From the IMG/VR virus record IMGVR_UViG_3300032265_003080, positions 1 to 38,174 of that record: a stretch of 38,174 nucleotides of DNA. One strand, given 5' to 3'. This DNA is from a virus. Positions 1 to 38,174 of the stretch are shown in pieces. The notes below the pieces were generated by a model. The model saw nothing but the letters and a program-made list of their open reading frames with translations. It made no database searches and was not told the DNA's origin. Every line of letters starts with the position of its first letter. Position 1 is the first letter of the stretch. Made by a program: the position numbers and the translations under genes.

Positions 1-274
1 CATTTTCGTCTTCTTCTTCCATTTGCACGCCAGATTCGTCAGCTTCAACATCGTCAATCAAATCATCGGATGCGTCGCCGCCCATGGATTCATCAAGATC
101 TTCTTCAGAATCTTCTTCTTTGGCCTCGTCTAACTCTTCTTCTTCTTCCTCGTTCATGAGGTTCTCGTAGATTTCGCGGGACTTTTCTACCACGATATCG
201 TGGAAAAGCTCTTTAGCTTTGTCTTCTTCGTCGTTAATTACAAATTCAATTAACTGTTCAAATTTATTAGTCAT
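1..274 (-). CDS. Prohead core/scaffold-like acidic protein (3' end outside window)
   Basis: The frame opens with ATG at 274 and runs leftward off the window, giving 91 codons. The N-terminus (MTNKFEQLIEFVINDEEDKA) is a charged helical segment. From about residue 40 the protein is extremely acidic, with runs of Glu and Asp. Its place downstream of the portal gene, its acidity and its helical start match prohead core or scaffold proteins of T4-like phages (gp67/gp68/gp22 type), which line the prohead interior during capsid assembly. The start is supported by AAGGAG (280-285 on the complement) five bases before ATG and by a late-promoter motif at 304-309. Which core protein it is cannot be settled without the missing C-terminus. 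Placement and composition are seen; the role is inferred. Confidence 0.6.
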   Translation of the reverse strand, partial: MTNKFEQLIEFVINDEEDKAKELFHDIVVEKSREIYENLMNEEEEEELDEAKEEDSEEDLDESMGGDASDDLIDDVEADESGVQMEEEDEN

Positions 275-303
275 AATATCTCCTTAAGGTATGGCTCGTA
301 AGA

Positions 304-309
304 TATTTA
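304..309 (-). promoter_or_regulatory. Late promoter motif TAAATA for the prohead-core gene
   Basis: The minus strand reads GTAAATATCTTA here, 29 nt upstream of the ATG at 274, with AAGGAG lying between. It matches the core of the T4 late promoter (TATAAATA) and the same motif before other genes in this window. Confidence 0.55.
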
Positions 310-310
310 C

Positions 311-331
311 TACCAATGTATAATATTGGTA
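311..331. repeat. Inverted repeat next to the late promoter
   Basis: TACCAAT (311-317) and ATTGGTA (325-331) form 7-bp arms around a 7-nt loop, directly upstream of the late motif of the prohead-core gene. It could be a hairpin ending the upstream transcript or a protein-binding site. No function is demonstrated. Confidence 0.35.
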
Positions 332-358
332 CTTTTAAGGTGGAAATGTGGGTAGATT

Positions 359-383
359 TGACTGATTTGTAATAAATCAGTCA
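359..383 (-). terminator. Hairpin just after the small post-portal gene
   Basis: TGACTGATTT (359-368) and AAATCAGTCA (374-383) make a perfect 10-bp stem with a 5-nt loop. It begins four bases after the stop codon of the minus-strand gene at 388-609. It lacks a good U-tract, so it may be a weak terminator or an RNA-stabilising or processing hairpin. Confidence 0.4.
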
Positions 384-387
384 TGGA

Positions 388-609
388 TTAGAATGCTGGA
401 GGAGCAGGTGGAGGTGCGTATTGTTGTTTTACTAGCTTTAATTTTTCTTTGTATTCTACCGTGCGAACATCATTCATCTGGCGCAATTTGTTAATTTGAC
501 GCAGAGTTAATCGTGTTTTTCTAGTATCGCCGAGTGTGGGCTGACTGTTATCTTGACTTATATCCTGATATGCTTTGGGACTTTTTTCGTAGATTTCGTT
601 TAGGATCAT
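388..609 (-). CDS. Small conserved protein downstream of portal (73 aa)
   Basis: A 73-residue basic protein starting MILNEIYEKSP and ending in a proline-rich tail (YAPPPAPPAF). The middle (LRQINKLRQMNDVR, then YKEKLKLVKQQY) is amphipathic helix. Similar small proteins lie between the portal and prohead-core/protease genes in T4-like marine phages, so a role in head assembly is likely but unproven. The ATG at 609 is chosen over a longer start at 693. The longer form would overlap the portal gene and add a spurious hydrophobic leader, whereas 609 lies 7 nt after a TAAATATTGTA late-promoter motif. No Shine-Dalgarno precedes the start, so the mRNA may be leaderless. Confidence 0.65.
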   Translation of the reverse strand: MILNEIYEKSPKAYQDISQDNSQPTLGDTRKTRLTLRQINKLRQMNDVRTVEYKEKLKLVKQQYAPPPAPPAF

Positions 610-616
610 GATACAA

Positions 617-622
617 TATTTA
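617..622 (-). promoter_or_regulatory. Late promoter motif, 7 nt from start codon
   Basis: The minus strand reads CTAAATATTGTATC followed at once by the ATG at 609. The 11-mer TAAATATTGTA recurs upstream of gp48 and gp6. With T4-like spacing, transcription would begin at about the A of the ATG. Confidence 0.55.
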
Positions 623-625
623 GCT

Positions 626-2464
626 TTACAAGCCAGGAACACCAGGGGCACCGCCACTAGGAGCACCGGGGGCACCTTGACCCACAGGACCACCTTGTGC
701 AGCTACACTAGGAATTGGCGGAGTTCCGGCCTGATCACCCATGATTTCGGCAGAACTCAATTCTTGTCCGGCTTGAATGTCAGCTTCAAGACCCGATGGG
801 GTAATGCCTACACTGCGCAGGTCTTGTCCTTGCGTGGTTTGTAATTCTGGCTCTTCGCGCTCTTCGCGCCAGTATTCTTCGTTTTCCATAATTTCTTCGT
901 CAGTGAGACCAAGATAACGCTTCATCATAAAACGCTTGCTCATGTAGGGCAAAGGTTCCAATTGACTAAACGCTGTAATGCGAGTTGTGTCCATTTCGGC
1001 CTGGCGGTAACTGGCAAAATTTTGTGGCTCGCATAGACTGATTGTAAACAGGCCGGCATCAATGTTGAAGCCTCTCCAACGAAGGAACATTTTAAATTCG
1101 TCGTCTAGTTTCTGCATGATTAAACGTTGCAGACGCATGCAGTACTGGTTAAAACGATATTCTTGAATCAGCGCTGTGCCTACGCGGCCATCGTTCATGG
1201 CCAAGTTTGAGTCGTCGGGTCCAGTGGGCAAGTAGCTCGATGGCACACGCAAGCCGCGAGCCATCTTGTTATTAAAGTACTTTAAATCGTCAATTTCACC
1301 TAGGTTTTCACCGCCTGGCAAGACTTCTACACTACTGCCTCGACCGTCCGAAGTTTGTGGGAAAAAGTAGTCTTCGTTAACGCTTAACGGATTATAGCTG
1401 GCATCCATCATGTTGGCGCCACCGCCTGTTACAGTAGGAATACGGCGTTGATGCATTTCGTTTTTAACACGTTCAACAAACGCCATGGCCAGGTGACTGG
1501 GCATGTTACCCACATCAATCTTGAACAACCGGCGTTCCGGTGCCCGTTGCACACGATAAATTAACACTGAATCTTCTAAAAGTTCTTTTTGTTTGTAGAC
1601 TTTAAAAATATTTTCAAGTACACTTTGTCCAAATGGCCAGAAGTAATCCAGACCTTCGTTTAGGGTCAAGTGTACAATGTGTCGTGAATCGATACAGCTT
1701 TCGTTCATGGCCTGTGTAAACCGGCTGTTGCCTGTGCCGCCACCAGCACCACCGTAGCCGCCACCATTGGGTGCGGTATAGTTGTTTTGTCCAATGGATC
1801 CTGTAGCACGACTCACATAGTAATCTTGAGTGGTTTTTGAAGCCACACTCATGTTCTGAAAGTTAGGATTGATGTCACGAATAATGTACTGTTCAGGGCG
1901 CTTGCCTTCACTTTCGTTTACAATCACGCGGGCTACTTTGACCATGTCAACCCAGAACATTTCAAAAGTTTCAGGGTCGCGCAAGAATACTTGGTCACCG
2001 TATTTGATTACATTGCGAAACAGTTTGAATATGCGTTGATCCAGTTTGTTTAATTTGGTCCACTGTTGCAATTGTTTTTTAACAATTTCAATTTCGTGAT
2101 CAGTGGGTTTGTCAGTAAAGTTAATGTCAAACGGTGTTTTATTATCGTCGTTGACTTGGGTCGAAAATTCAGCAATGATATCTAGGCAGGCATTGACTTC
2201 AGAATCGGCATCCATGTTTTCGTATTGATTGTAGCGTTCGATACGGTTTGGGTGTCCAGAATACACTTCTGGCAAACGCGACGCATAGTTGCGGAATGAA
2301 AAGTCGTTGGGCGTACCGCCGGTAAAATCGCCGCCACGCTGACGATCATAATTGGGTAAACCAAATTGATTCTGACCCGAAATAGGGCTAAGTTGGCCGC
2401 CGGTGTTGGCTACCTTGAAGTATTTTTTCCAACCGCGTTTACGGTTGTTATCGTTGTCTGCCAT
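626..2464 (-). CDS. gp20: Portal vertex protein gp20
   Basis: A 612-residue homologue of T4 gp20, the dodecameric portal through which DNA is packaged and to which the neck attaches. Family landmarks are the N-terminal RIERYNQYENMD segment followed by SEVNACLDIIAEF, the region GLDYFWPFGQSVLENIFKVY followed by YRVQRAPERRLFKIDVGNMP (clip and stem region), and GGENLGEIDDLKYFNNKMAR then LRVPSSYLPTG near the C-terminal third. Length is close to the family norm. The last 45 residues are a Gly/Ala/Pro-rich low-complexity tail. A perfect TATAAATA lies 7 nt before the ATG and no ribosome-binding site is visible. It lies 18 bp after the tape-measure-like gene and shares its direction. Confidence 0.95.
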   Translation of the reverse strand: MADNDNNRKRGWKKYFKVANTGGQLSPISGQNQFGLPNYDRQRGGDFTGGTPNDFSFRNYASRLPEVYSGHPNRIERYNQYENMDADSEVNACLDIIAEFSTQVNDDNKTPFDINFTDKPTDHEIEIVKKQLQQWTKLNKLDQRIFKLFRNVIKYGDQVFLRDPETFEMFWVDMVKVARVIVNESEGKRPEQYIIRDINPNFQNMSVASKTTQDYYVSRATGSIGQNNYTAPNGGGYGGAGGGTGNSRFTQAMNESCIDSRHIVHLTLNEGLDYFWPFGQSVLENIFKVYKQKELLEDSVLIYRVQRAPERRLFKIDVGNMPSHLAMAFVERVKNEMHQRRIPTVTGGGANMMDASYNPLSVNEDYFFPQTSDGRGSSVEVLPGGENLGEIDDLKYFNNKMARGLRVPSSYLPTGPDDSNLAMNDGRVGTALIQEYRFNQYCMRLQRLIMQKLDDEFKMFLRWRGFNIDAGLFTISLCEPQNFASYRQAEMDTTRITAFSQLEPLPYMSKRFMMKRYLGLTDEEIMENEEYWREEREEPELQTTQGQDLRSVGITPSGLEADIQAGQELSSAEIMGDQAGTPPIPSVAAQGGPVGQGAPGAPSGGAPGVPGL

Positions 2465-2471
2465 AGTTTTA

Positions 2472-2479
2472 TATTTATA
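2472..2479 (-). promoter_or_regulatory. Consensus T4-type late promoter TATAAATA before gp20
   Basis: The minus strand reads TATAAATA, then seven bases (TAAAACT), then the gp20 ATG. This is an exact match to the T4 late promoter. There is no room for a normal leader with a Shine-Dalgarno. Confidence 0.65.
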
Positions 2480-2482
2480 GAG

Positions 2483-4549
2483 TTACTGATTCTGTCTTTG
2501 GTTTTTTTCTTGTACGTTTAGTGAGTCTTTTCCAATGATTACCAATTCGGATAAAAGAGCTACTATGTCTTGGCCAGCATCGCCCGTGACATTGTCAGGG
2601 TCGACTGTTGTTGCACCGTTTTGAACTGTGTTTGACGATGCATCTTTATCGGTTTGATCTTGGTTGCTTATAAATTTGGCTAAATCTTTGTCGGGAATTT
2701 TGTTTAACGACGGCCATTCGTGTCTTAGAGCTGCTATTGCATCAGGAACCGATTTTCCTTTGGTGTCATTGGCAATCAAGGCGCCGGCCAGAGCATCCTG
2801 GGTCTTTTGATCAAATTTGGTCGTGGCTGTGTTGAGTCCCAATTGTTTAGCTGCGCCGGCTAGTGTGTCCTTGACAATCTGATACTTACCCACTGCCGAA
2901 GATTCATATCCTTGTGCAAGCATTCCTGCTTGAAATTTTTGTACCTGATCGATGGTCATGTCAACTAGGTTAGCTGTTTTTGGCAGACCGGGCCTGGTGG
3001 ATACTAGTTGGTTGTAGTTGCCCTGGCTTTCGCCTTTGGCTATAAAGTCTAACAAATCGCCCGAGGTATGTGTTACTTTAGGCGCACCAAGACCAAACAG
3101 ATCTCTCAACCAACTACCACTACCGCTGCCGCCTTCGGGTGTCTGATTACCTGCGCCCGGTAAGCTACGGGCAGCACCTTTAGCCGCCCCTGCTAGGCCG
3201 TTTAAGGCATCTGTGGCTGGCCCTACACCTAGTTTTACAAAATCTTGCATTGCATCTCTGGTGGCCATTTGTTTTTGACGCAGTTCAACAGCTGATGCTG
3301 TTAGGCCGTCGTTGACTTTGGTCTCTTTGCGGGCCCTTTCAAGGTCTACATTTTGTAAATTTTGAGCATTCAGGATGTCTATGAATCTTCCTGCATACTC
3401 GCTGAACTGAGAGCCCGGTATTTCGGCCAATGATCTTAGGTTTTCGGTATTTTGCTCCACCGCCTGGCCGGTTCCGCGCAGGAGATCTTGTTGAGTTATC
3501 TTGTCTTGCCTAAATAGTTGGGTAAGATCTTGCAAGGCACCGTTGGTAGCATTAAATGATTGGGCATTTTCCTCACCAATGAAACCGGTGTAGCCCATAG
3601 CAAACTGCTTTGCAAACTCAGGCGAAACTCGCTCGGCAAAGATACTATACAACTCTCTAGCCTGGAACCCTTTTTGTCCTGGTTCCATTCCTTCTTTTGA
3701 AGTTGCAGCTAGAAACGAATCAATTAGATCAGCTTCATGCTGTTGCTTTTCCATGTCTTCGCGAGTTTGCCCAGTCAAGCGAGACAGCATTTCCATTTCT
3801 CTTAGATAACTTACAGTCCCGGCAGTTAGTTGTTCTTGAGTTTTTCCTTGAAGTTGCCCGGTGCGTCCTAGTATTGAGTAGTATCCAGCAACACCTCGAT
3901 TGATGTCGTCGACTGATTCGCCCATTTTAAGTAGCTCGCTTTGCAATCCGCTACGCTGTATGGTTTCGGCTGTGGCAGCTATAGCATCGGCACCTTGCAT
4001 CACGGTTCCGCTGTATCTGGCCAATTGGGTAGAATTTTCTCTTATTAATTCGGTCATTTGGCCCAGTTCTTCAATACCGTAACCAAATTTTTGCATACTG
4101 GTGTAGACTGCTGACATACCTTCCTGTCCAGCAGCTCCCACTCGGCTCAAATCATGATAAGTGTTATACAGCTTGTCACTCATATCCATGGCAGCCTTGG
4201 CATAGTCCTTGACTGCGCCCACTGTCATGGCTACTGCTGCCTTGATTAATACTCCGCCTGGTATCAATGCCGTAATCAACATCTCAACAGCATCTGCTAC
4301 AAGATCCACGGCACCTGCCATGGCCATTGCGCCTTGTTCGCCCTTATACATAGACTTGGTAAGAGTGGCTGCACTTTGCCCCAGACCGTAAAGTTGTTTC
4401 ATCAGGGTATCGGAGGAACCCTTGATACCAGTGCTGGCATCGCGCATGGCTTTGCCCAGTTCGGCTGTAATGGGCGTGCCGGTTCTAATCGCTTCGTTGT
4501 ATTCGTCGAATATTGCTTGAATTTCTTCAGGGGTGTACATATCTGCCAT
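2483..4549 (-). CDS. Tape-measure-like tail protein with C-terminal muramidase-like domain
   Basis: A 688-residue protein. Residues about 20-120 contain a hydrophobic, Ala/Gly-rich stretch (MAMAGAVDLVADAVEMLITA, then LIPGGVLIKAAVAMTVGAV). Residues about 120-490 are long polar helices typical of tape measures, which set tail length inside the tube. From about residue 498 a lysozyme-fold segment begins: DLLDFIAKGESQGNYNQL with candidate catalytic Glu507, then SSAVGKYQIVKDTLAGAAKQ and a Trp-bearing helix LRHEWPSLNK. This order resembles lambda R-type transglycosylases. The domain probably cuts peptidoglycan during DNA entry. It is divergent from the tail assembly chaperone gene, the usual partner of a tape measure. 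It might instead correspond to T4 gp29. The second Met (codon 4) is an alternative start. Confidence 0.7.
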   Translation of the reverse strand: MADMYTPEEIQAIFDEYNEAIRTGTPITAELGKAMRDASTGIKGSSDTLMKQLYGLGQSAATLTKSMYKGEQGAMAMAGAVDLVADAVEMLITALIPGGVLIKAAVAMTVGAVKDYAKAAMDMSDKLYNTYHDLSRVGAAGQEGMSAVYTSMQKFGYGIEELGQMTELIRENSTQLARYSGTVMQGADAIAATAETIQRSGLQSELLKMGESVDDINRGVAGYYSILGRTGQLQGKTQEQLTAGTVSYLREMEMLSRLTGQTREDMEKQQHEADLIDSFLAATSKEGMEPGQKGFQARELYSIFAERVSPEFAKQFAMGYTGFIGEENAQSFNATNGALQDLTQLFRQDKITQQDLLRGTGQAVEQNTENLRSLAEIPGSQFSEYAGRFIDILNAQNLQNVDLERARKETKVNDGLTASAVELRQKQMATRDAMQDFVKLGVGPATDALNGLAGAAKGAARSLPGAGNQTPEGGSGSGSWLRDLFGLGAPKVTHTSGDLLDFIAKGESQGNYNQLVSTRPGLPKTANLVDMTIDQVQKFQAGMLAQGYESSAVGKYQIVKDTLAGAAKQLGLNTATTKFDQKTQDALAGALIANDTKGKSVPDAIAALRHEWPSLNKIPDKDLAKFISNQDQTDKDASSNTVQNGATTVDPDNVTGDAGQDIVALLSELVIIGKDSLNVQEKNQRQNQ

Positions 4550-4554
4550 AACTA

Positions 4555-4560
4555 TATTTA
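4555..4560 (-). promoter_or_regulatory. Late promoter motif, 5 nt from tape-measure start
   Basis: The minus strand reads GTAAATATAGTT and then ATG. Only five bases separate TAAATA from the start and no Shine-Dalgarno is present. The motif lies inside the 23-bp gap shared with the divergent chaperone gene. Confidence 0.5.
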
Positions 4561-4562
4561 CC

Positions 4563-4569
4563 GAGGTGA
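4563..4569 (+). promoter_or_regulatory. Ribosome-binding site of the chaperone gene
   Basis: GAGGTGA ends three bases before the ATG at 4573 and fixes that start. On the other strand the same gap carries the late motif of the tape-measure gene. Confidence 0.7.
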
Positions 4570-4572
4570 AAA

Positions 4573-5412
4573 ATGAACCAAATTAACCCATTACAACAGT
4601 ATTTTAGACAACCAGCAATCTACATCAAACTGCCCAGTCAGGGCAAATTCTATCCAAAAGATGCAATAGAACTGCCTGTCAATGGCGAATTGCCGGTATA
4701 CCCCATGACTGCAATCGACGAAATTACCTATCGTACGCCCGATGCACTATTCAACGGCCAGGCCACAGTAAATGTAATCGAAAGCTGTGTACCAAACATT
4801 AAAAATGGCTGGGCTATTCCGGCCATGGATGTTGACACTTTACTAATTGCTATTAGAATTGCTAGCTACGGGCACAGCATGGAGTTTACAACCACTTGCC
4901 CAAAATGTCAAAATATTTCAGACCATGCGTTGGATCTTAGAAACGTGCTCGATGCCATCCGTACAGTTGACTACAACACCAGCATAAAATCTGGCGATTT
5001 GGAAATTTTCTTAAAACCAATGACTTATCAGAACATAAACGACAACAATCGATTGCAATACACCAACCAAAAATTGCTACAAAATATACCCGATTCAAAT
5101 ATTAACGAAGATGAAAAAATGACAGCCCTTACTGCGGCCTTGAAAAAAATCACCGACATTACCATTAAGGCCATAGCACAAGGTATTGCAGCAGTAAAAA
5201 CACCAACTGCATTAGTTTCTGAAATTGAATTCATTGAAGAAATGTTGCATAAGTGCGACAAAAAACTATTTACTTCAATTCGCAATCGCATTATTGAGTT
5301 AAAGTCGTCGGCTGAAATGAAACCATTAAAAATGTCTTGCCCTAACTGCCAAAACGAATACGAGCAAACAGTCACGTTGGACATGACAAGTTTTTTCGAA
5401 GCCGCCTCTTAG
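4573..5412 (+). CDS. Tail assembly chaperone, T4 gp26/gp51-type, unshifted form
   Basis: A 279-residue protein of the family annotated in T4-like phages as baseplate hub assembly (gp26/gp51 type). These are functional counterparts of lambda gpG/gpGT, which coat the tape measure during tail assembly. Visible features are an N-terminal IYIKLPSQGKFYP strand, PMTAIDE and PDALFNGQATVNVIESCVP motifs, and two zinc-binding-like Cys pairs (CPKC at 109-112 and CPNC at 256-259). The start is fixed by GAGGTGA. The gene faces away from the tape-measure-like gene across 23 bp. Five codons before the stop lies a TTTTTTC slippery heptamer in the correct frame, so a fraction of ribosomes should make a longer product. 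The gp26 family name is less certain than the chaperone role. Confidence 0.7.
   Translation: MNQINPLQQYFRQPAIYIKLPSQGKFYPKDAIELPVNGELPVYPMTAIDEITYRTPDALFNGQATVNVIESCVPNIKNGWAIPAMDVDTLLIAIRIASYGHSMEFTTTCPKCQNISDHALDLRNVLDAIRTVDYNTSIKSGDLEIFLKPMTYQNINDNNRLQYTNQKLLQNIPDSNINEDEKMTALTAALKKITDITIKAIAQGIAAVKTPTALVSEIEFIEEMLHKCDKKLFTSIRNRIIELKSSAEMKPLKMSCPNCQNEYEQTVTLDMTSFFEAAS
5391..5397 (+). other. -1 frameshift slippery site TTTTTTC
   Basis: In the chaperone frame the bases read T TTT TTC (end of Ser273, then Phe274 and Phe275), a canonical X XXY YYZ heptamer. Both tRNA-Phe can re-pair one base back on TTT TTT. Five bases downstream, CGCCTCTT (5403-5410) is perfectly complementary to AAGAGGCG (5479-5486). 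That is a suitable place for a stimulatory stem or pseudoknot, although its loop would be long (68 nt). Confidence 0.75.
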
Positions 5413-5627
5413 TCTCAAACTCTGAACAAATTGTCAAGATAATTGATGAATTTGATCAGGAAACAACCGAAATTAGACAAGAGGCGTTAAGAATATCCTG
5501 GTACATGCGTGGTGGGATCAGTTATGATCATGTCATGCAACTCGGCGTACAAGAACGTAGTATAATCAACGAATTAGTCAAAGAGAATTTAGAAACAACT
5601 AAGAAATCAGGACTTCCATTCTTCTGA
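5397..5627 (+). CDS. -1 frame extension of the tail assembly chaperone (GT-like)
   Basis: After a -1 shift at 5391-5397 the frame continues for 76 codons to TGA at 5625-5627, giving a 351-residue fusion. The extension is helical and well formed, with IVKIIDEFDQETTEIRQEA, WYMRGGISYDHVMQL, and a C-terminus ETTKKSGLPFF. That ending is shared by gp51-like short proteins of T4-like phages. No ATG, GTG or TTG with a ribosome-binding site lies near its beginning; the first ATG (5505) would lose half of it. It therefore looks made only as a fusion, like lambda gpGT. Its likely role is recruiting tail tube subunits to the chaperone-coated tape measure, inferred from lambda. Confidence 0.75.
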   Translation, partial: RSRLLVSNSEQIVKIIDEFDQETTEIRQEALRISWYMRGGISYDHVMQLGVQERSIINELVKENLETTKKSGLPFF

Positions 5628-5637
5628 GTTGTATTCA

Positions 5638-5656
5638 AGATCTCTTAGAGAGATCT
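5638..5656 (+). terminator. Probable terminator after the chaperone gene
   Basis: AGATCTCT, loop TAG, AGAGATCT form a perfect 8-bp stem starting 11 bases after the frameshift product's stop codon. It is followed by GTTCTTTTC, a short U-rich run in plus-strand RNA. It may act in both directions. Confidence 0.5.
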
Positions 5657-5716
5657 GTTCTTTTCGCTCTGCTCAAGAACTTGTTTGTCTTTCGCATTAT
5701 CCAGATTAATCGGTCA

Positions 5717-5742
5717 CAATTCACCGTATGCACGGTGAATTG
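5717..5742. terminator. Strong 11-bp hairpin in the convergent intergenic region
   Basis: CAATTCACCGT (5717-5727), 4-nt loop, ACGGTGAATTG (5732-5742), perfectly paired. Neither side has a clear U-tract. It could stop minus-strand transcripts, stabilise an RNA end, or be part of a structured RNA. Confidence 0.4.
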
Positions 5743-6045
5743 ACTTCTACATTATCCGAGTAGCACAGTCATTCATTATAAAGAGATTCGTTTACACGAC
5801 GGAGGCGGTTGACCGGTACCCCCTACTCTAGCTTCACATATCAACGGAACCCTAGTAACCCGATAACAAATCCAAGTCCTATAAGCATGAGTTGTGTCTT
5901 TTTCACAGAGCTCAAATCCTTTGTTGCCTTAAGTTAGCAATTGCCTTTGACGCCCAAACGTTTCCAGACCGGGTATTGCACCGTTCTTCGATGGGGGCAG
6001 ACCACAACATCCGCCACAGAGTCAGTAAAGTTGCCTATCTAAGTT

Positions 6046-6474
6046 TTAAATTTTGTTTTTGATGTGACTACCATGTATGCGGCACACTATCTGGCCGTTG
6101 TAGTAGTCGTCTGACTCTAATACTCTATGATTAAACTGTTCTCTGGCTTCAATATAACTGCATTCTGCCTTAGATTTGCAATAAAATAATATTTCTCTTG
6201 TGAAGTTGTCTGAGCCTAGCTCTGCGATGTCTTTGTTGAGTTGATCGTTGCTTCCATAGTATAGTTGCCAGTCTGAGTCTATCTTAGTTCTAATTCGTTT
6301 TTTCTTTTTGTTGCCGTTCTTTAATTTTACTACTTTGTACGTGGTTTTACTAAACTTTGCTAATTTTTTTCCAATATATTTTCGTCCGGTTATGTTATTT
6401 GTGATCAAATAAACAAATCCGACACAATCTTCGGGTAGTTCTGTAATTTGGGTGTTTTCGTGCAACCATACCAT
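6046..6474 (-). CDS. GIY-YIG family endonuclease
   Basis: A 142-residue protein with a GIY-YIG nuclease core: VYLI at 21-24, KYIG at 32-35, a Lys-rich insert at about 50-62, DWQLYYGSND at 69-78, candidate catalytic Glu109 in SYIEAREQF, and a terminal YYNG (Asn126). Family members cut DNA and include free-standing homing endonucleases (T4 Seg type), though related small nucleases are common in T4-like phages without proven homing. No separate DNA-binding domain follows the core. It begins 10 bp after the second radical SAM gene and is the last gene of that operon. No Shine-Dalgarno is evident at the ATG. A homing role would explain the gene but is not shown here. Confidence 0.75.
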   Translation of the reverse strand: MVWLHENTQITELPEDCVGFVYLITNNITGRKYIGKKLAKFSKTTYKVVKLKNGNKKKKRIRTKIDSDWQLYYGSNDQLNKDIAELGSDNFTREILFYCKSKAECSYIEAREQFNHRVLESDDYYNGQIVCRIHGSHIKNKI

Positions 6475-6484
6475 GGACTAGTAG

Positions 6485-7768
6485 TTATAGTCTTGTATCC
6501 CCCACCGCAAAATATTTGGACACCTCGGGATTGTTGAACCAACCCCAAGTGTCAATCGTATCATACAATTTTTTGGTCTGTTCTAAGTCTCCGTCCTGTT
6601 GCAACAGATTGATCACAGCATGTATCTCTGAATCAATATGTTGTTTAAACCAGGTTGGATCTCGAGGATTGCTGTCAGCAGGAGCAGGCTCACTAAACTG
6701 CCATTGCTGATATTTTTTAATCAGGCGTTGTTTAATCTCAACAGGTAACTGCCGTATCTGCAAATGCACAGGTCGAACCAAAATATTGGTCATAACATCT
6801 ACCTGACGATTCACACACCAACGATATAGGTCGTCCAATGTATGCACACTGAGTGCGCTGGGCACAGGCCTCACAGTGATATACACATGATCCTTGCTTC
6901 GATACTTCAAGTAAGTGTCGATATGTTCCAACACCTCGTTGGTGTTAGTGCCCTTGCGTATATGATCGTTTAACACACCAAAACACTCAACGCTGATGCC
7001 AATATCCACATGCCTAAAAGTGTTTAGTTTTTTAATTAACCCAATGTTTACTATACTGCCGTTGGTAGTAAATCCCAAATAGATATCGGTTTTGCCGGCT
7101 GCTATCAAACGATCTATTAGATCTTCAAATCTAGGATTCAATAATGGTTCACCGCCGATGAGATGTACAAACTTTAAATTGTCGGTGGCACAGATATAAT
7201 CAACTACATGATTCCAAGATTTTTCGTCCTTGGTCCAGTTTAATCGCGCCGGCCCTGAATATGTTCCGTCTCTCAACCCCTCTACGGCCAGTTGACTGCT
7301 CGACCACGGACCACACATCTTGCAAGCATAGTTGCACTCGTTTCCAAGATTTATATGATAACTGACTGGCCGCATGATATCGGTAGCACCCTGATTGGCT
7401 TGAGAAAATTCAAAATGCGGCAGATCTGGACTAGCCCGATAGGTCAAATCAAAATTTACATCACTGATATCACTCTTTAAGTTTTCCTTGAGTCTCTTGC
7501 TGGAACTTCCTACTTTTTCTTCAGTGTAACACATTTGGCAACGCGGTTCGTGGACACCATTCAGCTTGTCCAACCGTACCCGGCGTTGGTATTCGCCATT
7601 GATCCAATCTTCTAATTTCATATTGTGTACATTATTTTTTTCTACAAATCCCGGAGGAAATGGTGTGCGTTGAGGTGGGGGTTGTGCACCACAAGTATGA
7701 TAAGTTCCATCAGCATTTATGTGGACTTCAAACCAAGGAACTATACAGAATATTTTATCGTTGGTCAT
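6485..7768 (-). CDS. Radical SAM enzyme with N-terminal twitch-like auxiliary cluster domain
   Basis: A 427-residue radical SAM protein. The [4Fe-4S]-SAM motif CxxxCxxC is at Cys145, Cys149 and Cys152 (NECNYACKMCGP), followed by HLIGGEPLLNP, the GGE motif that contacts SAM. An unusual N-terminal segment carries Cys8 (FCIVPWFEVHINADG), Cys26 and the pair Cys77/Cys80 (CQMCYTEE). This fits the described 'N-terminal twitch' radical SAM family, in which four Cys bind an auxiliary cluster. Such enzymes usually modify peptides or proteins through a 5'-deoxyadenosyl radical. The substrate here is unknown. Its ATG lies 14 bp inside the end of the preceding radical SAM gene, so the two are translationally coupled and probably work together. 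Confidence 0.85.
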   Translation of the reverse strand: MTNDKIFCIVPWFEVHINADGTYHTCGAQPPPQRTPFPPGFVEKNNVHNMKLEDWINGEYQRRVRLDKLNGVHEPRCQMCYTEEKVGSSSKRLKENLKSDISDVNFDLTYRASPDLPHFEFSQANQGATDIMRPVSYHINLGNECNYACKMCGPWSSSQLAVEGLRDGTYSGPARLNWTKDEKSWNHVVDYICATDNLKFVHLIGGEPLLNPRFEDLIDRLIAAGKTDIYLGFTTNGSIVNIGLIKKLNTFRHVDIGISVECFGVLNDHIRKGTNTNEVLEHIDTYLKYRSKDHVYITVRPVPSALSVHTLDDLYRWCVNRQVDVMTNILVRPVHLQIRQLPVEIKQRLIKKYQQWQFSEPAPADSNPRDPTWFKQHIDSEIHAVINLLQQDGDLEQTKKLYDTIDTWGWFNNPEVSKYFAVGDTRL

Positions 7769-8723
7769 TTTTACACTTTATTTGGCAAATTTCCATTGGA
7801 TTGCTGTCAAAGCTATCAATCAACTCTTGCCACAGCTGGTTGTCGTTTATGATTTCAAAAAATGATCGATTGCGGATAGACAAACGGTCTTGATGTTGTT
7901 TGACAAAACTATTCTCCTGATAGCCATTGTTAAACCATGGACAAGGTTGCACTACGCCGTCAATACCGATGAATAAATCTTTTTGATAATTCAGACATTT
8001 AGCCCAGGCATGCGGTTGATCTGGGACCGCAGGAACAATTGGTATGTACTTATTAGAATTTAGTACTTCTACTTTGGTCTCATAAACTAAGGTATCAGCT
8101 ACCAGCTTGTTGGCTGGCCGCAATTGATCTATACCGTCGACCAAATAGCGTCCGTCAAATTTTGAACTCTTGACTGTGCGAAATCGATTGCAACCCAGAG
8201 ATTGAGCTAGATTTCGCATAGTATCAATTTGGTCTTGATTGAACGAAAAGTAAATAGCCGACCATTGTATAGAACATTCACTGGTATTGCGTAAAGTCTT
8301 GATGCCCAAAACAATGCTGTCAAAGTCGCTGTTGATTCGATACTGACGATTAGATTCATGATTCCATCCGTCGATACTGAATGTGACTTGATCATTATAG
8401 TCCAACAGGCAACCCAACTGTTGCCACCATTCGGCCCGTTTGTAACTGCCATTGGTTGTGATTTTTATACGACTGGAACTATTTTGTTTAATGTATTCTA
8501 CAATTTCTAAAAATTCTGTAGCATAGATAGGATCCCCGATGTCGCCACAAAATATAAAATGTTCAATTTGTATCAACACATCAACTGGAAATCCTGACTT
8601 AAAATTTTCAAGCGTTATCTCTTGATTTATCTGATCCAAATTTAATTCAGTTCTAGGACATCGTGGGCACTTTAGTACACATTTGCTACTGAGCTCGAGA
8701 TGTACCGTACGATAGTTAAGCAA
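7755..8723 (-). CDS. Radical SAM enzyme with C-terminal SPASM/twitch-like domain
   Basis: A 322-residue radical SAM protein. CxxxCxxC is at Cys15, Cys19 and Cys22 (SKCVLKCPRCPR), with FCGDIGDP in the position of the GGE motif and KITTNGS as a later strand. The C-terminal part has Cys243, Cys261 (GIDGVVQPCPWFNNGY) and CQIKC (Cys313, Cys317). These four ligands suit one auxiliary [4Fe-4S] cluster, as in SPASM/twitch enzymes acting on peptides. Translation starts at TTG (8723), which overlaps the last codons of gp46 by 8 bp; no ATG or GTG lies before the first Cys. The pair of auxiliary-cluster radical SAM genes is part of the gp47-gp46 operon. Substrate unknown. Confidence 0.85.
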   Translation of the reverse strand: MLNYRTVHLELSSKCVLKCPRCPRTELNLDQINQEITLENFKSGFPVDVLIQIEHFIFCGDIGDPIYATEFLEIVEYIKQNSSSRIKITTNGSYKRAEWWQQLGCLLDYNDQVTFSIDGWNHESNRQYRINSDFDSIVLGIKTLRNTSECSIQWSAIYFSFNQDQIDTMRNLAQSLGCNRFRTVKSSKFDGRYLVDGIDQLRPANKLVADTLVYETKVEVLNSNKYIPIVPAVPDQPHAWAKCLNYQKDLFIGIDGVVQPCPWFNNGYQENSFVKQHQDRLSIRNRSFFEIINDNQLWQELIDSFDSNPMEICQIKCKNDQR

Positions 8724-10479
8724 TCTCTACATCCGTGTTGTATGAAGTAAAGCCGTTTTCTTTGATAACCTTGAGTATATTTTCTACCCGTCCGGTTAGC
8801 TCATCTCTATGACTGACCAACCAGATTGATTTGTGTCGATCACGGCTCATCTGTTTCAACAAGGCCAAGGCTGATTCTACGCCGGCGGTATCTAGACCGT
8901 TGTCGATCATTTCGTCAATGAATAAAAGATTAATAGGTTGATACAGGCTTTCAAATACATCTCTGAATGCCCAGCTCATGCTTAGGATAAGTCTATTGCG
9001 TTCACCGCGCGATAAGTTATCAAAGTCTAGTTCACGGCCCAGTTCTTCAATACTCACGGTAAGATCATTCTGAAACACCACAGTGTGTGGCAAGCCCACA
9101 CGGTCTAGATAGTGTGTTAGTCTAGCGTTGAGGTAGCTAAGATTCTGCTCAATAATTTTCTTGCGGATGAAGCTATCCTTGCTGGTGAGTAACTTGAGCA
9201 AGAAATCTTGATGTTCTTGTAGTCTGGTAAGTTCGTTAAGCGTGTCATATGTGACCTCCTGTAGGGCTTGTGAATTCATTTCATCGATCTGTTCGGTATA
9301 CGGATCAGTTTCGGCTGTTTTGCCGGCAATCTGCTGTTCAAGACTGGACACAGTGGCCTGATGCTGAATAGCATCACTTTCGTTGTCATAGAACATCTTG
9401 GGCGGTTTGCCTAGCGTGCCCAGGGCTTCGACGGCAGTCTCCAGCTCTGCCAGTGTGTCAGTATGAGCCTGGCTCGCTTCTCGCGCTCCCACCAGATCCG
9501 CCTGCTTACCTTCCAAAACTTGTTGGTGCTTATGGTCGTGGAAAGCCTGTCCGCAGGTGTGACATTCATGGCTTTCGAGCGTAGAGATTTCTTTTGATAG
9601 CTTGGAAATCGCTTTGTTTTCCCGATCAATATCCAGTTTCGTGCGACTGATCTGACCAGATAGATCGTTGATATCCTTTCTTTTCTGATCCCATGTCTTG
9701 TGATCTTTGTGCGCTTGGATCTCCACTTCAATCTGTATATTCTGTAGCGCCGCAAGGGCTTTCTCAAGTTCCTGGATATCAGTGGCATGTTTGTCGGTCC
9801 ATAGTTTTTGTCGCCGCTTTAGATTCTCAATCTGTTCTTCAATACGCTTGTTGGCTTCCTGCACAGCACGAATGCGAAATTCTTCCTGCTGTATAGCATC
9901 TTTGGTTTCTTTGTTGAGCTCTTTGATACGATCAGCTCGATCACTCAGCTGAGTAATGCCCAAGAGCTGTTCGATGATAGTTCTTTGATCATTGGCCTTT
10001 AGGCTCAAAAACGGTTCAGTATAAGTGTTCAAGGCCATGATATGTTTGAACATATCATGGCTCAGTCCCAAGGTAGTTTCAATGGCTTCCTGGGTTTCTC
10101 TTGAATCGCCTTGTGCTTCGTCAGTAATTTCTTGTTCTTTGTTGTTTACATAAAATCGCAATATATTTGGCTTACGACCACGCTCAATTTTATAAGTTTG
10201 GTTACCGGCAACAAAATCCAAACTGACCAGCATGCCTTTTCCGTTGGTCTTGTTTACCAGATTGTCTTTGCGTATGTTGCTTAGAGCTTGTCCGTATAAC
10301 GCATAGCTTAGGGCATTAATAATGGTGGTTTTGCCTGTGCCGTTACGGCTACCGTCGCCGCCCAGGTCTAAGTTTTCACCCAGCACAAGAGTTAGATCAT
10401 TACGATCAAAGTCAATGGCTTGTGTAGTATTACCCACACTCATAAAATTTCGAACAGTTAAGTTTTTAATTTGTATCAT
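8716..10479 (-). CDS. gp46: Recombination endonuclease subunit gp46 (Rad50-like)
   Basis: A 587-residue SMC/Rad50-type ATPase. The P-loop NGTGKTT is at residues 46-52, preceded by the Gly/Asp-rich insert GENLDLGGDGSR. A coiled coil (about 185-300) leads to a zinc hook CHTC at 306-309, then a second coil. The ABC signature LSRGERNR and Walker B LLFIDEMIDNGLD are near the C-terminus, followed by a switch His (WLVSHRDE). With gp47 it forms the Mre11-Rad50-like nuclease that resects DNA ends for recombination-dependent replication and helps degrade host DNA. Its ATG overlaps the gp47 stop by 4 bp (ATGA), so the two are coupled. Confidence 0.95.
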   Translation of the reverse strand: MIQIKNLTVRNFMSVGNTTQAIDFDRNDLTLVLGENLDLGGDGSRNGTGKTTIINALSYALYGQALSNIRKDNLVNKTNGKGMLVSLDFVAGNQTYKIERGRKPNILRFYVNNKEQEITDEAQGDSRETQEAIETTLGLSHDMFKHIMALNTYTEPFLSLKANDQRTIIEQLLGITQLSDRADRIKELNKETKDAIQQEEFRIRAVQEANKRIEEQIENLKRRQKLWTDKHATDIQELEKALAALQNIQIEVEIQAHKDHKTWDQKRKDINDLSGQISRTKLDIDRENKAISKLSKEISTLESHECHTCGQAFHDHKHQQVLEGKQADLVGAREASQAHTDTLAELETAVEALGTLGKPPKMFYDNESDAIQHQATVSSLEQQIAGKTAETDPYTEQIDEMNSQALQEVTYDTLNELTRLQEHQDFLLKLLTSKDSFIRKKIIEQNLSYLNARLTHYLDRVGLPHTVVFQNDLTVSIEELGRELDFDNLSRGERNRLILSMSWAFRDVFESLYQPINLLFIDEMIDNGLDTAGVESALALLKQMSRDRHKSIWLVSHRDELTGRVENILKVIKENGFTSYNTDVEIA

Positions 10480-11492
10480 AGGTTCTGATATATTTTTAAT
10501 AGTAGTTTAGGATCATAAAACTCACTTTCAATATTGGTAAGTTGATCTGTGACAATTTGATCCACACTCTCAAATTTGATTTCACCTGGTGCAAGATCCA
10601 AATCCACTGCGGTACTCTTGACCGGCAATAATGCCATCTCACGCAAATTGTAGTCTTTGATAAATGTTTCTTTAATAAAATTGGCTTCTTCGTAGCTGAT
10701 ATCAATGTCTAGCTCTACACGCACATGCATGTTTGGTGCTAATAATTTGGTTGCACCGTCGATAACTTGGCTTAGTTTCATTACACGATACAAAGGTTGT
10801 CCGGGCCATGCGTGATATTCCGCAGGTTTGCCCCACTCTAACACCATCATGCCACGGTTGGCATCCCCTGCGTCGGCAAAATTATGCGGGAAACAGTTGC
10901 CAATATAGTTAATATTTTTTTTCTGCTGGCGTAAATGAAAATGCCCAGAATACACTTCGCCTACTCCGCCAAAATGATCTACTTGAATTTCACCGTGATC
11001 TGGCATTTCTACCATGGCATTCATTTTAAAATGCGGCAACTCAAAGTGCCCAAATACATATTGACTGTTTAATTTCTGAATTTTTTTATGATCATCTCCG
11101 ACCAGCCACGGCGCGATAGTTACTCCACCTTCGCTGAACCAATCGTTGACCACATGAATGTTTGGCAAATGTTGTGCCCATTCTGCTCCATGGATATCAC
11201 GCTTGTCTCTGTAGTACAAGTCGTGATTGCCAGGAATAAAATAAAAATTATCAAATGCGGCACTTAGTTTTTGCAAACTTTTTAAACTGAAGTGTAAAGT
11301 TTGTAAATTAATACTAGCTCTATGATGATGCCAGTCACCAAGAAACATTCCAGTCTCGCATCCTTCTTTTTTGGCCTTGGTAATAAACCAATCGATAAAG
11401 TCCGAACAGTCTTGGTTGTGTACTAAGCTATTAGATTTTAGTCCAAAATGTATGTCTGTGCAGACAGCAGTCTTGCAAAATAGATTTGTCAT
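10476..11492 (-). CDS. gp47: Recombination nuclease subunit gp47 (Mre11-like)
   Basis: A 338-residue calcineurin-type phosphoesterase. The metal-binding motifs appear in order: DIHFG (residues 13-17), GDWHHH, PGNHDLYY, FGHFE and GHFHLRQ. These are the nuclease motifs of Mre11/SbcD and T4 gp47, which pairs with gp46 to process double-strand ends. The first gene of the gp47-gp46-radical SAM-GIY-YIG operon. The start has no Shine-Dalgarno. A sigma70-like promoter (TTGCAA, 17 bp, TATACT) ends only 8 nt upstream, so its mRNA may be leaderless or nearly so. Confidence 0.93.
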   Translation of the reverse strand: MTNLFCKTAVCTDIHFGLKSNSLVHNQDCSDFIDWFITKAKKEGCETGMFLGDWHHHRASINLQTLHFSLKSLQKLSAAFDNFYFIPGNHDLYYRDKRDIHGAEWAQHLPNIHVVNDWFSEGGVTIAPWLVGDDHKKIQKLNSQYVFGHFELPHFKMNAMVEMPDHGEIQVDHFGGVGEVYSGHFHLRQQKKNINYIGNCFPHNFADAGDANRGMMVLEWGKPAEYHAWPGQPLYRVMKLSQVIDGATKLLAPNMHVRVELDIDISYEEANFIKETFIKDYNLREMALLPVKSTAVDLDLAPGEIKFESVDQIVTDQLTNIESEFYDPKLLLKIYQNL

Positions 11493-11500
11493 AGTTTAGA

Positions 11501-11529
11501 AGTATACACTACAAAGATGGGTTTTGCAA
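11501..11529 (-). promoter_or_regulatory. Sigma70-like promoter of the gp47-gp46 operon
   Basis: On the minus strand TTGCAA (11524-11529) is followed by a 17-bp spacer and TATACT (11501-11506), close to the host consensus. It suggests early or middle expression of the recombination/radical SAM operon. The -35 box lies inside the loop of the gp55 terminator hairpin. Confidence 0.45.
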
Positions 11530-11536
11530 CCCATCT
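11515..11536 (-). terminator. Terminator hairpin after gp55
   Basis: AGATGGGTT (11515-11523), loop TTGC, AACCCATCT (11528-11536) form a perfect 9-bp stem. It begins two bases after the gp55 stop codon, and in minus-strand RNA is followed by UUGUAG, a weak U-run. It would separate gp55 from the gp47 operon. Confidence 0.55.
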
Positions 11537-11538
11537 GG

Positions 11539-12453
11539 TTAAGTTTCGTCGTTGTATTCGGCAATGTCGATGTTGGTAACTACAGCGCCAAAGTTGGGAT
11601 TTTTCTTGCCGGCATTTTGTCTAGTCCAGCTAGGATTAAGTCCAGCCTGTTCCAGCATATCGTCACGGATATTTTGATTTTTCTTTTCCAAATTCAAAAT
11701 TCTAGTAAAACTATTAGTGATAGCAGCAGTGTAATAAGCAAAAGGATTTTGAGATTTCGACTCGTCAAACTGTAGTCCGATCTGTGACAGTTGTAGGAGT
11801 GCTTGTCCGCGCATTTCTTCATTGTAAGTGTACCCTCTCCAGTTGCTACGAGTGGCGTAGCGTTCGCATAGCTTCATATACATGGTAGCCAGTGTACGAG
11901 TGGCTTGGCCGTGATCTTTGCTAAACTCGCCGTGGTGTAAATCGCCCTTCCAATGACTTTTACCTACCAACACCGGCTCTTTGGCATCATTTAAACGATA
12001 GTGATAAAATGGAGGAAAGTTCAAACGAACATGTTTGGGATCTAAAATAGGCTCGTCCAGCAACTCTAGCAACGGGTCGTCTTCGGGCATGTCTAGGTCA
12101 AAAATATCCTCAATTTTTTTCTTTTTTGTGGTAGTTTTGGCTACTTTTTTAGGTGCCATTGGTATGTGATCCCAACAGGTCACACGGAATACCAGATCAG
12201 TGTTGGCAATCTTTTTGGGATCAACAACCTGGCCAGTTTCACGCTTGATACGGTCAGCTCTGTTTCTGCGTGCTTCAGCTATGGTTCTTTGATTGATCTT
12301 GAGCACGGTGGGCAAGATGATGTCGTACTGATGATCCGTGACCGGATCTAAGTAGGTACAGTAAGTGTTCTTGCTAAGGTGTATTTGTTTTAGGATATCT
12401 CTGTTGTTGAGATAATTGGTTTTTGCTGGTGTTCTTGTGGGTGTAGTTGACAC
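11539..12453 (-). CDS. gp55: Late-transcription sigma factor gp55 with N-terminal extension
   Basis: A 304-residue protein whose residues about 165-270 match T4-type gp55, the sigma factor for late promoters. Landmarks are HHGEFSKDHGQATRTLATMY, NWRGYTYNEEMRGQAL and KSQNPFAYYTAAITNSFTRI followed by LNLEKKNQ, a sigma region 2-like core. T4 gp55 has 185 residues, so about 100 are extra. Residues 14-98 (YLNNRDILKQIHLSKNTYC to CWDHIP) look like a separate small conserved phage protein fused in frame, joined by a Lys-rich linker (KTTTKKKK). The start is GTG at 12453 with AGGAGA eight bases upstream. A late-type motif (12474-12479) precedes the gene. The acidic C-terminus (IDIAEYNDET) might be the clamp-contacting tail, by analogy with T4. 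Confidence 0.85.
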   Translation of the reverse strand: MSTTPTRTPAKTNYLNNRDILKQIHLSKNTYCTYLDPVTDHQYDIILPTVLKINQRTIAEARRNRADRIKRETGQVVDPKKIANTDLVFRVTCWDHIPMAPKKVAKTTTKKKKIEDIFDLDMPEDDPLLELLDEPILDPKHVRLNFPPFYHYRLNDAKEPVLVGKSHWKGDLHHGEFSKDHGQATRTLATMYMKLCERYATRSNWRGYTYNEEMRGQALLQLSQIGLQFDESKSQNPFAYYTAAITNSFTRILNLEKKNQNIRDDMLEQAGLNPSWTRQNAGKKNPNFGAVVTNIDIAEYNDET

Positions 12454-12473
12454 TAAGGAATCTCCTGAGAATG

Positions 12474-12479
12474 TATTTA
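12474..12479 (-). promoter_or_regulatory. Late promoter motif upstream of gp55
   Basis: The minus strand reads ATAAATACATTC, 20 nt before the GTG start, with the AGGAGA ribosome-binding site between. It implies gp55 can activate its own gene. Confidence 0.5.
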
Positions 12480-12542
12480 TTGTAGCACAAAAACCACGCC
12501 TGTCAACCTCTTAAACATAATCTGGGTCGTTTATTTTTACGG

Positions 12543-12548
12543 TAAATA
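12543..12548 (+). promoter_or_regulatory. Late promoter motif of the baseplate operon
   Basis: GTAAATATTGTA, with 17 nt between TAAATA and the gp48 ATG; AGGA at 12555-12558 is a suitable ribosome-binding site. It shares the 11-mer TAAATATTGTA with the promoters at 617 and 20662. Confidence 0.6.
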
Positions 12549-12565
12549 TTGTATAGGAAACCATT

Positions 12566-13783
12566 ATGACCGTACCTTCAGTTGATTACGAAGCTGGACT
12601 TGCTGACAACACCTTTACACCAACGGAGTTGGACACCGCACCTGCGGATCAAAGTAATCCACCCGATCCACAGGTAAGCGCCGGCGAAGATGCTGCAGTA
12701 CCACCTAGTCAAATTGACTATGGTCCTACACCCACTAACTATGGCGCCTCTGTACAGACATTCGATGATGGGTCCACCCTACAAACGTTTGATGATGGGT
12801 CTACCTTAGCAACCGGCACAGATGGTAGTATAACTTCTAGTCCAGCAACAGTCAGTCCGTTGATCAATCCCGAAGTGGCGGCTATAACCGCTGCAACTGG
12901 GGTGGCCAACGGCGGAACCTTTACTGGTAGTATTTTTGGACTTGATGCGCAAGGAGCCGCAGCCGGTGCTGCGGTAGTAGGCGCTGCACAGGCTCGACAA
13001 CAACCAACAGTGTCTAATTTGCAGTTTGCGCCCAACACAGATTGGCGTGTGACTTTGAGACTGGCCCCTGGTGCCACTTACTTGTATAATGCTCCTAATG
13101 CTGGTTTGTTGACTCCGCTGAAAACAACCAACGGTGTAATATTTCCATATACCCCATCGATCACTACAGCTTACAAAGCACAATACAGCGAGTATAATTT
13201 GACCCACTCAAACTATCGCGGATATTTTTATCAAAACAGTTACACTGATGCAATCAACCTGACCGCAACCTTTACAGCTCAAAGTACCGCTGATGCCAGT
13301 TATGTATTGGCTGTCATACATTTTTTTCGTAGTGTAACCAAAATGTTTTATGGACAAGATGCACAACGCGGATCGCCACCACCTTTGGTATTTTTAAGTG
13401 GGCTCGGTGATTATCAATTTAACAATCACCCTTGCCTGGTTAGTCAATTCAACTATGTGTTGCCAGCTGATGTAGACTATGTCAGTTCGGGAAGTCCTTA
13501 CAATCCTGGATTGAACCTACAACCTTTGCAAAATTTATATTCAACCACCCTCAATGCCATTTCGCCCACAGTGACTCGTTTGGCCAATGCATTTCTACCG
13601 CCCGGTGCCATGGCTTCTTTGCCAGCACCACTACAAAGCCTCATAAGTAATCCAACTTATGTACCAAGTAAAATGGACATAACTCTAACCCTATTGCCGG
13701 TACAAAGTCGACAACAGGTTAGTCAGCAGTTTAGTCTTCAAAATTTTGCCAATGGTCAACTACTTAGAGGAGGATTCTGGTAA
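12566..13783 (+). CDS. gp48: Baseplate tail-tube cap gp48
   Basis: A 405-residue homologue of the marine T4-like gp48, which caps the baseplate hub and starts the tail tube. Recognisable blocks are the segment after FPYTP (YSEYNLTHSNYRGYFYQNSY), LAVIHFFRSVTKMFYGQDAQ, RGSPPPLVFLSGLGDYQFN, PTYVPSKMDITLTLLPVQSR and the C-terminal FANGQLLRGGFW. The first 150 residues are low-complexity and rich in Ala, Pro, Thr and Asp, with a tandem duplication of the octapeptide TFDDGSTL and an Ala-rich stretch near 130-145. The conserved core starts at about residue 155. First gene of the baseplate operon; its stop overlaps the next start (TAATG). Confidence 0.8.
   Translation: MTVPSVDYEAGLADNTFTPTELDTAPADQSNPPDPQVSAGEDAAVPPSQIDYGPTPTNYGASVQTFDDGSTLQTFDDGSTLATGTDGSITSSPATVSPLINPEVAAITAATGVANGGTFTGSIFGLDAQGAAAGAAVVGAAQARQQPTVSNLQFAPNTDWRVTLRLAPGATYLYNAPNAGLLTPLKTTNGVIFPYTPSITTAYKAQYSEYNLTHSNYRGYFYQNSYTDAINLTATFTAQSTADASYVLAVIHFFRSVTKMFYGQDAQRGSPPPLVFLSGLGDYQFNNHPCLVSQFNYVLPADVDYVSSGSPYNPGLNLQPLQNLYSTTLNAISPTVTRLANAFLPPGAMASLPAPLQSLISNPTYVPSKMDITLTLLPVQSRQQVSQQFSLQNFANGQLLRGGFW
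13766..13773 (+). promoter_or_regulatory. Strong ribosome-binding site AGAGGAGG
   Basis: AGAGGAGG lies nine bases before the ATG at 13783, inside the last codons of gp48, and fixes the start of the small gp53-like protein. It is the strongest such site in the baseplate operon. Confidence 0.65.
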
Positions 13784-14085
13784 TGAGTGCCAATTACGGA
13801 CCAACCAGTCCTTATTATTCGACTGGATATAGTCAATTCTTTTTGGATACCATGGTCAATAGACCCGTACCCAAGGCTACCGACGATATTTTGTTTACTA
13901 TTAATACTACATTTCAGTATAGGCCCGACCTGTTGGCCTATGACCTTTACGGCGATAGTAGCTTGTGGTGGGTATTTTATCAACGCAATCCCAATACCTT
14001 GCAAAAACCGCCTTTAGATTTTCGTGCAGGTACTTCAATTTATTTGCCCAAACTGTCTACATTAAAAACTGTGTTAGGATTCTAA
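13783..14085 (+). CDS. gp53: Small baseplate protein, gp53-like
   Basis: A 100-residue protein with FLDTMVNRPVPKATDDI, RPDLLAYDLYGDSSLWWVFY, QRNPN and a final AGTSIYLPKLSTL. The core (AYxxYGxxxLWWV followed by N) matches the N-terminal region of T4 gp53, a baseplate wedge protein with a LysM-like fold. T4 gp53 is about twice as long, so this is a minimal form or a related LysM-like tail protein. Stop-start overlap with gp48 and 1-nt spacing to the next gene show tight coupling within the baseplate operon. Confidence 0.65.
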   Translation: MSANYGPTSPYYSTGYSQFFLDTMVNRPVPKATDDILFTINTTFQYRPDLLAYDLYGDSSLWWVFYQRNPNTLQKPPLDFRAGTSIYLPKLSTLKTVLGF

Positions 14086-14086
14086 T

Positions 14087-15319
14087 ATGGCTGATCCAAT
14101 TGGAACCGTAACCGTAACCAGTCCGCCGGAAGATTTTACCAATACAGAACCGCTTCCGTTTCCTCCGGCACCTCAAGATGATGGCGATGCTGGCAGCGAC
14201 ACGCCAACAGTGACCATTGGTCAAAGTCAAGCCACGCCGGCTGTTACTGTAAATGATGACGGTGCTCCAGCAACCACAAATAGCCCCGGATATGGTGCTG
14301 GTAACACAAATAATTCGGCAACCAGTGTTGGTGCCGATGATAATCCTGGCACTAATAGCCAAACACAACAACTACTGAGTCAAACCTTTGGTAATGGCAC
14401 ACAAAATACCACAATCATAGCACAACCCAATGTGCTGGATCGGTATGCCAGCTATACCTACAGTCTTTCCTGGTATCTGTTAAGCCCAACACAATACAAT
14501 CAATTGACTCTCACACAACCATTTAATACAGCTGGCTGGCAATTGTTAATGCAAAGTGCCGGTGCTCCCATTACTGGTCGAAATCAATATTTTCCAGTGG
14601 ACTTCTACATGGATGATTTAGAAATTGAAAGTCTTATACCTGGTGGCGGAACAGCTCGCCCCTACAACGCTACATATCTTAGATGGAAAGTGACCGAACC
14701 TAATGGAATAACATTGATTCAGCGACTCTACAATGCAGTCAATTCATTATACCAAAGTACTACCCCGTCTACTGGCAACAACGGCGTTGGAAATCAAACA
14801 GTCACACAAGGCACAAGCAACAATTCTGGGCCAACCGGTACACAAGGCACAAGCAACACAACCAATCGTACACCCAATTATTTGAATGCACAGCACTGCA
14901 TGGTCATTAGATTCTACGGATATGATGATCACGGCAACTTGGTGTATCCAGCTACCGGTCAGTATACTACTAATAATCAACTGGGCGGATCAAATCAAAC
15001 CGTGATTATTAAGTATTATCCTTTCCGTTTAGAAAACATAACCTATCGTGTGGCCAAATCACAAATTGAATACAGTATTAAAGCAAGACCGTTCCCACAC
15101 AATTATAATATCGGTACTAGTCGTGCAACTATTCCTTATGCATTTGCCTTGACAGGTCAAACTGTAGGCCAACTTTTATCAGGAACTGGTCAGCCTGGCA
15201 CCAAGGCGGATCCCAATGCTAGAACATCGTCACCCAACTTGCCCAGTGCGTCCAATGCACAACAAGGGGCATCATTGGATCCAGAGTTGCTGGCTACTCA
15301 ACAACAATACGGAATTTAA
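14087..15319 (+). CDS. Virion structural protein of the baseplate module (410 aa)
   Basis: The first 110 residues are low-complexity (Pro, Thr, Asn, Asp). The folded part starts near YASYTYSLSWYLLSPTQYN and includes PVDFYMDDLEIESLIP, TYLRWKVTEPNGITLIQRL, MVIRFYGYDDHGN and YRVAKSQIEYSIKARP. These blocks resemble a virion structural protein found beside gp48 and gp5 in marine T4-like phages. No enzyme motif is seen. An exact 18-bp direct repeat (14804-14821 and 14840-14857) encodes a TQGTSN repeat in a linker between about residues 230 and 265. It is probably a baseplate hub or wedge component, and may be a functional stand-in for T4 gp54 or gp27, which are otherwise missing. That assignment is positional only. 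Confidence 0.6.
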   Translation: MADPIGTVTVTSPPEDFTNTEPLPFPPAPQDDGDAGSDTPTVTIGQSQATPAVTVNDDGAPATTNSPGYGAGNTNNSATSVGADDNPGTNSQTQQLLSQTFGNGTQNTTIIAQPNVLDRYASYTYSLSWYLLSPTQYNQLTLTQPFNTAGWQLLMQSAGAPITGRNQYFPVDFYMDDLEIESLIPGGGTARPYNATYLRWKVTEPNGITLIQRLYNAVNSLYQSTTPSTGNNGVGNQTVTQGTSNNSGPTGTQGTSNTTNRTPNYLNAQHCMVIRFYGYDDHGNLVYPATGQYTTNNQLGGSNQTVIIKYYPFRLENITYRVAKSQIEYSIKARPFPHNYNIGTSRATIPYAFALTGQTVGQLLSGTGQPGTKADPNARTSSPNLPSASNAQQGASLDPELLATQQQYGI

Positions 15320-15322
15320 TAA

Positions 15323-17008
15323 ATGGCAACAACTCCGATCAACAATACCGGAACCACAGGCTTTTCCACTAACGGTGGCGGTGCAGCATTTGGAAATCCC
15401 AACATAACTCGTCAAGGTACCAATGCTGGTGCAACCCAAGTTGAGTATCCATCGTCGGCACCACCTAAAGCAACAGCAGCGCCAACTGCCGGCGAAAACA
15501 ATCTGTTTACTGGTCTGTGCGATGCTTTAAACGAACACCAACAGTATCTAGTTAAATCGGGCAAACGGCAATATCCAGACATTTATGAAATACGATTTGC
15601 ACCAGCTGGCCTAGCTGCCAGCGTGGTCAAAAAACCCGGTACCGGCGCCAACGATATTACCGTAACAGCCATGCAAAATCCCAATTCGACTACCAAATTA
15701 AATCCAGGAACCAATTCGGTGCAGTCCAACACACAAAGTTGGCAAGTGCCAGCCGGCATGCAAATTGTACAGTTGATTGATCAAATTATGCGTAGTAGCA
15801 GCTACATTACCGACCAACAGTTATGGCAGTACGACCCGGTTCCGGATCCTAAATCTGGCGTACAAAAACTAAAACGAAATCCCTCTGCTGGAACCGGGGT
15901 CACAGCCTGGTATAAAATTAGTGTGCAATGTACTCAATTACATATGGACAACATAATTAGAGATTTTTCTTATCGTATGACCTTTGTAATCAACACTTAT
16001 GCATTAGCTGACCTGCATAGTGAATATTTTGCACCTATAGCATATCGTGGAGTACACAAAAGTTACAACTACTGGTTTTCGGGCCTAAACACACAAATAT
16101 TAAATTACGAACAGCAAATTAACAATCAGTATTTTTTAACCATTACCGGAGTAGGAAACACGGCTGCAAAATTACAACCCTCGGCAGTTAGTTATCGAGA
16201 TCAATATACTAAAACCTACATGGCTATGAGTGCTAATCGCGGACTAGGTGCTAAAGGATATACCAACGAACCAGCCGACAATGCTGCCAGCTTTTTCTAT
16301 GATACACAATCGCTAGCTATGGCCAAGTTAGAAATAGTAGGAGATCCGGCCTGGTTACAGCAGGGCGAAGTGGGCACCGGCATCAATTGGCCCAACTTTA
16401 ATTTTAATCCATTTAATGCTGACGGCACAATAAATTATGATAGTCAACAAATTGTGTTTGACATTAGTTGGAATCAACCCACCGATTACGATTTTAACAC
16501 AGGTATCATGAATGTAAATGCGCAAAACACTCCTTTGGGCACGCCACTTGGTGGATTACCTCGAGAAAATTTGACTTATACTGCTACTCGTGTCAAAAGT
16601 ATGTTTAGCAAAGGCAGATTTACTCAGCAGTTAGAAGGTAAATTAAAAGCAGAAAGTAATAGCCCGTATGCCGGGGCAGCAGCTATTGCAGCTGCAAACG
16701 CTCGACAACAAACAGCAGGCGCCAACACAATAGTTGCTAGTAGCCGTGCACCACTCAACACCAGCAGTATCAGTTTGGCAGATCAACTGAATCCCGAATT
16801 ATGGAACGATGGCACTGCGGCTGATCCCAACAATCCAGATCCCTATGCAGATCCATCAATAACAACACAGGCAGCACAGCCACCCGGTGACCCAACATCC
16901 TCTGGAGATATAACACCAGTTGACAATACTGCTCCACCTGATGCCAGCGGCAACGATGCTCCAGTACCAGATGACAACACACAACAAATAGCACAGGACG
17001 ACCAATAA
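15323..17008 (+). CDS. Virion structural protein upstream of gp5, possible hub component (561 aa)
   Basis: It has low-complexity ends and a folded core at about 50-440. Blocks include FTGLCDALNEHQQYLVKSG, DIYEIRFAPAGLA, VPAGMQIVQLIDQIMRSSSY, AYRGVHKSYNYWFSGLNTQI and LNYEQQINNQYFLTITG. They match a structural protein that accompanies gp5 in cyanophage-type genomes. The 'IVQLIDQIMRSSSYI' helix and the place immediately before gp5 recall tail hub proteins such as T4 gp27, whose trimer holds gp5; this is inference. The C-terminal 120 residues are Pro/Asp/Asn-rich and probably disordered. The stop overlaps the gp5 start (TAATG); AGGA lies nine bases before that start. Confidence 0.6.
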   Translation: MATTPINNTGTTGFSTNGGGAAFGNPNITRQGTNAGATQVEYPSSAPPKATAAPTAGENNLFTGLCDALNEHQQYLVKSGKRQYPDIYEIRFAPAGLAASVVKKPGTGANDITVTAMQNPNSTTKLNPGTNSVQSNTQSWQVPAGMQIVQLIDQIMRSSSYITDQQLWQYDPVPDPKSGVQKLKRNPSAGTGVTAWYKISVQCTQLHMDNIIRDFSYRMTFVINTYALADLHSEYFAPIAYRGVHKSYNYWFSGLNTQILNYEQQINNQYFLTITGVGNTAAKLQPSAVSYRDQYTKTYMAMSANRGLGAKGYTNEPADNAASFFYDTQSLAMAKLEIVGDPAWLQQGEVGTGINWPNFNFNPFNADGTINYDSQQIVFDISWNQPTDYDFNTGIMNVNAQNTPLGTPLGGLPRENLTYTATRVKSMFSKGRFTQQLEGKLKAESNSPYAGAAAIAAANARQQTAGANTIVASSRAPLNTSSISLADQLNPELWNDGTAADPNNPDPYADPSITTQAAQPPGDPTSSGDITPVDNTAPPDASGNDAPVPDDNTQQIAQDDQ

Positions 17009-18534
17009 TGGCAGGAAATGAAAACTTAGATACAGGTGCAGGATTACCAAAGAATTACCAATTAGATCGTGGCAAGGTACCTGTTGAGCGCGGGCCATTT
17101 GTTGGTCGTGTAATGAACAATGTAGATCCTGCAAGACTGGGTCGACTACAGGTTTATATTGAATATTTTGCCGGCCCAGATCCTACCAATAGTAAGCTAT
17201 GGCGCCAGGTCAAGTACTGCCCGCCATTCTACGGCGCCACACCCAAGGGCGGCAGTGCCGGTACTGGCACCTATGTGCAAGGCAACCAACAAAGTTATGG
17301 CATGTGGTTTACACCGCCCGACATTGGAACTAATGTATTATGTTTTTGGGTCAGTGCCGACCCTAACGATGGCTACTATGTTGGTTGTATTCCTGATACT
17401 GGATTGACACACATGATTCCAGCTATTGGTTCAGCACCGGCCAGTCAGGCAAAAACACAAAACGCTACGCAGGCCGGGTATTTTGGCGGAGCATCCAGAT
17501 TACCTGTGACCGAAATCAACAATGCCAATCTAAGTATAGTTGATAATCCAACCTACTGGAATCAACCCAAACCAGTACATAGTTATGTGGCCGCAGTACT
17601 ATTCCAGCAAGGGTTGATCAACGACAGTATTCGCGGCAGTATTGGATCTACTAGTCAAAGAGAAAGCCCCAGCAACTGCTACGGAATCAGTACACCAGGA
17701 CGAGCCATTTATCAAGGTGGCATCGGTGCTGGCCCGGGTGGCGATGCTGCAATCAAAACACAAAGTTTGGCCAATGCACAACCTACAGCTGCCACAGTAA
17801 TTGGTCGTAGAGGCGGCCATACCTTTGTAATGGATGACGGCGATCTCAACGGCCATGACAACTTGATCCGCATTCGCACCAGCAAAGGCCATCAAATAAC
17901 CATGAGCGACGATGGCAACTGTTTTTACATTTGTCATGCCAACGGCCAGGCCTGGATTGAAATGGGACAGGAAGGCACCTTGGATGTGTATGCTACCAAC
18001 AGTATCAATCTGCGTACCGACGGCACAATCAATTTGCATGCCGACAAAGATATCAACATGTATGCCGGAGGCAATCTCAACCTCAAAGGCAAAGGCAGTA
18101 CTGCCATACAAAGCGATGGTGATCTAAATGTGGCTAACAAGGGCAAAATGACCTTGTTTAGTCAAGGTTCAATTGGCGTTAAATCTACTGGTAGTCTAGC
18201 ATTGGATAGTCAGCTGGGCAGTTGGAGTGCCAAGGCAGCTCTTAGTCTCAAAGGCGCGGTAATATCGCTCAACGGTGGCCCCGGATTACCGGTTGCAGCA
18301 CCCAAGGGCTTGACCAAGTATCTACAACCCAATACTGAATTCAACGCTACTACAGGTTGGAAGGTATCGGCTACCGGAACTGAAAGTATCTGTACTAGAG
18401 CTCCAACACACGAACCTTATCCCTATCATAATCAAGGTGTTGGTCAAGCAGTATCCTTGAGTGATGGGTCGACCAGTGCGCCGCCGGCTGCACCTGCTGT
18501 TCCGGCCGGAGTGACCATAACCGCAGATAACTAA
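17008..18534 (+). CDS. gp5: Baseplate spike hub gp5 without lysozyme domain
   Basis: A 508-residue protein with an N-terminal OB-fold region (GPFVGRVMNNVDPARLGRLQ, QVKYCPPFYG, WFTPPDIGTNVLCFWVSADP). It also has a conserved middle (GRRGGHTFVMDDGDLNGHDN followed by IRTSKGHQITMSDDG) and a C-terminal beta-helix of short repeats at about 325-430 (INLRTDGTINLHADKDINM and similar). These are the gp5/VgrG spike modules that pierce the outer membrane. T4 gp5 carries a lysozyme domain between the OB-fold and the helix. None is recognisable here, and the segment between (about 150-260) has no lysozyme-like motifs. The tail-associated muramidase seems to be in the tape-measure-like protein instead. Confidence 0.88.
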   Translation: MAGNENLDTGAGLPKNYQLDRGKVPVERGPFVGRVMNNVDPARLGRLQVYIEYFAGPDPTNSKLWRQVKYCPPFYGATPKGGSAGTGTYVQGNQQSYGMWFTPPDIGTNVLCFWVSADPNDGYYVGCIPDTGLTHMIPAIGSAPASQAKTQNATQAGYFGGASRLPVTEINNANLSIVDNPTYWNQPKPVHSYVAAVLFQQGLINDSIRGSIGSTSQRESPSNCYGISTPGRAIYQGGIGAGPGGDAAIKTQSLANAQPTAATVIGRRGGHTFVMDDGDLNGHDNLIRIRTSKGHQITMSDDGNCFYICHANGQAWIEMGQEGTLDVYATNSINLRTDGTINLHADKDINMYAGGNLNLKGKGSTAIQSDGDLNVANKGKMTLFSQGSIGVKSTGSLALDSQLGSWSAKAALSLKGAVISLNGGPGLPVAAPKGLTKYLQPNTEFNATTGWKVSATGTESICTRAPTHEPYPYHNQGVGQAVSLSDGSTSAPPAAPAVPAGVTITADN

Positions 18535-18536
18535 CT

Positions 18537-20252
18537 ATGGCACAGTTCAAATATACTTTACCTTCTGGCAAAAAATTTACCTTGACAGCACCAGCCGGCA
18601 CTACACAGGCACAGGCTGATTATACCTTTTATAGTCAGGTAGCAGCCGGCTCTCTGGTGGGTTTTGTAGCAGGTCAAAGTATAAACGGCACAAAAACAAG
18701 TGCGGTCAAGTTTGCACTAAGTCGGTTAGATCGTGGCACTGCTGGAGTAAGTGATCAAGTTGTTTTGTCTATTGTAAATGGTCTGCCAAGCATAAGCGGT
18801 ATTCCAAATTTGGTCAATGTTCCTTTGCAAAATCCTATCACACAGGCCGACATTGCCAATACCGGAGTTAACAATACCTATACAGCACCTGCAATTGGTC
18901 CATTAAATTCCAGCCAGGTGCAAGGTCTGTTGGCGCAGGTGGCAAACTTTATTAACCAGCCGGCTAATACCATGAGTAATACAACAGGTATTGGATTGTA
19001 TGGCCTAGATTGTCAGCAGTTAGAACAGGCCGGTTATGTAAAACCTGGGACTTATCAACAGTTTATTTTCGATCCCAGTCCGTTGACTGATGTGGTTTCC
19101 GCTCCAGGCATCTGGACTGGACAAAACGGAATTAACAATGTAGATGATTTCCTCAACAGTCCTGGCGCACAGAACGATGCCATGTCAAACTTGATGAGCA
19201 ATGGCTACAATAGTTTAACTGCTACAGGTACAATTACCCCACCAGTAACACAATCTGTTTCAGCCTTAAGCGGTCAGGTCTATACACAAAGCGGCCTGCA
19301 GACTGTATCGGCTGTTAGTGCCGCGACCGGAATCTCATACAATGTACCGTCGACCTCGGGCCTGTCGTTATCAGGAACTCCTATTGCCAGTTTCCTATCA
19401 ACTGCAATTGCCAATCCTGGATCAATCACCAGTGGAGCATTAAACAGTGTAACTAATTTTACCAACATCAGCTCTGTAACCAGTGGTCTAAACAGTTCAG
19501 TTACCGGTGATGTTGGTGCTTTAATTACCAATTCTGGTTGCTTTGGAACAGCGGCCACAACTCAGTGGGCCGGCAGCGGAGGCTTGGGCTACACACCCAC
19601 CGGTCTGACATCAGATGCAATAGGATCAGTTACAGGCGATGTGACCAGTGTGGTCCCAGGAAGCCTTACTACTGACTTGACTAATAATATACAGGGCATG
19701 AATTTGCTTGGTAAATCATCGCAATTTGCCGCTGGATTTTCAAACCCGTTGTCTGCTTTAAATAATCTTGGCGGGTTTAATCTCAGCAGTGTTACATCAG
19801 GGTTGCCCAGCATTGGTAGTATAACATCGGCAATTCCAGGCATAGGTAGCCTGGGCAGCATCACATCCAGCATCCCGGGAATCGGTTCGCTAACATCGGC
19901 AATTCCGGGCATAGGCAACCTAGGATCGTTAACCAGCCTGGGCAATTTTGGCAGTTTGACCAGCTTACCGGGGTTGGATTCAATTGGTGGACTATTTGGC
20001 GGTGGCGGCGATAGCCTAGTCAGTTCTACTCAGATAGCACCGGGCTACAGCAACACCGTAAACCGAGCCACTGTGGATGCTGCATTTACCCGAGTGCTGG
20101 GCGATAGCAAAATCCCTGGTGCAATCTATGATTACCCATCACCTAATTCACCATCATTAAACGCTTCGGCTGATATTACTGCTGCACAGACTTTTCTAAA
20201 CAGTATAGGAATCAGCCAATCACAAGCAACTAATTTGATCACTTTGAATTAG
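18537..20252 (+). CDS. Repeat-rich baseplate/tail structural protein (571 aa)
   Basis: The N-terminus (FKYTLPSGKKFTLTAPAGTT then QAQADYTFYSQVAAGSLVG) is a small module seen in tail proteins of aquatic myoviruses. Residues about 155-175 (GLYGLDCQQLEQAGYVKPGT) resemble a short peptidoglycan-binding-like helix pair. Residues about 260-500 are low-complexity Ser/Gly/Leu/Ile sequence, including three near-identical units of the type SAIPGIGSL at 19808-19930. The last 60 residues are folded again (NRATVDAAFTRVLGDSKIPG). The function is not known. Its position between gp5 and gp25 suggests a tail-tip or baseplate protein, perhaps filling the place of a spike accessory. Confidence 0.6.
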   Translation: MAQFKYTLPSGKKFTLTAPAGTTQAQADYTFYSQVAAGSLVGFVAGQSINGTKTSAVKFALSRLDRGTAGVSDQVVLSIVNGLPSISGIPNLVNVPLQNPITQADIANTGVNNTYTAPAIGPLNSSQVQGLLAQVANFINQPANTMSNTTGIGLYGLDCQQLEQAGYVKPGTYQQFIFDPSPLTDVVSAPGIWTGQNGINNVDDFLNSPGAQNDAMSNLMSNGYNSLTATGTITPPVTQSVSALSGQVYTQSGLQTVSAVSAATGISYNVPSTSGLSLSGTPIASFLSTAIANPGSITSGALNSVTNFTNISSVTSGLNSSVTGDVGALITNSGCFGTAATTQWAGSGGLGYTPTGLTSDAIGSVTGDVTSVVPGSLTTDLTNNIQGMNLLGKSSQFAAGFSNPLSALNNLGGFNLSSVTSGLPSIGSITSAIPGIGSLGSITSSIPGIGSLTSAIPGIGNLGSLTSLGNFGSLTSLPGLDSIGGLFGGGGDSLVSSTQIAPGYSNTVNRATVDAAFTRVLGDSKIPGAIYDYPSPNSPSLNASADITAAQTFLNSIGISQSQATNLITLN

Positions 20253-20254
20253 AG

Positions 20255-20260
20255 TAAATA
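20255..20260 (+). promoter_or_regulatory. Late promoter motif, 5 nt from gp25 start
   Basis: GTAAATACTAGC followed directly by the gp25 ATG; five bases separate TAAATA from ATG. No Shine-Dalgarno is visible. It lies in the 13-bp gap after the preceding gene. Confidence 0.5.
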
Positions 20261-20265
20261 CTAGC

Positions 20266-20640
20266 ATGACTACATTTGTTGGCTTTAATACCATAAATCA
20301 AAATAAAAAATTTACCTTGGTGGACTTTGATTTGATCAAAGTTGACCTGTTGAATGCGTTCAATATTAGACAAGGCGAATTGCCAGGTCGTCCAGGCTAT
20401 GGAACTTTGCTATGGAACTATCTGTTTGAAAATCAAACCCAAGAAACACAACAATTAATCTATCAAGAAATACAACGAGTTTGTGCTGGCGATCCTAGAA
20501 TTTACATCAGTGGTATACAGATGTTTCCTCAGCAAAACGGACTACTGGTGCAGGTAGGGTTAGCAGTTGTACCCAGCACCAACGCACAATTATTGAGCAT
20601 ATTCTTTAATCAGCAACAACGATCGGCCACTTACGTTTAA
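20266..20640 (+). CDS. gp25: Baseplate wedge protein gp25
   Basis: A 124-residue gp25/W-like protein (the phage counterpart of type VI TssE). It has the family pattern: FDLIKVDLLNAFNIRQGELP followed by GRPGYGTLLWNYLFENQTQE, then ISGIQMFPQQNGLLVQVGLA. gp25 lies near the sheath-baseplate junction and binds gp6. Length is normal. It follows the repeat-rich protein by 13 bp and has its own late motif. The next gene is gp6, as in many contractile tails. Confidence 0.93.
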   Translation: MTTFVGFNTINQNKKFTLVDFDLIKVDLLNAFNIRQGELPGRPGYGTLLWNYLFENQTQETQQLIYQEIQRVCAGDPRIYISGIQMFPQQNGLLVQVGLAVVPSTNAQLLSIFFNQQQRSATYV

Positions 20641-20661
20641 CTACCCAGTTTATTATTAAGC

Positions 20662-20667
20662 TAAATA
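20662..20667 (+). promoter_or_regulatory. Late promoter motif of gp6
   Basis: CTAAATATTGTA, with 19 nt between TAAATA and the gp6 ATG; a weak GGA at 20678-20680 lies before the start. The same 11-mer is found at 617 and 12543. Confidence 0.55.
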
Positions 20668-20686
20668 TTGTAACACTGGAATAATT

Positions 20687-23600
20687 ATGGCCACGACAAA
20701 TACAACTTCAACCTCGTCTGGAACAACAACCACAGCGACTACCACAAGACAGTCGGTAATATTCGGTGTCGAGGATTGGAAAAGAATTTTTCAAACCTAC
20801 AGTGAAGCTGATTTTCAAAGTTACGATTTTGAGACTTTACGCAAGAGTTTTGTGGATTATTTGCGTCTGTACTATCCAGAAACATTTAATGATTACATAG
20901 AGTCTAGCGAGTTTATTGCCCTGCTGGATGTCATGGCATTTATGGGGCAAAGTCTGGCATTTCGCAGTGATTTAAATGCCAGAGAGAACTACATAGGCAC
21001 AGCAGAGCGCAGAGACAGTGTGGTTAATCTGGCCCAATTGGTCAGTTATACACCCCTACGCAATACCGAAGCCAACGGATTTCTCAAGGTATTTTCTATT
21101 TCAACCACAGAAAATATCACCGATTACAATGGTATTAATCTAGCCAATCTCACAGTGAACTGGGCCGACCCAACCAATCTCAACTGGCAAGAACAATTTA
21201 TTACAATTTTAAATGCCAGCTTGGTTAATGCTCAACAGTACGGAAAACCTGGCAACGATCAAACAATTGAAGGTGTCAACACACAAGAATACACCATCAA
21301 CCTGGTACCAGGATATATTCCAGTTATTCCTTTTACTGCCACAGTTGATACTGTAAACATGCCTTTTGAGGTGGTCAACTCTACCTCGGCAGGTCGAAGT
21401 TATGTGTATGAACCACCACCTCTGCCTAATGGACAATTTAATATTTTGTTCCGTAACGATCAACAGGGATATTCTAGTGCCAATACAGGATTTTTCTTTT
21501 ATTTCAAACAAGGTGTGCTACAAAATCAAGATTTTAATCTGTCTGAAAGCATTACTAATCGTGCAGTAGACATCAATATCGAAGGCGTCAACAACACCGA
21601 TGTGTGGTTGTACCAGTTAGACAATGTAGGCACCGTTTCTAGATATTGGCAGTCGGTACAGAGTGTGTACTCGGCTGCAGTTGAACAGCTGGCACCGGGC
21701 ACCAGAGACATTTACAGCATTACCAGCAGAACCAACGATCAAATTACTTTGAACTTTGGCGACGGTATATTCAGCACCATCCCAGTGGGTACTTTCCGCA
21801 ACTATGTGCGTGCCAGCAACGGTCTAACTTACACAATCAACCCAGTCGAAATGCAGTCTGTTTCAATTCCAATCAGTTATGTAAGTCGTACTGGACAAAT
21901 TGAAACCTTGACATTTACCTGTGGCCTTACACAAAATGTAACCAATGCACAGGCTCGCGAAACCATTACAGAAATTAAACAACGTGCCCCGGCTCAGTAC
22001 TATACACAAAATCGTATGGTCAACGGCGAAGACTATTCAAACTTTCCGTTTACCCAGTACAACAGTATTTTAAAAAGTACGGCCCTGAACCGCGCATCAA
22101 TTGGAACCAGTCGTTATCTTGACCTGGTCGACGGTACCGGCAAATATTCCAGCACCAACATATTTGCCAATGATGGTGCTCTTTACGAGGTCAACACCTT
22201 GCCAGCTTTACGATTTAGTTGGTTGACAACTACAGACATTTCAAATGCGGTAGCAAATCAAATCGCTCCGTTAACACTAGCAGCCGGTGTGCAACAGTTT
22301 TATTATGCTAATTTTATTCGCCCTTCGTTGACTGCATTAAATTACAACTGGCATAGCAGTACGTTGACTACCAATGAAAATACCGGTTACTTTGAAAATT
22401 CCTCCAGTATTCCTCAGGCCATTGGCCAATATGCCAGCAACAATGCCAAATACATTACCAAAGGTAGCCTGGTAAAATTTGTACCACCTAGCGGGTACTA
22501 CTTTGACAACAACAACAATTTACAAGTTGGTGTTCCAAGCGGACCCAATGAAAAATTAGTACTGTGGGCCAGCCCCACTGCTGTGTACATTGACGGCACC
22601 AGTCAAGGACTAGGCAATTTACCCACCGGAATTGGTCCTGTAGTTCTTGATACCTACATTCCAACTGGCGCAATTGCAGTAGAAGTAATTCCGGTGCTCA
22701 CCACCGACATACCCACTACAGTACAGCAAGAGATTTTTAATCAAATTTATTTGAATCAAAATTTTGGTATTGGGTACAACAATCTAACCGATACCTGGTA
22801 TGTGATTACCTCAACTAACCTTGCTGTTGATGCGCCATTTAGTCTAAAATACGCACAAAACACTTCTGGAACAGGACTCGATGCCAGCTGGATGATACAG
22901 TGCACCTACAATGCTTCTTCTTATACCGTGGTTGCAAGATCATTAAACTATTATTTTGGCAGTGTGTTGGACACTAGGTTTTTCTTTTATACCAACGAAC
23001 CAATTTATGACAGCAGAACTGGCACGGTGATCAAAGATTTTGTAAATGTGCTCAGTATCAATACTGCACCAGACTCAACCAGTGCAATGCCCAGCGACAA
23101 TATTTTGACCATTATTAATCAGCCAGTGTTGAGTGACGGTTTGGTCGACGATTTCCAAGTGGAGGTCAGTTTCAGCAAACTCAACGGCGGATCGCCGGTC
23201 AACCCAGATTTCTTTAACGACATTGTAGCACCCGAAGTTAATTCAAATCAAAAATATGTTTACTTCCAGGCCACTGTGGATTTTGATAATTTAGAAAGAT
23301 ATCTGTTAATCGAAGCCGGCAAGGTCAATAGTGACTACCCCACCAAGGCCGCCATACAAGCAGTTCAGACAGAATATGTTGTGGGACAGGTGTTTTATGC
23401 CTATAACGAAACCAACAGTGTAGGGGCCAATCAGGTATTTTATGTATTAGGAGTGGATTCCTTAGGTAATCCAACCTTGACTGTTGATACTTCATACCTC
23501 GCTCAAGTCGGCCGCCAAGGATTAAAATTCCAGTACAGACACAACAGTCCACTGACCAGCAGAATTGATCCAGGATCAACCAATATTATTGACTTGTATG

Positions 23601-24154
23601 TGGTTACCAATGACTACTACAATGCTTATCAAAACTGGTTATTGGATGTGACTGGAACGGTACAAAAACCTGCAGTTCCTACCATTGACGAATTGACTAC
23701 CGCCTACTCTGGACTGCAAAATTATCAAATGATCAGTGACAATGTGATTCTCAACAGCGTGGATTTTCAACCGTTGTTTGGTCAAAAAGCGGATCCAGCC
23801 TTGCGTGCCATAATCAAAGTTATTGCATCTACTCAAACCACTGCCAGCACCAGTACCATTCAAAGTCTAGTAATTGCCAATATGAATGCTTATTTTAATT
23901 TGGCGGCTTGGAACTTTGGCAATACTTTTTATTTTAGCGAATTGGCAGCCTACATACACCAAAATATTGGTGACATTGTCAGCTCTGTGGTATTGGTTCC
24001 GTTGGACCCACAAAAGAGTTTTGGAGATTTATATGAAATTAGATCTGCACCCAACCAAATTTTCTGTAATGGTGCTACTGTCAACGATGTACAAGTAATC
24101 ACAGCACTGACCAGTAACAATTTACAAACGGCTCCAGGTAGTGGAGTGATTTAA
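20687..24154 (+). CDS. gp6: Baseplate wedge protein gp6 (J-like, long form)
   Basis: An 1155-residue homologue of T4 gp6 (660 residues), the protein that forms the inner baseplate ring. The N-terminal signature is strong: FETLRKSFVDYLRLYYPETF, DYIESSEFIALLDVMAFMGQ, SLAFRSDLNARENYIGTAER and RDSVVNLAQLVSYTPLRNTE. A middle region (GDGIFSTIPVGTFRNYVRAS and ITEIKQRAPAQYYTQNRMV with NGEDYSNFPF) is the J-like core. The extra length comes from beta-rich inserted segments in the second half. The C-terminus (LVPLDPQKSFGDLYEIRSAP) matches marine T4-like gp6. A short Thr/Ser-rich leader (residues 1-22) precedes the conserved part. The stop codon shares one base with the next start. Confidence 0.92.
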   Translation: MATTNTTSTSSGTTTTATTTRQSVIFGVEDWKRIFQTYSEADFQSYDFETLRKSFVDYLRLYYPETFNDYIESSEFIALLDVMAFMGQSLAFRSDLNARENYIGTAERRDSVVNLAQLVSYTPLRNTEANGFLKVFSISTTENITDYNGINLANLTVNWADPTNLNWQEQFITILNASLVNAQQYGKPGNDQTIEGVNTQEYTINLVPGYIPVIPFTATVDTVNMPFEVVNSTSAGRSYVYEPPPLPNGQFNILFRNDQQGYSSANTGFFFYFKQGVLQNQDFNLSESITNRAVDINIEGVNNTDVWLYQLDNVGTVSRYWQSVQSVYSAAVEQLAPGTRDIYSITSRTNDQITLNFGDGIFSTIPVGTFRNYVRASNGLTYTINPVEMQSVSIPISYVSRTGQIETLTFTCGLTQNVTNAQARETITEIKQRAPAQYYTQNRMVNGEDYSNFPFTQYNSILKSTALNRASIGTSRYLDLVDGTGKYSSTNIFANDGALYEVNTLPALRFSWLTTTDISNAVANQIAPLTLAAGVQQFYYANFIRPSLTALNYNWHSSTLTTNENTGYFENSSSIPQAIGQYASNNAKYITKGSLVKFVPPSGYYFDNNNNLQVGVPSGPNEKLVLWASPTAVYIDGTSQGLGNLPTGIGPVVLDTYIPTGAIAVEVIPVLTTDIPTTVQQEIFNQIYLNQNFGIGYNNLTDTWYVITSTNLAVDAPFSLKYAQNTSGTGLDASWMIQCTYNASSYTVVARSLNYYFGSVLDTRFFFYTNEPIYDSRTGTVIKDFVNVLSINTAPDSTSAMPSDNILTIINQPVLSDGLVDDFQVEVSFSKLNGGSPVNPDFFNDIVAPEVNSNQKYVYFQATVDFDNLERYLLIEAGKVNSDYPTKAAIQAVQTEYVVGQVFYAYNETNSVGANQVFYVLGVDSLGNPTLTVDTSYLAQVGRQGLKFQYRHNSPLTSRIDPGSTNIIDLYVVTNDYYNAYQNWLLDVTGTVQKPAVPTIDELTTAYSGLQNYQMISDNVILNSVDFQPLFGQKADPALRAIIKVIASTQTTASTSTIQSLVIANMNAYFNLAAWNFGNTFYFSELAAYIHQNIGDIVSSVVLVPLDPQKSFGDLYEIRSAPNQIFCNGATVNDVQVITALTSNNLQTAPGSGVI

Positions 24155-27100
24155 TGGCTATCCCAAGCGCACAAATTAGCACTGTAGATTTTTTACCGGA
24201 GATTTTTCAAACTCCAGTTAACAAACAATTTTTGGCCGCTACTCTTGACCAGTTGGTACAAGAGCCACAGTTCAAAACTACACAAGGATATATTGGGCAA
24301 CGAGTAGGCCCTGGGGTCAATGCCAACGATCCTTATGTGGTCGAGCCCACGGCCAGTAGAACCAACTATCAGTTGGAACCCGGAGTAGTACAGGTTGATC
24401 CAGCAGACTCGCACAAGGTAGTTGATATAATCACCTATCCTGGGATTACCGATGCATTAAATGTGCAAGGTGCTGTAACAACCACTCCACAGTCCTTGTA
24501 TACCAGCGACTATTATACCTGGGATCCCTTTATTGATTTTGACAAGTTTGTAAACTATGCACAGTACTACTGGTTGCCCCAGGGTCCTTTGGCCGTGGAT
24601 GTATCCTCAGGAGGAGTCCCCCTCACCAATGATTTTACAGTTACCAGAGCCGATGGATCGTATACCTTTACTGACTATACCGGCAACAATCCAACTATAA
24701 CTTTGGTACGCGGTGGCAGTTACAATTTCAATGTAGCTCAAAATCAAGCAGCCACAATTGAATACCGTGTGACCAATAATGCCACCAGCTGGGCAATCGA
24801 CTACGAACCAAATCCCACACTGACTTTGATTCGCGGCAATACCTACACATTCAATCTTACTCAGACAGTACCATTAAAGTTTTATATTAAAACTGAATTG
24901 AGTTATGGAACCACCAACCTTTGGTCCGAAGGAGTATTCAACAACGGTGCTGCAACCGGCCTAATTACTTTTACTGTGCCCCAAGACGCACCTGATACAC
25001 TTTATTATTGCAACGATGTAGAATTTAATTTTCGTGGGCAAATGAATATTGTTGATGGGACTGCAGGAACCGGACCCGGATTCTGGATACAGGCTACTCC
25101 CGGCGTTAACGGAGTATTTCCTGCTACCCCTAACATCAGCAGCAGAAATGTTTTAGGTGTGTCCAATAACGGTGCTGATCTTGGCACGGTTACATTCAAT
25201 GTTCCACAAAGTTCGGCACAGAATTTTTATTATAATTTAACAAACCTTGGCACAGTTGATTTATATACAACTTTACAATTTGATCAAATCAATCAACAGT
25301 ATCTGGATGTGTTTTTGCAAAACAATCCGACAGGCATTGATGGCATTACAAATTTAAACAATCGTACCTTGATTGTCAACAATGCTGGTGGTTGGTTTGT
25401 CAACGGTCTGTTTGACGAACCCGGACAACCATTCGATTCGGCTCCTTTTGCAAGCCTAACAGAAATTACCGACCCCTCTGTTCAATACAGTGTATGGCAA
25501 ATACAAATTTTATACGATACTCATAGCCGTGCTTATATTTCGTTAGAAAGCATCGAAACTATTCCAATTTTAAACAAGTTCACTGTGTTGTTTGGAACAC
25601 AATGGGCCAGTACTCAATGGTATAAAAATTCTTCAGGCATTATTGAAGAAATACCCTTGTTGACCGCTACATCTAGCACACTGTATTATCAAGACGGAAC
25701 AGATCCGGCTATCTTTGGTCAAATCAATTTGGTTGACCAAATCACACCACCATTAGATATCAATTCAATTATTGGTCGAGCCAATTATACCAGTCCAAAT
25801 GGCGTTACATTTACCAACGGAATGAAAGTGATTTTTCGTGGTATCACTATTCCGTCCAGCTACGAAAACAACACTTACTATGTAGAAGGGGTTGGAACTG
25901 CAATACAATTGTTGCCTACGGCAAACTATGTAACACCAGAAACCTACACACAGAGTCTTACTGTGCCGTACGACACCACACCCTACGACTCAACCGATTT
26001 TGATGGTACACAAAATTCTCCAATAGTTCCTGACTACTTGACCATAAATCGTGCTAGCCCAGACCTAGATCCGTGGTGTCGTGGCAATCGCTGGTTTCAC
26101 ATTGATGTGATCAATTCCAGTGCTGCTTACAATCTGGTGGTTCCAGTTTTAAACAACAACCAACGGGCACAACGACCTATTTTAGAATTTAGAGCTGGAA
26201 CAAAATTGTATAATTTTGGTACCCAGGGGCTAGCGCCGATTAATATTATTGACACAGCGCAGCTTGATGCATTGACCAACATTAATGGTTCAACAGGGTA
26301 TAGCATTGATGGTTATCAATTTATTAACGGTAGCACAGTTGTTTTTGCCAAGGACAAAGATCCAGAGGTACGCAACAAGGTCTACCGAGTTGAATTTATC
26401 ATACCTGATACAGTTCCTCCATTGATTGCTGAACCTATCATTTATTTGATTCCAATAACCACAGTTTCAATCAATCAAAATGTGGTGGTGCTAGACGGTC
26501 TTACTCAACAAGGTCTCAGTTACTATTTTGACGGGGTGAGTTGGCTCAAAGCACAACAAAAAACCGGAGTCAATCAACCACCCAAATTTGATATTTACGA
26601 TTCTAAAGGTATAAGTTTTAGTGATCAAGTTGCATATCCTAGTTCAAACTTTACAGGAAGTCCCTTGTTTAGTTACGCTATCAGTAGCAATGCTCCAGAC
26701 CTGGTCTTGGGTTTTCCTATTACCTACTTGAGTTTGACCAACATTGGTGACATTGTTTTTGACAATAATTTCTATGCTGATTCGTTCAAATACACCATAA
26801 ACAATCAAGGACAAACCGTCGCACTTAGTTCTGGATTTGTTCGTCAATACAAAGACCGCACCAATTTTGTCAGTGAAATAGGTTGGCAAACTGCTGTGAC
26901 TCCTAGTTTAATTCGTCAACAGTTCACTTTCAGTTATGATGGCAGTCCCTTGTTGTTAGATGTAGCTGTCAATACCAACAACACTGTTCCTGCAGTACAG
27001 GTGTTTGTCAATGCCACTTTCCAAGAAAGTTACAACTATACCTATACCACAACAGCAAATACTACTACAATTAATTTGTTAACTGTGTATACTCCGGGAG

Positions 27101-30100
27101 ATCTAATTGAAGTACTGGTATTGAGTAATCAGACCAGCGCGACAGCATTTTACGAAGTACCGATCAATTTAGAAAATAATCCGTTCAACAAAAACAGCTC
27201 ACAATTTACTTTGGGAACTATTCGAAATCATTACAGTACCATTGCGCAAAATCTTATTGCATTATCGGGTCCTGTAATTGGAGCCAACAACACCAGAGAT
27301 CTTGGTAACATTGTTCCTTATGGTCTACAGATCCTGCAACAAAGTTCACCATTGACCTTGACCGGCTATTTCATGCGCAGTCAGCAATACAATATATTTG
27401 ATTCGTTAGCATTCAATAGTCAACAATATATTCAATTTAAATCAAAACTGTTGCAGACTGTGACTACTTTTAATTTAGGCGATTATCAAAACAAAACGGT
27501 GGCCGAATTGTTAGATGCTACCATTGCTCAAATTACCTTAGGGGATACCAGTAGCAGTCCATTTTACTGGAGTGACATGTTGCCCACCGGGCCAGTGTTT
27601 ACCTCAAACTCGACCACGGTTACACCAATAACCACGGCAACATTCAACACTATACAAACTTACAATTTTACAGAATCAAACTATCTGGGTCTCCTGGTTT
27701 ATATCAACAACCGGTTATTGGCCCGCAACTATGATTATGTAGTATCCGCTGATAGCCCTGTGCTGACAATTACTGTTCCTCTCAAAGTAGGAGATGTAGT
27801 TACTATTAACGAATACAGTGATACCGCTGGAAATTTTGTGCCCAACACCCCAACCAAACTAGGACTGTACCCCAAATACAAACCTGAAATTTTCTTGGAC
27901 AACGATTATGTAAATCCCACACCAGTAATCCAAGGACACGACGGATCGATCACTGTGGCCTTTGGTGACATTCGTGATCAGGTCCTGTTGGAATTTGAAA
28001 CTCGCATCTACAACAACCTAAAAAATGATGGCAACCCACCTCCGCTTACTGCCGAAGATGTAATTCCTGGTTATTTTAGAACTACAGATTATACACAGGC
28101 AGAAATCAATCAAATCTTAGGCGAGGACTTCTTGTCCTGGGTAGGTTACAACAAATTAGACTATACCGCACAAACTTATATTGCCGATAATCCTTATACC
28201 TACAACTACAGTCAAGCTGGTAACAAACTGAATGGTGCTCCATTATTGGGCGCCTGGCGTGGCATTTATCGCTATTTCTACGACACCTTAACCCCAAATC
28301 TCACACCATGGGAGATGCTAGGTTTCAGCGAGGAACCAGATTGGTGGACCACCAGATATGGCCCGGCTCCTTATACCAGCGATAACTTGGTGCTGTGGGA
28401 CGATCTTCAGGCCGGCTATGTGTCCGATCCTGTGGCACCATACATCAAACCCAATTATGTAAGACCAGGACTGACTAGCATTATTCCAGTCGATAGTCAA
28501 GGCCAACTGATTCCTCCAATTAACAGTGTGGTTGCACAATACGACCCATACGGTTTTGTAAAAAGCTGGACCGTGGGCGATGGTGGCCCAGTAGAAGCAT
28601 CATGGTGGATGAGTTCTAGTTATCCATTTGCAGTCATGCGCCTCTTGGCCCTGACCAGGCCCGCAGAATTTTTTAGCCTGTTTGCGGATCGCGACCTTTA
28701 TCGTTACAACACAGAATTTGATCAATATCTTTACAACGGTCGTTACAGAATAAACCCTAGCGAAATTCAAGTGTACGGCAATGGCGTAAGCAAGGCCAGC
28801 TATATCAACTGGATTGTGGACTACAATCAACAATTGGGCATCAACAGTACAGATGCGCTGACTACGGATTTATCAAATCTTGATGTGCGACTGTGCTATC
28901 GAATGGCCAGTTTTGCAGCTGAACAAAATGTAAACATTTACTTAGAAAAATCTGCTCCTGAAAGCAGTAATGCTACCTTGTTGATCCCGCCTGAAAGTTA
29001 TAACTTACAACTGTATCAAAATCAACCCTATGATCAAATTGTTTACAGTTCTATTATTGTTGAAATAGCCGAGTCGGGTGGATACACCGTGTTGGGTTAC
29101 AGTGGTTATCAACCCTACTTCCCAATTTTCTCAAGCCAAATCAACAACAATTTACAAACAGTTTCTGCAGGTAACCTGTCGGTCACTGTGCCTTCACAGT
29201 ATTCTAACAACATTGTGCAAATTCCTTATGGATACACATTTGCCACAGCGGCTAGCACTGTTGACTTTATTTTGAGTTATGGTGCATACTTGTCTAGTTT
29301 AGGAATGACCTTTACACAATTGCAAAATGGCTATGTGTTAAATTGGCTTCAAATGGCTCAAGAATTTTTGTATTTTGCTGACCAAGGTTGGACCCCTGGA
29401 ACTGTTATTGTGTTGAATCCGGCGGCCACACAATTGGCTATCAACCGTCCAGGCTCAGTGGTAAACAGCATTGCAAGTTATACTCCTGAAACTGTGGTGT
29501 TAGATCAAAATCGTCAGGTAATCAATGTAGGAAATTTAGTTATACAACGACTAGGTGACAGCTTTGTTGCCAGCCCACCAGTTGGCTCAAATCAGACCAT
29601 TAGTTTTGCACAGTTTAAATTTACCGACTTTGAAGATATTGTGGTGTTTGACAACACTACCATCTTCAACGATCTTATCTATGATCCGGTCACAGCCGAA
29701 AGACAAAGTCGTCTGTTGTTGTCGGCCCAGACCAGCACACGATGGAACGGCACTTTAAATGCACAAGGATTTATTCTTAACAATCCGTTGACTGTACAAC
29801 AATGGAAACCCAACACTGCCTACACCAAGGGTGAAATTGTCATTTATCAATATGGATATTGGCAAGCCGCGGACATAGTACAACCGACTACCAAGTTTAA
29901 CTATTCTAATTGGTACAAAAGCAACTACCAACGGATACAACAGGGTTTATTACAAAATTTAGCTCTTAAAGCAGATCAGCTGGCCAATAGCTATAATGTG
30001 CAGACCGCAAATCTCAACAATGCCAACGACTTGATGGCATTCAACTTGATTGGATTTACCCCAAGGCAGTACATGGCCGATCTCAACCTTGACAGCGTGA

Positions 30101-33100
30101 GTCAGGTCAATATCTATCAACAGTTTATTGGAACCAAAGGTAGTCTAAATGCTGCCGACTTGTTTACCAATGTCAATTTTAGTCAAGCAACCGGACAGTA
30201 CAACATTTATCAAGATTGGGGTGTATTAGTTGGTACCTATGGAGCCAACGCCAATCGCAGTTGGTTTGAAGTTAATCTCAACGAATCTTTATTGACGGGC
30301 AATCCCAGTACAATACAAATTATTAATCCTGGCGATACCAGCCAGGCAAATCAATCTACATACTTGAGTAATCTCTGGGCTCAAAGTTATCAAATCCCTA
30401 ACACTGATATTTTAACCACAACCTACGGTAGAAATTTAGATACAGCTCTGCCGACTGCTGGATATGTCAATGTGAATGATGTAGATATCACAGTGTTTAA
30501 TTTGAATGATCCTAGCAGTATTGCTGCCAAACTATCAACAGTTGGCAATGGTACCAGTATTTGGGTGGCTCAAGACAACAGTTACAATTGGAACATTTAT
30601 CAATGCGTACAGGTCCCAGGTCGCCTGTTGCAATTAACTGACAACCTCAACGGAACCAGTATTGCACAATTTAGTGGATTGACTACCGGATTGTCAGTGG
30701 GTGATTTAATTATTATTCGTTATTTTAACTCCTCAGTTGACGGAGTATACCGAGTACTAAGCCTACCCAATATCAATTCTATAGTGATTGAATATTCATT
30801 TACTAATCAAAACAAAACATCAATTACCGGAACTGGAATTGTATTCCGCTTACAAACCATGCGAGTAGGCCAGGCCAGCGATGTGGTCAATTTACCGTAT
30901 GCCAACACTCTAGTACCAGGTGCCACTGCCTGGGTCGACAATGACGGATCTGGGCATTGGGAAGTCATACAAAAAACATCACCGTTTGTTGAAAAAACAA
31001 CCGTCGTAGCATCAGCTCCAGAACTCAATTCCTTGTACGGAGTAAGTGTGTCGCAGAGTCCCAACAATCTTGCCTTGCTGATAGGAAGTCCTGGAGCTGC
31101 ATCGGGTGCAGGCGCAATTTATACCTATCGAGCTGCAACCACAACCCCTTATCTACAAAACAGCGAGCTGACTGTGAGTGCGGCCAATGTACGCGGATTT
31201 GGCAACACAGTGAAATTTGGTAATCAGACCTGGGCCGTGGCCGGTGCTAGTGCCAGTGGCGACAATGCCAATGCTGGATATGCCATGACCTTGTACCACC
31301 CTGCTGCTAGCAATAATTATCTAGTTACACAATTATTAACAGCCCCCGACTCAAATTTTTCTGCTAATGTAGCATTTGGTACTTCGGCTGTCATGAGTGG
31401 CGACGAACAGTGGATGTACATTGGTGCACCCGGAGCAAACAAAGTATATGCTTATGGTCTAGTTGGAGTTGAAGCACAATCGATACAGTATGTTGGTAAC
31501 GGATCAACCGCTACCTTTACCTATGTTGAGAACATTGTGATCAATTCTGCTTATCCCAATCAACTTGAAGTTTACCTTGGCTCCAACCAACAGGTTTATA
31601 GTCAGGATTACACAATAACAGAAAATCTTGTTCAGATGTTTGTGCCGCCACCCAATGGGCAAATACTAACCATCAGTCGGAGAAATCAAGCACAATTAGA
31701 TTATTCAGTTTATTATAATGTTGCTCAAAATTCCACCAGCGGGAGCGGAATTGGCGCACGGTTTACTGTGACAAACACTCGCGGCGTTTACAATGTCACA
31801 TTGACAGCGCCCGGTAATAACTATGCCGTTAATCAGACCCTAACCATCAATTATACACAGGTCGATCCTGCTGGTAGTTCAGCAAACAATTTGGTAATCA
31901 CAGTAACACATGTGACTGATGGCGGAATCACTGGATTTACTTTTGCTGGGTCTGGTGTTACTAATACCACAGTATTCAATTTGACCAATTACTTCTACAC
32001 GGTCAATAACATTTATTCGTTTACAGTCAATGTCAACGGTGCATTCCAACGACCCAACATTGATTACACCTACAGTGGCAGCAGTATCACATTTTTGACT
32101 GTGGCGGCTGCAGGGGCTCTCATTTTGGTTAATTCTGGTTCGTATTGGAAATACATAGGTGCCATGACTGTTTCTGGTCTATCTGCCAATGCTGCGTTTG
32201 GCACCACTGTAACCTGCTCAAGCGACGGTCGTCAAATTTTAATTGGTGCCACCAACGATAATGCTAACGGCATTCCACACCCTGGATCAGTTTATGCGTT
32301 TGACCGTAGTGTGGTCAGATACATTATATCCGATACTGCACAATTAACTTACGCTATACCTGGTTCGTTTACAACGCCTGTGGCAGTGGTATTAAACAAA
32401 CAATACTTGACCAACGCCACAAATTATATCAATGGACAATTTACTGTTAGTGGTTCTAATATTGTGTTGACTAGTTCGGTTGTGTTGGTTGCTGGCGACA
32501 TACTAGAAATTGAAACAAATCAACTGCAACAGATACAAAAAATTGCAGCCAATACTGTGATTGATCAAGCAAAATTTGGCCAAAGTCTAGTAATTAGTCC
32601 AGATGATTCTAAAATATACATTGGCGCACCCAACACAACCAGCGCAGAAATTGATCAAGCTGGTTTGGTACAATACCAAGTAAATCAGTCCAAGGTTTAT
32701 GGAGTAACCACATCCACCATAGCAAATCCCACGCTAAATGCCGGGGATACTTTGCGCATTAACGATTCTGAAGTTGTAGTTCCAACTAGCCCTAACAACA
32801 CCGTTGCTGGTATGGTCGCAACAATCAATGCATCCAACATACCTAATGTGTTTGCCAGTCTGGTTTCCAATGTGATCTTAAATGGTGACGGATCAACCAA
32901 GATATTTGATATTGGCGACCTATACTCTTCAACCAAATCCTATACCCCGGTTGTGTATGTTGGATCAACTTTGCAAACGGTCAATGTCAACTACACCTAC
33001 AACAACTCAACACAACAACTGTCCTTTGTGGTTGCCCCAGAAAATGGATCTATCATAACAGTGGTAGCTGGTCGTATGACTATTGGCGTAGTTGATACCG

Positions 33101-36100
33101 TTGCAGCCGAAGAATTTAACATGCTCACAGTGTTACCTGGCACAAATGGATCGGCATTTGGTGATATTGGGTTTACAACTTATGTGTATACACAAACCAT
33201 TGTCAATCCAAATCCTGTTAACTATGCAAGATTTGGTAGTTCTCTCAACATTGATTCCTCGGCAATTAACTTGGTAGTTGGAGCACCCAATGGTAATGTA
33301 TACGAGCCCACTACATTTGATGCTGGACAAACTTATTTTGATGAGCACAGCACCACATTCTTTAACCAGGTCGCAAACAGCGGAGTAGTGTATACTTTTG
33401 ATTATTTGCCTAGTTCGTCTAATTCTGCAAGCAATCCTGGACAGTTTGTATTTGGACAACAGATCTACCCAACCGGTGTTGCCACCTTGGATCAATTTGG
33501 AAGTGCAGTAAATTATACTAATGGTCTATTGTTGGTTGGCGCACCAGGAAGTAACACAGGAGAAGGTTATGTCAGCATTTTTAACAATGCCGGTGATTTG
33601 CCAGCCTGGTCCGCAATTTACAAACAATTGCCCACAGTTGATGTTTCGTTGATCAATTCAGTTTATACCTATGACAAATTATTGAACAGTAATCAAACTT
33701 ATTTTGATTTTATTGATCCATTGCAAGGCAAAATATTAGGAGTTGCACGCCGCAATATTGATTATATTGGTGCAGTTGATCCGGCTAGTTACAATTCAGG
33801 ATCGGTACACAACAATGGTACCAGTTGGGGTGCAGGACATGTGGGAGAAATTTGGTGGAATACCTACACCGTCAGATTTATCGAGCCCAATCAAGACAAC
33901 ATTACCTATGCCAGTCGCCAGTGGGCACACACTTTCCCTGGTAGTAGCGTAGACATTTATCAGTGGGTAGAAAGTTCTACACCACCTGCCAGTTATACTG
34001 GTCCAGGAATACCGTTTAGCACTATCAGTTATACTGTAAATTCTTCTCTAAACAACAGTGGTATATTTGTTACCAACTATTACTTCTGGGTAACTGGCAT
34101 ATCAACTATTGATACGACCAATGGTAAAACACTCAGTACTACAGGCATTGCCAGTTACATATTAAACCCCATTGGCAGTGGCATTCCTTATATTGCTGCA
34201 ATCAATGCCAATACTGTAGCCCTGTACAATGCCAAGAATTTGTTGTCAGCTAGCGACACAATTTTACATGTCGAGTACGAACGCCAACGCCAAGACAGTT
34301 CTGGCGATATTCACACTGAATATGCATTTATAGCTGACGGTCGTCCTGGATCATTCTTAAATGCAAACTTATATCGAAAATTGTTAGACAGCTTCAGCGG
34401 GCAAGACACCAGTGGCAACTTAGTACCAGATCCATTTTTAAGTCCAGGGCAACGCTATGGAGTACAATTCCGTCCTCGTCAAAGCATGTTTGCTGACAGA
34501 TTCACAGCATTACAAAATTACCTAGGCCGGGTCAATACAATATTGGCACAATATCCTATCAGCGAAACTCGCAGTTTTAATTTATTAAACAGCAGTGAAC
34601 CTGTGCCACAGGCCAATTCCGGTGCATGGAATTTTGAAGTTCCTAATTTAGAAATTCTCGCCTATCAAGATTTGGCTATAGTTCCTGTTGGATACAAGTA
34701 TTTGGTATTGTCTGACAGCAGTCAAAATGGTCGTTGGACAATCTACGAAGTGGTAGCTGGTGCAACACCAATACTGCCACCCAACCTACAGTTGGTACGC
34801 ATACAAAACTATGATACACCATTATATTGGAATTACATCAACTGGTACTTGCCGGGATACAACAGTAGCATACAGCCCATTGCCACAGTGACCAATGTTG
34901 CTGGTTTACAAACTCTTAATACAACTCAAGCTCCTGTTGGCAGTAGTGTCAAAGTCACTGCCAACGGCATTGGCAAGTGGGAACTTTATTTGCGTACAGC
35001 AGTTGGAACTACAACTGACTGGGAACGGGTTGGACTTGAAGACGGCACAATCAAATTTAGTAACACCCTCTGGAATTATGCTGCCGGAGGTTTTGGATTT
35101 GATGTAGAACCGTTTGATGCACAACTGTATGCACAATATCCAGCCATTGAAACTCGTTACATTATTGAAGCAATCAATCAAGAACTGTTAATTGACGAAC
35201 TTCTGCTAGAACGAAATCAAGCCTTGATCTTGATGTTCCAATACATTTACTCTGAATTTACCAGTCCTAATTGGTTGATCAAGACCAGCTTCATTGAAGT
35301 AGATCATGTCTTGCGTTCATTATTACCTTATCAACTGTATCAGGCCGATAATTCAACCTTTGTAGAAAGTTACCTACAAGAGATTAAGCCCTTCCATACA
35401 CAAACTTTGGCGTTTAATTTGATATACGACGGTATTGATACCTGGGGAGGTCTGCCAACTGATTATGATGTTCCAGCTCACTGGGATACCGCATTGGAAA
35501 CTCCACAGTTTGTAAGTCCTGTATTGACTCCGTACACCTTGTCGGGCAGTACCATAGAAAATACCACCAGCGATGCCGCGTCAAATTCTCAAATCTGGCT
35601 CGAGCAACCTTGGTCTGAATGGTACAACAATCATCTGTTGGGCATATACAGTGTGACAGTTTACAGCGGTGGTAGTGGATACACTACGACCCCTGTAGTC
35701 ACAGTAACAGGTACCTGCATAACTCCTGCTGAAATGACAGCAGTTATTAACAGTGCTGGCCAGGTTATTGGAATCAACATTACTAATCCAGGATCTGGAT
35801 ACAGTACCACAGCCGTTATAACAATAACCGGTGGTAACGGATCTGAGGCGGTTGCCGTGGCCGAAATGGGCAACAATCTAATTCGTTCAATCAAAACTGT
35901 GATCAAATATGATCGATATCAATATGCTTCCACCATTGTAGAATGGCAGGCCAATGTCACCTATGCAACCGGGACCGAGGTTCGTTGGAACAACATAGTA
36001 TGGTCGGCCAACACCACTGTTAATTCTGCATCATTTAATCCAGATCAATGGACTCGAGTTGTTGCCAACTTGCTCAGTGGAGTTGATCGTACCATGGGTT

Positions 36101-38174
36101 ATTATGTACCTGGGCCCAACATGCCAGGTCTTAGCTTGCCATTGCTGATTGATGGAGTTGACTATCCAGGGGTACAGGTTACCGCTCCTCGTTACAATCA
36201 AGATACCGGATACGATATTGGCAATTTTGATATCAATCCATTTGACAATATTTCTTTTGATCTAAATGGCCGACCCACATACGATTACAGTATTTTGGAC
36301 GCACAATATGCCAGCTCATATCTTGATTTATATTTGGGTACACGAGCCACCGATATCAATGTGGATGGCGGTACTTACATAGACACTTTCAGCAGTTATG
36401 CTCCTGAAGAGTTGATTCCGGGTAGTGAATTTGATACCTTGGACATGCGTGTTTACACAACACCTGGGGCTGACTGGACCGGTCAAGGATTTGGATTCCC
36501 TTCTGCTAGCCAACGCTATGTATTCACCCCAGATCCTACGACTCAACAGCAGGTATTGAGTTTTGAGGGCATCTTGGAAAACCCCATGGTAGTTATTGTG
36601 TTCAATGCTACTCTAGGATTAGCAATAGAACCTGCATCTTACAACTGGGCCAACTATGAATTGACTATAGACGAATCCGTGTCCAACCCAGGAGATATTA
36701 TTGTATTATATGTTACCGGCACCGGCGGTGGCAATCAACTGTACAACCACACATATCTAGGTTCCGAATTGATCAATGGCAACACCGCTGTTATTCCGTT
36801 TGGTGTACCTACCTCGTCTCCGCCCTTGCCTGGCACCATTTATGAATTTGTAATTTACAACGGCGAAATTCCCTTAAAATCAGGAATAGATTATACCTAT
36901 GCAACTTCAGGCGAAAATCAAACCACAATTACATTCGCCAACACTTATGATGTTACCAACCGTATCAACCTGTCAACCCTGGGTTATACCAACAGCGCAA
37001 CACCCAAGGGTTGGAGTTTGCCGGTATTTGAAACAGTTATAGTTGATTCCGACATCGCCAGTACACATATTATTAACTTGACCAACAGTACACAAGGTAC
37101 CAACGATGTCAATTTAATTGTGGCCGTCAACGGCGTTCGAGCTCGTCCGCCAGCCGGCTCAAGATACATTGGCAACGGATCTATCACAACATTTGCCTTG
37201 CCACAACATCTTGGCTTCAGCCAAAACATTATTGCCAATAACGATGTATCGGTATATGTCAACAATCAAGCTCTGGTGCTTGGAGTTGATTTCGTATTGA
37301 ACGCTTATAATGCTGGAGTTCCTCGCACAGTTACCTTGTTTACTGCGCCAACAACAGGATCAATAGTTTTGATCTCAGTTAGAACAGGAGCACAATACTG
37401 GGTCACTGGAACGCAGTTGACCTTCCAACCCACAGCCGGATTAAGTCCGGGAGTTGGTGATATTGTTGAGATCGTCAGTTGGAACGATACCACAGAGCAA
37501 GATATACTTACACAGGTATTTGTTGGACCGACAACTACAGGAGCCACGGTTCGTGAAGGATACGACTCAGTCAATTTTGATTCGGCGTCAGTCAATGATA
37601 CCTCGGGTTCATATGACTATACCCTGGGGGTATTGGTTCAACAAAATGTGTTTGAAACTGGTAGAATTATTCTCAATCCAGAACGATTGCTAGTTACATT
37701 AAATGGCAACTGGTTATTCAACGGTCTGGGCTACACTGTCAGTGGATCAACCATTGTTATACCAGGTGCACCAATTCCTCAAAATTCTGTACTGACCATA
37801 ACCAGCTTTACTGAGTATGTTGTGCCCAATGCCATGGCGTTCCGTATTTTCCAAGACATGCGCGGACTACAAGCCACTTACAGTATTACTCCAACCACTA
37901 CCACTGTGGCAACCAATGCCGTTGCTGCTCACGATGATATTATCTTTGTAGCTGATGTAATGGCCTTGACACAACCAAACATACCTGACAACATCTGGGG
38001 TGTGCTGACCATTGGCGCCGAACGCATCATGTATCGTTACTGGGATCCGGCATCAAACACTGTTAGTGGCCTGTTGAGAGGTACTGCTGGTACCGCTGTT
38101 TCTGAACATGCCTCTGGTTCCACGGTATATAATTTAGGGCGTAATAATCTGTTGCCCGTAGAATATCAAGATAG
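24154..38174 (+). CDS. Giant tail/baseplate structural protein at the gp7 position (3' end outside window)
   Basis: An open frame of at least 4,673 codons from ATG 24154 (GGAG at 24143-24146) with no stop before the right edge. The N-terminus (FLPEIFQTPVNKQFLAATLD, YPGITDALN, YYTWDPFIDFDKFVNYAQYY) matches large structural proteins of marine T4-like phages encoded after gp6, where T4 has gp7 (1032 residues). Modules in order: a cupredoxin-like domain (about 215-301), beta modules, a CBM5/12-like Trp motif (about 1883-1924), seven FG-GAP blades (about 2290-3144), GSGY repeats (about 3839-3909), a second CBM-like motif (about 3931-3969), more beta modules, and GAERIMYRYW then LLRGTAGTA near the edge. 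It is probably a wedge or fibre-like tail protein at the virion surface. Equivalence to gp7 is positional. Confidence 0.8.
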   Translation, partial: MAIPSAQISTVDFLPEIFQTPVNKQFLAATLDQLVQEPQFKTTQGYIGQRVGPGVNANDPYVVEPTASRTNYQLEPGVVQVDPADSHKVVDIITYPGITDALNVQGAVTTTPQSLYTSDYYTWDPFIDFDKFVNYAQYYWLPQGPLAVDVSSGGVPLTNDFTVTRADGSYTFTDYTGNNPTITLVRGGSYNFNVAQNQAATIEYRVTNNATSWAIDYEPNPTLTLIRGNTYTFNLTQTVPLKFYIKTELSYGTTNLWSEGVFNNGAATGLITFTVPQDAPDTLYYCNDVEFNFRGQMNIVDGTAGTGPGFWIQATPGVNGVFPATPNISSRNVLGVSNNGADLGTVTFNVPQSSAQNFYYNLTNLGTVDLYTTLQFDQINQQYLDVFLQNNPTGIDGITNLNNRTLIVNNAGGWFVNGLFDEPGQPFDSAPFASLTEITDPSVQYSVWQIQILYDTHSRAYISLESIETIPILNKFTVLFGTQWASTQWYKNSSGIIEEIPLLTATSSTLYYQDGTDPAIFGQINLVDQITPPLDINSIIGRANYTSPNGVTFTNGMKVIFRGITIPSSYENNTYYVEGVGTAIQLLPTANYVTPETYTQSLTVPYDTTPYDSTDFDGTQNSPIVPDYLTINRASPDLDPWCRGNRWFHIDVINSSAAYNLVVPVLNNNQRAQRPILEFRAGTKLYNFGTQGLAPINIIDTAQLDALTNINGSTGYSIDGYQFINGSTVVFAKDKDPEVRNKVYRVEFIIPDTVPPLIAEPIIYLIPITTVSINQNVVVLDGLTQQGLSYYFDGVSWLKAQQKTGVNQPPKFDIYDSKGISFSDQVAYPSSNFTGSPLFSYAISSNAPDLVLGFPITYLSLTNIGDIVFDNNFYADSFKYTINNQGQTVALSSGFVRQYKDRTNFVSEIGWQTAVTPSLIRQQFTFSYDGSPLLLDVAVNTNNTVPAVQVFVNATFQESYNYTYTTTANTTTINLLTVYTPGDLIEVLVLSNQTSATAFYEVPINLENNPFNKNSSQFTLGTIRNHYSTIAQNLIALSGPVIGANNTRDLGNIVPYGLQILQQSSPLTLTGYFMRSQQYNIFDSLAFNSQQYIQFKSKLLQTVTTFNLGDYQNKTVAELLDATIAQITLGDTSSSPFYWSDMLPTGPVFTSNSTTVTPITTATFNTIQTYNFTESNYLGLLVYINNRLLARNYDYVVSADSPVLTITVPLKVGDVVTINEYSDTAGNFVPNTPTKLGLYPKYKPEIFLDNDYVNPTPVIQGHDGSITVAFGDIRDQVLLEFETRIYNNLKNDGNPPPLTAEDVIPGYFRTTDYTQAEINQILGEDFLSWVGYNKLDYTAQTYIADNPYTYNYSQAGNKLNGAPLLGAWRGIYRYFYDTLTPNLTPWEMLGFSEEPDWWTTRYGPAPYTSDNLVLWDDLQAGYVSDPVAPYIKPNYVRPGLTSIIPVDSQGQLIPPINSVVAQYDPYGFVKSWTVGDGGPVEASWWMSSSYPFAVMRLLALTRPAEFFSLFADRDLYRYNTEFDQYLYNGRYRINPSEIQVYGNGVSKASYINWIVDYNQQLGINSTDALTTDLSNLDVRLCYRMASFAAEQNVNIYLEKSAPESSNATLLIPPESYNLQLYQNQPYDQIVYSSIIVEIAESGGYTVLGYSGYQPYFPIFSSQINNNLQTVSAGNLSVTVPSQYSNNIVQIPYGYTFATAASTVDFILSYGAYLSSLGMTFTQLQNGYVLNWLQMAQEFLYFADQGWTPGTVIVLNPAATQLAINRPGSVVNSIASYTPETVVLDQNRQVINVGNLVIQRLGDSFVASPPVGSNQTISFAQFKFTDFEDIVVFDNTTIFNDLIYDPVTAERQSRLLLSAQTSTRWNGTLNAQGFILNNPLTVQQWKPNTAYTKGEIVIYQYGYWQAADIVQPTTKFNYSNWYKSNYQRIQQGLLQNLALKADQLANSYNVQTANLNNANDLMAFNLIGFTPRQYMADLNLDSVSQVNIYQQFIGTKGSLNAADLFTNVNFSQATGQYNIYQDWGVLVGTYGANANRSWFEVNLNESLLTGNPSTIQIINPGDTSQANQSTYLSNLWAQSYQIPNTDILTTTYGRNLDTALPTAGYVNVNDVDITVFNLNDPSSIAAKLSTVGNGTSIWVAQDNSYNWNIYQCVQVPGRLLQLTDNLNGTSIAQFSGLTTGLSVGDLIIIRYFNSSVDGVYRVLSLPNINSIVIEYSFTNQNKTSITGTGIVFRLQTMRVGQASDVVNLPYANTLVPGATAWVDNDGSGHWEVIQKTSPFVEKTTVVASAPELNSLYGVSVSQSPNNLALLIGSPGAASGAGAIYTYRAATTTPYLQNSELTVSAANVRGFGNTVKFGNQTWAVAGASASGDNANAGYAMTLYHPAASNNYLVTQLLTAPDSNFSANVAFGTSAVMSGDEQWMYIGAPGANKVYAYGLVGVEAQSIQYVGNGSTATFTYVENIVINSAYPNQLEVYLGSNQQVYSQDYTITENLVQMFVPPPNGQILTISRRNQAQLDYSVYYNVAQNSTSGSGIGARFTVTNTRGVYNVTLTAPGNNYAVNQTLTINYTQVDPAGSSANNLVITVTHVTDGGITGFTFAGSGVTNTTVFNLTNYFYTVNNIYSFTVNVNGAFQRPNIDYTYSGSSITFLTVAAAGALILVNSGSYWKYIGAMTVSGLSANAAFGTTVTCSSDGRQILIGATNDNANGIPHPGSVYAFDRSVVRYIISDTAQLTYAIPGSFTTPVAVVLNKQYLTNATNYINGQFTVSGSNIVLTSSVVLVAGDILEIETNQLQQIQKIAANTVIDQAKFGQSLVISPDDSKIYIGAPNTTSAEIDQAGLVQYQVNQSKVYGVTTSTIANPTLNAGDTLRINDSEVVVPTSPNNTVAGMVATINASNIPNVFASLVSNVILNGDGSTKIFDIGDLYSSTKSYTPVVYVGSTLQTVNVNYTYNNSTQQLSFVVAPENGSIITVVAGRMTIGVVDTVAAEEFNMLTVLPGTNGSAFGDIGFTTYVYTQTIVNPNPVNYARFGSSLNIDSSAINLVVGAPNGNVYEPTTFDAGQTYFDEHSTTFFNQVANSGVVYTFDYLPSSSNSASNPGQFVFGQQIYPTGVATLDQFGSAVNYTNGLLLVGAPGSNTGEGYVSIFNNAGDLPAWSAIYKQLPTVDVSLINSVYTYDKLLNSNQTYFDFIDPLQGKILGVARRNIDYIGAVDPASYNSGSVHNNGTSWGAGHVGEIWWNTYTVRFIEPNQDNITYASRQWAHTFPGSSVDIYQWVESSTPPASYTGPGIPFSTISYTVNSSLNNSGIFVTNYYFWVTGISTIDTTNGKTLSTTGIASYILNPIGSGIPYIAAINANTVALYNAKNLLSASDTILHVEYERQRQDSSGDIHTEYAFIADGRPGSFLNANLYRKLLDSFSGQDTSGNLVPDPFLSPGQRYGVQFRPRQSMFADRFTALQNYLGRVNTILAQYPISETRSFNLLNSSEPVPQANSGAWNFEVPNLEILAYQDLAIVPVGYKYLVLSDSSQNGRWTIYEVVAGATPILPPNLQLVRIQNYDTPLYWNYINWYLPGYNSSIQPIATVTNVAGLQTLNTTQAPVGSSVKVTANGIGKWELYLRTAVGTTTDWERVGLEDGTIKFSNTLWNYAAGGFGFDVEPFDAQLYAQYPAIETRYIIEAINQELLIDELLLERNQALILMFQYIYSEFTSPNWLIKTSFIEVDHVLRSLLPYQLYQADNSTFVESYLQEIKPFHTQTLAFNLIYDGIDTWGGLPTDYDVPAHWDTALETPQFVSPVLTPYTLSGSTIENTTSDAASNSQIWLEQPWSEWYNNHLLGIYSVTVYSGGSGYTTTPVVTVTGTCITPAEMTAVINSAGQVIGINITNPGSGYSTTAVITITGGNGSEAVAVAEMGNNLIRSIKTVIKYDRYQYASTIVEWQANVTYATGTEVRWNNIVWSANTTVNSASFNPDQWTRVVANLLSGVDRTMGYYVPGPNMPGLSLPLLIDGVDYPGVQVTAPRYNQDTGYDIGNFDINPFDNISFDLNGRPTYDYSILDAQYASSYLDLYLGTRATDINVDGGTYIDTFSSYAPEELIPGSEFDTLDMRVYTTPGADWTGQGFGFPSASQRYVFTPDPTTQQQVLSFEGILENPMVVIVFNATLGLAIEPASYNWANYELTIDESVSNPGDIIVLYVTGTGGGNQLYNHTYLGSELINGNTAVIPFGVPTSSPPLPGTIYEFVIYNGEIPLKSGIDYTYATSGENQTTITFANTYDVTNRINLSTLGYTNSATPKGWSLPVFETVIVDSDIASTHIINLTNSTQGTNDVNLIVAVNGVRARPPAGSRYIGNGSITTFALPQHLGFSQNIIANNDVSVYVNNQALVLGVDFVLNAYNAGVPRTVTLFTAPTTGSIVLISVRTGAQYWVTGTQLTFQPTAGLSPGVGDIVEIVSWNDTTEQDILTQVFVGPTTTGATVREGYDSVNFDSASVNDTSGSYDYTLGVLVQQNVFETGRIILNPERLLVTLNGNWLFNGLGYTVSGSTIVIPGAPIPQNSVLTITSFTEYVVPNAMAFRIFQDMRGLQATYSITPTTTTVATNAVAAHDDIIFVADVMALTQPNIPDNIWGVLTIGAERIMYRYWDPASNTVSGLLRGTAGTAVSEHASGSTVYNLGRNNLLPVEYQD
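24796..25056 (+). other. Cupredoxin-like module in the giant protein, metal site incomplete
   Basis: The protein reads NPTLTLIRGNTYTFNLTQTV, GVFNNGAATGLITFTVPQDA and PDTLYYCNDVEFNFRGQMNI. This is the strand pattern of a phage cupredoxin-like domain. The Cys is present, but the His residues expected before and after it are not, so copper binding is unlikely. A partial upstream copy (TITLVRGGSYNFNVAQNQAA) suggests duplication. Confidence 0.45.
29800..29925 (+). other. CBM5/12-like carbohydrate-binding motif in the giant protein
   Basis: WKPNTAYTKGEIVIYQYGYW followed 18 residues later by WYKS has the W-x-Y-xxGxxV-xxxxxxW pattern of chitin-binding-like modules. A second copy lies at 35944-36060 (WQANVTYATGTEVRWNNIVW). 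They may bind surface glycans or only stabilise a fibre. Confidence 0.45.
31021..33585 (+). repeat. Seven FG-GAP repeats (probable beta-propeller) in the giant protein
   Basis: Seven units share a Phe/Tyr-Gly start, a strand with I/V-G-A/S-P or similar, and a closing aromatic strand. They lie at 31021-31131, 31195-31299, 31372-31461, 32191-32304, 32569-32679, 33226-33405 and 33493-33585. Examples are KFGQSLVISPDD then IYIGAPN, and RFGSSLNIDSSA then LVVGAPN. The order and number fit an integrin-alpha-like seven-bladed propeller. Beta modules are inserted between blades 3 and 4, 4 and 5, and 5 and 6. Clear DxDxDG calcium loops are not seen. Confidence 0.65.
35668..35880 (+). repeat. GSGY repeats in the giant protein
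   Basis: Two copies of a GSGYTTTPVVTVTG-type unit (second: GSGYSTTAVITITG), about 40 residues apart. They resemble short beta repeats frequent in tail fibres of aquatic phages and probably form a compact beta structure. Confidence 0.45.
36583..37815 (+). repeat. Tandem beta modules of the VYVNN-DYT type in the giant protein
   Basis: Four copies of a roughly 50-70-residue module lie close together: 36583-36720, 36787-36960, 37165-37380 and 37669-37815. Each has a strand ending in a hydrophobic-N motif (for example VSVYVNNQALVLGVDF), a D/Y-[YF] turn and a strand before a P-x-x-G-x-I-V element. Related copies occur at 26938-27120, 27661-27831, 31483-31680, 32005-32145, 32320-32520 and 32866-33075. 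The module resembles beta-sandwich repeats of large tail proteins. Confidence 0.5.

Follow-up and report, generated by a model that had tools for sequence, protein, structure and literature searches.

Two adjacent genes of an uncultured, large, T4-like phage encode proteins that are, as judged by motif and predicted fold, complete radical SAM (rSAM) enzymes, and this pair is a co-inherited cargo across dozens of related large T4-like phages. The pair lies in the window analysed here, which is the whole of the viral IMG/VR record IMGVR_UViG_3300032265_003080 (38,174 nt). Our best guess, which we hold tentatively, is that the two enzymes cooperate, each contributing one rSAM step to the conversion of a sugar, a glycan or a small molecule. 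Phage rSAM genes are usually listed singly, as auxiliary genes without an assigned role; those described here form a defined two-enzyme unit that can be tested as one.

The two genes belong to a run on the minus strand that is headed by a gp55-like late sigma factor gene (11,539–12,453 (−); phrog_12791, 243 bits) and continues with the genes for the recombination subunits gp47 (SbcD-like; 10,476–11,492 (−); phrog_100, 185 bits) and gp46 (SbcC-like; 8,716–10,479 (−); phrog_77, 343 bits). The first enzyme gene, rSAM2 (7,755–8,723 (−); 322 aa), starts at a TTG codon and overlaps the stop of gp46 by 8 nt; its open reading frame has rSAM matches in NCBIfam and PHROG, and the protein would carry a C-terminal twitch-type auxiliary cluster (C-twitch). 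It overlaps by 14 nt the gene for rSAM1 (6,485–7,768 (−); 427 aa), an N-terminal-twitch (N-twitch) rSAM enzyme. A gap of 10 nt separates rSAM1 from a SegE-like GIY-YIG nuclease gene (6,046–6,474 (−); PF19835, 114.3 bits). The remaining junctions of the run are a gap of 46 nt between gp55 and gp47 and a 4-nt overlap between gp47 and gp46. The coordinates and gene order of the initial annotation proved exact, and the reading frames and profiles bore out every descriptive detail that could be checked, including the overlap with gp46 and the nuclease after the pair.

Both proteins combine the CX3CX2C motif with conserved auxiliary cysteines, the criterion for rSAM enzymes of the twitch/SPASM type. 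In rSAM2, the motif for the SAM-binding [4Fe-4S] cluster (C15, C19 and C22; 8,658–8,681 (−)) is followed by a C-terminal twitch set (C243, C261, C313 and C317; 7,773–7,997 (−)) with the spacing C243-X17-C261 (G-X4-C) ... C313-X3-C317. The order is reversed in rSAM1, where an N-terminal twitch set (C8, C26, C77 and C80; 7,529–7,747 (−)), covered by a weak match to the SPASM model PF13186 (residues 8–81, 20.8 bits), precedes the CX3CX2C motif (C145, C149 and C152; 7,313–7,336 (−)). Because all seven cluster cysteines of rSAM2 are invariant across 49 homologues and all seven of rSAM1 across 35, the 14 residues cannot be put down to chance. The initial annotation had placed a C-terminal Cys set in one enzyme and an N-terminal one in the other, and had named loss of these residues in homologues as a sign against its reading; the motifs and their invariance confirm the placement, and no such loss was found.

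The named family models recognise the two proteins unequally. rSAM1 exceeds the cut-offs of both N_Twi_rSAM (NCBIfam NF033640; 247.5 bits over residues 5–407, cut-off 170) and Pfam Radical_SAM (PF04055; 52.6 bits, cut-off 29.5). NF033640 shares with rSAM1 the succession of N-terminal twitch and radical core, and its name gives neither a function nor a C-twitch partner; we found no paper on N-terminal-twitch rSAM enzymes in the open-access literature. For rSAM2, the Pfam model stays just below its cut-off (27.3 bits for the protein by itself, 29.0 within the genome search), NF033640 matches the core only (30.8 bits, below 170), and no named family applies, as the protein scores 55.9 bits with the best model, that of the tungsten-cofactor rSAM maturase (TIGR04317), whose cut-off is 380.

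AlphaFold2 modelled the two chains with confidence throughout (pLDDT 93.0 for rSAM2 and 91.8 for rSAM1), and both models match solved rSAM enzymes with SPASM or twitch domains. The rSAM2 model aligns end to end with residues 103–436 of SuiB (Z 18.0, rmsd 4.0, 266 residues), an alignment that spans the radical and SPASM parts and leaves out the recognition element. SkfB, DesII, BlsE, MoaA and PqqE follow within about 1.6 Z units, so that the peptide enzymes SuiB and SkfB tie with DesII and BlsE, which act on sugars or nucleosides, and with MoaA. The core of rSAM1 matches SkfB, MoaA and anSME at Z of about 13, with its N-terminal domain barely inside the alignments. Given the tie between substrate classes, the fold confirms the class of enzyme and not its substrate, and we dropped the choice of substrate by fold ranking.

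Two further readings take their support from these comparisons. Like viperin-like or base-hypermodifying rSAM enzymes, the pair could modify a nucleotide or a base of DNA or tRNA, the product serving to protect the phage DNA or to inhibit the host: BlsE, whose substrate is a cytosine nucleoside, is the top Foldseek match of rSAM2 and a small-molecule enzyme, viperin is also among the best matches, the rSAM2 profile has its best sequence match in the PDB with a viperin-like enzyme (E 2e-6), and the pair shares a transcript with DNA-handling genes. We consider this improbable, since the prokaryotic viperin model (NF038283), whose cut-off is 180 bits, gives 31.5 and 20.3 bits, the slot holding the pair carries no base-modification genes, and the location is accounted for by that slot (see below). 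Still less probable is that the pair supports host metabolism during infection by supplying or repairing a cofactor such as molybdopterin, heme or PQQ. Models of rSAM enzymes for MoaA, heme and PQQ match weakly, and PQQ-linked rSAM genes have been reported in Lake Baikal phages (PMC7678222), but all cofactor models fall far below their cut-offs (MoaA, 29.2 and 32.4 bits against 284; PqqE, 20 bits against 381) and no partner cofactor genes lie beside the pair in relatives.

That the two genes form an inherited unit follows from their distribution. The rSAM2 alignment, used as a query, retrieved 221 viral contigs with a relative. We defined the rSAM2 orthogroup as a profile score of at least 440 bits among the fetched loci; an N-twitch rSAM gene directly follows rSAM2 in 74/74 scored orthogroup loci, and gp46 precedes it in 73 of them. 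Nine further loci missed by the gene caller likewise have rSAM2 and then an N-twitch gene; the apparent absence of rSAM2 from some loci was a gene-caller artefact. Many contigs are near-copies, and the distinct pairs number 52. In a maximum-likelihood tree, a single clade (100/94) unites all sampled rSAM2 proteins that are encoded after gp46 together with an N-twitch partner; the sister clade comprises solo forms, forms neighboured by a gene resembling short-chain dehydrogenases (SDRs), and Bdellovibrionota proteins. The two subtypes of rSAM1 described below likewise group together in one clade (100/99), separate from the N-twitch proteins of cells. The deep joins of the tree are unsure because some branches are long. 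The two-enzyme unit proposed in the initial annotation is therefore upheld for this subfamily. No cultured phage has a match of good identity over the greater part of either enzyme, and matches on Nocardia and Brachyspira plasmids were set aside as partial and of low identity.

The position of the pair within the recombination genes has a different explanation from the one first proposed. We surveyed the interval between gp46 and SegE without using the rSAM genes as an anchor. Anchored on gp46, 74 loci had both borders; 23 were empty, about 41 held some C-twitch rSAM gene and 4 had an N-twitch partner. A second anchor, a non-coding element downstream of SegE, gave 41 loci, of which 6 were empty, 16 held only other genes, 17 had a C-twitch rSAM gene without a partner and 2 had the pair. 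The interval is a cargo slot, bordered by gp46 and by SegE, which closes it in nearly all relatives, and the pair is a minority occupant. Independent occurrence of the two genes in most relatives, which the initial annotation had regarded as fatal to its reading, does apply to the C-twitch family at large (about 37 of the 41 rSAM-bearing loci of the gp46 survey are without a partner) and not to this rSAM2 subfamily, which never occurs without one.

The gp47–gp46 and gp55–gp47 intervals are cargo slots too. Among the other genes found in the three slots are those for a short-chain dehydrogenase, an aminotransferase-like protein, an rSAM enzyme of another type (500 aa), a methyltransferase, an AMP-binding enzyme and a TctC-type binding protein; the window's own slot holds no glycan genes. 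Judged by gp46 (54% identity), the nearest relatives in culture are jumbo phages of the PA5oct/Paride type, which have no rSAM gene after gp46. As both anchors identify the interval as a cargo slot, co-transcription with the recombination genes is a matter of location; the suggested functional tie to recombination was not substantiated, and we rejected it as the main reading. The slot exists in empty, solo, SDR-neighboured, paired and three-gene versions, which offer a natural comparison series for the purpose of the chemistry.

The N-twitch partners of rSAM2 fall into two subtypes. Those of subtype a are 43–77% identical to the rSAM1 of the window and lie directly before SegE, except at a few loci where a homing-endonuclease-like or other insertion intervenes. 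Those of subtype b are about 32–42% identical to it and are followed by a third gene, which encodes about 134–168 aa. The third gene occurs after all but one of the distinct full-length b-type N-twitch genes and after none of the a-type; at the sole exception (locus L073), just a 51-aa reading frame was called at its position. Locus L026 encodes an rSAM2 86% identical to that of the window with a partner only 36% identical, and in locus L007 the figures are 53% for rSAM2 and 77% for the partner. By these sequence comparisons, the N-twitch subtypes have been swapped while the rSAM2 proteins above them stayed closely similar.

The third protein (for example L026 6,149–6,646, with 17 distinct relatives, each behind a b-type N-twitch enzyme) ends in a C-terminal tail, ...NYLxxNGxWxLxxxxPxxxWxxxTxxxGWIYxxx, that is far better conserved than the rest. 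It has no match in Pfam, PHROG or cultured phages, so we call it just beta-rich by eye; a carbohydrate-binding module, which it resembled by eye, was dropped as an assignment for the same lack of Pfam or PHROG matches. Other cassettes hold weaker relatives whose tails differ and whose neighbour is an aminotransferase-like gene (PF00155, 21.2 bits) or another rSAM enzyme.

These observations bear on the substrate first suggested for the pair, a host or phage protein or a small peptide. SPASM/twitch rSAM enzymes often modify peptides, and two-rSAM peptide systems such as HxsB/HxsC exist. A radical modification of a phage or host protein or peptide is a possible reading, less probable than the one we prefer; the substrate or carrier of the b-type pair would be the third small protein, and that of the a-type pair, as in the window, would be encoded elsewhere. 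It remains a rival mainly because of the subtype b third gene, which tracks the b-type N-twitch enzyme and carries so conserved a tail, and it agrees with the lead of SuiB and SkfB in the Z list for rSAM2. Against it, a Pfam scan of the two proteins found no RiPP recognition element (PqqD-like) in either, in keeping with the alignment of rSAM2 from SuiB residue 103 on, and the alternative occupants of the slots are tailoring enzymes. The small protein is also absent from the window's subtype, and its relatives with different tails accompany other enzymes. The survey of small genes around the pair gave a conserved-tail protein for subtype b and, at 30 loci, no conserved small same-strand reading frame beside the a-type pair. 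The latter result agrees with the initial annotation that no substrate gene is obvious, and on its account we rejected a RiPP system with an adjacent precursor. The HxsC model gives 19.8 bits for rSAM1 against a cut-off of 267.9, and no HxsA-type peptide gene lies near the pair.

Cellular relatives of rSAM2 were found in a genome scan only in Bdellovibrionota-type MAGs (L194–L199, 30–37% identity) and in one contig labelled Pacearchaeota. The latter (L193, NZDU01000042.1) carries its rSAM2 relative among phage-like genes, and its label is probably due to mis-binning. In five Bdellovibrionota genomes, 13/24 C-twitch genes lie within 1 kb of an N-twitch gene, against about 0.34 expected, and the phage gene order with its overlap recurs in L244, L246 and L254. 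A class-wide sample had C-twitch relatives in 16/60 genomes. These pairs lie mostly outside glycan clusters. That the pairing exists in Bdellovibrionota as well suggests a function not confined to phages. An rSAM enzyme of another kind (CNYxCxYCWP) is encoded upstream of the C-twitch and N-twitch genes in L253 (6,351–7,478) and L254 (5,932–7,047), which suggests that Bdellovibrionota cells may hold three-enzyme rSAM sets. A broader proposal would treat the C-twitch/N-twitch pair as an undescribed two-enzyme radical maturation class of giant T4-like phages and Bdellovibrionota that modifies a protein carrier, with the b-type pair acting on or via the tail of the co-encoded small protein and the a-type pair on a target encoded elsewhere; we think this rather unlikely.

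Our modest preference for a sugar, a glycan or a small molecule as the target of two cooperating steps comes from the chemistry of the alternative cassettes, the lack of a recognition element and the lack of a precursor, and the top Foldseek match of rSAM2, BlsE, points the same way. Against it stand the tie of substrate classes in the structural ranking, the lack of a glycan gene in the window's own slot and the position of most Bdellovibrionota pairs outside glycan clusters. Each enzyme would reductively cleave SAM at its first cluster to yield a 5'-deoxyadenosyl radical, and the predicted auxiliary cluster would bind the substrate or carry an electron. rSAM2 and rSAM1 would act in sequence on the same substrate, one step each. 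Since closely similar rSAM2 proteins occur with either N-twitch subtype, rSAM2 may catalyse the step that all pairs share, and the N-twitch partner the one that differs. The substrate would most likely be a sugar, a sugar nucleotide, a surface or virion glycan or a small metabolite, rather than a RiPP precursor or a component of recombination, and the module would share the transcription of gp55, gp47 and gp46 only through its insertion site. A partial parallel is AprD4/AprD3 of the apramycin pathway, a radical SAM diol dehydratase and its SDR-type reductase. Their joint action, rSAM plus SDR, on a sugar is a precedent for those sister forms of phages and Bdellovibrionota that have an SDR neighbour; the window's pair, however, has no SDR, and its similarity to AprD4 is that of the general rSAM fold only.

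Each of the 24 large related contigs that we tested has between 2 and 19 rSAM genes, with the highest counts on G026 and G027 (19 each) and on the 340-kb G010 (15). N-twitch genes form a recurrent block in four contigs (G010, G014, G023 and G026). Among 111 rSAM-neighbour proteins scanned in these four, Carbam_trans matched 4, NDP-sugar epimerase-type models 4 and methyltransferase models 2, with a carbamoyltransferase among the neighbours in each contig; these counts concern other rSAM genes of the relatives and not this pair, include terminase and RecA-like proteins and come with no matched background set, so they are a lean and not a test. By eye, the N-twitch block of G010 (L014–L022, L225–L233) adjoins tail-fibre-like genes. 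A protein family with the motif YLTYDEP or FLTYDEP, without a Pfam match, adjoins N-twitch rSAM genes both in a phage (L018 10,696–11,622 (−)) and in Bdellovibrionota (L248 5,398–6,336 (−)). A signature of 5'-deoxyadenosine salvage, considered because of a nucleosidase-like gene seen by eye to follow in L008, was discarded, with PF01048 in 1/24 large relatives.

Dense rSAM complements have been described in other T4-related phages. The Campylobacter phages CP220 and CPt10 encode 11–12 rSAM proteins in interchangeable modules (Timms 2010, PMC2853527); with up to 19 rSAM genes on one contig, the phage clade studied here exceeds this number and so invests heavily in radical chemistry. The Campylobacter phages also have adjacent rSAM genes and distant C-twitch relatives (28% identity), but these are other enzymes on a long separate tree branch, located beside an amidinotransferase gene and outside the gp46–SegE slot, with no N-twitch partner shown. 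The T4-like environmental genome TARA_ERS488813_N000010 has 12 rSAM genes (Nishimura 2017, PMC5332604), for which the paper reports numbers and Fe–S assembly genes and not this pair or slot. In pelagimyophages, rSAM cassettes are gained and lost between close relatives (Zaragoza-Solas 2020, PMC7029224); these differ in being sited in the host-recognition cluster, and a coupled C-twitch/N-twitch pair is not described there.

The non-coding element that served as second anchor lies directly downstream of SegE (5,657–6,046 (−) in the window; 350–390 nt). It is 76–92% identical between phages, while the flanking proteins are often only 50–80% identical, and an exact 21-mer places it in at least 120 IMG/VR stretches. 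It was absent from the cultured-phage collection and gave no Rfam or tRNA match. A hairpin within it, TTCACCG...CGGTGAA, is paired in 89% of cases across 50 sequences, against 24–44% for slid positions, and shows compensatory changes; a second helix, GAACGG...CCGGTC, covaries too. RNAalifold gave a weak consensus over the whole, gappy alignment, and the fold of a single sequence shows no unusual stability (z 0.47). The element looks like a candidate for an undescribed structured phage RNA. Near it, after a gp26-like gene, a conserved short frame (...WYMRGG...ENLETTKKSGLPFF; about 5,440–5,627 (+) in the window, with an ATG start for the last 40 codons only) is present in 18/30 loci.
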